A DNA stretch of 53,116 nt, taken from positions 1 to 53,116 of the IMG/VR virus record IMGVR_UViG_3300048672_000900; one strand, given 5' to 3'. Source of the DNA: a virus. The translations under genes and the position numbers were made by a program. How positions within the stretch are numbered: position 1 is the first letter of the stretch; each line of letters begins with the position of its first letter. The notes beneath the pieces were generated by a model that saw only the letters and a program-made list of their open reading frames with translations, ran no database searches and had not been told where the DNA came from. Positions 1 through 53,116 of the stretch are shown one piece after another.

Positions 1-75
1 GTCTTTGACCTCCCAACCAACGCCTGGGAGACCCCCAGGCCCGATGGCTCCCTGGAGAGCTGGTCGCACCTCTGA
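1..75 (+). CDS. C-terminal end of an unidentified gene (partial)
   Basis: Frame 1 is open from the window edge to a TGA at 73-75, giving 24 codons ending in ESWSHL. Codons are G/C-ending like the tube and sheath genes next door, and a strong hairpin plus intrinsic terminator follows at once, so this is probably the end of a well expressed, perhaps structural, plus-strand gene. Too little is present to name it. Confidence 0.55.
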   Translation, partial: VFDLPTNAWETPRPDGSLESWSHL

Positions 76-86
76 CCGGCTCTCCC

Positions 87-162
87 GCACTAGCACCCCG
101 TCGTGAGACGCCATGCTAGTGCACAAAAGCCCCCTCGCCAGGGGCTTTTCTTTTTTCTTTTT
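87..162 (+). terminator. Hairpin plus intrinsic terminator after the first gene
   Basis: A 9-bp inverted repeat (GCACTAGCA at 87-95, TGCTAGTGC at 114-122) is followed by a classic terminator: AAAAGCCCC at 125-133 pairs with GGGGCTTTT at 141-149 and leads into a long T-rich tract to about 162. Direction is plus, which fits the gene ending at 75. Confidence 0.85.
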
Positions 163-166
163 AAGC

Positions 167-204
167 GGCATAAAAGGCAGGCTCTTAGGCCTGCCCTCTA
201 TGCC
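167..204 (-). terminator. GGCATA/TATGCC-armed terminator of the tail tube gene
   Basis: Outer arms GGCATA (167-172) and TATGCC (199-204) enclose a GGCAGGC/GCCTGCC stem. Read on the minus strand, the inner stem runs straight into TTTTATGCC, so it terminates the tube gene that ends at 214. It is a member of the recurrent hairpin family of this genome. Confidence 0.8.
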
Positions 205-213
205 CATCACCCC

Positions 214-1086
214 TTAAACGGCAGCGACGTTCTCAGCCACCAGGTTGGCCATGTTGTCGATGGCGCCACCCACGCCGAAGTTGTCAGCCACTTCAGCGCT
301 CATGTCGCTCAGGAACGCTTGGCGCAGCTGCGGGTTGGCGTTGAGCTTGACCATGCGGTCAAACACACGCTGAGCCAGCATCAGCACGCCTGTGCCTGTC
401 TGGGTCAGGGCCGTCCAGGTGATGCTGATCTCCAGCAGGTCACGTTGACTCGTCGGATCGAACTTGCCGGCGATTTCACCCGTGGTGTCCGGGAACATGT
501 TGGTCACCAGCCAGGCCTTGGCCACCTTGGTGAAAGTGGCATCCGGCTCGAAGAACAGCACGGTAGCCGTCGACATGTCGGCCAGAAAGTCCGTCGGCGG
601 CACGTCAGCGATCGTGGTCACCAGCGGGAACTTGGTTTCCGGGTCCATGCCACCGTAGGTGATCCAGTCATGCAGGAAGTTCTGCAGCGGACGACCCGCC
701 AGGTCGACGTGAGTCGTCGACGGCTGAGTGCGTTCACGCTCGACGTTCACCAGATCGTCGAACTGCTCGCCTGCTTGGCCCACGTTGGTCTGGTCGTGAG
801 AAGCGCGAAGATCCGACTTCAGGCCGTCGATACTCTTGGCGTGAGTCTCGAAGAGGGCCTTCAGAGCGCTGATGTAGTACTCTTTGTCCGGCATGTAGTT
901 GAAAAAGCGCGGCGCTTGCATGACCAGCGCATAGGTGCGGGGACGCGTGTAGTGCGTCATTGACGCCCAGTTGGTAAGGTCGAGGACAGTGCCGTACGCA
1001 CCCCCGAACTGAGGATCAGTCATCGTCGCCAGACGGCCGTACGAAAAACCTTGACCCTTCAGCAGTGTTTCTGCAACATTTGCCAT
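214..1086 (-). CDS. Tail tube protein (phiKZ gp30-like)
   Basis: This 290-aa protein would form the inner tube of a contractile tail, stacked as rings inside the sheath. The call rests on length (phiKZ tube protein is about 280 aa), on its position directly downstream of the sheath gene, and on a tube-like pattern: conserved small N-terminal domain, TRPRTYALVMQAPRFFNYMP segment, and a long beta-rich remainder. There is no signal peptide or membrane segment. The start ATG follows an AGGA Shine-Dalgarno. Codons are strongly G/C-ending, as expected for a virion protein made in large amounts. A TGTTGACGTC motif lies about 90 bp upstream. Exact family assignment by sequence alone is an inference from context. 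Confidence 0.75.
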   Translation of the reverse strand: MANVAETLLKGQGFSYGRLATMTDPQFGGAYGTVLDLTNWASMTHYTRPRTYALVMQAPRFFNYMPDKEYYISALKALFETHAKSIDGLKSDLRASHDQTNVGQAGEQFDDLVNVERERTQPSTTHVDLAGRPLQNFLHDWITYGGMDPETKFPLVTTIADVPPTDFLADMSTATVLFFEPDATFTKVAKAWLVTNMFPDTTGEIAGKFDPTSQRDLLEISITWTALTQTGTGVLMLAQRVFDRMVKLNANPQLRQAFLSDMSAEVADNFGVGGAIDNMANLVAENVAAV

Positions 1087-1172
1087 GATGAGTGGTTCCT
1101 GTGTGGAAGAATAAAAAGAAAAGATTAAAACAAAAAAGAAGCTTGAGTAAGAGATGAGTTTTTTCTTTTTAG

Positions 1173-1182
1173 TGTTGACGTC
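1173..1182. promoter_or_regulatory. TGTTGACGTC motif upstream of the tube gene
   Basis: The sequence TGTTGACGTC shares its TGTTGAC half with dyads upstream of the sheath gene (3538-3561) and of the 580-aa gene (24496-24509). It could be an operator or late-promoter element. Function is inferred only from recurrence and position. Confidence 0.3.
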
Positions 1183-1214
1183 TCTAAAGACTGCAGGGTA
1201 GAAAAAGAAGTCGA

Positions 1215-1254
1215 CTCTAAAAGAAAAGGTCAGGAGTGTTTAGCTCCTGACCTT
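1215..1254 (-). terminator. Intrinsic terminator of the tail sheath gene
   Basis: AAGGTCAGGAG (1226-1236) and CTCCTGACCTT (1244-1254) form an 11-bp perfect stem. On the minus strand the stem is followed by TTTTCTTTTAG, a canonical terminator just after the sheath stop codon at 1278. It separates sheath from tube, so the tube gene probably has its own promoter. Confidence 0.85.
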
Positions 1255-1277
1255 ACTTATCTCTATTAGAAGTTGAT

Positions 1278-3434
1278 TTAGGCCGCAGCTGCCATGCGCC
1301 GAGCACGCACGTCCAGCATCATGACCGTCTTCATGCCGTTGGCTTCCAGGTCGATGCCCAGCGTCCACGAGTAGCCTCGCGCTTGGTCACCCGCCGTGAT
1401 CACTGCGTTCGGCGTGATGCGGAAGAGGTCAGCAAACCGACCCACCGTGTCGTTGTAGACCGCTTGGTTGACGGTTTCCACGAGCACGTTGTCAGTGTAG
1501 CGCACCGAACCCGTGAAACGACGCCACACGCGCTGGCCCACCTTCTGCATCTCGATGGCACCCATCACGACGAAGAAGCTGTTGAGCACGCTGGTGTCGT
1601 TGTCGTAGACACTCTTGAGCGCAGGCCAGAACGCCTGCGTCATTGACCACGACTGAGCCCAGTTCATGCCGATGGCCCAGTTCTTGTTGCGGATCACCGT
1701 CGGCACCGACGTGTTGTTCACGTTGGTGAAGAGGTCGATGATGTTGTTCTCGCCGCTGTCGAACAGCTCCGAGCGCTTCCACACGCCGTTGGCTGCGCCC
1801 ATCATGCGCGCAGCACGATCCGCCAGCTGGATGGTCAGCGGCAGGCGAGTGCGAAGCAGCGAACTCACCATGTCACCAGTCTGGCTGATGATGAAGGCGC
1901 GGCAAGTGCCGGTACCGTAGTAGTCAGACTCCGGGTAAGCCAGCGCAAAGCTGCGCAGCACGGTAGCGACCGAGCGTTCTTGTTCACCGGTTTGTACTGC
2001 GCCGCCAAACTCGGCCGTGGTCAGGAACACGGCCGTATCCTTGCGTTCAGAGATGAACTTGCACAGCGAACGCTTGACGTCCAGCGGGAAGCCCACGTCG
2101 TAGAACGCAGACACCGGGTACAGGACGTCGTCCATGTACTTGTGGGTCGGCACCGAGAAGTTGGCGATATCTGCACTCACCGCAGCGCTGTAGTCACTCC
2201 AGGCCAGCGTACCATCTGCACCACCACCGCCAAAGATGTTGGTGGTTTCACTCAGACGAGTCGCGCCCGTGGCAGCCGAATCGACTTGGTAGGCGTAGTA
2301 GGGCTCGCCTGCCGAGTTGGTGCCTGTAAACAGGTTCATGAACCACTGCTGATCAGCAGCGCCCACGGTGAAGTCCTTGGTTACCGGCAGCGCCACGCCT
2401 GCAGCTGCAGTCGCCGTCACGTAGGCTGCTTCAGCCGTATAGATCTGGCTGAGGACTTGAGCGACGTTGGTGGCGTAGATGTAGACGCCGCCGAAGTCGC
2501 CGTAGTTCAGGTCACCTTGCGACAGATCGGTGTTGACGTACTTCTTGAGGAAGCGCTCATCCAGCGAGTACGGCAGGTTGTAGGTGGTGTAGATGGTGTT
2601 GGGCTTGAGGACGAAGTCGATTGACTTGTCGCCGTCCAGCGTATCGACGGCCACCGGCGTCGACTTGGCGTCAGCACGGCGGCGCACCTGCAGACGGAAC
2701 GGGTAAGCACCCGTGTCCGTCATGGCCTTGAGATCGATCGGGCTGGTGCCGGCGGTCGTCGGAGCCCACAGGCTGATGGCTGAGTTGTTGCCCGCTTCGC
2801 CATAGCTCGATGCCCAGAACTGCAGGATCGGGATACGGGTCGACTGCACCGAGCCGCCGGCGCTGAGGGTGCCGGTCTGGTCGCCAGGCTTGGTCGTGAG
2901 GGTGCCGAACTTGGTTTCATCCACCAGGTTCGTGATACGCTCGACCACCCACTTGGCCTTGTAGCCAGAGAAGGTAGCCACCGCTTGCGCGTCGGCAGCT
3001 TGCGGGTCGCCCAGCTGGTTGTACATGATCGCACCCGTCGTGGCATCACGACGGTACTGCGGCATGCTTTCAACCGGCAGCAGATCGATGTAGAGCGCGA
3101 AGTTGGCACGAGGGCCCACGTCCGCCGGAACGATCCGGGCAATCATCTGAGCGTTGCCCCGAGCCGCCATACGGTTGCTCAGAACCGTAGCCGAGTTGGC
3201 GTACTTGCTGCGTTCGTCAAACGAGACGTCGCCAAAGATGTTGGTGCGGTCTGCACCGCTCACCAGCATAGGCTGCACGTCGCCAGGAGTGCCCGGACCT
3301 TTTTGGGTGTAGAGGTAGATGAGCGGTAGGTGAGTCGGCAGCGCCTGAGCCACAGCAGCTTGCGCCACCGTAGACAGGTCTTGGATGCCGCGCGAGATCA
3401 GCGTCGGCGCAGCATTGACAATGGTCGAGGACAT
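1278..3434 (-). CDS. Tail sheath protein (phiKZ gp29-like)
   Basis: This 718-aa protein is the contractile sheath of the tail. The length matches phiKZ gp29 (about 695 aa). The C-terminal part has the sheath-like arrangement: a stretch WRRFTGSVRYTDNVLVETVN followed by a conserved beta-hairpin with the ITAGDQARGYSW segment and an ending rich in R and A. The N-terminus has the APTLISRGIQDLS opening common in sheath subunits that begin with a handshake strand. AAGGA lies 9 nt before the ATG. The tube gene follows downstream on the same strand, the usual sheath-tube order. G/C-ending codons indicate high expression. Confidence 0.85.
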   Translation of the reverse strand: MSSTIVNAAPTLISRGIQDLSTVAQAAVAQALPTHLPLIYLYTQKGPGTPGDVQPMLVSGADRTNIFGDVSFDERSKYANSATVLSNRMAARGNAQMIARIVPADVGPRANFALYIDLLPVESMPQYRRDATTGAIMYNQLGDPQAADAQAVATFSGYKAKWVVERITNLVDETKFGTLTTKPGDQTGTLSAGGSVQSTRIPILQFWASSYGEAGNNSAISLWAPTTAGTSPIDLKAMTDTGAYPFRLQVRRRADAKSTPVAVDTLDGDKSIDFVLKPNTIYTTYNLPYSLDERFLKKYVNTDLSQGDLNYGDFGGVYIYATNVAQVLSQIYTAEAAYVTATAAAGVALPVTKDFTVGAADQQWFMNLFTGTNSAGEPYYAYQVDSAATGATRLSETTNIFGGGGADGTLAWSDYSAAVSADIANFSVPTHKYMDDVLYPVSAFYDVGFPLDVKRSLCKFISERKDTAVFLTTAEFGGAVQTGEQERSVATVLRSFALAYPESDYYGTGTCRAFIISQTGDMVSSLLRTRLPLTIQLADRAARMMGAANGVWKRSELFDSGENNIIDLFTNVNNTSVPTVIRNKNWAIGMNWAQSWSMTQAFWPALKSVYDNDTSVLNSFFVVMGAIEMQKVGQRVWRRFTGSVRYTDNVLVETVNQAVYNDTVGRFADLFRITPNAVITAGDQARGYSWTLGIDLEANGMKTVMMLDVRARRMAAAA

Positions 3435-3537
3435 GCTTCGATTCCTTTTACAAAAAAGAAAACCAACTTATCTAAACTAAGCAAGTGGTCAGTGATAGAA
3501 AAGAAAAAATATAAAGAAAAAACTTCTACAAGTCTAT

Positions 3538-3561
3538 TGTTGACGCAAAATCGTGTCAACA
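3538..3561. promoter_or_regulatory. TGTTGAC...GTCAACA dyad upstream of the sheath gene
   Basis: A perfect 7-bp inverted repeat, TGTTGAC (3538-3544) and GTCAACA (3555-3561), lies about 104 bp upstream of the sheath start. The half-site is identical to the zero-spacer palindrome before the 580-aa gene at 24496. Candidate operator or promoter element; no direct proof. Confidence 0.35.
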
Positions 3562-3922
3562 TGAACTAGACGGTCAAAAAAGTTGATTTAGCTCAGACCC
3601 ATTGGCACCTCAGCAGTGCTAGTGTGGTCTGGGCTTAAGGTCTGTGAATGCATACAAATGCACCCTCTATCGTGAGTAGCGACAAGGCTTATCAGGACTA
3701 TAAGTATAACCACTTTGCCTACAGCAACTCCTCTAAACAATGGTTTTTGATAACAATGTTGCTCATCCATAATAGAACCAAAATTTGAGCATACGATTGT
3801 TTCAGTCATCTAGTAGAAGGCTCTTTTTACAAAAAGACGGATGACTCTTCATTTTGTAGCAGCTTGGAAAAAAGAGCTTTTATTTTTCTTCTTACTTCTC
3901 TTTCATTTATGGAGCTTTGATT
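3562..3922. other. Divergent intergenic region with a structured segment
   Basis: No convincing gene is present between the divergent sheath and 326-aa genes. The visible structure is a 10-bp stem AGCTCAGACC (3590-3599) with GGTCTGGGCT (3626-3635), then a small TGCAT/ATGCA hairpin around 3649-3664. This may be the 5' leader of the plus-strand tail gene. A 73-codon minus-strand frame here lacks a ribosome site and was not annotated. Confidence 0.4.
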
Positions 3923-4903
3923 GTGACTGTGTTCCGATCTCCTTACCTCACCACGGCATGTGCTGGGACTCGTACCCAACATACCGTGGCTGCACTGCAA
4001 GACGCTTTGGTGCGCAATACGCTGGGTCGTCAGTTTAACTATCACACCCCCACTCTTCCTGAAGAGATCACGGTGTTTGAAGTGAACGGCGCTCCCCTTC
4101 AAGATAACATCGGGTACTTTAGTCACCCGATCTCAGTCATGCTGCCTAAGCATATTGCCGATGGCGCTAAGATTCAACACGCCTCGTTTTTGGATCTGCG
4201 AAACCTGGGTCGGTACGTGGGCAGCGAATTTCGCATCCAAGACCGAGCCAACTATATCCTGCAGCATCTGCGCACCGTACTGGGTCACATTTTTGAGTTT
4301 GCACAGCCCAGTGCGTTGAAAGACATGGGCTCCTTTCCTGCAACCGTTTTTGGTAAATTTGTGTCGCAACCTTTGGCGCGAAACTTTATGCTGGAGCCCA
4401 GCCAGGAAGTTTATCTGAATGTGATTGCGACTTACTACTACTACTGTCTGTTTGTGGACGAAGTAGAATTGGAAGCTGAAGAGCGTGACAAGGTGGTGGC
4501 TCAAACGGCACGTGCTACGAACGTGCCTGCTGACCGAGTCTACGACATCATGGACGGTGTGGACATGATCCATGACCTGGAAAAACTCGCTGACGTGATC
4601 AAGCTGCGTGTGAACTCCGTTCGCCTTCAGAACTTCACCTATGGCACTATCCTTCAGATGCTCTGTGGCAACTGGATGGGTAACGCCAGTCGTGAGATGG
4701 TTGGCGTGGCGCTGGAACATCCTCCGACTTGGATTGCGCTGATCTATGGCTCTATTGGAGAAGCGTCTTTCAAACGCACACAGCTTGGCAAGATTGTGGA
4801 TACCCAAGCGCGTGTGCGCTCTGAGGTACCTGAAACATTTGTGCGAAACGTCAACACCCTCACGGGCTTTATTGACTATCTGCCTCAACTTGAAAAAGCT
4901 TAA
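3923..4903 (+). CDS. Unknown tail or virion protein, 326 aa
   Basis: I do not recognise the family. I chose the GTG at 3923 (VTVFRSPYLT) because GGAG ends 8 nt upstream; a TTG two codons earlier is the alternative. The protein is mixed alpha/beta without signal peptide or membrane segment; the middle has a YYYYC cluster and an acidic helix (VDEVELEAEERDK). It heads a plus-strand run with two large beta-rich proteins and lies opposite sheath and tube, so a baseplate or virion role is likely by context only. Confidence 0.7.
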   Translation: MTVFRSPYLTTACAGTRTQHTVAALQDALVRNTLGRQFNYHTPTLPEEITVFEVNGAPLQDNIGYFSHPISVMLPKHIADGAKIQHASFLDLRNLGRYVGSEFRIQDRANYILQHLRTVLGHIFEFAQPSALKDMGSFPATVFGKFVSQPLARNFMLEPSQEVYLNVIATYYYYCLFVDEVELEAEERDKVVAQTARATNVPADRVYDIMDGVDMIHDLEKLADVIKLRVNSVRLQNFTYGTILQMLCGNWMGNASREMVGVALEHPPTWIALIYGSIGEASFKRTQLGKIVDTQARVRSEVPETFVRNVNTLTGFIDYLPQLEKA

Positions 4904-4940
4904 TTTATTCTTCCACTTATCTTAGAGAAAGGCCGCTTTT

Positions 4941-7574
4941 ATGGGCGCACTCGCCAACTACGGTATCGCTAACATTTGGTGTGCACCTACGCAAGATCGT
5001 CCGTACATCTTGCGTCTGGCACGAGTCAGCACCAATGCTGGAATGACCAACACTTGGCAACTGCTCTTTGAAAGCGGGTCGCTGCCGCAACAGGGAAAGA
5101 AGTTTCACCTCTTCCAGGTGGGCCTTCTTTTCCCTGCTATGCTTAATTTGCCGACCCCAGAGCAGGGCCAGTGGATCAAGTTCACTGATCTGTGTAATCA
5201 CAACAAACTCTTTGCTGACTTATATCTAGATACAGGTATTCGGCTTAATCTTTCACAAGCTTATTTTACGGTCACATTTGACCGTAACTTGATCATTGCG
5301 ATTGAACACAATACGAAGTATGGGTGGGTGGTCGATTACCAAGCCACTGAAGTCGATTTAAATCACGCGTTTGTTTACTTACGCGTGTACTCTAATCAGT
5401 ATTACAATTCTAGCCGCTGGGCAGATAAGCAGACTCAGTATGGCGGGCCTATTGCTCAGCCTGTTTATACACAAGGTGTTGTGAATGCTACTCTACAGCA
5501 AATCCTTGATTTGCAGTTAGTGTATCAGCAATACGCCGCTATGCCAGGGCATGTATTTGCCTATAAGAACGGCTACGTCGTGCCCAACATCAGTTTGGTC
5601 ACCTGTGCAGTCGGCGATACGATTGAGATGATTTATGACGCTTCTGTAGAACGCGTTGTTCGGCAAATGCTCACCGACATCCCGATGTTCAACTCGGTTA
5701 TTGACCAAGCAGGCAAGTACATCATCCACACACCTAAACCTAACGACAACCGCATCAACTACCACGATGATGTAGATTTTGCATTCATCAACACGGTCAA
5801 TGGGCTAGGGGTTTATCTCCATAAGAACTTGCGTTATGGCTGCAAGATGCTCACACATTGTGACTACTCGATTCCGGTGAGTACCGTCACCAGTTTGATG
5901 ATGAATAATCAACTCGCTTTTTCTCCAGTGAATGAAGCGATTGAGTATTACATTAGAGCTGCTGGATTTGACCGTAGTCTGGTCAATGAGGGTAGCCGTT
6001 TGAGTCAGCTCTATAAGCTTGACGACAGCGCTATTCTATCAGCGATGACGGGTGTTGATTCAGTCATTCCTGTGTGGTCGGCTGCTCAGCTAGAAACAAG
6101 TGCCTATACGCAGCTCATGTCAACAGACTACAGCGGTGTGAATGACGGCTTGGTTGCAGATGCACTGGGCTATCATGCAGCTGCTAAGCTCTTGGGTGAT
6201 CCCGCTAAAATACTGGGTGTGGGTAATAACTCCAACTTGGTAGACGTGCCTGCTCTCTATAGTCAAGATGATTTCACCGTCTTTGAGTATGATGCTGATG
6301 GTCTTTTGCTGGGTTACTACTATGTGACCAACCATGCATCGATCTATGCTGCGGTGAATGTCAATACGCATCATGTTGACTTTGTCAAGGGCAGCTGCTC
6401 GCAAGCGATTGCAGATAGCTTGAACACGGCCACTGTAGAGATCCCTATTGGGGCTGATTGGCGTGCTTATATCCGTCAGAAATCCACTAACCCGCAAGCT
6501 AACCTGTGGGTAGACGTGACCGCTAATGCAGATAACCGTTATACTCTCAGTAACGGTACACTCACCTGGAATAACGCGACTCGTCTAAGTTACGACACGC
6601 TGGTGAGAAACAACAGCAAGGCGCTTTTGATTGACACGCAGATCCCGTATGACAGCAGTGGTCTGATGGTTATACACCTCACCACGTGGCGAACAGTCAA
6701 CGGCGTGACGGCGCTCTATGATCTGGATATTCCCATGGGGGAACTTGATGTCTGGCTCAATGGACATGCCCTTGTTAAGGGAATCGATTATCAAGTTGAT
6801 TTCCCAGTGGTCTATATTCACAACAAAACATACTACAACGCCGCAGGTAGCCAGCATGTGGTAGTGCGCATGAAAGGCCTTTGCAATACCCAGCTCCAAA
6901 TGACTGAGATTGCAGAAACAGGTTTTGTACAAGGTGGCATGTTGTCAGCCGATCACCGCTTTCAAGTGCGAGACGATAAGGTCACGCAGCTGGTCGTGGC
7001 CGGTGGGCTGCGTTTAGCGTCTGACTTTGCTTACAGCGAGAATAACCCAGCAGCAGAGAATAAGTTTGCTCTGAATGGTCAGTACTACCAAATCAAAGAC
7101 TACGTGGTTCCCCTTAGAGGGGCAACGGGTCAAGACACCTACAGCTACTATGCGCAAGCACGTGCTGTTGAGACTCAAGTCAATAACTACTTGACGACTC
7201 GTCTACCGATGGCCGATGTGGTGCCTGCACCAGCAACCAATCGGCCTATCCTATTCTCGGCGTTTTTCTCCAAGCTGATAGATGACTTGGCAACGGGTGC
7301 TTTTGATGCGACTCGTCTCACGTCTAACTACACCAGCACTCAAATCGAGCAGTGGCTACTGCCCTACAAGTACTTGCTTGACCATGATCCTGTAAAGCTT
7401 TCTCTCAGGCCTGACCTGGACTATATTCAGCTGGATTTGAAAGCAGATCCTGGAGTAGCACAGCTCACCATTTACACGTATCAGTTTTTGCAACGCGTGG
7501 CTGCGCTCATTGCACCTGATATCGCTACGCCTTCTGTCATTGATTCCTACGTGACTTATCCTGCCGTCAATTAA
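4941..7574 (+). CDS. Large virion or baseplate protein of unknown family, 877 aa
   Basis: This gene has an AGAAAGG ribosome site before the ATG and starts 37 nt after the previous gene. The product is long, rich in Tyr, Asn, Val and Thr and in predicted short beta strands, with no signal peptide or membrane helix. It ends in a helical segment (YTYQFLQRVAALIAPDIATP). Such proteins in phiKZ-like genomes next to sheath and tube are usually virion components, often baseplate or fibre associated. No catalytic motif was seen. Codon usage is less G/C-biased than the sheath, suggesting a lower-copy structural part. Confidence 0.75.
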   Translation: MGALANYGIANIWCAPTQDRPYILRLARVSTNAGMTNTWQLLFESGSLPQQGKKFHLFQVGLLFPAMLNLPTPEQGQWIKFTDLCNHNKLFADLYLDTGIRLNLSQAYFTVTFDRNLIIAIEHNTKYGWVVDYQATEVDLNHAFVYLRVYSNQYYNSSRWADKQTQYGGPIAQPVYTQGVVNATLQQILDLQLVYQQYAAMPGHVFAYKNGYVVPNISLVTCAVGDTIEMIYDASVERVVRQMLTDIPMFNSVIDQAGKYIIHTPKPNDNRINYHDDVDFAFINTVNGLGVYLHKNLRYGCKMLTHCDYSIPVSTVTSLMMNNQLAFSPVNEAIEYYIRAAGFDRSLVNEGSRLSQLYKLDDSAILSAMTGVDSVIPVWSAAQLETSAYTQLMSTDYSGVNDGLVADALGYHAAAKLLGDPAKILGVGNNSNLVDVPALYSQDDFTVFEYDADGLLLGYYYVTNHASIYAAVNVNTHHVDFVKGSCSQAIADSLNTATVEIPIGADWRAYIRQKSTNPQANLWVDVTANADNRYTLSNGTLTWNNATRLSYDTLVRNNSKALLIDTQIPYDSSGLMVIHLTTWRTVNGVTALYDLDIPMGELDVWLNGHALVKGIDYQVDFPVVYIHNKTYYNAAGSQHVVVRMKGLCNTQLQMTEIAETGFVQGGMLSADHRFQVRDDKVTQLVVAGGLRLASDFAYSENNPAAENKFALNGQYYQIKDYVVPLRGATGQDTYSYYAQARAVETQVNNYLTTRLPMADVVPAPATNRPILFSAFFSKLIDDLATGAFDATRLTSNYTSTQIEQWLLPYKYLLDHDPVKLSLRPDLDYIQLDLKADPGVAQLTIYTYQFLQRVAALIAPDIATPSVIDSYVTYPAVN

Positions 7575-7580
7575 ACCATC

Positions 7581-9293
7581 ATGCCTAACCTGCAATCACT
7601 AGAAGGAATTGTCGGCACCGACAACGTTCAACCTGTCTTTCAACCCACAAGAGGGTTCAAGATCCTCAAGATGGAAGAGGTCTATTTGGGCCTTTTAGGA
7701 CAAGGTAAAGAAGTTGCTTTGCTAGAAGATTTGGTCGTCACCACCACAGGGGGGCGTATTGACTTCTTTGTGGTCACTGACATCAACTTAGCCACGGGTG
7801 TGCCTACGCTCACCCCTCAAATCAAAGACGGTTATCCAACCTACTTTGAAGCGGTTGATACGCTCATCGCACCTGGCTTCATGCCAGACCTTTACCGACT
7901 CTACGTTGATAAGAGTGTAAACCCTGCCCGCATTGCTGTAGACTCAGCGTGCTTTGTACATGCTGTTAATGCTCGGTCTGCCAAGATCTTTCTTGGTACA
8001 GATATTGGTGAACACGGCACCGTCATCAGTCGCGTGTATGACGCGTCTGGAAACTATTTAACTGATACGCTACCTCTAGAGCTGGCACTCAGGCCTAATG
8101 CGGTCAACTACTCTATCCGCAGCATTCCTACGGCCTACACAAACTACAACTTGCAAGCAGGCGCTCTAGTCACTGCCGCTTTTTATAGCGATACAGGCGT
8201 GCTCATTTCACGTCGGCAACTCAAAGTAGAAGAAAGTACCTTTGTCCACACCAACGCGTCTGATAAACGGTATGTGGTCGGGATTAGTCTGCGTAGTAAC
8301 TTCATGTCAAAGGTCAATCCTAACTTGCTGGAGTTCCCAATGAACTTGACGGTAAGCGGGTTGAACCTTTACGGCGTGGTTCATTACTCAGATGGCTCTA
8401 CAGTAGAGTACCCTGTGAACGGAGTCAAGTTCTCTGTGGATGGTTTGGATGAATATGTTTCCACTGTACCTGGAGAAGTCAATACGTTCATGCTGAGTTA
8501 TAAGCTCAGCAGTGATGAATCCACCTTAGCGACCACTAATGCCACAGGCGATATGGTGGTAGAAACGTTCATGGTGACAACGATGGCACCTAATACTGCT
8601 TTGGGTGTAAAGCTCTACGCTTACCCGCAGTGGAACGCTGCGACAAACGGCTATACACTCAAGGTTTATCTGCTCACATTGTCTCGTCAAACGCATTACG
8701 ACGTGACAGCTTTAGTGTACAACGTCCTTGGCACACCTAGCTTTGATGGCCGTGGATACGGCGCTGTCCAGCATCTACAGCTGGCAGTGAATTTGAAAGA
8801 TGTGGATAGCCTCTGGCCTAATCACATCCATACCCAAACCATCGACATCAAGCTAGAAGGCCCCGGCACACTTCGTACCACCAACTACCTCATCTACAAC
8901 CCGCCTGGACAAACACCTGCTTACGGTGCTGGTGTATTTGTGAAGGCAACCCAAAGCGTCACAGGGCTCACTTGGGACTTAGACTTTTCCATGGGTATCG
9001 CCAATGAGCTGACATGGAAGGCACTTACCTATAACAACAGTCGCCCCCTCTACGCCACCAACGTAGAAGCTGGGCCACTTGAGCCAACTCACCTGCTCAT
9101 TGAAGTAGGCAGCGCCATGATTGAACTCAGTCTCAATGAGATCACCACGCCTGTCAATCTGACCAGCACGGGTGTTGGAAATGCAACTCAGGCCACCGTC
9201 TACTTTACTCGTAAGGTGGGGTCAGCTACGCTTTACTTGAGCGTGATCAGCATGCCTATTTGGCGAGCTGCTCAAGACGGTACTTGGCTGTAA
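7581..9293 (+). CDS. Beta-rich virion protein of unknown family, 570 aa
   Basis: The ATG at 7581 lies only 6 nt after the preceding stop, so translation is probably coupled; the ribosome site is weak. The protein is dominated by beta-strand-like segments, with repeated Thr/Val-rich stretches and several 'Y-S-D-G-S' and 'T-V-Y-F-T' turns that suggest Ig-like or beta-sandwich domains, as in tail-associated structural proteins. There is no signal peptide. It closes the three-gene plus-strand unit and is followed by a strong terminator at 9300. Function not identified. Confidence 0.75.
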   Translation: MPNLQSLEGIVGTDNVQPVFQPTRGFKILKMEEVYLGLLGQGKEVALLEDLVVTTTGGRIDFFVVTDINLATGVPTLTPQIKDGYPTYFEAVDTLIAPGFMPDLYRLYVDKSVNPARIAVDSACFVHAVNARSAKIFLGTDIGEHGTVISRVYDASGNYLTDTLPLELALRPNAVNYSIRSIPTAYTNYNLQAGALVTAAFYSDTGVLISRRQLKVEESTFVHTNASDKRYVVGISLRSNFMSKVNPNLLEFPMNLTVSGLNLYGVVHYSDGSTVEYPVNGVKFSVDGLDEYVSTVPGEVNTFMLSYKLSSDESTLATTNATGDMVVETFMVTTMAPNTALGVKLYAYPQWNAATNGYTLKVYLLTLSRQTHYDVTALVYNVLGTPSFDGRGYGAVQHLQLAVNLKDVDSLWPNHIHTQTIDIKLEGPGTLRTTNYLIYNPPGQTPAYGAGVFVKATQSVTGLTWDLDFSMGIANELTWKALTYNNSRPLYATNVEAGPLEPTHLLIEVGSAMIELSLNEITTPVNLTSTGVGNATQATVYFTRKVGSATLYLSVISMPIWRAAQDGTWL

Positions 9294-9299
9294 AAAGTC

Positions 9300-9345
9300 G
9301 GCATAGTGGGCAGGCTTTAATAGCCTGCCTTTTATGCCTTTTTTG
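9300..9345 (+). terminator. GGCATA/TATGCC-armed terminator
   Basis: GGCATA (9300-9305) and TATGCC (9333-9338) enclose a GGCAGGC/GCCTGCC stem followed on the plus strand by TTTTATGCC and then a T run. It ends the transcript of the three preceding plus-strand genes. Confidence 0.85.
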
Positions 9346-9370
9346 TTTTTAATACAACAGCGAATGGTGT

Positions 9371-9486
9371 GACTACTCACCTGAGTGTTAGACCCATTGT
9401 GGATTTCAAATCCATCAGGCAGCCATCCCTGATGACCCTTTGAGGTCGGCCTTTTAAGAGTAGTTTATTTTCACGAAAGTAAATGA
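9371..9486 (+). ncRNA. tRNA-like or structured leader RNA upstream of the 108-aa gene
   Basis: GACTACTC (9371-9378) pairs with GAGTAGTT (9458-9465), an 8-bp closing stem (one G-U) of a 95-nt element. Inside, GTGGA/TCCAT (9399-9403, 9411-9415) holds a 7-nt loop TTTCAAA, which has exactly the shape of an anticodon arm with UCA in the anticodon position. Then comes CATCAGG/CCTGATG (9413-9434) and GACC/GGTC (9434-9447). An 8-bp A/T hairpin follows at 9467-9486. A normal T loop, D arm and CCA end are missing, so a functional tRNA is doubtful. It could also be a regulatory leader. Confidence 0.3.
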
Positions 9487-9495
9487 GGATCACTC

Positions 9496-9822
9496 ATGGC
9501 TAAGGCAGATGTGCGCACGTTTGACCGGGAAGAAGAAGGCCCAATGTCGGGCCTGCGAGCGCTCAAGAAAGAACCAAAACCGCCTGAAAACAATTTGAAA
9601 GTATACACCATCAACCCTAAGCACTATAAACTTTGGGTAACTGAAGCCACGGGTAAACCCTATTGGGTGCTGTGGTCTGGAGACGATATCACGACCTCTG
9701 AGTTTAAAGAAGCTTACCAGCAAGCTCAACGCTATAGTCGTTGCCAGTTGAACGGCTACGACCCGGTGTCTCAGCTGAGTAAGGTGATTCATTTACCGCA
9801 GTCACTACACAAGGCTGCTTAA
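9496..9822 (+). CDS. Small unknown protein, 108 aa
   Basis: The ATG follows GAGGATC with good spacing. The product is basic and soluble, with a lysine- and proline-rich patch near residue 30 (KKEPKPPENN) and a tryptophan-containing middle (KPYWVLWSGDD). No family is recognised. It is a single-gene unit between a terminator and the convergent terL cluster, with a strongly structured segment directly upstream that could control it. Confidence 0.65.
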   Translation: MAKADVRTFDREEEGPMSGLRALKKEPKPPENNLKVYTINPKHYKLWVTEATGKPYWVLWSGDDITTSEFKEAYQQAQRYSRCQLNGYDPVSQLSKVIHLPQSLHKAA

Positions 9823-9835
9823 AGCCATCCAGAGC

Positions 9836-9873
9836 AGCATAAAAGGCAGGCTACTAGGCCTGCCCTCTATGCC
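9836..9873 (-). terminator. Terminator of the terL cluster
   Basis: GCATA (9837-9841) and TATGCC (9868-9873) enclose the GGCAGGC/GCCTGCC stem. The T-rich side (GCCTGCCTTTTATGC) is on the minus strand, directly after the terL stop at 9881. It may also stop plus-strand transcripts from the 108-aa gene. Confidence 0.8.
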
Positions 9874-9880
9874 GCCTATT

Positions 9881-12025
9881 TTAACGGCTCAAAATGCGAT
9901 TAAGCTTACGCTGCTCACGTAGGTTTTGAATCACTGCGTCAATAGACAGAGTTTCACCTTCACGCACCACTAAGCGGGTGTACAAGGCTTTGAGTCTATT
10001 TTCTAGCCGGTTAACGACGAGCAGGTCAGACGACTTCTTCAGCTCAGCCATGATCATCTCAATTTGAGTTCTGATTTGGTTTTGTTCAAACTGGCTATAC
10101 TTCTGTTCAATCGCCACGTTGGTTGCAATCTGTTGGTCATCAATACGAAGTACCTTCAGCGGGTTGATGCCGTAGTCTGCAAGGTTCTTAGTACGTGTCA
10201 AGAACCAGTGGGTTAGCAGATAAGAAATGACCATGTCGTCATGCTTACCCTCAGCGTGGTCAATTCGGTTATTGCGAATGACCAGACCCAAGATCTGTTC
10301 AATCAAACGGCTATCATTAACCTTAGTGCTGAAATGTTTCATGGCGTGCTGTAGCGCATCCCCGTACAGGTTATCCCGAGAACTCTTACCAGAGCCCGCA
10401 GTGGCGTAACCAAAGAGTGACTTAGCGCGCACATAGATGTCCCTTTGCCTCATGGACATAGGGCCTTTGATCTGATCATAAAGCGTTTTATTTTCTTCTG
10501 GTTCACTCACGACCCAGTTAAAGATGCGCTTGAACGGATCAATGTTGCGCTCGACCATGTGGATGATCAGGTAGTCAATGATGGTGATGGCGCTGCTACG
10601 GCGCTCAGGTACCAGCACGGTGTTGCAGTACTTCAACATGAAGCTCAGCAAGAATTTGGTAAACTCAATCAGGTTGAGTTCATTGAAGTCACCTGCAGCG
10701 ACGACTTCACCAGTTTCACAATTACGCACCACCATGGTGATGTCGTCGTTACCTGCTGCGTCTGATGTATCTAGACCAATGGTGCAGACGTTTTCAGCCA
10801 TGTATTCATTGATTTTATGTTGTTCAATATACCAGCGCAGGATGTACTGATAAGGTCTGCACAGTTCTTGATAGACGATATCTTTGACAGAACGCTTCAA
10901 GGTATCCAAAATAGTAATGGATAGAGGTGAGTTAGAGCTACCTGCTGTCCACACACCGAAGAAGTCTCGGTTGGCATCATCAGGGGACTGGTTGGTTTCT
11001 TGCAACATCATATTGAGCCACTCATCCGTCTTACCCATTTGCCGGTGAGAGAAGTTACCGTAGATGCGTAAGTAGCCTTCTCCAGAAGGGGACGTCTTAG
11101 CGTTCTTACGTACCATGCGTACTAAGTCCTCATGATCAACCGCATCGTAGAAATGCTCAGACCAAACCGCTGCTGTAATAGCCAGGTTGTAGACGTACTT
11201 GCCGCTGTCGTCATCTTGCTTACCCGCAGTGGTTGTCCAGATCACGCCGGAGGGTTCTCCCTTAGCGATAGCTTGCTCCATGGCTGCACCCATGGCAGCA
11301 ATGGCGCTACCTGCCGCTTTACCGATGTGGGGTTGGAAAGGACCCTCATCAATTTGGAAGATGGGGCTAGAAAGGCCCCGGCCGAGCTTATAAGCGTCTT
11401 TTTCTGCTGCCCGGGGGACGTGGGCATAGTAGACATTTGAACGCCTAGAAACGGTGAAATTCTCAGAGTTGACGGTATCGCCTCGGCCTCTGAATTGGAG
11501 GTAAGCAGGCAGCTCGTCATAGATCTTTCTGATTCGAGCAATGTTGGCTTGTCTGAGGGTATCGTCTTTGGTGAGTAGATTGATCTGTGTGTTATTGCAC
11601 ACAAAGTTCATCAGCGTCACCATGAGTGCATCGGTGCTGAACGACTTACCCGTTTGACGAGGTTGCACCAGCAGGTATTGGATGTGGTTAAAGAACGACC
11701 ACCATAGAGAGATGTTTGCTCTATTGGCCGTGATGGGTACGCCGTCTTCACCCGACAGAGGAGGAGCCTTGAGGACGTTTCGTAGTACGTACCAAGGGTT
11801 CTGGGTACACTCAATCGCAATCATCGCCATCTGCTCTGTGGTCAGATCAGGCGAATGCGGGTCTACCCCTAAGAGTTGAGGATTGTGTAGTGCTAAAAAG
11901 AAATGGTAATTTCTATAGCCTGCTCGTTTGAATTTAATCGCTAACTCTACCCAACTGCGATTAGTGGTCGCAGTGTCTAGAATAGCGCCCGGGTATTTGG
12001 CCCAGTCTTTGAGAAATAAAATCAT
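9881..12025 (-). CDS. terL: Terminase large subunit (DNA packaging ATPase-nuclease)
   Basis: This 714-aa protein pumps DNA into the prohead and cuts the concatemer. The ATPase domain shows a Walker A variant, QPRQTGKS at residues 121-128, and a Walker B with catalytic Glu, FQIDEGP, near 223-229. The nuclease domain shows the first acidic motif TIGLDTSDAAG (Asp419), a second motif VLVPERRSS, and the last motif HDDMVISY near residue 600. Length and layout match the phiKZ gp25 type. The ATG abuts the stop of the upstream 140-aa gene, so the two are probably translationally coupled. No small terminase subunit was recognised in the window. Confidence 0.93.
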   Translation of the reverse strand: MILFLKDWAKYPGAILDTATTNRSWVELAIKFKRAGYRNYHFFLALHNPQLLGVDPHSPDLTTEQMAMIAIECTQNPWYVLRNVLKAPPLSGEDGVPITANRANISLWWSFFNHIQYLLVQPRQTGKSFSTDALMVTLMNFVCNNTQINLLTKDDTLRQANIARIRKIYDELPAYLQFRGRGDTVNSENFTVSRRSNVYYAHVPRAAEKDAYKLGRGLSSPIFQIDEGPFQPHIGKAAGSAIAAMGAAMEQAIAKGEPSGVIWTTTAGKQDDDSGKYVYNLAITAAVWSEHFYDAVDHEDLVRMVRKNAKTSPSGEGYLRIYGNFSHRQMGKTDEWLNMMLQETNQSPDDANRDFFGVWTAGSSNSPLSITILDTLKRSVKDIVYQELCRPYQYILRWYIEQHKINEYMAENVCTIGLDTSDAAGNDDITMVVRNCETGEVVAAGDFNELNLIEFTKFLLSFMLKYCNTVLVPERRSSAITIIDYLIIHMVERNIDPFKRIFNWVVSEPEENKTLYDQIKGPMSMRQRDIYVRAKSLFGYATAGSGKSSRDNLYGDALQHAMKHFSTKVNDSRLIEQILGLVIRNNRIDHAEGKHDDMVISYLLTHWFLTRTKNLADYGINPLKVLRIDDQQIATNVAIEQKYSQFEQNQIRTQIEMIMAELKKSSDLLVVNRLENRLKALYTRLVVREGETLSIDAVIQNLREQRKLNRILSR

Positions 12026-12448
12026 TTAAACAATTCCTTTTTTGAGTAGCTCTTGGTTAAGCAAATCAAGATAGGTCTGAATGGCTTGCTTATGGCGGTC
12101 TTCTTTGGTGGAAAGAATAGCTGCCATGCAAGGGACATACCGGGGCACTTCCATCACTTCTTTGAGAGGCTCAGGTGTAGTTGGTGAACACTGACAAAAC
12201 ACTCGGTAAATATGCTTTGCTGTGCCCATTGTGTCTTCAGTGACGCGGTGGCGTTTTTTATATTCAATTTCTTGACACTTGATATCGATCACAAAACCAT
12301 ACGTGGTGTGCACGGTGTAGCGAGAATCATCATTGTCATCAGTGGGTTGTTTCACATCCACTCGCACCGGGTGAAAAGCACCCGAGATGTTACCGTACAA
12401 CCCTTTTAGAGACTTCCACAGATGCTTAAACATGTTGACTTGACCCAT
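12026..12448 (-). CDS. Unknown protein upstream of terL, 140 aa
   Basis: The stop codon touches the terL start with no gap. The product has a basic N-terminus, a beta-rich middle (TVHTTYGFVIDIKCQEIEYKK is within it) and a helical C-terminus (DRHKQAIQTYLDLLNQELLK). ATG at 12448 is used here; a second ATG at 12433 is possible, and neither has a strong ribosome site. By position it could work with terminase, but no small-terminase DNA-binding motif is visible. Confidence 0.65.
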   Translation of the reverse strand: MGQVNMFKHLWKSLKGLYGNISGAFHPVRVDVKQPTDDNDDSRYTVHTTYGFVIDIKCQEIEYKKRHRVTEDTMGTAKHIYRVFCQCSPTTPEPLKEVMEVPRYVPCMAAILSTKEDRHKQAIQTYLDLLNQELLKKGIV

Positions 12449-12511
12449 CTGACTTTATATTGATTCAAAAGATCCTCATGCACTCGCTTATACGTTTTTC
12501 ATCAAGTGCAC

Positions 12512-12579
12512 GGCATATAAAGACTACCAAGACCTCATCGACTATGATGAAGTCTCGGTAGTCTGTAGGGCTTTATGCC
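12512..12579 (-). terminator. Large GGCATA/TATGCC hairpin after the 409-aa gene
   Basis: GGCATA (12512-12517) and TATGCC (12574-12579) enclose an extended stem with AGACTACC and GGTAGTCT arms plus AGAC/GTCT. It lies just past the minus-strand stop at 12587. The T tract is short, so it may be an RNA-processing or stability hairpin rather than a strong terminator. Confidence 0.65.
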
Positions 12580-12586
12580 GTATTGT

Positions 12587-13816
12587 TTACTGACTGTTGA
12601 AGTGTCGCATCGTGAACGCACGTGCGATCACATACAGACAAAACGCCGTGCGAAGAGCCGCCACCATGGCGTCGTTCTTCACAGGAGTGGCTTGCCGAAT
12701 GAGCTTTTCGACTCGGTCTTTGATCTCCATGAGTGTGTCATGAGACGCACGAGAACTCGTGTAAGTCCCTCTCATGTTCTTCAAAATATCGGTGAGATCA
12801 AAATGGTTACTGAGTTCGCGCTTATTTGCTTGCATGTACTCAAACGCATGCACCATGATCATGTCCATGGCTTCAGGAATGGCTCTGGACTTGATGTGAA
12901 TGAAGTTGTCACTCATCCAGAAGATAAACTCTTCTAAGCGATGAGGCGGTGCAGTAGGCACAATGTTGCAGATGACTTGGAATATCTCTGGCTTATAAAA
13001 AGAGTTCTTGTCAGGAGCAATCCGGTTGATGTACTTGAGGTAGAGTTCAAGACCATGCGTCTTATCGCGCACCAGCGTCTCTCCGTCAATTTCCATGACG
13101 GTACTTGTTCCTTTGATCTTGGTGCCTCGGTTATGAACGTCCATGAACACACGGTAAATGTTGATCATCATGGACTTGATACGACCTTGCACATCGTTGA
13201 GCATACGCACGACGTCATAGTCGTTATCCAACTTTTCAATCACACCGTGCCAGATGGAGTGAGATGCAATCACCTCTTCCGCTCTGTACTGCAAGGCAGC
13301 TCCCCAGCTGCCTTTTTCCTTAAGCACAAACTGGTAAGAGAGTGCTTCGTAGGTGGCCGCTGCCGTCTCAGGGTTAGCAGGGTACTTGAAGAAGTTGTAG
13401 AGAATTGAGGTGAGCAGCTTGTAATGCAAGTAGAGCATCACAGCTAACTTAGCGTCGTGTTTTTCTTTCTCATTGAGATACGTACTCACATGGATCGCAT
13501 GACACAACCAAATGCAAGCGATGTTGAAGATGTTACTCGACACTGCAAAGCTAGGGTTGATGTCAGGTAGGTTATGGACAGGCTGTTGAAGCGTATAAGC
13601 GTCGACTTGTAGCAGATCAATGAAGAGTTTATCCTCATCACTGCTGGTAAAACGAACGACTTGTACGCCTGTTAAACCACCACCAAAAAACTCAATGTGG
13701 TCTTGGTTCTTATTGACAAAGCCCACCTGAACTGACTGGATTTCATGCAAGAGTTCTCGGTTTGCCCTGAACCCTTTGAGTGTCTCATTGAAGATGCGAC
13801 GGATGCCTGAATTCAT
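12587..13816 (-). CDS. Unknown virion-associated protein, 409 aa
   Basis: No family is recognised. The protein is largely helical, with an early beta part (residues 25-60) and a helical core that has alternating hydrophobic segments (NIFNIACIWLCHAIHV near residue 100 and LAVMLYLHYKLLTSILYNFF near 125) which may be buried helices rather than membrane spans. Its ATG overlaps the upstream stop as ATGA, showing tight coupling with the 180-aa gene. Position in the terL cluster suggests a head or packaging role. Confidence 0.7.
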   Translation of the reverse strand: MNSGIRRIFNETLKGFRANRELLHEIQSVQVGFVNKNQDHIEFFGGGLTGVQVVRFTSSDEDKLFIDLLQVDAYTLQQPVHNLPDINPSFAVSSNIFNIACIWLCHAIHVSTYLNEKEKHDAKLAVMLYLHYKLLTSILYNFFKYPANPETAAATYEALSYQFVLKEKGSWGAALQYRAEEVIASHSIWHGVIEKLDNDYDVVRMLNDVQGRIKSMMINIYRVFMDVHNRGTKIKGTSTVMEIDGETLVRDKTHGLELYLKYINRIAPDKNSFYKPEIFQVICNIVPTAPPHRLEEFIFWMSDNFIHIKSRAIPEAMDMIMVHAFEYMQANKRELSNHFDLTDILKNMRGTYTSSRASHDTLMEIKDRVEKLIRQATPVKNDAMVAALRTAFCLYVIARAFTMRHFNSQ

Positions 13817-14355
13817 AGCACAGCGCCAGCTTTGATCATGGTCACGTAGTCGTCGTAGTTCTCGATGATTTTAACACCTGAGTCACGAGCTGCTTTTTCG
13901 ATCATGCTCATCCAAGGGCTGTTACTGCTGACCACCTTAGAGCGGTCGTTATGACTGTCAGGTGTAGAGACATATACCGCACTGCGTTCACGCTGGCTAT
14001 GCGTGAGGCTATCGATAGCCGTCTTCATGCGGATGTATTCAGAAGCCCCCGCTTGAGAGTGGTCGACAGCGTAGAACAGCGACAGCGCTTTATCAGCGTA
14101 CTGTGAGTTCTCTAAGTGCTGCAGTGCTTCCCAGACACCCACCGACTTTTGTAGGTCTTCTGCTTGGGTCTCTAGAGCAAAACACTCCAGCCCCAAGGTT
14201 GTGTCGTCTTTATCTTTAGAGTACAGTTTAGTCAGTTCAATAGCGGCTTGCCGAGCTAGCCCACCATCCACAATGATGGTGGTGCCGCCCTGTAGTTCTA
14301 GGATGAGCTTTTCACCTTCGGTCTTTTCTTCAGGCGTGTCGATTTCTTCAGACAT
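13813..14355 (-). CDS. Unknown acidic protein, 180 aa
   Basis: The N-terminus is strongly acidic (SEEIDTPEEKTEGEK), then a short beta hairpin (LQGGTTIIVDGG) precedes a helical body with a Ser/Thr-rich linker around residue 140. It overlaps the downstream 409-aa gene by 4 nt (ATGA) and follows the 276-aa gene by 30 nt. No clear ribosome site was seen. An acidic N-terminus and helical body would suit an assembly partner, but this is only a guess. Confidence 0.65.
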   Translation of the reverse strand: MSEEIDTPEEKTEGEKLILELQGGTTIIVDGGLARQAAIELTKLYSKDKDDTTLGLECFALETQAEDLQKSVGVWEALQHLENSQYADKALSLFYAVDHSQAGASEYIRMKTAIDSLTHSQRERSAVYVSTPDSHNDRSKVVSSNSPWMSMIEKAARDSGVKIIENYDDYVTMIKAGAVL

Positions 14356-14385
14356 GGTACTTTGGATGTGTTATAAAGAAGGGGT

Positions 14386-15216
14386 TTAACGGCTAGACCC
14401 AATAGCCAGTTTCAAGTAACGACCATATTGAATGGTGTCGTTCATCATGGCAATAGCTCGCCACTTTTGATTCAAGTAGTCTTTGTAGTTTTGCTCTGAA
14501 TCGGAGTAGCCTTCAATCACCGATTTGATCACACCCAGCTCAAAACCACCTTGTAGTGCGTTTTGATCCATGGTGACGATCATGGTGTTGTAGACGTAGC
14601 TCTTAACTGCATACTCCACCAGCTGAGCAAACGCAGGGTAAGAACGTGGAGAAATGTTGTTCAAGTTGGAATCATTCTCAATGATGCAGCGCAAGAACAT
14701 GTTTCCAGGACTGGTGAGCAAGTCACGGATCATGATCACGTTGTCTGCAATCAAAGTGACTTCAGACGTACTCACGACAGGGATTTTATCGTTAGCACGC
14801 ATGATAGAAGACTCTAGTTGAGCCAACACACCCGTATCGTTGGCTTCCACGCCCACGTTGTAGTAAGAGCCTCCTCCAAACCACGTACCTGCTTGGGCGT
14901 AGTTGAGGAACGACACGTTAAGTGCAGAAACGATAGAGCGCCCTTGAGTGCGACTCTTAGGGATACGGATGATGGTTGAAATCGCATCAGGCTTATCGTA
15001 GGGTAGGTCGCCAATTTCTACAAAGTCAGACGTGCCGCCGACCAAGTTGCAGTCCTGTAAGACGCGAGGGCGAATTACCAGCATCTCGATTTGATGATCG
15101 ACATTCAACCCTTGCATTCCCCAGATAGAGGTCTGTCGGTTGAGAAACGTTTTGTCAAGTACTTGAGGCGGAATCACGCGCCTCACGCATGACACCGCAT
15201 ACCGAATGGCGTCCAT
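14386..15216 (-). CDS. Unknown protein, first gene of the terL cluster, 276 aa
   Basis: ATG at 15216 (MDAIRYAVSCV) is preferred because GGAG ends 5 nt upstream; a GTG two codons earlier is within the ribosome site. The protein is mixed alpha/beta with two Gly-rich turns (WFGGGSYYNVG near residue 115). No motif identifies it. It begins the minus-strand cluster leading to terL and lies back to back with a plus-strand early-looking gene, with about 110 bp between starts for divergent promoters. Confidence 0.7.
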   Translation of the reverse strand: MDAIRYAVSCVRRVIPPQVLDKTFLNRQTSIWGMQGLNVDHQIEMLVIRPRVLQDCNLVGGTSDFVEIGDLPYDKPDAISTIIRIPKSRTQGRSIVSALNVSFLNYAQAGTWFGGGSYYNVGVEANDTGVLAQLESSIMRANDKIPVVSTSEVTLIADNVIMIRDLLTSPGNMFLRCIIENDSNLNNISPRSYPAFAQLVEYAVKSYVYNTMIVTMDQNALQGGFELGVIKSVIEGYSDSEQNYKDYLNQKWRAIAMMNDTIQYGRYLKLAIGSSR

Positions 15217-15324
15217 ATTCACTCCAAAAAAATAAGGTCATACATTATTACCAAGAGGACCCTTGGTATGTTCAAACCATGTCCTTGGACATTTTCTTCA
15301 CTTTGCACTAGTAGGAGTCTTGTC

Positions 15325-15786
15325 ATGAAGCGTACCAAACTGGGCACCCCCACCACAGGTGATCTGTTCTCAGATTTTGAATCCATTCAACCAGTGCACG
15401 ACCATTGGAAGCGCAAGTTGTTTTACAACAGCTACTTGCCTGATTATCAAAAAGCTTGTGAAGGGTTTCTCAAAACTGATCCTGTACTGAGTGAAGCGTT
15501 ACTGAGCGCAGATGACGCTTGTGAGCCTTTATGTGTCAAGTGCTTGACTGAAGGAGGCTTCATCACCATCACTGTTTACAAAGCCACTGAACAAGTGGCT
15601 GAGGGTGTATTTGACGTCCAAGCCAAACAAGATTGGATGAAGAAGGATATCCTGTGGTTTGCTTACCACCGTGGAGAACTCAAGTGCTACATGGCGTATA
15701 TGGGATCTAGTATCGACATTGCGCCTGTGTCGCAACAGATTGCTGACGTCATTTTGAGCATGGTGATCAGCAATGACGAATCGTAA
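15325..15786 (+). CDS. Unknown small protein, 153 aa
   Basis: ATG at 15325 (MKRTKLGTPTTG) has AGGAG 8 nt upstream; longer forms starting upstream would have no ribosome site. The product is soluble and slightly acidic, with Cys residues at ACEPLCVKC near residue 70 that might bind a metal. No homologue is recognised. It heads a plus-strand series of short, closely packed genes. Confidence 0.65.
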   Translation: MKRTKLGTPTTGDLFSDFESIQPVHDHWKRKLFYNSYLPDYQKACEGFLKTDPVLSEALLSADDACEPLCVKCLTEGGFITITVYKATEQVAEGVFDVQAKQDWMKKDILWFAYHRGELKCYMAYMGSSIDIAPVSQQIADVILSMVISNDES

Positions 15787-15901
15787 TAATTCATAAGACT
15801 TGACCATACTTTGTACGAGAGCGCCTATGCTGACCTCTTGTACAAAGCTTAAATGGTTTTTAGAGTTTTTTCTTTCTCTTACATGTTTAACCCCATTCCC
15901 A

Positions 15902-16738
15902 ATGGACATAGTCTCACGAATTGAATCCCTCAAAAAAGACGCTAAGGAAACATACGCGACGCTTTTGATTGACGTATCTACAGCCGCAGCGGTGATTCAA
16001 GAAGAACAAAGTGAATACCTTTTAGAAGAGCCGGCAGGCATTTATCTTCATGGTGTTCATGAGCCTTTGCTCATCGATCAACAGGTCTATTACACTCGGG
16101 ACAATCGAACCGGGGAAAGTTATCAAATTAAAACCTGTTCTGATGTGGGCGCTAATGTCTACTTAAAGGTGGGCAATACAGCACGGCTACTGTTTCAGCA
16201 GCGTACCAAGATCGACTGCGATCCAAAACCTCGGGTTCCTTACCGAGCCACTAAGATTGCGATGGCTTGGGTTGCACAAGAACTCAGTACGCTCTCAAAG
16301 TGGCACGGTAGTTCACTGGTTGATCATACGCGCACCGCCATGGAGCAGTACCGAGAACATTACCAAGCAGCTTCCAGCAGCAGCTTGCTCAATGTGACGG
16401 ATGACGAGTTGGTACAGATCATCCATACTGAACATAAAGATACCCCCATGGAAGAGCGGCTACGCTATATCACAGAAATGATTGCGTGGCGTAAACACCA
16501 AGTCGACCTGTACCGTCACTATGAAACGTTAACCTCACGGGTTGATGTGATCATGCGCGCTTGCGTGGGAGAAAAACTTGACGAATTCCAGCCGTCAATG
16601 CGGTATTCGAAATATGAAATTTCTATTGCCAGCAACCGACACATCAAAGTCAAAATTGGTATTGACTGGCGTGCCGAAGAAATGATTCAAGCAGAGATTA
16701 CTCGACTAGTGTCTCAGCTTGCCAACATGGATTCTTAA
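15902..16738 (+). CDS. Unknown protein, 278 aa
   Basis: ATG at 15902 (MDIVSRIESLKKDAKETYATL) gives a sensible soluble N-terminal helix; the upstream in-frame extension is Cys/Phe-rich and unlikely to be translated. The ribosome site is weak. The first half is beta-rich and the second half is helical and charged (ERLRYITEMIAWRKHQVDLYRHYE), ending with RLVSQLANMDS. Function unknown. Confidence 0.65.
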   Translation: MDIVSRIESLKKDAKETYATLLIDVSTAAAVIQEEQSEYLLEEPAGIYLHGVHEPLLIDQQVYYTRDNRTGESYQIKTCSDVGANVYLKVGNTARLLFQQRTKIDCDPKPRVPYRATKIAMAWVAQELSTLSKWHGSSLVDHTRTAMEQYREHYQAASSSSLLNVTDDELVQIIHTEHKDTPMEERLRYITEMIAWRKHQVDLYRHYETLTSRVDVIMRACVGEKLDEFQPSMRYSKYEISIASNRHIKVKIGIDWRAEEMIQAEITRLVSQLANMDS

Positions 16739-16758
16739 AAAAGAAAGGGTCTCCACCC

Positions 16759-17103
16759 ATGCTAACCAGTGTAGCCCTAGAAGGCATGCTCAGTGTGCTC
16801 AATGTGTACTTACACCCGCACACGCATGACTTGTCCGAATGGAATAAATTCGGTATAGAGTTGTGTTATCGTTACTTCTTGATGTTTGAAAAAACACAAG
16901 ACTACGAAGAACTTCGCAGCTGGTGGGTGAACTGGGTGCTTGATTACGCAGGATCTACATCCCGTTTGAGTGACGTCCACAGTCTGTTTCACGAACGGGC
17001 TGTGGACGCTTACTATGCCGCCATCCCACTCGGTCTTACTCCTAACGGTTTTCACACTCAAGGTGTTCATGTCAATGGGAGAATTGTCATTGATCTCTAC
17101 TAA
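16759..17103 (+). CDS. Unknown small protein, 114 aa
   Basis: The ATG follows AAAGGG by about 9 nt. It is helical in the first 75 residues, with many aromatic residues (SWWVNWVLDYAG), and starts 20 nt after the previous stop. The next gene overlaps its 3' end. The function is not recognisable. Confidence 0.6.
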   Translation: MLTSVALEGMLSVLNVYLHPHTHDLSEWNKFGIELCYRYFLMFEKTQDYEELRSWWVNWVLDYAGSTSRLSDVHSLFHERAVDAYYAAIPLGLTPNGFHTQGVHVNGRIVIDLY

Positions 17104-17542
17104 CTCGTTTCCCCAACCTCAGATCAGGCTCATGGTGAGCTGTGCTGACTTGCTGGAAATACTTCGCTCGTTCCCTGTACGACCCACGTCACTTGGGATG
17201 TTTTCTTCTACGCACTCTGTTGAGATGCTAGAGTTGCTGGTTAAATGTTACTTGTGTCGCTCTACAGCTGCCATGAACTTTGACCCTAAAGACCTGATGA
17301 TACAACATCTTACCTCCAACTACGGTGTAGAGGCTGTTTACCATCCTGAGTTTTACCGTATCTACGATTTGATTCGCATCAGGATGAAAAGTATTCTACC
17401 TAATTATGACCCTTACCGTGTCATTCACGACATCGGCTATAATGCGGTTATGGCTGATAGAATGGGAACTGTGTTTGTGAGTTTATCCAAGCTGCAGTAC
17501 AACGCTTATATTCATCCAGTGGTGGAAAACAATGCCTACTAA
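17069..17542 (+). CDS. Unknown protein, about 157 aa, start uncertain
   Basis: The open frame overlaps the end of the 114-aa gene. Candidate starts are ATG 17069 (MSMGELSLIS, used here), a TTG at 17090 with GGGAG at good distance, and ATG 17132 (MVSCADLLEIL). The convincing protein begins by SCADLLEILRSFP and is helical, with ELLVKCYLCRST and DLIRIRMKSILPNYDPYRVIHDIGYN. No family is recognised. It overlaps the next gene by 11 nt. Confidence 0.55.
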   Translation: MSMGELSLISTNSFPQPQIRLMVSCADLLEILRSFPVRPTSLGMFSSTHSVEMLELLVKCYLCRSTAAMNFDPKDLMIQHLTSNYGVEAVYHPEFYRIYDLIRIRMKSILPNYDPYRVIHDIGYNAVMADRMGTVFVSLSKLQYNAYIHPVVENNAY

Positions 17543-17984
17543 TTGTGTTCATGTGGTTACTATGGGTTGGGCCAGTATGCTCGATAGGCAAGCTGCTGAA
17601 CTCAACCCTAACGGAATTGCTCTAGCGGCCCCTCAGTTCTTTGAGGAGACTGCTGTAAGCTTTGCTGAGCATTTTGGTAATCAAGCTGGCTTGGTTGATT
17701 TAAATGACATCGATGGTTTGGCTGACGGTTTGATGGAACAAGTCGAAGATTACGCCGTTAGGTATAGTCGACCTGATGTCGTGAGTGAAGTAGAAAACTT
17801 TGTCACCCACGGCATGTTTTACCACCTGATGATGGGGGCTATTCGTGGACTTGAGCTACTGCCTCCATTTAAGAATACGTTTGAAGTAACTTGCACCATG
17901 ACGCCTACTCCTTTTCACAGTTTAGACCAGAGCTACTTTGTCGTAGAGGATAAGTTTTGTCCACGCCCTCCCCTAGAGTTCTAA
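17532..17984 (+). CDS. Unknown protein, 150 aa
   Basis: The ATG lies inside the end of the previous gene, a coupled arrangement. The product is acidic and helical (GLVDLNDIDGLADGLMEQVED) with a hydrophobic helix THGMFYHLMMGAIRGLELL and a beta-rich tail. Its 3' end overlaps the DUF4326-like gene by 28 nt. Function unknown. Confidence 0.6.
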   Translation: MPTNCVHVVTMGWASMLDRQAAELNPNGIALAAPQFFEETAVSFAEHFGNQAGLVDLNDIDGLADGLMEQVEDYAVRYSRPDVVSEVENFVTHGMFYHLMMGAIRGLELLPPFKNTFEVTCTMTPTPFHSLDQSYFVVEDKFCPRPPLEF

Positions 17985-18730
17985 ACAAATATAAGCACAA
18001 AAAAGAACAGGCTGGGGGCGTCTATATCGGACGCCCTAGCATCTGGGGTAACCTTTTTGCAATGAAGGATGGATTCACAAGAGCGCAAGCTGTAGTGCAC
18101 CATGCTCACTGGTTATTTGAATTTGAACAAAGAGATCTCATTAAGAAGATCAGAGTCTTTTTAAAAGGCAAAAATGTCATTTGCTACTGTAACCCTTTAG
18201 CTTGTCACGGAGATATACTGGTGCATATCGCCAACCACCCCGATTGGGATAACATCATTGCAGTGCCTGCTCTTGATGTTTATGAGATTTGCCGTGCGCT
18301 TGACCAAGAGTGCGGCGTATCGCCTACTGAGATTACTCTCATTGTCGAGAAGATTTTAGAAGACGTCTTCTATAGACCTCATCAGGAAGTCGAAGACATT
18401 TACGAGTGGCTCAAAGATGAGAGTCGTGTATTGTCGGATGACGCCTACACCTATGAAAGTCGCATCAAAGAAGGCTTAGAAGGCGCTAAAGTCTCTTCTT
18501 TACAAAATTATACGTGGCTACTCATTAATTTGCTGCGAGGCTACATGAGTAGCGTCTTGCAAACACACTACGGTGCAGGTAGGCCTGCACTGTTCATGTT
18601 TCATTACAACGACCAAGGTGGTTATGGCCCTTACCTCCAACTCAGTTTCTGTCGCGCCAAACCCACCGACTTGTTTAGTGGTGATGGAAGCACCCTCGCT
18701 GCCTCCCCAGCTGTGGAGCACGTGTTGTGA
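17957..18730 (+). CDS. DUF4326-domain protein, 257 aa
   Basis: The N-terminal 95 residues carry the pattern of the DUF4326 family found in many phages: PRVLNKYKH, then VYIGRPSIWGNLF, and the cysteine/histidine signature VICYCNPLACHGDILVH. The family has no settled biochemical role. The C-terminal 160 residues are an unrecognised helical domain. The proposed start is a TTG at 17957 with AGAGG upstream, overlapping the previous gene. It belongs to the small-gene run and may act in nucleotide or host-takeover biology, but that is inference only. Confidence 0.7.
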   Translation: MSTPSPRVLNKYKHKKEQAGGVYIGRPSIWGNLFAMKDGFTRAQAVVHHAHWLFEFEQRDLIKKIRVFLKGKNVICYCNPLACHGDILVHIANHPDWDNIIAVPALDVYEICRALDQECGVSPTEITLIVEKILEDVFYRPHQEVEDIYEWLKDESRVLSDDAYTYESRIKEGLEGAKVSSLQNYTWLLINLLRGYMSSVLQTHYGAGRPALFMFHYNDQGGYGPYLQLSFCRAKPTDLFSGDGSTLAASPAVEHVL

Positions 18731-19055
18731 GCTAGGCCTCAGAGCCGACACACCTGAATTCATTACAGAGATGATGGGTGAGGCTTTTCAGGCGATTCGT
18801 CATCAAGAGAAGTGTACACTACAACGTGCATTCGGTTGGATCTATCAACACATCGGTCAAGCTCCTGTTGATACCACGGAGCTGGCGTTTTATATCAGCC
18901 AGCTCATTTGGTATTTACAATCCTTCATGTCTCAGCAAGGCCACTTTGACTTAGTGCCTGCTTTTTGTGCCAACGGCAACGTCTTCTTTACGGAGTACGA
19001 TAACGTGAAAGATGATTGCATCAGCGAACGCCATTTCCTTGAGGTTATAGTTTGA
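18684..19055 (+). CDS. Unknown small protein, 123 aa
   Basis: The open frame overlaps the end of the DUF4326-like gene by 47 nt. ATG 18684 (MEAPSLPPQLW) is used; GTG 18681 and ATG 18771 are alternatives, none with a clear ribosome site. The body is helical (ITEMMGEAFQAIRHQEK, AFGWIYQHIG) with an acidic C-terminal part. It was not recognised. Confidence 0.5.
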   Translation: MEAPSLPPQLWSTCCELGLRADTPEFITEMMGEAFQAIRHQEKCTLQRAFGWIYQHIGQAPVDTTELAFYISQLIWYLQSFMSQQGHFDLVPAFCANGNVFFTEYDNVKDDCISERHFLEVIV

Positions 19056-19083
19056 CCTTTTATTCTCACTAGGAACTGTACAC

Positions 19084-19485
19084 ATGGCTCAATACCCTGT
19101 CATCGTCAACCAAAGTTACGACTTTGTCTTTCAAGCACCTGCTATTCTCTCGATTGGCATTCAGAATGCTAAGGTGCTCTCAGAGGCGTCCTACAGCATC
19201 GCCAGTCTGATCAACCCAGACTTAGTTGCTCTACATGAACAAGTCAAACCTTACCTGACTGGTGGCGCTAATGATGACGCCACCACGCTCAACTACCTGA
19301 TCCTTCAAACCGTAGAAGGTGAAAAACGAGTGTACGCCATGGACTGGTTGGCTTCTGCTCCGGTGGTTGCTAACTACCACGATGTCAACTTCTACATCAA
19401 GAGCGTGAGCCCTGACAACATCCAGTACATCCGCGACCTGTTGGTGAATGCTGGGTTTACTCAGTTCAGTTATACGCAGGTGTAA
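19084..19485 (+). CDS. Unknown protein ending the small-gene run, 133 aa
   Basis: AGGA lies 8-9 nt before the ATG. The protein has a beta-rich N-terminus (YPVIVNQSYDFVFQAPA), a helical middle and a compact beta-rich C-terminus (FYIKSVSPDNIQYIRDLLVNAGFTQF). There is no signal peptide. Codons are more G/C-ending than in the preceding small genes, which may mean stronger expression. A hairpin of the GGCATA family follows 6 nt after the stop. Confidence 0.7.
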   Translation: MAQYPVIVNQSYDFVFQAPAILSIGIQNAKVLSEASYSIASLINPDLVALHEQVKPYLTGGANDDATTLNYLILQTVEGEKRVYAMDWLASAPVVANYHDVNFYIKSVSPDNIQYIRDLLVNAGFTQFSYTQV

Positions 19486-19491
19486 GAAGGC

Positions 19492-19541
19492 GGCATAAAA
19501 CCACAAGCAGGAGTAGGTATTACACCTACTCCTCTTATGCT
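19492..19541 (+). terminator. GGCATA-family hairpin closing the small-gene run
   Basis: GGCATA (19492-19497) and TATGCT (19536-19541) enclose AGGAGTAGGT/ACCTACTCCT, a 10-bp stem with a 5-nt loop. The tract after it is CTCTTATG, with a stronger T-rich tract at about 19570-19587. It marks the left edge of the gene-free region. Confidence 0.7.
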
Positions 19542-19544
19542 GCA

Positions 19545-20722
19545 ATCCAAATAACCCATGCTGCACGCCTTTTCTTTTTTCTTTTTGTATTGTATGTAAG
19601 GAGTGTGAGAGTTTCTCATACTTTTCACAACCAAGTGTTGAGATGGGTGGTGAGGTGTTTGCTTGAAACACCTCACTAAACTTTATGCGCACTTTGACTG
19701 GCAACGCACAATCAGACCTTTCTTTTGATGTCCTCACGTCAGAGGTGTTGGTTTATCGAGCTGCGTTGGGTTTGACAGCTTGCTTATGAAAAGAGGTCAA
19801 GTGTTTGGTTTTTGCATGTGGGCTGCAAGCGGTCATATGCTTGTGGCTTTTTTGAAGCGACCTTTTATTTTTGGCCCGTGGTGTTTGGAGTCGTTTGTAC
19901 AGCAAGAGTCATGTCTTGTCTCTGTACAGATAAAACAAACGTCCAGTGCTAGCAGCTGTCGGAACTGATCGCCAATACCTTTGGATGGTCTTGAGCTAAA
20001 ATCAGTGAGAGTGCGTGTAACAGGTGGATTGAAAGAATGCCTCACCACCCATCTCAATTGTAGAGGTACCGGTTAATACACACCGCATCAAAAGCAAACC
20101 AAGAAGAGGTAAGAGTATTCATGAGCGCCTAGGCAAATGCGTGGGTGTCACTTGCAAGCGGTTGGTTCGCCTAAGAAGTTGTTTGGTCTGTGGTTGAACA
20201 TGAGTTGTGCACGTTAACAGCAAAAGAGTTAGCCAGATAACAGGTTTGAAAGAGGTATGGAAGTGCGGCAGCTGCATCCAGGGTTGGGATGCCCCTAAGC
20301 AGTTGCAAGCTTATATCCACCTTGACGGTAAGACCTTGGTGAATGTCTGGTGGTGACTTGTCTGACTCGCTCAAGCTGAAGTCGTTTTTGAAGTAGTCAC
20401 AGGGCTTGCCCTGGTCGGTCTGGTGGTAGCCGATGAAAGAGACTTACGGATAAGGCCATTGACGTTGGTAGTGGAGTCAGTTTTCAAATCCTGATGGGTT
20501 TGAAAGCGTGTGTTTCCCTGGTAGTAAATCACAAAAGACCAAGTGGCTTGGATGGCTTGTCATGCCGATCAGCTTGCAGTGGCCAAAAGAAGGGGTTGCG
20601 CTGTTTGCTTCTTTGGGCGCCTCATGGGCTCGAATAGTGCTTTTTGGTTTGTGCGGTGTGTATTTTTATTAGCAAAGGGCTGCTGGCTTTTCTTCGGAAA
20701 GGCTGGCGGCTTCTTTTATGCC
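19545..20722 (+). ncRNA. Candidate large structured non-coding RNA, about 1.2 kb
   Basis: No plausible gene lies here: frames are short, lack ribosome sites and have unphage-like composition (G/T-rich on the plus strand). Fold signals are strong. TTGAGATGGGTGGTGAGG (19638-19655) is perfectly complementary to 20040-20057, an 18-bp stem closing a 384-nt domain. Local hairpins include a 13-bp stem at 19648-19678, a CGTTTGTACAG rod at about 19891-19941, GCAGCTGC/GCAGTTGC enclosing CATCC/GGATG (about 20269-20308), CAGGG/CCCTG at about 20400-20413, and a 10-bp stem with TGAT loop at 20483-20506. The 3' domain is closed by AAAAGAAG/CTTCTTTT and ends in TTTTATGCC. Strand and ends are inferred. An origin or a decayed gene is the main alternative. 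Confidence 0.55.
20581..20722 (+). other. 3' domain of the candidate RNA with UUCG tetraloop
   Basis: GGC-c-AAAAGAAG (20581-20592) pairs with CTTCTTTT-at-GCC (20710-20722). Inside lies GCTTTTC-TTCG-GAAAGGC (20686-20703), a stem capped by a C(UUCG)G tetraloop, which is one of the most stable RNA loops. The right arm TTTTATGCC is the same sequence used at this phage's terminators, so this may be the transcript end. Confidence 0.55.
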
Positions 20723-20782
20723 GTCCTCTTAAAAGACAAGCCTCAGTCATGGGATAGTTGCAACACTAAAGCAAAAAGACTC

Positions 20783-22927
20783 ATGACTGTTGTAGAAGAC
20801 ACCAATCCGTTTGTTCGTCCTGTCAAACAGTACAAGCGTAACTTCAGCCCTGTAAAACACATGGTGGAAGACGCTGCTCGATATTTGAGCATTATGACGG
20901 GAGATGACTATCAAAAGACTTATGCCTATGTTAAAGAAAACGTTTTAAACCCCAAGGGTAAGTTTGCTGTTAAAGATCCAGGCGTGTCCTATTTTCAACG
21001 CATGCCTAATGGGGATAGAGAGAAAAAACAAGCCCCTATTCTTGGGTTTATTAAGGAAGTCATTTCTTCCAATGAGATACTGTCGCCCAGCTGGGTCGGT
21101 TATGTTCACCCCAGCATAGAGCAGTCTATCATCTCTTTGGATACTGAAGAAAAGATACGGCTGCGCAGCGTGGCTAAGAAAGCAATGTTTGCTGCTGAGG
21201 GTCGAGACCCTTATGTCTATGCACTCAAAAAGATCGAGCAAGGTGCTCGCAAGACCAGTAACAACGCGTACTCGGGGGCTACGTGCACACCCAGTACACC
21301 TTTGTTTAATCGCAGCGCGCACACGTCTTTGACAAGTACGTGTCGCTCTACCAGTGCTTCTGGTAATGCCAATAACGAAAAACTGATCGCTGGTAATCGT
21401 CATTATCGCAATTACACGATCACTCTTAATAACATCATATCCATCATCAATCATACTGACTACGCTGAACTCCAGCAGGTGATTGACATCTACGGTATTC
21501 ACTTACCCAGTGTAGATGACATGATGGAATGTATCTTGTACAGCACTCGGTTATACTGGAGAAACTCTAAGTACGAAGCTAAGCTCAGAGATTTAGCTGA
21601 GCATATGACGCCTATACAACGCGCTGCGTTTGTGTACACGGGTGATTTATATCACATCAAGAAACACAACCAGTCTTTAATGCGAGACTTTATTGACAAG
21701 CTCTCGACTCAAGCCTGCGGTTTAACGGATGATCCGTGGCCTATTTTAAAGAAGGCTAACGACGAGTATGTAAATTTGAGCCATCAGATCTGTACAGAGA
21801 TCATGCGCGGCAACGCGAAAGATTACAACCTCATCACACATGAACAGCGTTGTATCGTTGCATCAACTCAGATCCATATTGCTAATACGGTTACAGAGTT
21901 TGGTCCGTTCATTAAAGTCTTCTTTAGAAGTGATAATGTTCCGGCCAGCGTCTCTTATTTCCCTGACAGTATCAGACGGGTTGCCGTCACCAGTGATACT
22001 GATTCGACCATCTTCACTGCCCAAGACTGGGTGATTTGGTTTATGGGCGATATTGACTTTAGCCCTAAAGGAATCTCTGTACAAGCTGCTATTACGTTTC
22101 TAGCGGCTAACACCATCATCCACGTCTTAGCCATGATGAGTGCTAACTTGAACGTGGAAGAAAAGAACATGTTCCGCATTGCCATGAAATCGGAATATCG
22201 TTTTGATGTGTTTGTACCCACTGAGATTGGTAAGACGTACTATGCCACCATTGGTTCTCAAGAAGGTAACATTAAAGCAGAGCCTGAGCGAGAGGTCAAG
22301 GGCGTGCAGCTCAAAAGCTCAAATGCACCTGAACAGCTCAACAAGCTAGCAGGTAAAATGATGAACGACATCATGGATACCGTGCTGGCAAAACAGAAGA
22401 TCAGTATCTTGAAAATACTGACTGAGATTGCTGATATAGAACGCATGGTGATGGCGTCTATCCGTCAAGGCGAGTCAACCTACCTGCGCCGAGGAGGGAT
22501 TAAGAGTCCTGAGAGCTACAGTGCGGGACCTGAAGAAAGTAACTACCAAAACCATACGCTTTGGGAAGCCATCTTCGCACCCAAGTACGGCCGCATCACA
22601 CCCCCACCTTATAACACGGCCAAGATCAGCTTAACCACGCTAGACCATAAACAACTGACTAAATGGATTGAAACGATGCCTGACCGTGAGCTGGCGCAAC
22701 GAGCAGCCGCTTACTTTGCACGCAAGGGGAAAACTGAGTTCACCACGTTTCATGCGCCCATTGAAGTACTTCGCAGTATTGGTGTGCCTGCAGAAATCGA
22801 AATGATCATTAACTACCGCAAGATCGTAGGGGAACTCATGAACTCGTTTAGGCTGGTGTTGGGTTCTTTGGGATTTGATATGTTCTGGAGCGGAGATAAT
22901 CCAGCCCTTATCTCAGATACGTACTGA
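20783..22927 (+). CDS. Family B DNA polymerase, C-terminal catalytic fragment
   Basis: The 714-aa product carries two family B polymerase signatures: motif B as ARKTSNNAYSG near residues 154-164 and motif C as TSDTDSTIF near 402-410, the latter holding catalytic aspartates. Motif A (DxxSLYPS type) and the 3'-5' exonuclease motifs are absent, so it looks like the fingers/palm/thumb part of a split polymerase whose N-terminal partner is encoded elsewhere. The B-to-C spacing of about 240 residues is far longer than usual, implying an insertion or a divergent palm. I chose ATG 20783 (MTVVEDTNPF); the open frame continues 80 codons upstream through structured non-coding sequence. No strong ribosome site was seen. 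Confidence 0.75.
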   Translation: MTVVEDTNPFVRPVKQYKRNFSPVKHMVEDAARYLSIMTGDDYQKTYAYVKENVLNPKGKFAVKDPGVSYFQRMPNGDREKKQAPILGFIKEVISSNEILSPSWVGYVHPSIEQSIISLDTEEKIRLRSVAKKAMFAAEGRDPYVYALKKIEQGARKTSNNAYSGATCTPSTPLFNRSAHTSLTSTCRSTSASGNANNEKLIAGNRHYRNYTITLNNIISIINHTDYAELQQVIDIYGIHLPSVDDMMECILYSTRLYWRNSKYEAKLRDLAEHMTPIQRAAFVYTGDLYHIKKHNQSLMRDFIDKLSTQACGLTDDPWPILKKANDEYVNLSHQICTEIMRGNAKDYNLITHEQRCIVASTQIHIANTVTEFGPFIKVFFRSDNVPASVSYFPDSIRRVAVTSDTDSTIFTAQDWVIWFMGDIDFSPKGISVQAAITFLAANTIIHVLAMMSANLNVEEKNMFRIAMKSEYRFDVFVPTEIGKTYYATIGSQEGNIKAEPEREVKGVQLKSSNAPEQLNKLAGKMMNDIMDTVLAKQKISILKILTEIADIERMVMASIRQGESTYLRRGGIKSPESYSAGPEESNYQNHTLWEAIFAPKYGRITPPPYNTAKISLTTLDHKQLTKWIETMPDRELAQRAAAYFARKGKTEFTTFHAPIEVLRSIGVPAEIEMIINYRKIVGELMNSFRLVLGSLGFDMFWSGDNPALISDTY

Positions 22928-22937
22928 GGTTTAGAGC

Positions 22938-22976
22938 GGCATAATTGGCAGGCCTAGTAGCCTGCCTTTTTATGCC
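22938..22976 (+). terminator. Terminator after the DNA polymerase gene
   Basis: GGCATA (22938-22943) and TATGCC (22971-22976) enclose GGCAGGC/GCCTGCC followed by TTTTTATGCC on the plus strand. It lies between the polymerase stop and the convergent 370-aa gene. Confidence 0.85.
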
Positions 22977-22982
22977 GTACAT

Positions 22983-24095
22983 TCACGTCACTAAATCCTG
23001 ACCTGCGTTTGTCAAGATGTTATTCAGATAGACTTTTTCTTTATCGTAATCTGTACCTGTCAAAGTTTGTTTGATTTCATTCAAGCTATCGTACATTTTC
23101 AAACCGCGATGGGTTTGATTGATACTGACTTGGTTAGGTCTGCCTGGTTGACTATTTGCCACGTCAATCAAAAAGCTGTAGTACTTCAGACGTGCAAGAT
23201 GTAAAGCCCAATCGACTTGCCGTGTGGGCATGATGTCGGGCATCTGCAGTAGCCCCATGGCATCTGTTTTACGGATGTTCGGAATGTGGTGTAGGATGAC
23301 CTCAAAGCGGTTCTTACACTTGGTGATATTTTCTAAGACTTGGTCAATCAGCTTATCGGCGTAAGCCAGGGCTGTCTCATCAGGTCTTACCATGTGGTAA
23401 GTTTCTTGTTTTAAGTCAGCAACAGGAAAACCATAGAACCGGTTGATTAGCCTGTTGAGCATGGCTAGCTCAAATGTGCTCACCATCATGTTGGGTACAA
23501 CATACCTGGACAAGAAACAAGTCATGTCAGTATCTGTTTGAGATGCCTCTGCGGCTTGTTTAAACGCCCTGTACTGCACTGCAAGCATCGCGGGGCTCAC
23601 CAGTATCACACTGAGTCCTTTTTCTTCCCCGTAGTCTTGCCCATTCAAAATAGGCAAAGACAGATCCGTTTTAGGATGGATCAAAGGGACAATGGGGGTG
23701 ACTGACTTCCAGTTGTTATGAACGGCTTCTGCGTCAAAATAATCATTCGCAGCGATGTAGATTTCTGAATCTGTTTGAGAGAAGAAGCCGCCTTTAAACA
23801 CCATCCCTTTTTGTAAAGATGTGGTGATCTTCAAAAACCCACAGACGTGAATAGAGTCATCTGCTACCACAGACGCGTATCGTTCTATAGGGAGTTCTTG
23901 CGGGGTTTGCAGCGTCATCAGTAGTCTATTGACAATATGCTGGTGCCTTACAAAGTAAGGTGCCCTGTGACGAAAGTATTGCAAAGTTGGTTTAATGATC
24001 TGTTCTTTAAACACAGATTGAAAGTTCAGCCAAGAAGTAGGAGTGAGTACCCCTCCTCGGTAAAAGTCTGGTTGGGTAAACAGCTGGATGCCCAT
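22983..24095 (-). CDS. Unknown protein, 370 aa
   Basis: This is a single minus-strand gene convergent with the polymerase gene. The product is mixed alpha/beta with no signal peptide; regions of note are a helical segment around FRHRAPYFVRHQHIVNRLL and a charged C-terminus. No catalytic motif or family is recognised. A structural or head-associated role is possible because codon usage resembles other mid-expressed genes here. The start ATG (MGIQLFTQPDF) has only a weak ribosome site. Confidence 0.65.
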   Translation of the reverse strand: MGIQLFTQPDFYRGGVLTPTSWLNFQSVFKEQIIKPTLQYFRHRAPYFVRHQHIVNRLLMTLQTPQELPIERYASVVADDSIHVCGFLKITTSLQKGMVFKGGFFSQTDSEIYIAANDYFDAEAVHNNWKSVTPIVPLIHPKTDLSLPILNGQDYGEEKGLSVILVSPAMLAVQYRAFKQAAEASQTDTDMTCFLSRYVVPNMMVSTFELAMLNRLINRFYGFPVADLKQETYHMVRPDETALAYADKLIDQVLENITKCKNRFEVILHHIPNIRKTDAMGLLQMPDIMPTRQVDWALHLARLKYYSFLIDVANSQPGRPNQVSINQTHRGLKMYDSLNEIKQTLTGTDYDKEKVYLNNILTNAGQDLVT

Positions 24096-24495
24096 AGCGC
24101 CTTTTATAAATCTGATAAACTAAAAAGAATTTGACTACTCAAGTCATTGTTTTTTCATAAACTAATCAATGCTATGGAGATTGAAAACCAATGTCCTCTT
24201 TGAGCGCTATCAACGCTTGAAGAAACCAACTTCTTATGCCCGACTATTGTTGGGGCATATAAAAACAAGATTGCAAAATTGAGTAGTACCTTATTATCTT
24301 CTTGGACTACGACTGCTTTGCTAGTTCTTAAGTTTATTCCAGTGTCGACACTTATTGGAGTAGACGAAGAGAACAAAAGTTGTTGTGGTTCGTTAGCTCT
24401 CAAAGCGTGTCAGGTTAAAAAGTGGAAAAGTATACTTGAGCCACTTACTCTGATCACAGATGCACCTTTGAAAGCATACCACCATCCCTAGCATC
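24096..24495. other. Divergent intergenic region upstream of the 580-aa gene
   Basis: I see no gene in this A/T-rich stretch. It contains a hairpin TATGCCC/GGGGCATA (about 24235-24261, arms in the reverse order of the usual terminator family), the perfect 12-bp palindrome AGTGTCGACACT at 24341-24352, and a TTATTATCTTCT string at about 24291 that recurs before the gene at 29218. It probably holds divergent promoters and a long leader. Confidence 0.4.
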
Positions 24496-24509
24496 TGTTG
24501 ACGTCAACA
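24496..24509. promoter_or_regulatory. 14-bp perfect palindrome TGTTGACGTCAACA
   Basis: The palindrome ends 20 nt before the ATG of the 580-aa gene, just upstream of its AAGGAACC ribosome site. It could be a protein-binding operator or fold as a short mRNA hairpin. The half-site TGTTGAC also appears upstream of the sheath and tube genes. Confidence 0.45.
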
Positions 24510-24529
24510 ACTGTTTCAAGGAACCAACC

Positions 24530-26272
24530 ATGCAAACCATCCACCAAATGATCGGCCTCAGCGGCGCCATGCTGGGCGGCGGCACCTCGCTGCCCGCTCT
24601 GATTGAAAAGATCAAGGCCGCCGGCCTGACGAACGATTTTACGACGTTCGTCCCGCTGGACAACAACAGCAACTTCCCCGGCATTCACTTCAGTGGCATT
24701 GCCGTGGCGAACTTCAACGCCAGCCGCGACACCGCAGCGTACTACGTCTACCTGCTCGAAGACAGCAACCCGACGCCGCTGGAGCCCATCCGCACCTCGA
24801 TCGGCAATGAGCAAGTCGAGATCCCCCGCACCGCCGAGCAAGCCATCGACAGCCGTGCGATGGAACGCGCCAACCAGGCCGTGATCGACGCGCTGCCCAA
24901 GGGCGTCACCTGCATCGCCAGCGGCATGTCGGTCATCGGCACCTCCTTCAACGCCGGCGACCAGACGCAGCTGCGCTACTACGTCAACCTGGCGATGGTG
25001 CAGAACGGCATCGCCATGGTGCGCCTGACCGGCATCGAGCCCACCTTCAGCCTGACGCAAGTCAGGGACGCCAGCAAGGGTCTGGCCTGCAAGATCGAGA
25101 CGGTGAACAACCCGGTCATTCTTGCGGACGGCATCGTCATCGATGCCGGCCAGAAGGTGGTGGTTCGCACTCGCACGCCCAACGCCAAGGAAGGTACCAG
25201 CGCCAACAGCCTCGCGCTGAACTCGGCCGTCACCGACCAAGAACTGGTCACGGTCTACATCAAGACCGAACTGATCGAGGTCCAGCCGGTGCCGGAAATG
25301 GGCCCGATGGGCATGCCGGTGATGAGCAAGAAGTGCTGGGCGCCGCGCATCCACATCACCCACGTGGAATCGCGCACCCAGGCGGGCCTGAGCCTGATCT
25401 GGCTGGCGATCTACGGCGCCACAGAAGTCGCTCGTGACTACAACTGGGCGGTGCCGTTCCTGCCGGTGCGCGACGTGGGCAACACCATCAACCTGCGCGA
25501 GATCGCAGCGCTGAACCTGGTGGCCAAGTACTACGACGGCGGCCAGCTGTTCGACACGCGCTCGCCCAGCTTCACCCTGGCGGAGCTGAAGAACTATCTG
25601 GACGCGGTGATCCAGAACCAACCGCAGATCTGCATCGACGTCATCGGCGGCGTCACCGAGCACATGTGGCTGAGTGCGTTCACGTCGGCGGCCAACGGCA
25701 ACCCCGAAGGTGCTGACCTGACGCAGAAGTCGCTGGCGCAGTTCCTGGGCCATCGCCTGGTGACCAAGGAAAGCGGCCTGGACATGCCGACGGTGCTCGT
25801 CACCGGTAGCGTGGACACGGGCTCGGCCGAAGTGGCCTACTGCGGCGAGTACACCACCAACAGCAACCAGAAGCGCCCGATCACCGAGATCGACTTCTGC
25901 GCTGTGGCGGCGCTCACGAACGGTGATGCTGAAACGCTGCTGGCCTACCAGCAGACGACGATCGCTGCTTCTCACCTGCACGGCACTCAGCGCGCTCACC
26001 GGCGCTTCCGCCTGCATCAGCACCTGCTGCCCACGGCGGTGATCCGGCGCATCCTGCGCACGGTCATCATCCCTGGCGGCACCATCCAGGCCATGCGTGC
26101 GGCCATGGAGCAGATCTGCACCCTGCATCCGGTCGAGATCACCAATCCGCTGGTGAACTCGGTCCCGCAAGTGCAGATGTCGGCTGCGCTGATGCAGCAT
26201 GGTCTGAACCTGTCGACTCTGGGCAACCAGAACCGCGCAGGTGCAGCGTCCTACACCGGCGCCGTCCTGTAA
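24530..26272 (+). CDS. Abundant 580-aa protein; candidate nuclear-shell (chimallin-like) or virion protein
   Basis: This is the most G/C-rich gene of the window, which points to very strong expression. ATG follows AAGGA. The protein has no signal peptide or membrane segment, is mixed alpha/beta, and has an Arg/His-rich patch near residue 490 (HGTQRAHRRFRLHQHLL) and a small-residue tail. In phiKZ the shell protein ChmA (gp54, about 600 aa) lies next to an RNAP subunit gene, and here the next gene is the beta-prime N-terminal RNAP piece. Length, expression and context therefore favour a chimallin-like protein. I could not confirm this from motifs, and a major virion protein remains an equal alternative. 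Confidence 0.6.
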   Translation: MQTIHQMIGLSGAMLGGGTSLPALIEKIKAAGLTNDFTTFVPLDNNSNFPGIHFSGIAVANFNASRDTAAYYVYLLEDSNPTPLEPIRTSIGNEQVEIPRTAEQAIDSRAMERANQAVIDALPKGVTCIASGMSVIGTSFNAGDQTQLRYYVNLAMVQNGIAMVRLTGIEPTFSLTQVRDASKGLACKIETVNNPVILADGIVIDAGQKVVVRTRTPNAKEGTSANSLALNSAVTDQELVTVYIKTELIEVQPVPEMGPMGMPVMSKKCWAPRIHITHVESRTQAGLSLIWLAIYGATEVARDYNWAVPFLPVRDVGNTINLREIAALNLVAKYYDGGQLFDTRSPSFTLAELKNYLDAVIQNQPQICIDVIGGVTEHMWLSAFTSAANGNPEGADLTQKSLAQFLGHRLVTKESGLDMPTVLVTGSVDTGSAEVAYCGEYTTNSNQKRPITEIDFCAVAALTNGDAETLLAYQQTTIAASHLHGTQRAHRRFRLHQHLLPTAVIRRILRTVIIPGGTIQAMRAAMEQICTLHPVEITNPLVNSVPQVQMSAALMQHGLNLSTLGNQNRAGAASYTGAVL

Positions 26273-26286
26273 GTAAGCAGCAAGGC

Positions 26287-26390
26287 ACTGCGTGATTCTT
26301 ACCCAGAGTCACGCAGTAGCCGTCAACTAAAGAAACTCATCTGCACTAGCTCACAAGGCTGGTGTGGGTGAGTTTTCTTTTTATGCTGAC
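26287..26390 (+). terminator. Double hairpin terminator of the 580-aa gene
   Basis: A 12-bp hairpin with one mismatch (26287-26298 with 26306-26317) is followed by AAACTCATC (26333-26341) pairing with GGTGAGTTT (26367-26375), which runs into TTTCTTTTTATGC. The second is an intrinsic terminator with the family's TATGC end. Confidence 0.75.
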
Positions 26391-26400
26391 CTCTTTCTTT

Positions 26401-26420
26401 TGTGAATACAAATATTCACA
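26401..26420. promoter_or_regulatory. Perfect inverted repeat upstream of the RNAP beta-prime N gene
   Basis: TGTGAATA and TATTCACA flank a CAAA spacer, 78 bp before the RNAP gene start. The AAATATTCA core recurs upstream of the gene at 33091. It may be an operator or an A/T-rich promoter element. Confidence 0.35.
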
Positions 26421-26497
26421 GACGTACATCATTATTCTGAGTATCCCCTCCTACCAAGATACTCTTTAGCTGTTAAAGACAAGGAGAAAAGAAGTCT

Positions 26498-28018
26498 ATG
26501 GGTGTCTATATGAAGATTCAGTCGCCAGCTCAAGCGCTGGCTGCACTGACCCACAAGCCTGTGATTCTGAACGACATGCCTGTCGTCACAGAACAAGATC
26601 GTGACATGATCAAGAAAGCCACCACGATGGTATTCAGTGGGGCCGATACGTTTTCAAACGTGCCGAGCTGTCAGTGCGGTAGCACGCGTGGCGGGCATTT
26701 GAAAGGGCATATCTGCAATCATTGTCATACGCCGGTGACTGACTCGTTTACAGATCGGTTGGATTACTTGGTGCTGATCAGGTCGCCTAAGGGTGTAGCG
26801 CCTTTGATTCTGCCAGGCGTGCTCTATATGCTGATGGACGCAACAACAGAAGACAGTTTCTGTTATGTGCGTTGGCTGATTGACTTGGGTTATAACCCCA
26901 CTAAAGCCAGTCACAACTATATTGTCAACGACTTGACCAACGCGTTGGAGAATCTTGGTATTGAACGCGGTTATAACCAGTTTGTCAACAACTTTGATGT
27001 GGTGATGGACATGGTGAGTCGCTACATTTACCAAAAGCGCGCAGGGGGTCGAAAAGAAATCAATCCTTCAGACGGTACGACTGCGCGTTTGATGGACATG
27101 ATGGAGCTGCTCAAGTATGAGCGCCAAAACATCTTCAGCGATTATTTGCCTTTGCCTAACCGCATTGCGTTGCTGATGGAACAAACCAGTAGCGGCACTT
27201 ACGTCGGCACATGTGCTTTTATGCTCAGTGACGTCATCAAGAGTTTCCAGGGTATTGATACGCCAATGCGTGAGATGCCTCAGAAAAAACGTGAGATGCG
27301 TACCGCCAATGCACTCATTACACTGGCCAACTACTACTTCGAAGAAGTGCGTAAGAACCACGGCAAAAAGCCAGGCACGCTTCGTCGGCATTTATACGGC
27401 ATGCGCTCCGACTACAGCATGCGCTGCGTCATTAGCTCTATTACTGAGCCACACAACTACGACGAGATTGAGCTGCCTTGGCGAGCAGCTGTCGCTACCT
27501 ACACCATCCATATCCTTAACAAGCTCCTCAAACGTGGCTACACGATCTATGACGGCTTAAAGGAAATCTACAAAGCCAGCTATGAGGTCACGCCTCTAGT
27601 CAGTGAAATTTTTGACGAGCTGCTTGCGCAATCGCCAAACGGCTTTTTGTATGTTTACTTCAATCGAAACCCAAGCCTCAAACGCGGCTCTTTGCAGCGC
27701 TTGAAAGTGCCCATTATTAAACGCGACATCAACGACGTCACCATTGGTTTATCTGGTCTGAACGTCACGTCGTTTAACGCAGACTTTGACGGCGACCAGA
27801 TGAACCTGTACTCGCCCACTGACAACTACATTGCTAACTCTCTAGCACGCCTAGACCCGCATCTGAACTTACCTAACGATGACAAGGTCTTGCAGTTTTC
27901 AGGCATGGCTAATTTGCCCAGACCTGCTTTGTGTGCAGCCTCAAGCTGGTACAGCGACCAAGAGGGCAGCGAAGCATCAATAGACAATAGTCAATTTGTA
28001 GCAACCTACTTACAATAA
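26498..28018 (+). CDS. RNA polymerase beta-prime subunit, N-terminal part
   Basis: This 506-aa protein is one piece of a phage multisubunit RNA polymerase. It carries the N-terminal zinc ribbon (Cys58, Cys60, Cys73, Cys76: CQCG...CNHC), the segment FLYVYFNRNPSLKRGSLQRL that matches the NRAPTLHR region, and the metal-binding catalytic motif NADFDGDQM at residues 427-435 with all three Asp. The protein stops about 70 residues later; the rest of beta-prime is encoded at 40673. This split is typical of phiKZ-like phages. AAGGAG lies upstream of the ATG; a second ATG five codons in is possible. Confidence 0.93.
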   Translation: MGVYMKIQSPAQALAALTHKPVILNDMPVVTEQDRDMIKKATTMVFSGADTFSNVPSCQCGSTRGGHLKGHICNHCHTPVTDSFTDRLDYLVLIRSPKGVAPLILPGVLYMLMDATTEDSFCYVRWLIDLGYNPTKASHNYIVNDLTNALENLGIERGYNQFVNNFDVVMDMVSRYIYQKRAGGRKEINPSDGTTARLMDMMELLKYERQNIFSDYLPLPNRIALLMEQTSSGTYVGTCAFMLSDVIKSFQGIDTPMREMPQKKREMRTANALITLANYYFEEVRKNHGKKPGTLRRHLYGMRSDYSMRCVISSITEPHNYDEIELPWRAAVATYTIHILNKLLKRGYTIYDGLKEIYKASYEVTPLVSEIFDELLAQSPNGFLYVYFNRNPSLKRGSLQRLKVPIIKRDINDVTIGLSGLNVTSFNADFDGDQMNLYSPTDNYIANSLARLDPHLNLPNDDKVLQFSGMANLPRPALCAASSWYSDQEGSEASIDNSQFVATYLQ

Positions 28019-28040
28019 ACCTTGAGGAATTGCATCCCAC

Positions 28041-28664
28041 ATGCAACCATACTCTACCAGTGACGTTTTCTCAGCGTTACTGTTTCCCAACCAACACAGC
28101 AGTCGTACAGAATACTTGCAAACCCAACTGACGTCGCTGCAGCAAATGCCTGTGCATAACCAGATGCAGCAGCAGTGGATTCAGATGGCTCAGACTGATC
28201 TGCAACAAGCCCTCAGCTTTGACGCAGTCACAACCGCACGCGCCATTCGTGAAGAGTACGGTGTGTCTTCTGAGATTGCACTTTATATCCCTGTGGTACA
28301 CACCCTCGAAGACTTGCAGCAAGCCAACCCGTACATGCAGACGTTTATCATGGCGTTGCCTGAGCTGCGTGAGTATTACGCACAAGGGCGCGTGAGCGGC
28401 TATGAGGGTGTTTACGTCGATACGCAACCAGGTGTTATTGGCTGGAAGCACGAAGCCTTCCAAATCGCCACAGACGGCTTGTTACTTGAAGAACATGATT
28501 CAGGAGAGCTGGCCATTAACGAATACCACAACCTACTGGAAGAGCAACCTAAGCTAGACATCTTCCAGCAAGCCGATATTCAACACGCTTGGGATGTGAT
28601 GCGCGCTCATCTGGCATATGGTGAGGATGATCCTACCAGCGTTACTGGCGGTTTGATCAACTGA
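28041..28664 (+). CDS. Unknown protein downstream of RNAP beta-prime N, 207 aa
   Basis: It starts 22 nt after the RNAP gene and probably shares its transcript. The first 65 residues are rich in Gln and Met (LTSLQQMPVHNQMQQQWIQM), the middle is helical, and the C-terminus is acidic. The family is not recognised. Possible roles include RNAP-associated factor or virion protein, neither supported by a motif. Confidence 0.65.
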   Translation: MQPYSTSDVFSALLFPNQHSSRTEYLQTQLTSLQQMPVHNQMQQQWIQMAQTDLQQALSFDAVTTARAIREEYGVSSEIALYIPVVHTLEDLQQANPYMQTFIMALPELREYYAQGRVSGYEGVYVDTQPGVIGWKHEAFQIATDGLLLEEHDSGELAINEYHNLLEEQPKLDIFQQADIQHAWDVMRAHLAYGEDDPTSVTGGLIN

Positions 28665-28678
28665 TCTTTTAAGCAATG

Positions 28679-28735
28679 GCAGGAGTGCTGATACGGCACT
28701 CCTGCTTTACTTTTCTTTTTATGCCCTGGAGATTG
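28679..28735 (+). terminator. Intrinsic terminator after the RNAP/207-aa unit
   Basis: GCAGGAGTGC (28679-28688) and GCACTCCTGC (28696-28705) form a perfect 10-bp stem followed by TTTACTTTTCTTTTTATGCC. The TATGCC at 28730-28735 is the family's right arm; only GGC is present on the left. Confidence 0.85.
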
Positions 28736-28739
28736 TTTC

Positions 28740-29147
28740 ATGAAAAATGCTGTGCCTACGCTGTCTACGCAAGGTTGGGTGGTCGACCTTCCGACCCAGA
28801 TCAATACGCTTTTGGCGTACGCTTTGACGACTGATGACAAGCAGTCTTATTTATTCAAAGGTTCTTTGATCAGTGTGCCTCGCATCATGCAAAAAACTGG
28901 CATGGATGCGAGGTCTGCACGGGCTGCTTTAGAAACCAGTTTGAGCAGCTATTTACAAAAGTACTTTGACAATGTGTATTTGGTAGTCACTATTGTCAAT
29001 GAGGATACCGACTTGTCGTCGACAGCGACTCTTAAAGTTGATATCCAAGTTAACAACAATAACGATACAGATACACGCAGTTATGCAATCAACTTAAACG
29101 AAGGTCGTTTTGGTACGATCATGCGTTTGAACAACGACGGCGCTTAA
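28740..29147 (+). CDS. Unknown protein, 135 aa (possibly baseplate)
   Basis: GGAG precedes the ATG by 8 nt. The protein has an N-terminal helical part (LPTQINTLLAYALTT) and a C-terminal beta part (YLVVTIVNEDTDLSSTATLKV). Size and the helix-then-strands order are reminiscent of small gp25-like baseplate proteins, but the EPR motif is missing, so this is a weak resemblance. Confidence 0.6.
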   Translation: MKNAVPTLSTQGWVVDLPTQINTLLAYALTTDDKQSYLFKGSLISVPRIMQKTGMDARSARAALETSLSSYLQKYFDNVYLVVTIVNEDTDLSSTATLKVDIQVNNNNDTDTRSYAINLNEGRFGTIMRLNNDGA

Positions 29148-29217
29148 CGTAAAAACATAAATAGCACAGATAATCTGTTATTATCTTCTACCACCAAGGC
29201 CCTTTGAGGAGTAAACT

Positions 29218-29799
29218 GTGAAAGAACTCAATCCCGTTGCTGCTCTTCGCCGCCAGCAGCTCAGTGACCGCATCAAGTTGGATCAAGCTGAACTACAAGC
29301 ATCCCCTCCGATCGAGGTGCGGATCATGCCTGTAGATATCTTTACCCAGTTCTACGTGCCGTACTGGCGTGGGCAAGTGACTGACGAAAAGGAGTGTCAA
29401 AAACTCTTTGACATCTGGGTGCGCACTGCGGGCGGCCCCAACGGTGTGATCCACATCACAGATGCCAACGGTGTCGTACTGGGAATTTCTCCTCCTGCTG
29501 CACCAACAGCCATCTTCACTTTGGCTGAATCCAAAAAAGGACAGACTGTAGACGGCGTACTGACAGCCAGTCGCCACATGGGGCAGTTCAATCCAGACGC
29601 TGGTGAAATGCACTTGGTGGCCAAGATGGCGGGTTATGTCAAAGACATGACTGCTCAAACCCAAAACGCGTTGAAGCAACACGTCCAAGCGTGGCAAGAG
29701 TTCTTGAACATTTTTGATCCAAAAGGCAGTCAGTCAGCTGCCAAGACCAGTCAAGCTGCTGTCAAGAGCGGTATTGACGATGACCTCTTCGAGTTCTGA
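29218..29799 (+). CDS. Unknown protein with acidic DDDLFEF tail, 193 aa
   Basis: The GTG start has GAGGAG 6 nt upstream. The body has a globular N-terminal domain (FYVPYWRGQVTDEKECQKLF), a long helical segment near residue 150 and a Lys/Ala-rich linker before an extreme C-terminus SGIDDDLFEF. Short acidic-aromatic tails of this type often dock on partner proteins such as SSB-binding or clamp-binding enzymes. The last 20 nt overlap the Mre11-like gene, so the two are translationally coupled, which suggests a recombination or replication link. The family is not recognised. Confidence 0.7.
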   Translation: MKELNPVAALRRQQLSDRIKLDQAELQASPPIEVRIMPVDIFTQFYVPYWRGQVTDEKECQKLFDIWVRTAGGPNGVIHITDANGVVLGISPPAAPTAIFTLAESKKGQTVDGVLTASRHMGQFNPDAGEMHLVAKMAGYVKDMTAQTQNALKQHVQAWQEFLNIFDPKGSQSAAKTSQAAVKSGIDDDLFEF

Positions 29800-30916
29800 A
29801 CTCTGCGTGGTGGAAGTCGGAGACGTCCACCTCGGCCACCGAAAAACATCGACGGCGCACATTTTAGCTAACTTGTTCCAGTATGTGTTTAACCCTTTGA
29901 TTTTGCAAGGGGTGCATCTGGTCGTTTTAGCAGGGGACGTCTTTGACAATCTTTTAAGTCTTCCTGACGATTGCGTCTCAGACATCCAAATGGCTGCAGC
30001 GCGTATTGTGCGCTTGTGCAAAGACATGAACATCGTGCTGTTGATCTTGGAAGGCACACCTCTACATGACCGACACCAAAGTGAAGTCTTTGTCCAGCAA
30101 AACGAACGACTGAAGGAAACAACGGGGGCAGGCTGCGAACTCTACTACGTTGATACGCTCAGCATCGTCCACCTCAACAGCTTACATCTCGATATTCTGT
30201 GTGTACCAGATGAATGTCGAAGTACGACTCAAGTTGCACAAGAAGACATTAAAGAGCTGATGCGCTCTAAAGGTTTGAGGCAAGTTGACTATGCTGTTAT
30301 GCATGGTTGTTTCAGGTACCAAGTGCCTCAGATTGCTAAAGACCACATCAAGTTTGACGAAGACTTCTTTTTGAGTATTGTCAAACACCTCATTTGGATT
30401 GGGCATATACACCAAGCCAGTCAATATGAACGTATCTTAGCCGCAGGCAGCTTTGATCGTTTATGTCATGGTGATGAAAACGTGAAAGGTGCTTTGAAGT
30501 GTCGTATTAAAGAAGACGGTACTTGGAGTGCTTACACACTAGAGAATAAAGGCGCTAAAGTTTACAAGTCGATTGTCTGTAACGAAGACTCGGTCGAAGA
30601 CGCCTTGATTCGCATTGAAAAACAAGTCAAGAAGTTAGTGCCCGGCTCTTACGTACAAATTGAAACCAGCGGCGCTAAGCCTATTTTACAGGCGCATGAT
30701 GCACTCAGTACGCGCTGGCCTGATTTGGTGTGGAGTTTTCTTAATCGGCAGACACCTAAGAAGTCGATTGAGGCCCTTCAAGAGTCGAAGAAATACGAAC
30801 CACTTATTATCAACCCGAGTACCATCCAAGAGCTGTGTATGAAGAGGATGTCGCAAGACAATATTCCTTCGCATATCCACGCTCGTGCTTTAGACCTATT
30901 ACAAACCGTCATGTAA
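29780..30916 (+). CDS. sbcD: SbcD/Mre11-like nuclease (T4 gp47-like)
   Basis: This 378-aa metallophosphoesterase is the nuclease half of an SbcCD (T4 gp46/47) complex that processes DNA ends and hairpins. Motifs are visible in order: GDVHLG (residues 14-19), AGDVFDN (about 51-57), GTPLHDRH (about 91-98, a phage-type variant of GNHD), HGCFRY near 175, and GHIHQ (about 207-211). The ATG at 29780 (MTSSSSELC) overlaps the previous gene by 20 nt and lets the first motif begin at the usual place; a longer upstream form is unlikely. Its partner SbcC is at 46316 on the other strand. Confidence 0.88.
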   Translation: MTSSSSELCVVEVGDVHLGHRKTSTAHILANLFQYVFNPLILQGVHLVVLAGDVFDNLLSLPDDCVSDIQMAAARIVRLCKDMNIVLLILEGTPLHDRHQSEVFVQQNERLKETTGAGCELYYVDTLSIVHLNSLHLDILCVPDECRSTTQVAQEDIKELMRSKGLRQVDYAVMHGCFRYQVPQIAKDHIKFDEDFFLSIVKHLIWIGHIHQASQYERILAAGSFDRLCHGDENVKGALKCRIKEDGTWSAYTLENKGAKVYKSIVCNEDSVEDALIRIEKQVKKLVPGSYVQIETSGAKPILQAHDALSTRWPDLVWSFLNRQTPKKSIEALQESKKYEPLIINPSTIQELCMKRMSQDNIPSHIHARALDLLQTVM

Positions 30917-30923
30917 AAACCAC

Positions 30924-31784
30924 ATGGGTATTGCAGAACAAATCTTAGCTGAGCGCCCCATGAGCAGCTACCCCGTCTCTATTGGGACGTCTATGGCGCT
31001 GGAGAAATTTGGAAAAGGGTCGGGAGATTACTACGACCCCAACCACCAAATCAAAGAAGCTGACTTAGGACATTATCAAGAATTCTGGGTCAATCTACTG
31101 ACCATCTTTCGAAATGTCGTTAGTAGTATCAAAACAGAACACGTAGGTAGTTTGACCGCGTCAGCTATTGCTGACACCATGGCTGATGAACTCAACATCA
31201 TCGACGCCATGGTGTCCCAGCTCTCGCCTAAGACCACCATCTGTTACTACTCCAGCCAATATAGCGGCATGGAACGAGCGTTCCCTTACGCACTCTACAG
31301 ATCTGACACCACTGAACAACAACGTCATTACACGAAACTTGCTCAAGACTCTTTGACGGTCTTCTACAGCAAGTACAGAACGCTCAGGCGTCATCAACAT
31401 TTTAGTTTGATGATGAATCCTCAAAACAGAACCAAGGCGTTGATCTTAACTCATATGCCCATAGACTTGCTATGCTGGAAACAGTTTGCTAGTCTTGAGC
31501 TGTTAGAGAGTCATACTGGAGTGATTAAACCCAGGAGCCTGTGGTACACTAAGTACCTAGACGGAAAAGATAAATGTCAGCGTATTCCTTGGGATAGACG
31601 CATGCTCCAAATCTTTGGAGACCGCATGAGCTTTAAACCCATGGACATCAAAGTACGTAAGGAAATACTTGACGCTGCAGACGCTAATAAGTGGACGCAG
31701 GCCACAACGGAAGACAGATTGAGCCTTGGCTTGAGACTGATCAAAGATCCATACGTGGTCGCCATATTGAAAAAGATGGTGTAA
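30924..31784 (+). CDS. Unknown protein downstream of sbcD, 286 aa
   Basis: It starts 7 nt after the sbcD stop and is certainly co-transcribed. The protein is mostly helical with a basic middle (YRTLRRHQHF, NPQNRTKALI) and no signal peptide or membrane segment. No motif was identified. Position suggests a DNA replication, repair or recombination accessory protein; this is inference from the neighbours. Confidence 0.68.
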   Translation: MGIAEQILAERPMSSYPVSIGTSMALEKFGKGSGDYYDPNHQIKEADLGHYQEFWVNLLTIFRNVVSSIKTEHVGSLTASAIADTMADELNIIDAMVSQLSPKTTICYYSSQYSGMERAFPYALYRSDTTEQQRHYTKLAQDSLTVFYSKYRTLRRHQHFSLMMNPQNRTKALILTHMPIDLLCWKQFASLELLESHTGVIKPRSLWYTKYLDGKDKCQRIPWDRRMLQIFGDRMSFKPMDIKVRKEILDAADANKWTQATTEDRLSLGLRLIKDPYVVAILKKMV

Positions 31785-31826
31785 TCCATCATATACCACC
31801 AGCTAGTAACTCGTCTTTACTGGTTT

Positions 31827-31857
31827 GGTTGCCCACACTCTTTGTAGGTGGGCAACC
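31827..31857 (+). other. Hairpin between the 286-aa gene and ssb
   Basis: GGTTGCCCAC (31827-31836) and GTGGGCAACC (31848-31857) form a 10-bp perfect stem. No immediate T tract follows, so it may be a leader or processing hairpin for the ssb message instead of a terminator. Confidence 0.55.
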
Positions 31858-31926
31858 CATAAGGAATGTGACGCCCTGTTTTGAAAACCCAATCTTTTTC
31901 CACTCGTAAGCAGCAAAGCATCCATC

Positions 31927-32685
31927 ATGGCTGAAAAGAACCTCCTGCATGCAACGCAACTCAAGCTGAGTGCTCCGTGCCCGACGCAGAGCGGCCGAGG
32001 CAAGTACTCCAAGCTCCACGTCGACCAGTACAACGGCAACCCGCGCATCGTGGTGACCACCAACGATCCGCAAGATGCTGGTAACAGTTATGGTCGCATT
32101 GAAGCGGCCATGGATCTGAACACGTTCAACCTGATTTGCACCTACATCAATTCGATGTGTGCCTATCCCAACGATACCAAGATCAAGATCGACCTGCTGG
32201 GCCATCCCCGTGACAACGGGATGAAGTCGCCCGAACCCACCATCATGACGTCCGTGATTGTGGGTCGTGACGCAGAAGGTCGCATCTATATCACTGTCAA
32301 GGACGTCCTCAAGGAAGGACGTCCTGTCGTCAAGTTCATCTTTGGCCCGACCAACTCTCGCTATGTTAAAATCGTCAAACCTGGTGGTGAACCGAATCTT
32401 GAATCTGAAATCAGCCAACGTGCTGCGCAAGTATGGGTGGCTACGGCTCAACAAATCCTGCCCAGCATCTGCATCACCAACTACGTGCATCCTCAACCCC
32501 CGAATGGTGGCGGTAATCGCTCAGGTGGTTATGGCGGCGGCGGGCGCGGTGGCTTTGGTGGCGGAGGCGGCGGCCGAGGAAACGGTGGCGGGGGTGGCTA
32601 CGGCGGTGGTGGCCCTCGCTCTGGTGATTCTGATCAAGGCGCTGGATCGTCAGGATCTGGCAGCACAGAAGACCTGCCTTTCTGA
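31927..32685 (+). CDS. ssb: Single-stranded DNA-binding protein
   Basis: This 252-aa protein has an N-terminal OB-fold-like beta domain (to about residue 190), then a Gly/Arg/Asn-rich flexible linker of about 45 residues (GGGGRGGFGGGGGGRG type) and an acidic tip ending EDLPF. This architecture is that of bacterial SSB, whose tip ends in DDDIPF and recruits partner enzymes. The N-terminal domain is diverged from bacterial SSB, so the identification rests on architecture. Codons are strongly G/C-ending, as expected for a protein needed in stoichiometric amounts. The tip may let it bind host or phage SSB-interacting proteins. Confidence 0.8.
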   Translation: MAEKNLLHATQLKLSAPCPTQSGRGKYSKLHVDQYNGNPRIVVTTNDPQDAGNSYGRIEAAMDLNTFNLICTYINSMCAYPNDTKIKIDLLGHPRDNGMKSPEPTIMTSVIVGRDAEGRIYITVKDVLKEGRPVVKFIFGPTNSRYVKIVKPGGEPNLESEISQRAAQVWVATAQQILPSICITNYVHPQPPNGGGNRSGGYGGGGRGGFGGGGGGRGNGGGGGYGGGGPRSGDSDQGAGSSGSGSTEDLPF

Positions 32686-32710
32686 GCCTGAGCAGAAGTA
32701 ACGTTACAAC

Positions 32711-32750
32711 GGCATAAAGTGCGGGAGGTGTTCGACCTCCCGCATATGCC
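32711..32750 (+). terminator. GGCATA/TATGCC hairpin after ssb
   Basis: GGCATA (32711-32716) and TATGCC (32745-32750) enclose GCGGGAGGT/ACCTCCCGC with loop GTTCG. A T run (TTGTTTTT) follows 6 nt later. It separates ssb from the small membrane protein. Confidence 0.75.
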
Positions 32751-32773
32751 CACTTGTTTTTAAGGAATCCATC

Positions 32774-32980
32774 ATGCCCTCTTTTGCACTACTCTTTGCT
32801 TTCCTCATCGTGCTCATCGTGGCGGCTCGGTTCTTGGCTTTTGCCATACTGCTGCTGGGTATTATGTTCATTGCTGTCATTGTCTTTTTCAGCAGCGCGC
32901 TGATCATGGCAACAGGAGATTATCTTAAGTATTTGGTCGCCCGGATCATCAGTGAACTTAAGCGTTGTCATGAAAAATAA
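32774..32980 (+). CDS. Small membrane protein with two membrane helices, 68 aa
   Basis: The first 47 residues are almost wholly hydrophobic, forming two adjacent membrane segments (LLFAFLIVLIVAARFLAFAI and LLLGIMFIAVIVFFSSAL), followed by a short basic cytoplasmic tail (SELKRCHEK). AAGGAATCC precedes the ATG. It might be a holin- or inner-membrane-acting protein, but no lysis gene is adjacent and the function is open. Confidence 0.65.
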   Translation: MPSFALLFAFLIVLIVAARFLAFAILLLGIMFIAVIVFFSSALIMATGDYLKYLVARIISELKRCHEK

Positions 32981-33001
32981 GATTCGAGGTCATTGTGAAC
33001 C

Positions 33002-33071
33002 CATATTACCTCTTTGACCCACGGTGTATAAATATTCATAAAAACCATACACTATAACAATATGCATATTG
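33002..33071 (+). promoter_or_regulatory. Promoter-like region with a 14-bp palindrome
   Basis: CATATTAC at 33002-33009 differs by one base from the phiKZ early promoter TATATTAC. Further on are an A/T-rich TATAAATATTCATA and the perfect palindrome CAATATGCATATTG (33058-33071), which ends 19 nt before the GTG start at 33091. Assignment as promoter/operator is inference. Confidence 0.35.
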
Positions 33072-33090
33072 CACTAAAGGAGTAGGTAGC

Positions 33091-34659
33091 GTGCATTTAA
33101 CGATTGGTGACGACCCGAGAGCAGGTGCCATTTGGATTCATCATCCAGGCGTAGAGAGTATCCCATTCATGGGTTCTCTCATCGACCGCTCTCGACCCAA
33201 CCCTGATGACCAGCCCCCGGATGTGTTTTTGCACATCAACGAGTGGTTGGCCAAACAAAGCCCTACGGTCCAACTTGAAATTTTCAATGTACTAGCTCGT
33301 GTCAAAAGTGCATTGGAGTATATCTACAATGTAGAAGAATGTACACGTGCTGTGCGTGTGCTCGTAGGAGCACTCTACGACATCGTCGACTTTGAAAGCA
33401 TCAAACGCTACGTTGCTTTCTCTCCTGAAATCAATATCCCTTCCACCATTGTGGAGGAGTACAACCGTCAAAATCAAGTCTCAGGTACCGAAGGCCAAAC
33501 CTATGACCGGCGACAATATGTCGATCTGATCAGCTTAAGTGTTGCCCTACGACTGGTTTATCCCGTCTTTGTAGGTTTTATCTCTGCTCATGCCCGTACA
33601 CTGGGCATTGAATATAAAGAGTATCAAGCTTTAAGCCTACTACAAGAAAGCAAACTCCATACTCACCCCGCCATGCTTAAGCTGCGAGTGTATGTGGAGA
33701 CGTCTTTAGCGCGTGGTAACCCTAAACACGAAGCAGGTATCTCTATCCTGGGTTGTGGTACAGGGGATTTTCCTGAAATGGGCTTGGCTGCAATTGTGGT
33801 CAAAAAACTTTGCTGTTGCGACATACGCGGCATCACGCCTCGGTCGACACCTGTTAGCACCATGTGGCAAATCATCAGAGCGTTGCAAGAGCAACGCAAT
33901 ACGCCGCCAGGTAGCCGCATCATCCCTAAGGGTGGTAACGAAAACGGTGGTGATGATGACAGCTCAACGCTGGAAGGTGTAAAGGTACGCACGTCTTTGA
34001 GCGTCATGGAGCAAGCTGCCATTCACGTGCAGTGTGAGTATTGGAAGCTGCTCAGGAATAAACTCAATCCCGAACTTACCGACGACAATATAGAGATGCT
34101 GTACAACAACATCTACCATGGGTTCATGACGCAAAACGTGATTGTGCAACGTGGGCAGATTGCTTTATTGGCTTGGGTACTGGCTCCTGTCTTATCCCCT
34201 CAAGCGCTTCAACATGTTGACAAAAACGAAATGCTGCGTTTGATGGCGATAGGTACCGCACACCTCTGGTATTTAGGGTATAAGCACCTGGCAGCTTTGC
34301 TCAGTGCAACTCGTATCGATAGCGATGACGCCAATTACGCCGTCGGTTTTGGAAGTCGTACTCGTGTGGCTGACGATAAAGTCGCTGCACTTGAAACGCT
34401 TTACGCTCACATCAAACCTCGTGACCGAGCAGACCTGAAAGGTAAACGACAAAACCCTGCGCTCACCAGCGTCGTGTCGTTGTCGGTGCTGTTCTCATCT
34501 GTTCAATGGTCATTTACTTTGCCGCCAGAGATGGTGGCCCAACTCACAGGAGCTGCAAACACCAAGTACTTTACCGCTGCGCCTGATCTGCCAAATCAAT
34601 TGGCACAATTCGTCATTGATTTCAATGCGTCTTATAACACCATCGCCTATCGGCGTTGA
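33091..34659 (+). CDS. Unknown protein, 522 aa
   Basis: The GTG start has AAAGGAG about 9 nt upstream. The protein is largely helical, with a Cys-rich spot (VVKKLCCCDIRG), a Gly/Asn/Asp-rich flexible loop near residue 290 (GGNENGGDDDSS), and no membrane segment. No family is recognised. The downstream gene starts 50 nt later, so they form a unit. A virion or assembly role is likely given the neighbours but unproven. Confidence 0.7.
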   Translation: MHLTIGDDPRAGAIWIHHPGVESIPFMGSLIDRSRPNPDDQPPDVFLHINEWLAKQSPTVQLEIFNVLARVKSALEYIYNVEECTRAVRVLVGALYDIVDFESIKRYVAFSPEINIPSTIVEEYNRQNQVSGTEGQTYDRRQYVDLISLSVALRLVYPVFVGFISAHARTLGIEYKEYQALSLLQESKLHTHPAMLKLRVYVETSLARGNPKHEAGISILGCGTGDFPEMGLAAIVVKKLCCCDIRGITPRSTPVSTMWQIIRALQEQRNTPPGSRIIPKGGNENGGDDDSSTLEGVKVRTSLSVMEQAAIHVQCEYWKLLRNKLNPELTDDNIEMLYNNIYHGFMTQNVIVQRGQIALLAWVLAPVLSPQALQHVDKNEMLRLMAIGTAHLWYLGYKHLAALLSATRIDSDDANYAVGFGSRTRVADDKVAALETLYAHIKPRDRADLKGKRQNPALTSVVSLSVLFSSVQWSFTLPPEMVAQLTGAANTKYFTAAPDLPNQLAQFVIDFNASYNTIAYRR

Positions 34660-34709
34660 GCGTGTCTGCTTTCGTTTTTCTTACCGACCCCCACTCAAGG
34701 AAAAAACAC

Positions 34710-36149
34710 ATGTCTTTTCAACACCAAACCATGCCGAACATGAACATGTACACTGCCAAGCTCCAAGTGCTCAGCGTGCTGTTCGCAGAGGAAGCGCCGA
34801 TTGGCAATATGGTCATGCTGCCCCACATGTCGTGCCTGGATACGAGCATCCTGAAAAACGTGGAGTACGCCGTAGACCGTAGCGGTGGCGTACTTTCAGC
34901 CAGTGGGCTAGCACCTGTGGCTGGCCAAGCGCTTCGGCCCAACATGGGTCTGGGTGTGGTGGCTCCAATTGCCAATGGCTGGAGCACGCGGCGTTTTCGT
35001 GCTACGATCCATGTGCGTGTCATCAGTGCCATGGGCTTGAACATGGAGTACTTGCTCACCGGCTACAGCGAATACGCTGATGCATCCATGAGCGGCCTGG
35101 TCGACCCTGACATGATGATTCACATCAACAGCTACCATGCAACACCTTGTTCACAAGTGCCCAACCCGCTGCCGCTGAGCGTCAACGACCTCAAGGTGGG
35201 GCGTGAGGTATTGGTGACAACTCAGAACCACATGGGTCTGTTCATGCAGCGCCCGCAAGATGCGCTGTACGCAGGCCCTGGTAGCTTCCTCTCCAACCTG
35301 TCAGGTGGCATGTTCAACAACACCATTTCTCAGAGTAGTCTGAGCAGTGCCGCTCAACTCGCTGGCATGAGTCAGTCGGCCGGTGTGCGTTGGCTCTACG
35401 ACTTCTTGAAGGGCGTGACGCAGCAGACCATCGGCAACGAGGATGAACGAATCGCCGAGATTGGTGCTCGCATGTCGATCGAAGGCATCGGCACTGACAC
35501 GTTCTTCACGACTATGGCACGCGTGACGGGCAATCCGGCACTGCAAGCGCAAGCACTGGTCTCTGTCAACGATCTGAGCCAGCTTGATCCGAACACACCC
35601 AACGTGGTTCGTTTGGTACCCTACACGCCGGACGTGAAGATGGGTGCTCTGGTCACGGGCGATACGCGTCCTCTGGCACAGATCGCTACCATGTACGCTC
35701 AAGGCGTGCTGGGTTACATGGCGACTTATGGTCTACAAGTCGTGAGCTTTGTGCAGTTCCACAACAGCAGCGACCCCACTGAAGCCAATGGCCCTGTCAC
35801 TATTACCAACTACAACAGCTACCTGGGCGCGCGCGATATGCGCCAAGTGGTCAATGCGTTCCGTCACGCTATCCAGTTTGAGCTGTATCCGTCGGCCAGC
35901 TTCGCGGGTACGTATCCGTTCAACGTGCAAGTTCAAGCTGAAAGTTATGGCTATGTCCACATCAACATCAGTGACATGATGGGCAATCAGGAGCAATACA
36001 GCTTCCCGGCATTTGCCAGTCAGACGTTCAGTCCTCTGGTGACCAACAACATGGCAGACTTTACCAAGCTGGCCACCGACATGAAGATCATCTCGGACGC
36101 CGTGGCGGCCATCGAAACGCCTCAGCCTGCCTACAATCCATACGCTTAA
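34710..36149 (+). CDS. Abundant unknown protein, 479 aa
   Basis: ATG 34710 (MSFQHQTMPNM) has AAGGAAA just upstream; an in-frame extension of 18 codons lacks a ribosome site. Strong G/C-ending codon use signals high expression. The protein is mixed alpha/beta and ends with a proline-containing tail PQPAYNPYA. By eye it shows scattered similarity to the 580-aa protein (for example an R..ITHV.S...GL pattern), which might mean distant homology. It could be a major virion protein or a shell-associated protein; no motif decides. Confidence 0.7.
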   Translation: MSFQHQTMPNMNMYTAKLQVLSVLFAEEAPIGNMVMLPHMSCLDTSILKNVEYAVDRSGGVLSASGLAPVAGQALRPNMGLGVVAPIANGWSTRRFRATIHVRVISAMGLNMEYLLTGYSEYADASMSGLVDPDMMIHINSYHATPCSQVPNPLPLSVNDLKVGREVLVTTQNHMGLFMQRPQDALYAGPGSFLSNLSGGMFNNTISQSSLSSAAQLAGMSQSAGVRWLYDFLKGVTQQTIGNEDERIAEIGARMSIEGIGTDTFFTTMARVTGNPALQAQALVSVNDLSQLDPNTPNVVRLVPYTPDVKMGALVTGDTRPLAQIATMYAQGVLGYMATYGLQVVSFVQFHNSSDPTEANGPVTITNYNSYLGARDMRQVVNAFRHAIQFELYPSASFAGTYPFNVQVQAESYGYVHINISDMMGNQEQYSFPAFASQTFSPLVTNNMADFTKLATDMKIISDAVAAIETPQPAYNPYA

Positions 36150-36171
36150 ACTCGTATATCCTCTAGTTGGG

Positions 36172-36212
36172 ATGCCTTGAGTATAACTCAATACTCAAGG
36201 TGTCCTTTTCTT
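36172..36212 (+). terminator. Terminator between the 479-aa and 518-aa genes
   Basis: CCTTGAGTAT (36175-36184) and ATACTCAAGG (36191-36200) form a perfect 10-bp stem with flanking GGA/TCC, followed by TTTTCTTTG. It is a plus-strand terminator; partial read-through into the 518-aa gene is likely, since only 88 bp separate the genes. Confidence 0.75.
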
Positions 36213-36236
36213 TGTTTTCAAGAAAGCACTTTTCAC

Positions 36237-37793
36237 ATGGCAAATCTTCGAGAGTTCTATCAAAACAGCCTGCGTCTGGCCATGATCGGTCTGGGCAACG
36301 GCGATCAGCTGGTGACCGACTTCGGTGACAACGCGGCTGAGCCTATCCTTGTGGAAGGCAAGAAGGTTTACCTGAGCGGTGCTAACCGCAAGTGTGAACC
36401 GGGCCAAGTGCTCTTCCATCCGATGGTGGAAGCGGTACACGGCAGTGAAAGTCGCCTGTTCACCCGCATTCGCCGGTTCTACGAATCGGCTGCGTGCATG
36501 CGTCTACAAATCCTGGTGACCAGCCTGATCAACTTCTCGGTCAATACGGATGACCACCCGAAGTCCAATGCAGCTCAACGTGAGATTCTCACGCAGCTCA
36601 ACGGCTTCGAGACGGATCTGGGCAAGACCTGGACGGATCTAATCACCAAGTCCACTCGCAGCTCGACGCTGCGCTTGCTGACCAGCTACAGCCGCAACGC
36701 TGAAAACGTTGGAGGTCAACGCTGGAACCGCTGCAACATCGTGAGCTTTCCGATCTACGAAAAGCTCAAAGGTCTGGTGGCTGGTACAGAAAAGAGTTTT
36801 CAAGGGATCTCTAAGGGGCGTGCCAAGCAGCTCATCCAAGTGATCGAGTACGTGCTGCCCAACATCACGCTTCAATCACCTGCTGAAAACCAAGGCTACA
36901 GCCGCGGCAGCTCGGACTCCTTTGGTCCGCGCTGGAACGCCATGCTGCGCTCCTTCCTGGCAATTCAAGCCGACATCAACCGTGTGGCTCAAGATCTGGA
37001 CAACTTCTGCTACGAGAAAGAGCAGCTGGTGGTCGACATTGATTTTGCTCAAGCCCTGGGCAATACAGTGGCATTTCAATCCGAGATCCGTGCTTATACA
37101 CCTGAAGCGCCGGATGGCTACGTGGAGCCTGCTCAAGCTCCGGCTGCTGCGCCTGTCGCAGCGCCGGTTGTGCGTGCAGCGCCTGCGGCTGCACAGCCCA
37201 CTCAACGACCTGCAGCACCTGTCTATCAAGCGCCTACCCTGCAAGCTCCTGCGGCTCCTACCAACCACCGCCCGCCGCCGGTGCGCACAGTACCTCAACC
37301 GCAAATGATCCAGCAACAACCTCAGATGGTACCTATGAACGTGGGCGGTACCATGATGATGGTGCCGGCTCAAGTGCAGCAGCCTGTACAGCAATTCCAA
37401 CCGATGCAGCAAGCACAGCAACCGCAATACCCGCTGGTAAATGTGAGTGGTACGTGGTGCTATCAAACACCCAACGGCTACGTTGTGGCCAATCAAGGAC
37501 AACAACCTGTACAGCAATTCCAACAATTCCAACAAGCGCCCGCATCCCCTAGCCTCTTTGGCAACCAAATGCAGCAGTTCCAGCAAGTACAACAACCTGC
37601 TTACAATCCGCTAGGCGGCATGTCTGCAGCCGATGCTGGTACCATGGTGGCCAATGGTCAAATGCAAGCTGTCCAGCAGCAACTGATGCGGCCGGCGCAG
37701 GCCATGGGTTTTCAACAACCTGTGATGAACAACGGCTACAACATGAACATGCCTGCAGGCTTTACGCCTTTGCAGTCCGGCATGCTGCCGTAA
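36237..37793 (+). CDS. Abundant protein with disordered Pro/Gln/Ala-rich tail, 518 aa
   Basis: ATG 36237 starts a protein with a helical folded region (residues 1 to about 285) and a C-terminal half of low complexity rich in Pro, Gln, Ala and Met, including repeated QQPVQQFQ units near residues 385 and 420. G/C-ending codons indicate high expression. Such tails are typical of scaffolds, condensate-forming or multivalent docking proteins. The tail shares the short PAYNP string with the end of the preceding 479-aa protein, so the two may act together. The family is not recognised. Confidence 0.72.
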   Translation: MANLREFYQNSLRLAMIGLGNGDQLVTDFGDNAAEPILVEGKKVYLSGANRKCEPGQVLFHPMVEAVHGSESRLFTRIRRFYESAACMRLQILVTSLINFSVNTDDHPKSNAAQREILTQLNGFETDLGKTWTDLITKSTRSSTLRLLTSYSRNAENVGGQRWNRCNIVSFPIYEKLKGLVAGTEKSFQGISKGRAKQLIQVIEYVLPNITLQSPAENQGYSRGSSDSFGPRWNAMLRSFLAIQADINRVAQDLDNFCYEKEQLVVDIDFAQALGNTVAFQSEIRAYTPEAPDGYVEPAQAPAAAPVAAPVVRAAPAAAQPTQRPAAPVYQAPTLQAPAAPTNHRPPPVRTVPQPQMIQQQPQMVPMNVGGTMMMVPAQVQQPVQQFQPMQQAQQPQYPLVNVSGTWCYQTPNGYVVANQGQQPVQQFQQFQQAPASPSLFGNQMQQFQQVQQPAYNPLGGMSAADAGTMVANGQMQAVQQQLMRPAQAMGFQQPVMNNGYNMNMPAGFTPLQSGMLP

Positions 37794-37803
37794 GTAAAAG
37801 GGC

Positions 37804-37868
37804 GGCATAAAAAAAGAGTAAAGAGCCTACTACCTTCATAAAGGTTTAAGTAGACTCTTTTTCTTTTT
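37804..37868. terminator. Bidirectional terminator
   Basis: AAAGAGcCTACT (37820-37831) and AGTAGaCTCTTT (37849-37860) form an 11-bp stem with one mismatch. T runs lie on both sides: TTTTTCTTTTT after it on the plus strand, and CTCTTTTTTTATGCC on the minus strand, the latter giving a GGCATA arm at 37804. It separates convergent genes. Confidence 0.8.
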
Positions 37869-38205
37869 ACCGAGACAGGCTCACTGTCGTGTTGTACTGT
37901 ACACGCAGCTTATCCAGATCAACATCACTGGGGATGAGTAGTGTGGTATGTTGAGGGCCAAACTCATCTGGATTAGACATGTCGTTAAGACGCATGATAA
38001 ACCAATGCAACTCTTTAGGCGTGTTGGTGGTATTGAGATAATCAAAAAGCATGCCTTTGTAAACCGTTGATTTATATAGCTCTACTGAGGCGACTTGAGT
38101 CGAAGCGCTGTTCTTGAAGAAACCGAGGCTAGCCTCAAAAACGTCTCGGAAATCTTCGTTGCTCCAGATGCTAGGAGCAAGCTTAGAGCTGTCTGACAGT
38201 GACAT
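37867..38205 (-). CDS. Possible baseplate wedge protein (gp53-like), 112 aa
   Basis: The C-terminal half has the order seen in gp53/LysM-like baseplate proteins: a W-containing helix (LHWFIMRLNDMSNPDEF), then a Gly-Pro turn and a hydrophobic strand ending in IPS (TTLLIPSDVDL). In T4-like phages gp53 joins neighbouring baseplate wedges. The family's usual signature is short, so this is a tentative call. It is a lone minus-strand gene beside a bidirectional terminator. The ATG at 38205 follows GGTG-type pairing only weakly. Confidence 0.45.
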   Translation of the reverse strand: MSLSDSSKLAPSIWSNEDFRDVFEASLGFFKNSASTQVASVELYKSTVYKGMLFDYLNTTNTPKELHWFIMRLNDMSNPDEFGPQHTTLLIPSDVDLDKLRVQYNTTVSLSR

Positions 38206-38241
38206 GAAAACACCTTTCTTTAATGAAAAAGTTTGAAGACC

Positions 38242-38249
38242 TATATTAC
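38242..38249 (+). promoter_or_regulatory. phiKZ-early-promoter-like box TATATTAC
   Basis: An exact match to the phiKZ early (virion RNAP) consensus lies 69 bp upstream of the RNAP beta C-terminal gene. If real, that gene is made early, which would fit the non-virion RNAP. A single 8-mer can occur by chance. Confidence 0.45.
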
Positions 38250-38317
38250 GTCCTTGAGCCCACAGCTCAAAAGAGTAAGTTCACTCAATGCTTAACCAAC
38301 CACAGGAGTAAAGCGTT

Positions 38318-40534
38318 TTGACACAGCCTCTGTATAAGACTTACACCAAAGCAGACTTCCACAATCTGCGTGACCGATATAGCCGAGAAGTTGGCGCAAG
38401 CGTCAATGAACTCTCGCCCGTGATGCTGGGCATCAACGCCCTTAATCCCTGGGTAGCGCATGACTCCAGTGCACGCGCTCAGATGACGGGCTCCCATCTG
38501 GCACAGGCCCCCGTGCTGGTCAATCCGTCTATCCGCTGGATTCAGACGGGTGTGGAGTACGAGCATGCCGATTATGCCTACCACGTGGTAGCGCCTTGTG
38601 ACCTGACTGTGCTCTACGTAGTGCCTTTCTATAAGCGTACACTGGATACCAGCAGCATCAATGAAAACCCTGTGACTTATCTCATCTATCAGTCTCACGA
38701 AACTCGTGAGATCGGTGTGATCGAGCTGCCCATCTTCCACAACAACGGGGGTAAATTTGGTTTCAAGTTTGAGCACGGTCCTGCTTACTTGAAGGCTGTC
38801 AGTAAAGGCCAACTGGCTAAGGGTGAGATCATCCTTCGAGCACCCTGCGTCAGCGAAGACGGCGACTTGATGACAGGTGTGCAGCTGAACGTGGCGTTCA
38901 TGTCGCACTACATGACGGCTGAAGACTCAATCGTTGTGTCTGAGACAGCCGCCAAGAAACACCTGCTGACCCGCACTCTTCAAAGTGTGACAGTCAGTTG
39001 TGACTCTAATCGTATTCCCAGAAACCTGTATGGTCAAAACGGAGAGTACAAAGCTTTTCCTGATATTGGGGACTTTGTACGCGATGACGGCTTGCTCATG
39101 TCAGTCATTGATCCTGACAATAACGCAGGCACTGAAGCAGATCTGATGCTGCCTGCTGAGCGGCATCTCGATGCTCTGAAAAACCCCGACCTGATTTTTG
39201 ATGATCGTTACTACGTGCCGCCTGGTGGACGAGTCGTGGACGTGCGGGTATATCACCAAGCGCGTTACAAAGACTTAACCACTGTGGATACACAAGCACT
39301 CAAGTACTTTGAAGCGTCTAAGCGGTTTTATAACACCATGCTGGACATTCAAAGTGATCTGAAGAGAAAATATGGCGGAGCGCCTATTCTGACGCCTGAA
39401 CTTAGTAACTTGCTCACCAACTGCTTGAAGATCTCTTCCAATGACCCCGCGGTCAAACGCGCTATGCTTGTGTATAAGCAAGAAGTACTGGGGCAGTGGC
39501 GTATCGACTTCACAATTGAATACACTCGTGAAGTCACCGTAGGCTCTAAACTCACTGACCTCCATGCCGGTAAGGGCGTGTGTTGTAAAGTCTGGCCTGA
39601 TGAGTGGATGCCTGTAGATTCAGCAGGTAACCGAGCTGACCTCATCATGGACCCCAACGGGCACATCAACCGCATGAATCCAGGCCGCTCGTTTGAGCAA
39701 TACGAATGCGCCGCCATCACTCATGCGACCAAGCAACTCAAGAGCATGCTGGGTTTGACTGGCACCTATAGTGAAGGTGCTGCACGAGTCAAGCTGGGAA
39801 TGGTCGCTCCCGAAGTGATTGAAGCTGCTTTCAAGTACGCCACTGAACTCCAGGGTAAGTTCTATCCTGCTTTGTACGAGAGCATTAAAGCAGGGCACAT
39901 TGGATCAGACCGAATCAATTACCTGGCCCCTATGGTGGCTAACAGTATTCCAATCTACTGCCCCACGGATAACCCTAAAAACCACATCGACATTGTTCTT
40001 GATATTGAGAACAGCATCTACAGGCCACCTTATGGTCCTGTGACTTACCGCGGTTACTACGGTAACCAAGTCGTGACTAAGAACCCTATTCGCATTGGTT
40101 CATGCTACATTGTCTTGCTCAGCAAGCTGGGTGATGACTGGAACGCAACCCACAGCGGCACGCGTCAGGCTCACGGCGTGCCTGCGGCCGTGACGACGTT
40201 CAGCAAGTACGGCACGCCTTGGCGTTTCCAGCCCACTCGTGTACTGGGTGAGTCTGAAACACGTAACGTCACAGCGTACTGCGGCGGACGCGTCATGGCT
40301 GAGATCATTCACAACAGCTGCTCTCCTCAAGAAGCTGAGGAAGTGGCTAAACACATCATGCGCGCAGATGAGCCTACCAACATCACTCGTATCGTTGACC
40401 GAAACAAAATCCCGTTTGGTACCAGCAGGCCCATGGTCATGGTCAAACACATGTTGGCGTGTGCGGGCTTTAGCTTTGGCTATAAACGAATGGACCCGCC
40501 GATCCAGCGGCGCCACGAGTTTGCCCAGAACTAA
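38318..40534 (+). CDS. RNA polymerase beta subunit, C-terminal part
   Basis: This 738-aa piece carries the C-terminal half of a beta subunit. Visible anchors are AEDSIVVSE near residue 200 (equivalent to the conserved FEDSI-SE segment), VGSKLTDLHAGKGV near 410 (equivalent to GDKMAGRHGNKGV, holding active-site lysines), and DLIMDPNGHINRMNPGRSFEQ soon after (equivalent to the NP-G-PSRMN-GQ-LE segment). The N-terminal beta part is not in this window. The start is a TTG with CAGGAG 9 nt upstream. It is followed 138 bp later by the beta-prime C-terminal gene. Confidence 0.92.
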   Translation: MTQPLYKTYTKADFHNLRDRYSREVGASVNELSPVMLGINALNPWVAHDSSARAQMTGSHLAQAPVLVNPSIRWIQTGVEYEHADYAYHVVAPCDLTVLYVVPFYKRTLDTSSINENPVTYLIYQSHETREIGVIELPIFHNNGGKFGFKFEHGPAYLKAVSKGQLAKGEIILRAPCVSEDGDLMTGVQLNVAFMSHYMTAEDSIVVSETAAKKHLLTRTLQSVTVSCDSNRIPRNLYGQNGEYKAFPDIGDFVRDDGLLMSVIDPDNNAGTEADLMLPAERHLDALKNPDLIFDDRYYVPPGGRVVDVRVYHQARYKDLTTVDTQALKYFEASKRFYNTMLDIQSDLKRKYGGAPILTPELSNLLTNCLKISSNDPAVKRAMLVYKQEVLGQWRIDFTIEYTREVTVGSKLTDLHAGKGVCCKVWPDEWMPVDSAGNRADLIMDPNGHINRMNPGRSFEQYECAAITHATKQLKSMLGLTGTYSEGAARVKLGMVAPEVIEAAFKYATELQGKFYPALYESIKAGHIGSDRINYLAPMVANSIPIYCPTDNPKNHIDIVLDIENSIYRPPYGPVTYRGYYGNQVVTKNPIRIGSCYIVLLSKLGDDWNATHSGTRQAHGVPAAVTTFSKYGTPWRFQPTRVLGESETRNVTAYCGGRVMAEIIHNSCSPQEAEEVAKHIMRADEPTNITRIVDRNKIPFGTSRPMVMVKHMLACAGFSFGYKRMDPPIQRRHEFAQN

Positions 40535-40553
40535 AGTCTAATCTGTCACTCAA

Positions 40554-40623
40554 AGAGTAGAGTCTCGTTGCAACCAAAGGAAGTGCTATATCACACCTTT
40601 GGAGCCCAATGAAGCTCTACTCT
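40554..40623 (+). promoter_or_regulatory. Nested hairpin leader with TATATCAC before RNAP beta-prime C
   Basis: AGAGTAGAG (40554-40562) pairs with CTCTACTCT (40615-40623), and inside it CCAAAGG (40574-40580) pairs with CCTTTGG (40596-40602). The apical loop carries TATATCAC (40587-40594), one base from the phiKZ early box. It could be a regulatory leader, a weak terminator of the upstream gene, or both. Confidence 0.45.
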
Positions 40624-40672
40624 GACCTCCACCATCCCCCTTTTCTTTGTATTAGCTTTTACAAATAGCGAC

Positions 40673-42799
40673 ATGCATCAAGTTCACGTTCGCCGTTTAC
40701 TGTCTGTCCCCGCAAAAACCTTTGCACAAGAGTTGAAAGGACAACTCTTGGTGACCTTTGACGATGGTCAGTCGTACCCCATGACTGGAAAAGAAATAGC
40801 AGTTTCTAGGTTTGCTTGGGAGCTGTGGGTTCACTACCCTGACTGCCCTTTGACCAGTGCCCTAAGAGCAAATAACTTCCTCTCGCATGGTTTCCTCTCC
40901 AACGATACGCATGGTGGGCTAATGCGCTGGGCGTACCGAGATATCGTGAACCACCACGTCAAACTAGGTGATGACTACAGTGTGTTCATGGATGGGATTT
41001 GGAAGCGCATCATGCGCCTCATCAACGACTACTACAACTTCATCATTATCGAGTCTGAAGCTTACGTTCAAGGTTACGATATCTTGGACATGATTCAGAT
41101 TGCAAGGCATCCTGATGTGGTGCAGACGATTCGCTCAGCACCTTTGTCCCAAGACGGCGTAGACTCTGTTTACAAAGCCATTAAGACGGTGTGCTTTACG
41201 CCAGAGATTACCAAGAGTAACCCAATTGCTGCGGCCTATGTAGCAGGCTTCATCAAACGCCAGCAAGCTGACCAAGTGCTGGGCGTACGCGGTTATCTGA
41301 CCGACGTCAATTCGGTCATCTTTCCTAAGCCTATCATGACGGGGTTCTTGGAAGGCTTAAGGGTACTGGCTGACATGATGATGGAGTCGCGCTCGGGCGC
41401 TAAAGCCTTGGCTAACTCCGAAGCTCCTCTACAACAATCCGAGTATTTTGCACGACGTTTGCACCACATTGGCGCAAAGGTGCAACGCCTGCACTGTGGG
41501 GACTGCGGCTCTAAGCGCACGTTCCCGTGGCTGGTACGCGACGGCTATACCCGCTCTACCGGAGAAAAGATTGATTCTGACCTGGTGGGTCTGGAAGGCA
41601 AGTACTACGTCGAGCACGGGCAGCTTAAAATTCTCACCACCAATGACAAGCATCTGCTGGGTACGACCATTCAGATGCGAAGCCCCAACTATCCGGGTGG
41701 TTGTCTCATTCCAGAAAAAGACCCTAATGGGATTTGTGAGGTGTGCTTTGGCGCGATTGCTATGAGTGTGCCTGCTGAGTCTAACCTGGGCATGTATTCG
41801 ACCAGCGTAACAGCTGAGAAAGAAGGGCAAGGTATTCTCTCCACTAAGCACCACGAAGGCTCTAGCGTCGTGGAAGGTATTGTTTTGACTGGGTTGGCTG
41901 CTAAGCTGCTCTGGGCCGAAGAAAACGGACGAGACTACTACATCAACAAAAGTGTCTTGGCTAAATCCAAGAGCGTGTATTTCACGTTGACACCTTCCGA
42001 GATCAGTGGTATCACTGACATTGCCAATGCGCCTGACGCAGCGCAGCTGGATATTCAGCGTGTGAGTGAGTTCAGTGACGTCGTCATTCATGTGGTGGAT
42101 GAAGACGGTGTGGATTCAACTTACGAGCTGGCTTTGACGTTGAATAACCGTCAGCCCAGTTTGTCATCTGCGATGCTGTGTCATATCCGAGAACATGGCT
42201 ACAGCGTCAACCAAGCCAACGGACACTTTGTCTTTAACCTGACGGGCTGGGATGCAACTAAGCCGATGTTCACGCTGCCGCTGAGACACTTCAACATGTC
42301 TGACCACCAGCGTATGGTGGAAGAAGCTCTAACAGGTGACAGCGTTGCCAGCCACACCAATATTGACGCCAAAGAAATTGAATCGGGCACACCTAAACGT
42401 CGTAGTCGTAAGGGTGTCAAGACTGAGCTTCCGATTGAAGCACAACTGGTCGCTTTGTTTGACCTGATTTTCACCAAACTGAAAACCAAGCTCTCTACAG
42501 TGGAAGTCATCTTCCTGAGCATGCTGGCCTCTAACGAAGAGGACGAGCCTTACAAGCTGTATAGCGGCGTCTTGCCTGCAGACAGTGAACAAACCGCTTC
42601 CAAGCTCACACTTCGTCAACACTACCGTACAGGCAGCGTAGGTGTGAGCATGGCTTACCAAGAGCAAGAAAGTATTATCTTCTCTCCAGCCAGCTACCTG
42701 TATGATCACCGCGGTATTTATGCAGCTGACCATCCGCTGGACTGGTGCCTCACACCTCAGGAAGCTTACCTGGCTGATGTGGAACAAGGCATTGCTTAA
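40673..42799 (+). CDS. RNA polymerase beta-prime subunit, C-terminal part
   Basis: This 708-aa piece completes beta-prime. A trigger-loop/bridge region is recognisable as VRGYLTDVNSVIFPKPIM followed by FLEGLRVLADMMMESRSGA (about residues 205-245), matching the bacterial LRGLMAKPDG...NFREGLNVL...GARKGLAD stretch. The second zinc site has CGDC near 275 and CEVC near 354, then STKHHEGSS, matching the end of the conserved QSIGEPGTQLTMRTFH region. The N-terminal piece with the catalytic Asp triad is at 26498. ATG at 40673 has a weak ribosome site. Confidence 0.9.
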   Translation: MHQVHVRRLLSVPAKTFAQELKGQLLVTFDDGQSYPMTGKEIAVSRFAWELWVHYPDCPLTSALRANNFLSHGFLSNDTHGGLMRWAYRDIVNHHVKLGDDYSVFMDGIWKRIMRLINDYYNFIIIESEAYVQGYDILDMIQIARHPDVVQTIRSAPLSQDGVDSVYKAIKTVCFTPEITKSNPIAAAYVAGFIKRQQADQVLGVRGYLTDVNSVIFPKPIMTGFLEGLRVLADMMMESRSGAKALANSEAPLQQSEYFARRLHHIGAKVQRLHCGDCGSKRTFPWLVRDGYTRSTGEKIDSDLVGLEGKYYVEHGQLKILTTNDKHLLGTTIQMRSPNYPGGCLIPEKDPNGICEVCFGAIAMSVPAESNLGMYSTSVTAEKEGQGILSTKHHEGSSVVEGIVLTGLAAKLLWAEENGRDYYINKSVLAKSKSVYFTLTPSEISGITDIANAPDAAQLDIQRVSEFSDVVIHVVDEDGVDSTYELALTLNNRQPSLSSAMLCHIREHGYSVNQANGHFVFNLTGWDATKPMFTLPLRHFNMSDHQRMVEEALTGDSVASHTNIDAKEIESGTPKRRSRKGVKTELPIEAQLVALFDLIFTKLKTKLSTVEVIFLSMLASNEEDEPYKLYSGVLPADSEQTASKLTLRQHYRTGSVGVSMAYQEQESIIFSPASYLYDHRGIYAADHPLDWCLTPQEAYLADVEQGIA

Positions 42800-42814
42800 A
42801 TAAGTGTTGTAGGT

Positions 42815-42852
42815 GGGAGTAGAGCTATGTCTCTACTCCCTCTTTTATTTTC
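42815..42852 (+). terminator. Intrinsic terminator of the RNAP unit
   Basis: GGGAGTAGAG (42815-42824) and CTCTACTCCC (42831-42840) form a perfect 10-bp stem followed by TCTTTTATTTTCC. It lies 16 nt after the beta-prime C stop. Confidence 0.88.
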
Positions 42853-42885
42853 CTATAGGAGCCAGAACATATTTTGAGAAAGAGC

Positions 42886-42959
42886 GGCATAAAGGCCCGC
42901 TACTCAGCTACGCTTGTGAGCACATGCTCACTTTAGCGTGGCTGTATAAGTCTTATGCC
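42886..42959 (+). other. GGCATA/TATGCC hairpin upstream of the helicase gene
   Basis: Arms GGCATA (42886-42891) and TATGCC (42954-42959) enclose a strong GTGAGC-acat-GCTCAC hairpin flanked by CGCT/AGCG. Unlike other members it lies before a gene, 40 nt upstream of the helicase GTG, and has no T tract. Confidence 0.6.
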
Positions 42960-42998
42960 GATCAACGTCTCTTTTTCAACATAGAAGGAAATCAAACT

Positions 42999-44705
42999 GT
43001 GACTGATGTACTTGGGCAAGACCCGCCTATATTTACCATCATTAAACGCACACATCACTTTGAAGTCATTTTTGGCACGCCCAGCGCTAGGGAAATAGCC
43101 AATAAATTCAGCATGGGTTTAGTCAGCTATAAGCTGGTTCCTGCCTACGGTACCACGACTCGTGTGATGGATAAGATCTACGCCGCCAGTAATAAGACGC
43201 GGTCTTACGTGAGGTACCACATCAACAGCTATGTGGACTTTATGAAACACGTGGCCAACCACGGAATTAGTCCGAGTCAAATTAAACTGGAAGTGGTTCC
43301 CGTTAAAGAAACTCCTACAGTCAAGTGGGAGATGTTTGAACACTTAAGCGCACGAGACTACCAAGAATCGTTTATCGAATATGGTGTTAGAAAAACACCA
43401 GTTTCTAAACTGATCCAGTTACAAACAGGTAAAGGCAAGTCGTTTATTGCTTGCAGTGTTGCACAGCGTTTGCAAGCACGTATCTGTTTGATGATCAAAG
43501 CCAACTACATTGATAAATGGAAGATTGACTTCAAGAAAACATTTAAACTAGAAGATGACGAGATATTTGTCATACAAGGTTCTTCCAGTTTAAAGAAAGG
43601 TATTGACTTGGTCAAGAAAGGTAAATTCACAGCCAAAGTCATTATTGTTTCTATTCCAACTTATCAAGCGTGGATCAACCTCTTTGAAGAGCTAGGACAA
43701 AAAGACTTTGAAGAGCTAGGATATTCTATTGTTCCTGATGAGTTCTTTGAGTATTTTAACGTCAAGTTAAAGATCATTGATGAAGTGCATCAGCACTTTC
43801 ATTTCTGTTTTAAGACTGACTTGTATACCCATGTCGAACACTCCATCTGTTTAACAGCGACGCTCACCCATAAGGAAGCGTTCATGAGGAAGATGTACAA
43901 CCTCATGTTTCCTATACAGGATCGTTGTGCAGAGTTGGAGTATGACCGGTATTGCAACATCTTTGCGGTGCATGCTGAGTTCAGAGACATCACTAAAGTC
44001 AAGACCAACATGTATGGTAACCCCATGTTCTCTTATGTGGCTGTAGAAAATAGCATCCGTAAGAATAAGTTCATGACCGCAGGTTACTTAGACATGCTGA
44101 CTTATACGGTACGCATTGGCTTTGATCAATGCAAAAGAGAAAAGAAAAAGCTCCTGATCTTTGTGAGTACGATTGAGATGATTGGTTTATTCATCAACCA
44201 CTTACAAAAGACACATCGTCATTTAGACATTAAACCCTACCACATGGGGCAACCTTTTGAGAACGTGCTCAATTCTGATATCTGTGTCAGTACACTAGGT
44301 AGTGCTGGTACAGCCATTGACATACCCGACTTGACGCATTGCATCTTGACTCAGAGCGTAGACTCTGAGCAAGCTAATTTACAGTCCATTGGTCGACTGA
44401 GAAAACTACCGGATGGGTATACACCTGAGTTTTACTATTGGGTGTTTGATAATATCCCCATCAGTGTCAGATACCATGACAACAAAACAAGGCTACTGAA
44501 GAACCGAGCACTCAATCAGATCTACGTACGGTATGATGCATATATTGGAGACCATACACCGACCCAGGTCTTTGAAAAGAGTAAGCCTTTAGGAGCGGCT
44601 TTTACGCCCGCTCAGGCGGCTCGCCCTGCTCCGGTAAGGCCGATGTACGGCGTACACTTTAGACCAGCTCCTGGAGCACATAGAAGCCCCACAACGTGGT
44701 CGTGA
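42999..44705 (+). CDS. SF2 DNA helicase (UvsW-like)
   Basis: This 568-aa helicase has RecA-like motifs in order: I as QTGKGKSFIA (about 141-150), II as DEVH (about 260), III as LTATL (about 284), and VI as SIGRLRKLP (about 463). Such helicases unwind branched or R-loop DNA in replication and recombination. I chose the GTG at 42999 because AGAAGGAAA precedes it; the open frame extends 62 codons upstream but passes through the RNAP terminator and a hairpin. A Pro/Ala/Arg-rich tail of about 40 residues follows the helicase core. Confidence 0.85.
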   Translation: MTDVLGQDPPIFTIIKRTHHFEVIFGTPSAREIANKFSMGLVSYKLVPAYGTTTRVMDKIYAASNKTRSYVRYHINSYVDFMKHVANHGISPSQIKLEVVPVKETPTVKWEMFEHLSARDYQESFIEYGVRKTPVSKLIQLQTGKGKSFIACSVAQRLQARICLMIKANYIDKWKIDFKKTFKLEDDEIFVIQGSSSLKKGIDLVKKGKFTAKVIIVSIPTYQAWINLFEELGQKDFEELGYSIVPDEFFEYFNVKLKIIDEVHQHFHFCFKTDLYTHVEHSICLTATLTHKEAFMRKMYNLMFPIQDRCAELEYDRYCNIFAVHAEFRDITKVKTNMYGNPMFSYVAVENSIRKNKFMTAGYLDMLTYTVRIGFDQCKREKKKLLIFVSTIEMIGLFINHLQKTHRHLDIKPYHMGQPFENVLNSDICVSTLGSAGTAIDIPDLTHCILTQSVDSEQANLQSIGRLRKLPDGYTPEFYYWVFDNIPISVRYHDNKTRLLKNRALNQIYVRYDAYIGDHTPTQVFEKSKPLGAAFTPAQAARPAPVRPMYGVHFRPAPGAHRSPTTWS

Positions 44706-44741
44706 TCATAGATTGATTTTCATCACGAGGAGAAAACAAAT

Positions 44742-44945
44742 ATGGTCCTTGACTTGATCTTGGTGTATGTCTTGTACTACATTGCAGCAGGCGCAGTGTG
44801 GTCGTCGTTTTCAAAACGATACCAAAGACGCATCATCAGACAACTGGGGTTGATCATCTTGGTCATCAGTATTGTACTGTACTGGTGGACTGATCGCCCT
44901 GCAGAAATTACACAAGCCAGTTTACTCAACTGGTTCTTTCAGTAA
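44742..44945 (+). CDS. Small membrane protein, 67 aa
   Basis: The ATG has GAGGAG upstream. Two membrane segments are predicted (LDLILVYVLYYIAAGAVW and LGLIILVISIVLYWW) joined by a basic loop (SKRYQRRIIRQ). No family is recognised. It shares the transcript of the helicase and is followed by a terminator. Confidence 0.65.
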   Translation: MVLDLILVYVLYYIAAGAVWSSFSKRYQRRIIRQLGLIILVISIVLYWWTDRPAEITQASLLNWFFQ

Positions 44946-44951
44946 GCGTGT

Positions 44952-45000
44952 CATAGGGGGCATAAAAAACCCCTATGACTTTCTTTTTCTTTTATGCCGT
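44952..45000 (+). terminator. Intrinsic terminator with GGCATA/TATGCC arms
   Basis: CATAGGGG (44952-44959) and CCCCTATG (44970-44977) form the stem, and ACTTTCTTTTTCTTTTATGCC follows. Here the GGCATA arm (44959-44964) overlaps the stem and loop, while TATGCC is at 44993-44998. Confidence 0.85.
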
Positions 45001-45020
45001 ATTGTAGAATAATAGAAGTT

Positions 45021-45028
45021 TATATTAC
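45021..45028 (+). promoter_or_regulatory. phiKZ-early-promoter-like box TATATTAC
   Basis: An exact TATATTAC lies just past a terminator and 54 bp before the ATG at 45082, the expected layout of a phiKZ-type early promoter. It is the best placed candidate promoter in the window. Confidence 0.5.
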
Positions 45029-45081
45029 TATTTTGAAGCGACTTTGCTTCTTTGTTACCTACTCACACAGGAGAATTTGAA

Positions 45082-45504
45082 ATGACCAAGTATTTCATCT
45101 CGTACAACTGCGTGGCCACCAGCATTGAAAAGCTGCTGGAGCTGATGCGCCCTCACTTCAACACAACCGTTCAGCTGCAGTACGTGGAAGAAGACGGCGT
45201 TATCTTACAAACAACGCCTACCGCTGCGCCTCAGCGCATCATGGCCCGATACAACGTTCATACTGTTGAGACGGACATTCTTAACCCTTTGATTTTTATA
45301 CGGGTTGGTCGGCGTAACGCAGAAGCTTTTACTGACCTGGATGCTTTCTTGCGGAAGTACGAAGGCGCTGTGAAAAACATTCCTAATGTAAAGGAAGCTA
45401 TGCAAGCTACTTTGGAAGCCGATAATCGCTGCAACTTTTACGCGGAATACCCCTGCCCCATTGAGCGAATTCAGTACTCAGGACTTTACTGCGTCAACAA
45501 CTGA
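45082..45504 (+). CDS. Unknown protein, first of a tandem paralogous pair, 140 aa
   Basis: ATG 45082 (MTKYFISYNC) has CAGGAG upstream. The protein is alpha/beta, with a helix IEKLLELMRPHF and a later helix FTDLDAFLRKYEGAV. The next gene has the same opening and the same FxDLxAF helix, so the two are paralogues. Its position behind a TATATTAC box suggests early expression and a host-takeover role. The family is not recognised. Confidence 0.65.
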   Translation: MTKYFISYNCVATSIEKLLELMRPHFNTTVQLQYVEEDGVILQTTPTAAPQRIMARYNVHTVETDILNPLIFIRVGRRNAEAFTDLDAFLRKYEGAVKNIPNVKEAMQATLEADNRCNFYAEYPCPIERIQYSGLYCVNN

Positions 45505-45517
45505 AAGAGGCATCGCC

Positions 45518-45949
45518 ATAACCAAGTATTACTTTTGTGCAGACGTACTGGCACCTTCGTTGGACTACCTGCGCACTTACGTCGCTATGTTTGACCCTAA
45601 GTCAAACGTGGTTGTTGATGAGAAAGCTAAACAAATTGTTTCAGGTGGTCGTAGGCTAAGTTGCAAACTCGATTACGTTGAGCTGTCAACGGATTACAAA
45701 GACCCCATTTTGGCGGTCACTAGGAAGTATTCACACGCTGAGTATGAGTTTTTCCCTGACCTCCAAGCGTTCTTTCACAGTTACAACAAAGAAGGCCTTG
45801 ATCAGACAGAAACATATCTAGGGGCGTCTAACCGCTTAGCCAGCCACGGGCATGTAACTGTCTTTAAAACACACGAAGACATCCCGTTTCATAAAGACAA
45901 GGTAGAACTTTACAAGCTTTGGATCATGCCTGAGTTTGGCTTGATCTGA
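45518..45949 (+). CDS. Unknown protein, second of the tandem pair, with ATA start proposed
   Basis: The protein (ITKYYFCADVLAP...) aligns with the start of its neighbour (MTKYFISYNC). The codon at the aligned start is ATA at 45518, preceded by GAAAGAGG at normal spacing and 13 nt after the previous stop. The only conventional in-frame start is a TTG at 45461 inside the neighbour, without a ribosome site. Either AUA is used, TTG is used, or an ATG was mutated or misread. Function unknown. 143 aa from the ATA. Confidence 0.55.
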   Translation: MTKYYFCADVLAPSLDYLRTYVAMFDPKSNVVVDEKAKQIVSGGRRLSCKLDYVELSTDYKDPILAVTRKYSHAEYEFFPDLQAFFHSYNKEGLDQTETYLGASNRLASHGHVTVFKTHEDIPFHKDKVELYKLWIMPEFGLI

Positions 45950-45972
45950 TTGCATGAAAAAGTAAAGACATA

Positions 45973-46012
45973 TAACTATAGTGAGGTGAAGAATGTCTCT
46001 TCACTATAGTTA
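45973..46012 (+). promoter_or_regulatory. 12-bp inverted repeat upstream of the 78-aa gene
   Basis: TAACTATAGTGA (45973-45984) is perfectly complementary to TCACTATAGTTA (46001-46012), with a short AGA/TCT extension inside. It could end the preceding transcript, act as an operator, or protect the 5' end of the 78-aa message. It ends 17 nt before the ATG. Confidence 0.5.
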
Positions 46013-46029
46013 ATGAAAGGAATTGACAA

Positions 46030-46266
46030 ATGGCTCTGATCTATGTTTCCGAAGGTCTCGAAACTGAGACCGCAATTGCCGCCTCTTCGGCCGAGGGCCT
46101 GGCCAAATTGAAGGCAGCCACGCCCGACGAGGGCAGGTGGGTCGACGACAAGTTCGATCTGCCGGCCGGCCGCCGGCTGATCCAGTCATTTACCTGGCGG
46201 GAGTGGGACTCCGCAGGTGAGGAAAAACTCCCTGACCGGTACGTGGTCGTACCTGTCATCGGCTGA
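46030..46266 (+). CDS. Small, highly expressed unknown protein, 78 aa
   Basis: AAGGA precedes the ATG. The 78-aa product is small, acidic and soluble; codons are very G/C-ending compared with the A/T-rich flanks, pointing to strong expression or recent transfer. A hairpin lies upstream and a strong terminator downstream, making it a single-gene unit. The location in the early-looking patch suggests an early or host-directed protein. No family is recognised. Confidence 0.65.
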   Translation: MALIYVSEGLETETAIAASSAEGLAKLKAATPDEGRWVDDKFDLPAGRRLIQSFTWREWDSAGEEKLPDRYVVVPVIG

Positions 46267-46271
46267 TCACA

Positions 46272-46325
46272 CTGGCTAGTTGCATTGTGATTGCAACTAG
46301 CCAGGCCTTTCTTTTTTATTTTTTC
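46272..46325 (+). terminator. Strong intrinsic terminator of the 78-aa gene
   Basis: CTGGCTAGTTGCA (46272-46284) and TGCAACTAGCCAG (46292-46304) form a perfect 13-bp stem followed by a long T-rich tract. The convergent sbcC stop codon at 46316 lies within the T tract. Confidence 0.92.
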
Positions 46326-48781
46326 TTGACGTGTCGGTTATATACAGGTGGCAGTACCACGTTATCAGGACTGAGCACCATGTACTCTGCGGGTAAGCTA
46401 GAGTAAGCTTTTACGTCGTGGCTGACCATGAAGATCTGACAGTTGGATTCTTCCATCATCTTCTTCAAGTACATAACTAGGTTGTCCTTATGGGCTACGT
46501 CAAAAGTGCGCCCTAGTTCATCTAGCAACAAAGGATAGTTTTGTTTTCCTAGGTACTTGCGTGCAATCAAGTTAAACGCAAAATCAATGATGTCTTGTTG
46601 ACCTTCGCTACAAGCGCTACAGTCTTTAGGACCTTTTTCACCACGAATCGTCACAGGAAAGTTATAGCTGAGTTCAAGGTTGTCTTCCGTACTAGGAAGG
46701 CCTAGTGTTAACTCATATGTCCAGATGTCGTTAATGACGGCGTTCATCTCACTGATGAACGTATTCAAGAAACCATAAAGACCTTGAGCGATCAGCCCAC
46801 TATTGGGGCAAAGAGTTGCTACTAACGTGGTAAAAGCTATATGCTCTTGTTCTAGGTCTACAATTTGCTGAGTCAGCGTCTTGATGACTTTATGCTGGGC
46901 TTGTGCTTCTTGAAGCAGATTGACTTTTTGTGCCAGTAGAGACTGGATCTCTCTGACAAACTGGTTGAAGACGACGCGTCTTCTAGCTTCTACAAACCGG
47001 TCTTGGTGACCAGTAATCGAAGTCTCTAGGGCTTCAAGCGTCGTTTGTAAAGACTTGATTTGACCCATACGAGAGCGCACCATTTGGAAATATTGCTGCC
47101 TGGTATTGAGCATCATGAGCTTAGAGGTGTGCTGCTCAATCTGAACTGACAGGTCAGCTTGCATTTTCTTTAAGCTGCTCAAGTCAGCTGTATCGAGCTT
47201 GCTGATTTTATCCAGCAACTCTTTCTTTTCTTTAGCTTCTTTAATACAGAGCTGTAGTTCGATTTGTTTGTTCAGGTCTAGAGCTATAGTGCTGACAGCT
47301 GAGAGAGCGGCTCCTGGCTCGTTATAGAGCCTCTCAGAGGGCATGTACAAATCCCAGTAAGCACGCAGTAGTGGAGCGCCTTGCTGTAGTCTGATAATTC
47401 CTGTAAATATAGCACCGTACTCTGTACAATCAGTCATGAAGACTTGAATGTCTTCTATTTCTTTTTGAAGTTTTACGCACTCTTCACTAGCGACTTCAAA
47501 GTTGTTTTTCTCATGTAGGAACTGAGCTTCGTTATACAGCGCAGAAAACTGATGTTCACATTTAGGGCACTTGAGGTCAGGTGTTTCTTTGTGCTTGAGC
47601 AAATGCTCCATTTTAACTTTAGCTTGTGTGGCTAAAGACGCATAACTCTCTAGTGCTTTTTTCTTTTTGTTGTAGAGGTCTTGACTCTCAGACTTCTTGA
47701 TACTGGAGTAGAGTCGTTCTGGATTCGGTTTAAGTTTTGTTAGCAGATCAACTAAAGTATCTTGTGCTGCTTCAAATGACTGTTGTGATACCACAGCGTC
47801 ATGCTCTAGCTTGACTTTGGTTGTCTTTTGAATAGCATCAATAGCCGTGATGAGCTGATCAAGTTCTGCTTTTAGCGCATCAATGGTTTTAGTCTCAGTT
47901 TGCTCTAGAAGAGCCATATGCTCTTCGTTCTTATGATGCCACTGCGTACAGTTTTGCAACAGTTGAGTATGGGTCTGATGAGCGACTTTGAGCTGGTTGA
48001 GGATGGTGTCTAGCTGAGTATCGCTGTAGTAGCCTATTTGACTACAAGCTTTCTTGAGTGTTTGTGCAACACTCTTTTGTTTATTCACAGACTGGACATC
48101 ATACACGATTCTCTCTAGATAAAACGACGGGTCTTGGTCTAGAGGGATACGAATCTCTAAAAGAGTTTCTAAGACGTCATGTAAGTCTTGGGCTTGCTGA
48201 GTGAGTCTTTTTTCTTCGTCTTCTTTTAGAAGCTTATCTGACTCAGCGACGAGCTTTTGCTTAGCGAGTTTAATGGCGCCTTGTAAATCACGAGCGCGTT
48301 CTTTACAGCGGTTGTAGACTTTGATGGCGTAGTCGTAGTTAGCTTCGCACAATTCAATAAACCACTCTTTACGCCGCATAGGCGATAAACGAGTAAATTT
48401 TTCTTGGTTTTGTAAAAGAGAGTTGATGTTGGATGTGATGCCAAAGTGCTGAGCAATCAAATCTTTTTGCACGACGCTGGTACCCCAGTCGTTTAAAGCT
48501 ACGCCGTCTTTACTAAAGTAGTGACGCTGGCCGTTTTCAAAAGAAGCTGCTAGTCGGTAGCAACTATTGTCATGTACGAATTCAATTGCACCTGAGCCTC
48601 CTTTTTCAAAGTCAGCAGACAAACGAGGCCAAATAGTGAGCTGCTCTAGAAGAGAGCTTTTACCAGAGCCGTTGGTGCCAATGACAATTTGAAGCGGAGT
48701 GGTGAACTGAGCTTTGAGATGGGTTGTTCCTGTCAGAACAAACCGCCGCCAATGATCCAGTTCGATGGATGTGATGTGCAT
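46316..48781 (-). CDS. sbcC: SbcC/Rad50-like ATPase (T4 gp46-like)
   Basis: This 821-aa protein is the ATPase of the SbcCD (gp46/47) complex. N-terminal Walker A is GTNGSGKSS (35-43); a long coiled coil leads to a zinc hook CPKC (about 404) and back; the C-terminal half has the ABC signature CSEGQQDI (about 720), Walker B PLLLDELGR (about 750) and the His switch MVSHD (about 785). Its nuclease partner is at 29780 on the plus strand, 16 kb away. No ribosome site is obvious. The gene is alone on its strand here. Confidence 0.93.
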   Translation of the reverse strand: MHITSIELDHWRRFVLTGTTHLKAQFTTPLQIVIGTNGSGKSSLLEQLTIWPRLSADFEKGGSGAIEFVHDNSCYRLAASFENGQRHYFSKDGVALNDWGTSVVQKDLIAQHFGITSNINSLLQNQEKFTRLSPMRRKEWFIELCEANYDYAIKVYNRCKERARDLQGAIKLAKQKLVAESDKLLKEDEEKRLTQQAQDLHDVLETLLEIRIPLDQDPSFYLERIVYDVQSVNKQKSVAQTLKKACSQIGYYSDTQLDTILNQLKVAHQTHTQLLQNCTQWHHKNEEHMALLEQTETKTIDALKAELDQLITAIDAIQKTTKVKLEHDAVVSQQSFEAAQDTLVDLLTKLKPNPERLYSSIKKSESQDLYNKKKKALESYASLATQAKVKMEHLLKHKETPDLKCPKCEHQFSALYNEAQFLHEKNNFEVASEECVKLQKEIEDIQVFMTDCTEYGAIFTGIIRLQQGAPLLRAYWDLYMPSERLYNEPGAALSAVSTIALDLNKQIELQLCIKEAKEKKELLDKISKLDTADLSSLKKMQADLSVQIEQHTSKLMMLNTRQQYFQMVRSRMGQIKSLQTTLEALETSITGHQDRFVEARRRVVFNQFVREIQSLLAQKVNLLQEAQAQHKVIKTLTQQIVDLEQEHIAFTTLVATLCPNSGLIAQGLYGFLNTFISEMNAVINDIWTYELTLGLPSTEDNLELSYNFPVTIRGEKGPKDCSACSEGQQDIIDFAFNLIARKYLGKQNYPLLLDELGRTFDVAHKDNLVMYLKKMMEESNCQIFMVSHDVKAYSSLPAEYMVLSPDNVVLPPVYNRHVKKK

Positions 48782-48867
48782 GGTGATGAGGGGATTAGCT
48801 TAAAATAAACTCTATCAGAACACAATATGCTGACGATTTATCTTTTTACGAAGGACACTTAAACACC

Positions 48868-49761
48868 ATGCTTGAAGAAAAACTCAGAGTCTCGAAACTA
48901 CGATTCTTCTCCGTAGGAACAGTCGCTGCCAACAAAGACATAGGCAGCTTTGACATTGAAGTCATCCCTGACGAAGAGCTTCCTTTCCTAGATGGGGAGA
49001 TCAGCAGTAACCAAGAGAAGATTGAAATTTCTGGAACTGATAGCTCAGGCGCTGCTTATAAATCCAGCATCATCACCAGTAACAGTATCAAAGCCACTTG
49101 GCTTAAGTTGTCCGTGTCTAACCGCTTGACGGCTCCAGATGTGAGACGCAATGAGAAGGTGATGATCTACCAATTTGGAGATGAGCCTACCTACTACTGG
49201 ACCACTTTAAAAGACGATACAAAGTTTCGTCGTCTAGAAACAGTAGTGTACGGTATTAGCGCTACACCAAATGAAGATGACAAGTTGGATAATACCAACA
49301 TGTATTGGTTTGAAATGAGTAGTCACACAAAGCAGATCACGCTTCAGACCAGTAAAGCCAATGGAGAACCATTTGCTTATAGTCTTCAGATTAACACCAA
49401 AGACGGCGCTATTGTCATCATGGACGATGGTGGCAATTGGATACGTCTGGATAGCGTTGCAAAACGCATCGAAGCTATGAATGCGGACGGTAGTCACTTT
49501 GATATGTTTGCACGTAACTTAACCGTGTCTATTCCTGACACCACAGCGATTCTGTGTAAAGACTTTGTAGTCCATGCCAGTAACAGTGTTGCTATCTCAG
49601 CAGGTCAAGGTTGCTCTATGAACGCAGGAAGCAGCTGGAGTGCTGCTGCTCCTAATGCGAGCGTATCGGGCAGTGGAAGTGCTTCTGTCACAGGTGGAAG
49701 TGTGAGTGTAGAAGGTTCCGGTTCTTTGAACCTGACCAGCCCTGCAACCTCTATCAGCTAA
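48868..49761 (+). CDS. Baseplate spike/hub protein, 297 aa
   Basis: The N-terminal part contains an OB-fold-like beta domain (about residues 1-190); the C-terminal 60 residues are a repetitive Ser/Gly/Ala/Val-rich stretch (SGSGSASVTGGSVSVEGSG) typical of a triple-beta-helix spike. A PAAR gene follows 10 nt later, which is the usual order of spike and tip. It would form the membrane-piercing needle at the centre of the baseplate. The AGGACAC upstream of ATG 48868 is a weak ribosome site. Confidence 0.72.
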   Translation: MLEEKLRVSKLRFFSVGTVAANKDIGSFDIEVIPDEELPFLDGEISSNQEKIEISGTDSSGAAYKSSIITSNSIKATWLKLSVSNRLTAPDVRRNEKVMIYQFGDEPTYYWTTLKDDTKFRRLETVVYGISATPNEDDKLDNTNMYWFEMSSHTKQITLQTSKANGEPFAYSLQINTKDGAIVIMDDGGNWIRLDSVAKRIEAMNADGSHFDMFARNLTVSIPDTTAILCKDFVVHASNSVAISAGQGCSMNAGSSWSAAAPNASVSGSGSASVTGGSVSVEGSGSLNLTSPATSIS

Positions 49762-49771
49762 GGAATGTTCT

Positions 49772-50032
49772 ATGGGTAACATGGTCGTTCTTGGTGACAA
49801 AGGTGATCACCCCGGAGAGATGATCAGTGCCAGTGGAAGCTTTTCTACGCCCGCAGGTACCCCGTGCGTAGAGGGAGATTTGTTTCGCTGTGAACTCAGA
49901 GGACATGGCGTCACAGAAGTAGACGCCGTAGGACATTCCCCTTCTTGTAACGGAAAGAAGCTGTTGAAAACAGGGGCTACTGCGCGCTGCGGATGTATCA
50001 TCACAGGCACAGGTAGTGTGAACGTGTCTTAA
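49772..50032 (+). CDS. PAAR-domain spike tip protein, 86 aa
   Basis: The sequence fits the PAAR family: VVLGDKGDHPGEMISASGSF, then GTPCVEGDLFRCELRGHG and CNGKKLLKTGATARCGCIITG, with Cys and His residues that bind a metal at the needle apex. At 86 aa it is the usual size. It sits 10 nt after the spike gene and is certainly co-transcribed. Confidence 0.88.
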   Translation: MGNMVVLGDKGDHPGEMISASGSFSTPAGTPCVEGDLFRCELRGHGVTEVDAVGHSPSCNGKKLLKTGATARCGCIITGTGSVNVS

Positions 50033-50040
50033 TCGAAGAC

Positions 50041-50079
50041 GGCATAAAAGGCAGGCCATAAGAGCCTGCCCATTATGCT
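50041..50079 (-). terminator. Terminator of the 419-aa gene
   Basis: GGCATA (50041-50046) and TATGCT (50074-50079) enclose GGCAGGC/GCCTGCC. On the minus strand GCCTGCCTTTTATGCC gives the terminator. It separates convergent genes. Confidence 0.8.
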
Positions 50080-50084
50080 GACCT

Positions 50085-51344
50085 TTATACGGTCACATCA
50101 CAACCAATTTCCAGCTGGTAACCAGGATTGAGGAGTTCTGGATCTTCAGGGTAAGAGACATCTGTAATGTTGGTCAAATGGTTAGGGTCTGTTGAGTTGT
50201 ACACCATGCGCCTCAGACCAGTTGCTGTACACTGCATACTCCAGCGCTGACCGTCCGTAGAAACAAAATATTCCGGTACGCGACCAAGTCCTACTTGAAG
50301 AGGATATACCGGTTTTTGATAACTGCTATACTCGCCCAGTACAGATGTCTTTTGACAATAGTGGCGAGCCGTATAGAGTTCAGTTTGATTCAGAATGACG
50401 ATGAAGCTTTGACTAAGCGTCAAGTATTTGAGCAGCGTCACATCGGAAAGCAAGTTAGGCAGATTGGCATAGTCAAGCGTGCTGCTCAAAGCAGGAGCAA
50501 GGCTACTCAAATCGATATAGTTCTTAGACTCAAAAATCCTATCAACCAGCTGTAGGCGACTATAGTCAACCTCTAAGGTATTATCAGAGATCAAACGGTA
50601 GACACCTGAGTCAGGTGTATAAAGATAGCCGCCGAGTACAAGCAGCACAGCTCGCCCATTCAAAGGTGTATTGATGCGAATGGCTCCGATATCCTTGTAG
50701 CCTGTGATGGGCTCAGTGCCAGCCACCATGGCATCCGTCAGACGTTTAAAGACGTCTGCGGTTTTGATGGGTTGAATGGTCAATCCACCCAAAGCTTGAA
50801 AGCTGTGAATGCCAAAGTGAAACGCTTTAGCCAGGCGTACGGATTGAGAAGCACCATACACCAGCACGCCGCTAGAGCCGTCTGTATCAGTGAGATGATA
50901 AAACCCATTGATGGTGACCAAACAGTTTTTGTAGACGGTATTGTAATCCGTCACGGGGTCTTCCCGTTTGATCAAAGCATCTGCTCGGTCTGCAGGAGAG
51001 ATGGTGTCTTTGTAGACAGCGTCCCAGGGTTGCATGGCGTAGCCTGCACGTACGCCGTTGACCCACTTGGCCGATTGGATGTTGATCTGAGGCTGAGTGG
51101 GTGTAGTGGCCAGTGTCGTTTGAGCAGCGATGACGGCTTGAAGCGTCAGAGCACTGTCGCTGTACTGGCTATTGAAAGTCGACAGCTCAACGTAGCTATC
51201 GACTGTACCATCATTGACTTTGATGATCATCCGTCGGTACAGCTGGATCAACATCGCGATGCTGCTGGTGCCAGGTGTGACGACTTCCCAACGCCGGTTA
51301 GAACCCTTAGGCACGCCAATGGCAGAAACAAAGGAGTAACTCAT
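50085..51344 (-). CDS. Virion protein of unknown family, 419 aa
   Basis: ATG 51344 (MSYSFVSAIGV) is used; a TTG two codons earlier has the same weak AGAAAGAG context. The protein is beta-rich, with repeated Ser/Thr/Val strands and no signal peptide. It lies between the spike/PAAR unit and a fibre-like gene, so a baseplate or tail role is likely. No motif identifies it. Confidence 0.65.
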   Translation of the reverse strand: MSYSFVSAIGVPKGSNRRWEVVTPGTSSIAMLIQLYRRMIIKVNDGTVDSYVELSTFNSQYSDSALTLQAVIAAQTTLATTPTQPQINIQSAKWVNGVRAGYAMQPWDAVYKDTISPADRADALIKREDPVTDYNTVYKNCLVTINGFYHLTDTDGSSGVLVYGASQSVRLAKAFHFGIHSFQALGGLTIQPIKTADVFKRLTDAMVAGTEPITGYKDIGAIRINTPLNGRAVLLVLGGYLYTPDSGVYRLISDNTLEVDYSRLQLVDRIFESKNYIDLSSLAPALSSTLDYANLPNLLSDVTLLKYLTLSQSFIVILNQTELYTARHYCQKTSVLGEYSSYQKPVYPLQVGLGRVPEYFVSTDGQRWSMQCTATGLRRMVYNSTDPNHLTNITDVSYPEDPELLNPGYQLEIGCDVTV

Positions 51345-51377
51345 AAACAAACTCTTTCTCTATTTGAAAATGATCTG

Positions 51378-51428
51378 ACCCACCTAGACACTTCTTTAGC
51401 GTCTACATTTGAGAGGTGGGTTTGCTTT
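51378..51428 (+). other. Nested hairpin between divergent tail genes
   Basis: ACCCACCT (51378-51385) pairs with AGGTGGGT (51414-51421), enclosing AGAC/GTCT. TTTGCTTTT follows on the plus strand. It sits in the divergent gap between starts at 51344 and 51484, so it is more likely a leader element than a terminator. Confidence 0.45.
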
Positions 51429-51483
51429 TAAATCACAGTATTCAACTTTTAGTTTTAGACGTTAAAGGAGCTTGAGGGTCATC

Positions 51484-52416
51484 ATGCCTACACTCAACAA
51501 TTACCCCCTGGACTATACGGGGGTTGCCAATTCAAACCACATTGCGGGTGAGAATCATACACTCACCAAATCAGTTGGACTGAGTTACCAGTTCATCGTA
51601 CCTGACTACGCGCCTTTTTATGGCGCTAGCATGCATCTGCATCTGACCAAGCCGGACAATACGGTGGTCCCTCTGATCGAAGGGGTGCATTACCACCTCT
51701 CCCATAAGTTCATCACAGCTTCTCGTCAGCTGGAAAAAGAAGTCTTTGGCTCGATCACCTTCATCAATAACCAAACCGAAGGTATCGTCACCATTGAACA
51801 ATATCAAACGGTAGGCGGCCCTTGGACGTTGTCAGCCAGTCAGCTGACTCAAGCGCTCTCGGATATTCTACGCAATCCGAGGGTCGTGGCGTGGGAACAA
51901 GTGGCCAACTTGCCGTACGCTTTCCCGCCTATTGTCCACAGCGAAGACGCTGCTAATTTGGTTGGTGCAGACGCGATTGTCACTGCGCTTAATCTGATTG
52001 CGACGACGCTGGCTCAACAGGCAGGTCAAACTACCATTAATTTGCCGATTGCTATTCCCAGTAAGAACCAAATAGGTTTGGGTTTAGTCGGTAACTTTCC
52101 GATGTCGACTGACCAAGAAGCCATTGCTGGCCAGTCCTCTACCAGGTACATCTCTCCTGCCAATTTAAGAGCAGCTATTTCTACAGCGCTATCGAGCTTC
52201 CAGTCTGAATATACGGCTGTGGTTAGACCTTCTTCAGGCGCTTGGACTGCAGGGCAGTATGTGCGCAATAAAGCACCTGCTAAAACAGTCTACATCAATC
52301 CGAATTCTCCTCTGACTGGGGCGACAACTGTCACCAAGGGTTGGATTCGCATGACATCGGGTACCCAACACGTCGCTGGTACGGATTGGGTAGATGACAT
52401 CTCATTTGTCCTGTAA
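51484..52416 (+). CDS. Tail fibre or baseplate appendage protein, 310 aa
   Basis: ATG 51484 (MPTLNNYPLDY) has GAGGG upstream. Residues around 190-230 carry the tail-fibre pattern IGLGLVGNFPMSTDQEAIAG followed by SSTRYISPANLRAAI, which resembles repeats in many tail-fibre proteins. The C-terminus (residues about 250-310) is a small beta domain ending DWVDDISFVL. It would be part of the host-contacting or baseplate apparatus. Confidence 0.7.
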   Translation: MPTLNNYPLDYTGVANSNHIAGENHTLTKSVGLSYQFIVPDYAPFYGASMHLHLTKPDNTVVPLIEGVHYHLSHKFITASRQLEKEVFGSITFINNQTEGIVTIEQYQTVGGPWTLSASQLTQALSDILRNPRVVAWEQVANLPYAFPPIVHSEDAANLVGADAIVTALNLIATTLAQQAGQTTINLPIAIPSKNQIGLGLVGNFPMSTDQEAIAGQSSTRYISPANLRAAISTALSSFQSEYTAVVRPSSGAWTAGQYVRNKAPAKTVYINPNSPLTGATTVTKGWIRMTSGTQHVAGTDWVDDISFVL

Positions 52417-52423
52417 AAGGACA

Positions 52424-52460
52424 GCATAATTGGCAGGCCTAGACGCCTGCCTTTTATGCC
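52424..52460 (+). terminator. Terminator after the fibre-like gene
   Basis: GCATA (52424-52428) and TATGCC (52455-52460) enclose GGCAGGC/GCCTGCC, followed on the plus strand by TTTTATGCC. It lies between convergent genes. Confidence 0.85.
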
Positions 52461-52466
52461 AAGGTT

Positions 52467-52907
52467 TTATTTACCTTCTAGTTCTTTTTGAAACTGGCTC
52501 TGTAGGCCAGCTTGTATTTTGTTTTCTCTCTCGACCGCGGCTTGGACTCGGTCTAGGATGAGTTTGACTTCCCAAGAAGGTCGGTGTAAGAACTCATCAA
52601 AAGAAATACCTAACTTGTCACCAATCTTTTTCTCTATGAAGATATCCAACAGATCGGCGTAACGCCTAAAGTACTCGGGTCGTTCTGCAGGATGCAGAGC
52701 TACTCCAGCAAAAGGCCGTTTCAATTTAGGATTAGCTTGCTCTTTCTTATACTGCGCAATGTGATCAAAGATTCCATACGCAGTTTGATACAGTTGCCTG
52801 ACCACATCCTTAGCAAAGACCGCTTTGACTTTAGGAGCACGGTTAAGCATGTTCATGTAATCGTGATAATGGTGAGACTCCGCACCAAAATCAAGATCAC
52901 CTACCAA
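52467..52907 (-). CDS. Unknown protein, 146 aa
   Basis: The TTG at 52907 (MVGDLDFGAES) is used; it lies 5 nt after the stop of the partial gene at 52913, a coupled arrangement. The product is helical and basic, with a coiled-coil-like C-terminus (DRVQAAVERENKIQAGLQSQ). No family is recognised. An ATG 16 codons further in is a possible shorter start. Confidence 0.6.
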   Translation of the reverse strand: MVGDLDFGAESHHYHDYMNMLNRAPKVKAVFAKDVVRQLYQTAYGIFDHIAQYKKEQANPKLKRPFAGVALHPAERPEYFRRYADLLDIFIEKKIGDKLGISFDEFLHRPSWEVKLILDRVQAAVERENKIQAGLQSQFQKELEGK

Positions 52908-52912
52908 CTTAT

Positions 52913-53116
52913 TTAGCGGGAGCGAATCCTTTGCAAACGCTGCCCGCTCAATTGGAAAAAAATGGGCAGGGGGTCCAGAGGAATGATGTCAGGATGAAGT
53001 GTTTCAATGTTGGCATGGCGTTGCGGCTGACCACATGCTGGGCAGTCGTACGTTGGAAAACCAATCATTGAAATGACGCGTGAGTCCACATAGGCTTTAG
53101 CAGCTTCGTGGATTTT
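52913..53116 (-). CDS. C-terminal part of a zinc-binding protein (partial)
   Basis: The frame is open from the right window edge to the TAA at 52913-52915, giving 67 codons. It contains a CPACGQPQRH segment, a CxxC pair likely to be half of a zinc site, and ends SGQRLQRIRSR. It is the upstream partner of the 146-aa gene. Too incomplete to name. Confidence 0.6.
   Translation of the reverse strand, partial: KIHEAAKAYVDSRVISMIGFPTYDCPACGQPQRHANIETLHPDIIPLDPLPIFFQLSGQRLQRIRSR

Follow-up and report, generated by a model that had tools for sequence, protein, structure and literature searches.

The stretch of DNA analysed here (the window, 53,116 nt) encodes a nuclear shell protein, a fragment of the beta subunit of a multi-subunit RNA polymerase and a phage DNA polymerase and, judging from its sequence, is a fragment of a phiKZ-like, nucleus-forming jumbo phage. 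Between a gene of the SH3DP family and the DNA polymerase gene lies a gap of 1297 nt (19486-20782). The features of this region are as follows:

19084-19485, + strand: upstream gene, SH3DP family (PF20287 / phrog_3235; Pfam 3.3e-14, PHROG 1.8e-15)
19491-19543, + strand: terminator of the SH3DP gene, a AGGAGTAGGT/ACCTACTCCT hairpin between CGGCATAA and TTATGCTG (inverted repeat)
19588-19596, + strand: 5′ element TATTGTATG, putatively promoter-like (from the enrichment of ATTGTATG in gaps)
19599-19625, + strand: predicted 5′ hairpin AGGAGTGTGAGA/TCTCATACTTTT (MFE helix, 12 bp)
19637-20058, + strand: Domain I, closed by 18 perfect bp, 19638-19655 with 20040-20057 (z -8.5)
19650-19676, + strand: alternative local hairpin GTGAGGTGTTT/AAACACCTCAC, a perfect 11-bp inverted repeat that competes with the closing helix of Domain I
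19722-19745, + strand: anti-Shine-Dalgarno-like hairpin with stem CTTTTGATGT/ACGTCAGAGG (10 bp) and loop CCUC (UCCUCA, 19731-19736; P(unpaired) = 1.0 for CCUC)
20075-20664, + strand: Domain II; its closing helix of 13 perfect bp pairs 20075-20087 with 20652-20664 and continues into GCAAACCAAGAAG/CTTTTTGGTTTGT (z -4.6)
20679-20723, + strand: terminator of the RNA unit, a 14-bp hairpin (20679-20710) with a UUCG loop and a TTCTTTTATGCCG tail (inverted repeat, MFE)
20783-22927, + strand: downstream DNA polymerase gene (phrog_2927; PHROG 1.5e-235), with its real start at ATG 20783

No ORF longer than 80 aa lies wholly within the gap on either strand, the longest being 62 aa on the + strand and 74 aa on the - strand, and a 168-aa minus-strand ORF (19231-19737) that reaches the first 250 nt of the gap overlaps the SH3DP gene. 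A PHROG search with six ORFs of the gap region gave no match better than E 0.18. Few parts of the window have a three-base periodicity as low as this one (0.5-0.7 in 600-nt windows over 19351-20250, versus a median of 5.1). These results bear out the sequence-only reading, which had seen no credible gene in about 1.2 kb and had placed a hairpin terminator 5′ of that stretch; we locate this terminator at 19509-19533. Coding explanations, which have neither PHROG nor periodicity support, were rejected. ARAGORN found zero tRNAs across the 53-kb window. Very low three-base periodicity is also seen at 44401-45300, a segment that includes the intergenic gap 44706-45051.

To characterise the fold, dinucleotide shuffles were used as the reference. 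The segment 19630-20068 folds with a z-score of -8.5 (0/100 shuffles), the segment 20069-20720 with -4.6 (0/20) and the whole gap with -9.3, the last from 10 shuffles only. The folding energy of the gap is -494.8 kcal/mol on the + strand versus -374.6 kcal/mol on the - strand, and 19601-20000 has the strongest + strand folding bias among 264 windows of the 53 kb; for stability after GC correction it is not at the top, a few of the 264 being more stable. The strand bias arises because of G-U pairs, which make up 80 of the 392 predicted pairs, and is expected of an RNA and not of a DNA element. Among 1000 shuffles, none contained an 18-bp helix such as the perfect long-range inverted repeat that closes Domain I, and none contained two helices of at least 13 bp together, as formed here with the 13-bp repeat of Domain II. 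The 11-bp hairpin at 19650-19676 is mutually exclusive with the closing helix of Domain I, and the RNA could therefore switch folds. Fold z-scores, + strand bias and long-range perfect helices thus back the large structured RNA that had been proposed from the letters of the sequence, and such an RNA, as modelled here, is supported as the best reading of the gene-free stretch. That the gap 19486-20782 encodes a structured, non-coding RNA is well supported and, in our judgement, highly likely. Strongly folding islands of about 60% GC also occur at 1-400, 2201-2600 and 26001-26400 of the window, in surroundings nearer 45% GC; that at 26001-26400 lies at the 3′ end of the gene for the nuclear shell protein.

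The predicted RNA is bordered by candidate signals for its own transcription. Counting both strands, TATTGTATG at 19588-19596 is the sole copy in the window, and an element of this type is present in 9 loci. The gaps between SH3DP and DNA polymerase genes (43 kb in all) contain 9 copies of the 8-mer ATTGTATG, versus 1 in 568 kb of the neighbouring + strand; in the rest of the genomes checked, its frequency is what chance predicts. TATTGTATG looks like a putative locus-specific promoter or 5′ element. At the other end, the terminator hairpin at 20679-20710 is stronger than the one at 19509-19533, and a hairpin terminator followed by a TTATGCCG tail ends most RNA units at this locus. We infer a separate non-coding transcription unit of about 1.1 kb, which would start just past TATTGTATG, acting as its promoter, and end at the terminator at about 20717. 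In the window as a whole TTATGCCG has 12 copies versus 1.1 expected and is common at terminators. Its sites (for example 12573, 22937, 22970, 42953 and 44992) often adjoin terminator hairpins and sometimes flank one on both sides, as though TTATGCCG belonged to a terminator that works in both directions or to a linked start signal.

The neighbours of the DNA polymerase gene were compared in 92 loci, a total that counts the window itself and some duplicate records. The SH3DP gene lies upstream of the DNA polymerase gene in 88 of the 92, and three of the four loci without it are contigs cut off no more than 450 nt from the polymerase start. The length of the gap ranges from 3 to 1902 nt, with non-coding sequence of 184-1297 nt in 39 loci from 27 lineage groups and only 89-200 nt in phiKZ-like laboratory phages. 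Among cultured relatives, Burkholderia phage FLC9 (L010) has a long gap, of 536 nt. Non-coding gaps mostly fold better on the + strand, while gaps that hold ORFs mostly show little strand bias. Between lineage groups the similarity of the gap sequence is lost: the gap of the nearest relative of the window (L015, 55% polymerase identity) cannot be aligned with that of the window, a DNA similarity search of phage records with the window gap gave no match, and a search for closer relatives via the upstream gene found none. Since the window RNA has no alignable homologue, its structure is a purely thermodynamic prediction. We regard its existence as highly likely, and it appears to be one representative of rapidly diverging structured RNAs situated between the SH3DP gene and the DNA polymerase gene.

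Some loci carry a small ORF (about 110-230 aa) at the same position, instead of or besides an RNA (L006:5349-5927, L009:5430-5912 and the gaps of L080-L094); a Pfam search with two of these ORFs, those of L006 and L009, gave no match. Relatives alternate between RNA and small ORFs at this position (L006, L009, L052, L055, L058, L064 and L080-L094), and genes and RNAs seem to turn over in the slot between SH3DP and DNA polymerase genes. The gap of L049 (1755-2488) contains two structured blocks, the first of which has a terminator-like tail of its own and a long, near-perfect inverted repeat (about 30 bp) around GAGGACCAAAGTCCTCTTGTTTTGATGCG.

Covariation was assessed in a sister group, using an alignment (A3) of six loci (L043, L044, L046, L047, L050 and L070); the set did not include L033 and L066, in whose gaps similarity to the sister group is confined to the neighbourhood of the terminator. 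Compensatory double changes are found in 48 of 93 base pairs, versus 25.5 ± 3.4 in shuffled alignments (0/500) and 15-19 in slid controls. The helix that bears the pyrimidine loop is among the best covarying, with 8 of its 14 pairs showing covariation. As read from these aligned sequences, this is direct evolutionary evidence of RNA structure at the locus, but it does not extend to the sequence of the window itself. A covariance model of the A3 core (R1), run against 42 sources, found no convincing match outside its own members, the six training members alone scoring strongly, and no match in the window at E 10. Since R1 misses the window RNA, common descent of the window and A3 RNAs is not established. 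The sequence-only reading had proposed covarying base pairs as a check: they are found in the sister lineage at the same locus, and not for the window RNA, which has no alignable relative.

The swapping of RNA and small ORFs at this position would suit a decayed gene or spacer whose stable fold is incidental. Against this stand the fold z-scores of -4.6 to -9.3, the long-range perfect helices, the + strand bias and the sister-group covariation, and we consider this explanation largely refuted, with next to no probability left to it. The combination of low periodicity with strand-biased folding also disfavours it.

The window RNA has one pyrimidine loop complementary to Shine-Dalgarno (SD) sequences, CCUC, which is fully unpaired in the predicted ensemble. 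In the window the loop reads UCCUCA, most relatives have UCCUU, and the loop consensus is UUCCUU. This anti-SD motif was first spotted by eye; only afterwards were all 5-mers ranked and the shuffles run, along with controls on antisense and coding sequence. When all 5-mers were ranked, TCCTT (UCCUU) was the most enriched in apical loops, occurring in 14 of 30 sequences versus 1.3 expected. TCCTT, CTCCT or TCCTC lies in a predicted apical loop in 16 of the 27 groups versus 2.2 expected, the other 11 having no predicted anti-SD loop. By locus, anti-SD loops were found on the RNA strand in 24/39, on the antisense strand in 0/39, and in DNA polymerase coding and upstream coding sequence in 1/39 each. 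Several functions had been listed for the region from its sequence, with none chosen and the loops not noticed; among them, regulation, by way of the anti-SD loops, is the one to which this comparative evidence points.

A structured RNA adjoining the DNA polymerase gene could also be a replication RNA, that is, a primer or an origin transcript. We know of no replication origins in this phage group. The site has no iteron-like repeats, its direct repeats being short, irregular and degenerate, GC skew shows no switch in strand trend there beyond the G+U bias of the RNA itself, and a replication role does not predict anti-SD loops. We hold it to be very improbable.

Candidate mRNA targets were examined for the 24 sequences with anti-SD loops. 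In tests chosen after the loops were seen, pairing of the loop with its own DNA polymerase leader beat pairing with the swapped leaders of other lineages, both in duplex energy (p 0.005; 0.028 with one sequence per group) and in match length (p 0.012; 0.034 with one per group), and within its locus this leader was also a better partner for the loop than the other genes were (Wilcoxon p 0.006). L018 (11 nt), L041 (10 nt) and L046 (8 nt) provide examples of loop-leader matches. Over all loci, the RNA taken in full is no more complementary to the start of the polymerase gene than expected (mean z -0.18). In the window, the DNA polymerase leader has no SD that matches the UCCUCA loop, and the idea of the polymerase as target therefore fails for the window phage. 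Across the family, these comparisons are suggestive of loop pairing with the phage's own polymerase ribosome-binding site, a pairing that is absent in the window.

Since the loop-SD matches favour the polymerase leader and the position 5′ of the DNA polymerase gene is constant, we also considered a cis-acting leader of the polymerase operon, in which a long structured 5′ region would control read-through or translation within the same transcript. A precedent is the 180-nt structured 5′ UTR RNA upstream of p40 in phiKZ, which may end by premature termination (PMC8545117). However, a strong terminator separates the RNA from the polymerase gene in the window and most relatives, a second conserved block past the terminator in the sister group (AT[CG]ATGTAG) looks like a separate start, and phiKZ-like laboratory phages do with 89-200 nt. 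A cis-acting leader is, in our estimate, improbable.

Rfam searches of the window at gathering score and of the gap at E 10 gave sub-threshold noise only, no Rfam family matched any of 14 related loci, and the GOLLD model had no match in the gap up to E 10. The sequence-only reading, which had not recognised features of GOLLD or ROOL, had suggested such a covariance search, and the region matched neither of these nor any other Rfam family. GOLLD forms a homo-multimeric RNA nanocage and is often located near tRNA islands. According to PMC12286853, many GOLLD members exceed 800 nt, and ROOL is a large phage RNA of unknown function, presumed RNA-only, with an example of 659 nt. The window RNA resembles GOLLD as a large ornate phage RNA with elaborate long-range structure and ROOL as a large phage RNA. 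Unlike GOLLD, it has no Rfam-model match and no tRNA in the 53-kb window, and anti-SD loops do not figure in the GOLLD descriptions consulted. It differs from ROOL in having neither an Rfam match nor a tRNA island and in its link to the junction between SH3DP and DNA polymerase genes in nucleus-forming jumbo phages.

The window RNA could also be a large structured scaffold or an RNA-only assembly, cage-like as in GOLLD/ROOL, with the pyrimidine loops as docking or kissing sites instead of anti-SD sequences. Its size, closed multi-branched domains and lack of coding capacity fit, the phage RNAs GOLLD and ROOL multimerise via intermolecular contacts that include kissing loops (PMC12286853), and the CCUC loop could dock on purine-rich GAGG segments within the window RNA. 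However, the lengths of the relatives (184 to 1297 nt) are unlike a fixed assembly, Rfam gave no match, and the loop sequence is specifically anti-SD, with the phage's own polymerase SD matched better than swapped ones. We consider an assembly role unlikely.

A likeness in mode only, and not in membership, exists with Staphylococcus aureus RNAIII, a structured RNA whose C-rich segment pairs with the Shine-Dalgarno sequence and represses translation. RsaA of the same species also pairs with the SD through a C-rich segment and represses translation, blocking ribosome binding at the MgrA mRNA (PMC3961350). An unpaired pyrimidine loop complementary to the SD is likewise predicted here. RNAIII and RsaA differ in being bacterial chromosomal RNAs that have no sequence in common with the phage RNAs, in which the loop consensus is UUCCUU and regulation is putative. 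Among nucleus-forming phages, Grad-seq of phiKZ identified non-coding RNAs from the 3′ UTR of PHIKZ298 (about 100 nt) and the 5′ UTR of p40 (about 180 nt; PMC8545117); these lie at other loci and are UTR-derived, and the gap in the phiKZ relative SL2 is only 200 nt. The window RNA is very probably real, structured and non-coding, and a locus-specific RNA class in nucleus-forming phages appears to be undescribed in the open-access literature, a description in a subscription journal being possible.

In nucleus-forming phages a protein shell separates transcription, which takes place within, from translation, which takes place outside, and an RNA control layer between the two is therefore a natural idea, almost unexplored. 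Computation shows that the locus carries a non-coding, structured sequence with strand-specific folding, a conserved position, covariation in the sister group and an enrichment of anti-SD loops. A fixed locus in many lineages, together with a loop signature that is shared despite unalignable sequence, makes it a concrete candidate for such control. In the mechanism that we propose, the two closed domains would form a scaffold that displays the apical pyrimidine loop, which is unpaired and complementary to the SD. We infer that the loop would bind the SD of selected phage mRNAs and block ribosome binding, with repression as the outcome; in several lineages the target would probably be the neighbouring DNA polymerase mRNA. 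Regulation of translation by loop-SD pairing is a tentative hypothesis, to which we give clearly less than even weight, and the loop yields a simple testable prediction. Taken as a whole, a separate non-coding RNA unit of about 1.1 kb with two domains and an anti-SD loop that represses selected phage mRNAs is the best explanation that we can offer, held with just under even confidence. More speculatively, and with considerable doubt, the RNA could belong to an undescribed, fast-diverging class of large structured RNAs fixed at the junction between SH3DP and DNA polymerase in jumbo phages that form a nucleus. Such RNAs would imitate the 3′ end of 16S rRNA (the anti-Shine-Dalgarno), regulate, outside the phage nucleus, how mRNAs of the phage or even of the host are translated, and have their own locus-specific promoter. 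If true, this would add to the large phage RNAs a class that Rfam lacks.

Complementarity to the polymerase leader is also seen in L010 (3465-4000) and L031 (1958-2500), where a conserved RNA segment, CTTGTAACGACCTGTAG, can pair near-perfectly with the leader sequence CTGTAGGTCGACAAG, just before the SD.

Follow-up and report, generated by a model that had tools for sequence, protein, structure and literature searches.

What is the role of two exactly complementary 18-nt segments, 384 nt apart, in a long gap between two genes of a viral replication block? The window, i.e., the whole stretch of 53,116 nt analyzed here, is a virus record of ~53 kb. It encodes a divergent family-B DNA polymerase and its neighbor SH3DP, together with parts of a multisubunit RNA polymerase and a nuclear shell protein. 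Because of this combination, we assign it to a phiKZ-like nucleus-forming phage. The complementary segments are housed in a gap of 1,297 nt between the SH3DP gene (end 19485) and the DNA polymerase gene (start 20783). With 18 to 21 stops per forward frame and a longest ATG frame of 77 codons, this gap is of the long non-coding kind found at the same locus in the clade of the window and Burkholderia phage FLC9. No tRNA or tmRNA gene was predicted by ARAGORN anywhere in the window. All features are compiled in Table 1.

Table 1. Features of the gap and its surroundings, with window coordinates
Feature	Coordinates	Strand	Details
SH3DP gene (SH3-fold protein associated with phage DNA polymerases)	19084..19485	+	Pfam PF20287, E 3.3e-14
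Terminator-like hairpin and TTATGCTG, after the SH3DP gene	19509..19542	+	10-bp helix in MFE; TTATGCTG at 19535
Promoter-like TATTGTATG; predicted start G19596	19588..19596	+	9-mer in 7/41 representative gaps, 0.15 expected
Predicted non-coding RNA, about 1,120 nt	19596..20715	+	strand-specific stability; gap z -7.9
5' hairpin, 12 bp	19599..19625	+	mean pair probability 0.96
Domain 1, closed by the 24-bp helix that holds the reported 18 bp	19637..20058	+	mean pair probability 0.99
18-bp pairing, arm 1	19638..19655	+	TTGAGATGGGTGGTGAGG
Local hairpin, 13 bp (19648-19660 with 19666-19678)	19648..19678	+	one G-U; -18.8 kcal/mol
18-bp pairing, arm 2	20040..20057	+	complement of arm 1
Domain 2, closed by 12 + 13 bp (20075-20086 with 20653-20664; 20094-20106 with 20640-20652)	20075..20664	+	mean probabilities 0.94, 0.96
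Terminator-like 16-bp hairpin (20677-20712), then TTTTATGCCG	20677..20723	+	mean probability 0.93
Divergent family-B DNA polymerase gene, 3' of the gap	20783..22927	+	Pfam PF20286, E 2.2e-234
Nuclear shell protein (chimallin), nucleus-forming phage marker	24530..26272	+	phrog_4795, E 1.2e-26

Two further observations concern the window outside the gap. An open frame of 570 codons (24488-26200, minus strand) runs antisense to the nuclear shell protein gene; it has no Pfam or PHROG match and is probably not a gene. The window also has ~20 sites, spread over both strands (e.g., 9842/9868, 22944/22970, 50047/50073), where a hairpin is bordered by TTATGC(C/T)G; often the motif stands on either side, forming an inverted pair, and it recurs in relatives. 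By their sequence, these hairpins look like bidirectional terminators; the TATG inside the motif also matches the phiKZ late promoter element.

The sequence-only reading had described the 18-bp complementarity as exact and as very unlikely to arise by chance, and both statements withstood our searches. Allowing up to two mismatches, TTGAGATGGGTGGTGAGG matches the whole window at just two places, 19638-19655 (+) and 20040-20057 (-), with 0.01 matches expected. Of the 25 longest pairs listed for arms that lie within 1,200 nt, it forms the sole perfect inverted repeat of at least 18 bp. It is also the longest inverted repeat in the gap, where 60 dinucleotide shuffles reached 13 bp at most and about 1.2e-5 pairs of 18 bp are expected. 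In the predicted fold, the helix lengthens to 24 bp (19637-19660 with 20035-20058). The local hairpin that had been said to share the first arm and to end at 19678 is present as described, and the folds agree that hairpin and long helix are mutually exclusive. We conclude that the long 18-bp pairing is very probably a real RNA helix.

This helix lies between candidate ends of a transcript. The promoter-like TATTGTATG, a short motif, includes TATG and fits the T-3ATG+1 element that the relevant passage of PMC7598289 gives for phiKZ late promoters. Of 41 representative gaps, 17 contain the 9-mer TTTATGCCG of the terminator-like end (0.05 expected), and the window gap, judged by its sequence only, carries both the promoter-like motif and the hairpin with TTTATGCCG. 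Folding of 19596-20715 yielded an MFE of -439.0 kcal/mol, compared to -303.7 kcal/mol for the opposite strand; this strand difference of 135 contrasts with at most 58 across 40 other window segments. Raw stability alone is not the point, because at least four of these 40 segments fold more stably on some strand than the predicted RNA. Compared to shuffled sequences, the whole gap has a z-score of -7.9 (12 shuffles) and an 881-nt part of it one of -4.9 (20 shuffles). The predicted fold comprises 391 pairs, 81 of which are G-U.

We compared the same locus in related viruses, keeping the best 80 of 351 viral relatives from a polymerase alignment search. Of 94 loci examined, 91 had an SH3DP gene that could be located upstream of the polymerase; L052, L072, and L084, the three in which none could be, were dropped before the counts, as were L114 and L116 for the same reason and exact duplicates. 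Gaps were placed on a quick tree of 86 distinct polymerases, which has open forks and omits the genome-contig loci L112-L119. Using thresholds chosen after inspecting the gaps (240 nt for the gap, 100 codons for a frame), we counted 42 of 52 clade rows with a non-coding gap of 240 nt or more, namely 13 of 19 in the window group and 29 of 33 in the FLC9 group. The other 10 rows comprise four short gaps and six with a longer open frame. Elsewhere on the tree, a long non-coding gap is seen in 3 of 30 lineages, and in a neighboring small group none of the four gaps is non-coding, all of them holding frames. Among the 15 cultured phages in the tree, FLC9 (L010) has a gap of 536 nt and the other 14 have gaps of 58-210 nt (201 nt in phiKZ). 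Since these 14 cultured relatives, phiKZ included, have such short gaps, the gap RNA is not general to the family; rather, a group of giant nucleus-forming phages seems to carry an RNA of ~1.1 kb beside the DNA polymerase gene. Folding z-scores were at or below -3.2 in 43 of 65 gaps (12 shuffles each), with terminators contributing in short gaps; gaps outside 180-1,300 nt were left out of these scores and of the long-helix scoring below. The nearest relative, L015, whose polymerase is 55% identical in the best segment, has no alignable RNA. Bacterial genome records (Caballeronia, Paraburkholderia, a Rhodoferax MAG, and others) likewise include polymerases of this phage type, at L112-L119, on contigs 7.6 to 286 kb long, a hint of carrier states or contamination and of hosts within the Burkholderiales.

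For each gap, we then scored the best long-range helix (minimum distance between arms, 100 nt) against 100 shuffles. All 100 shuffles were beaten in 8 of 65 gaps, including that of the window, and in 0 of 65 coding segments, related rows not being independent. The window gap, with a score of 57 that none of its 100 shuffles reached, has a closing helix by this measure; most gaps do not. In the L057 group (six sequences), a 15-bp closing helix is paired in 90% of cells and 11 of its 15 pairs have changed on both sides. None of 500 shuffles reached its covariation score, and slid versions of this helix pair at 32-59%. In the nine sequences of the FLC9 group, the closing helix is paired in 100% of cells, with 4 of 15 pairs changed on both sides. 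Both helices are analogous in place to that of the window; their homology to it is something we can only infer, because the gap sequences do not align. Conserved position combined with unalignable sequence could also mean several unrelated RNAs. Individual gaps show further arrangements. At 154-302 of the L068 gap, a 30-bp long-range helix has a 3' arm that is itself a terminator-like hairpin, an attenuator-like geometry. In L029 and L073, the first long stem (gap ~39-200) has a U-rich or TTTATGATG run behind it, as well as a promoter-like motif, and these gaps may hold two tandem RNAs.

Sequence motifs connect some gaps but not that of the window. A 5' motif, roughly GGGC..GGCA..UCCGGAUUGC, is common to lineages whose gaps otherwise do not align (L031, L045, L049, L054, L055, L058, L064, L070, L078, and others). 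Its covariance model R1, a weak one with five pairs, finds its motif in the subclade other than that of the window; in the window itself, the best match has an E-value of 0.14 (20377-20434) and the motif is absent. Outside the training set, R1 detects close kin of the training rows. In genome contigs, its matches are L114 (E 8e-5; the site is ~3 kb ahead of the polymerase), L115 (0.015), and L113 (0.16 and 0.32), as well as L112, whose length and range mark it as the same contig as L044. Hairpins with unrelated stems and a pyrimidine loop like UUUCCUCCUUU were observed in the gaps of L049, L051, L055, L059, the FLC9 group, and others. Excluding L050 (3-nt gap), this loop occurs in 13 of 32 gaps in one subclade (shuffled mean 0.7) and in 3 of 19 in the other (mean 0.2). 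By sequence, the loop resembles an anti-Shine-Dalgarno element, a role that we have considered and keep as a lead. The window gap lacks a pyrimidine-rich hairpin loop, a looser scan returning two weak candidates. Without the R1 motif and the pyrimidine loop, the window therefore shares the locus, the ends, and the architecture, not a demonstrated sequence family. In homology searches, an all-against-all blastn comparison of 76 gaps yielded no link to that of the window, a blastn of the window gap against phages returned only short chance matches, that of the FLC9 gap only itself, and a search with the SH3DP protein no relative. Four viral stretches with the 18-mer arm and three with a promoter-plus-start 18-mer were rejected as relatives, as they have no tblastn match to the window polymerase or SH3DP and match the window gap only in pieces of at most 26 nt.

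Does the RNA belong to a known class? Rfam 15 at curated scores gave no matches in the window or in 14 related loci, and at E-values up to 10 only five matches, far below curated scores. Rfam includes models for group I and II introns, and none of these matched at either the curated or the permissive setting, nor did any covariance model at curated score point to membership in GOLLD, ROOL, or OLE. According to passages of PMC12286853, the large ornate RNAs GOLLD and ROOL are encoded by phages and prophages and range from about 660 to more than 800 nt. The RNA predicted here resembles them in being large, phage-encoded, and very structured; GOLLD, too, has one part that is more conserved than the other. 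In the same excerpts, GOLLD and ROOL often lie near tRNA islands, whereas the window RNA lies between SH3DP and the DNA polymerase in a window free of tRNAs. OLE is likewise large, ornate, and non-coding, but, as far as those passages go, it is bacterial and a ribonucleoprotein that localizes to the membrane. RNA-only homo-oligomers are a feature of GOLLD, ROOL, and OLE. A further likeness, non-coding RNAs of a nucleus-forming phage, comes from Grad-seq of phiKZ, for which the sections consulted in PMC8545117 describe RNAs that derive from the PHIKZ298 3' UTR and the p40 5' UTR, i.e., from other loci, and are about 100 and 180 nt long. In the portions of the open-access literature covered by our search, we found no report of an RNA at the SH3DP-polymerase locus.

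The two competing folds had been proposed to indicate a conformational switch or an ordered folding pathway, and here the alternatives part. In folds of growing 5' prefixes, the local hairpin has a mean probability of 0.97-0.99 up to base 20044 and of 0.00 from 20050, while the long helix rises from 0.61 at 20050 to 0.97 at 20057 and 1.00 at full length. Because these prefix folds swap the hairpin for the long helix, an ordered path, with the hairpin forming early and then being displaced, is plausible as a model. A true switch, in which hairpin and long helix alternate with a function of their own, would draw on the same sharp swap and on the strength and exclusiveness of both folds. The alternative-fold check nevertheless went against it: in the full transcript the hairpin has a probability of 0, and forcing it costs 9.8 kcal/mol. 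Moreover, across 17 long helices (that of the window and of 16 relatives), 5' arms do not in general hold more local hairpins than segments drawn at random from the same gaps, with unusually strong ones at only a few arms. We therefore dropped the idea of a conserved competing hairpin; as relatives generally lack it, a functional switch is not supported, and we regard it as very unlikely.

Our preferred explanation, which we consider likely, is that the 18-bp pairing forms the core of the stem that closes the 5' domain in a non-coding RNA of ~1.1 kb, one that stands alone, is highly structured, and is encoded by a nucleus-forming jumbo phage. It is backed by computation on several levels: the pairings, the prefix-fold order, the strand-specific stability, the conserved gap position, and the covariation in two groups. 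In this model, the non-virion RNA polymerase would start the RNA at the TATG-type late promoter (G19596), and transcription would end at the hairpin that immediately precedes the DNA polymerase gene. During synthesis, the 5' strand would first fold into the 13-bp local hairpin, until the emerging second arm pairs with the free bases 19638-19647, displaces the hairpin, and closes domain 1. If transcribed as modeled, the RNA would most likely be not a leader but a trans-acting RNA, either structural or bound to protein, and may serve replication or the phage nucleus. Located immediately 5' of the polymerase gene, from which a terminator-like hairpin separates it, the element also fits the description of a cis-acting 5' leader of the attenuator or riboswitch type, whose two folds would decide on terminator formation, and the attenuator-like 30-bp helix of L068 offers a precedent in geometry. 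We consider such a leader unlikely. An alternative pairing that removes the terminator was not found: the long helix and the terminator hairpin do not overlap, and neither arm touches that hairpin, which in the thermodynamic prediction of the full fold keeps its mean probability of 0.93. In addition, relatives show no enrichment of competing local hairpins, the element is missing from many phages of the family, and 1.1 kb is very long for a 5' leader. That the inverted repeats act at the DNA level instead, as cruciform or recombination signals of an origin, packaging, or recombination site, would suit a gap within the replication gene block and a window with palindromic terminator-like sites on both strands elsewhere. 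A DNA signal, however, would need neither the strong strand specificity of the fold nor its many G-U pairs, and the gap has promoter-like and terminator-like ends; this explanation appears extremely improbable to us.

A stand-alone RNA at this locus would be of interest since nucleus-forming phages have been studied mostly via their proteins; a review of these phages, in the text accessible to us, mentions non-coding RNAs in one passage (PMC13282480). The genes on either side, SH3DP and DNA polymerase, are both among the top hits of an antisense screen in phiKZ, according to the part of PMC12571901 that reports it. A large structured RNA between two replication genes would be a specific, testable new component for the field, and with Burkholderia phage FLC9 a cultured carrier of the long gap exists. 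More tentatively, as a possibility that we rate well below even, these giant structured RNAs may make up a new, fast-evolving class that joins the small number of giant ornate RNAs described so far. Such a class would be fixed within the replication gene block in one large clade of nucleus-forming phages, its fold being conserved and its sequence not, and would act as an RNA scaffold or as a ribonucleoprotein, either of the phage nucleus or of the replication machinery.
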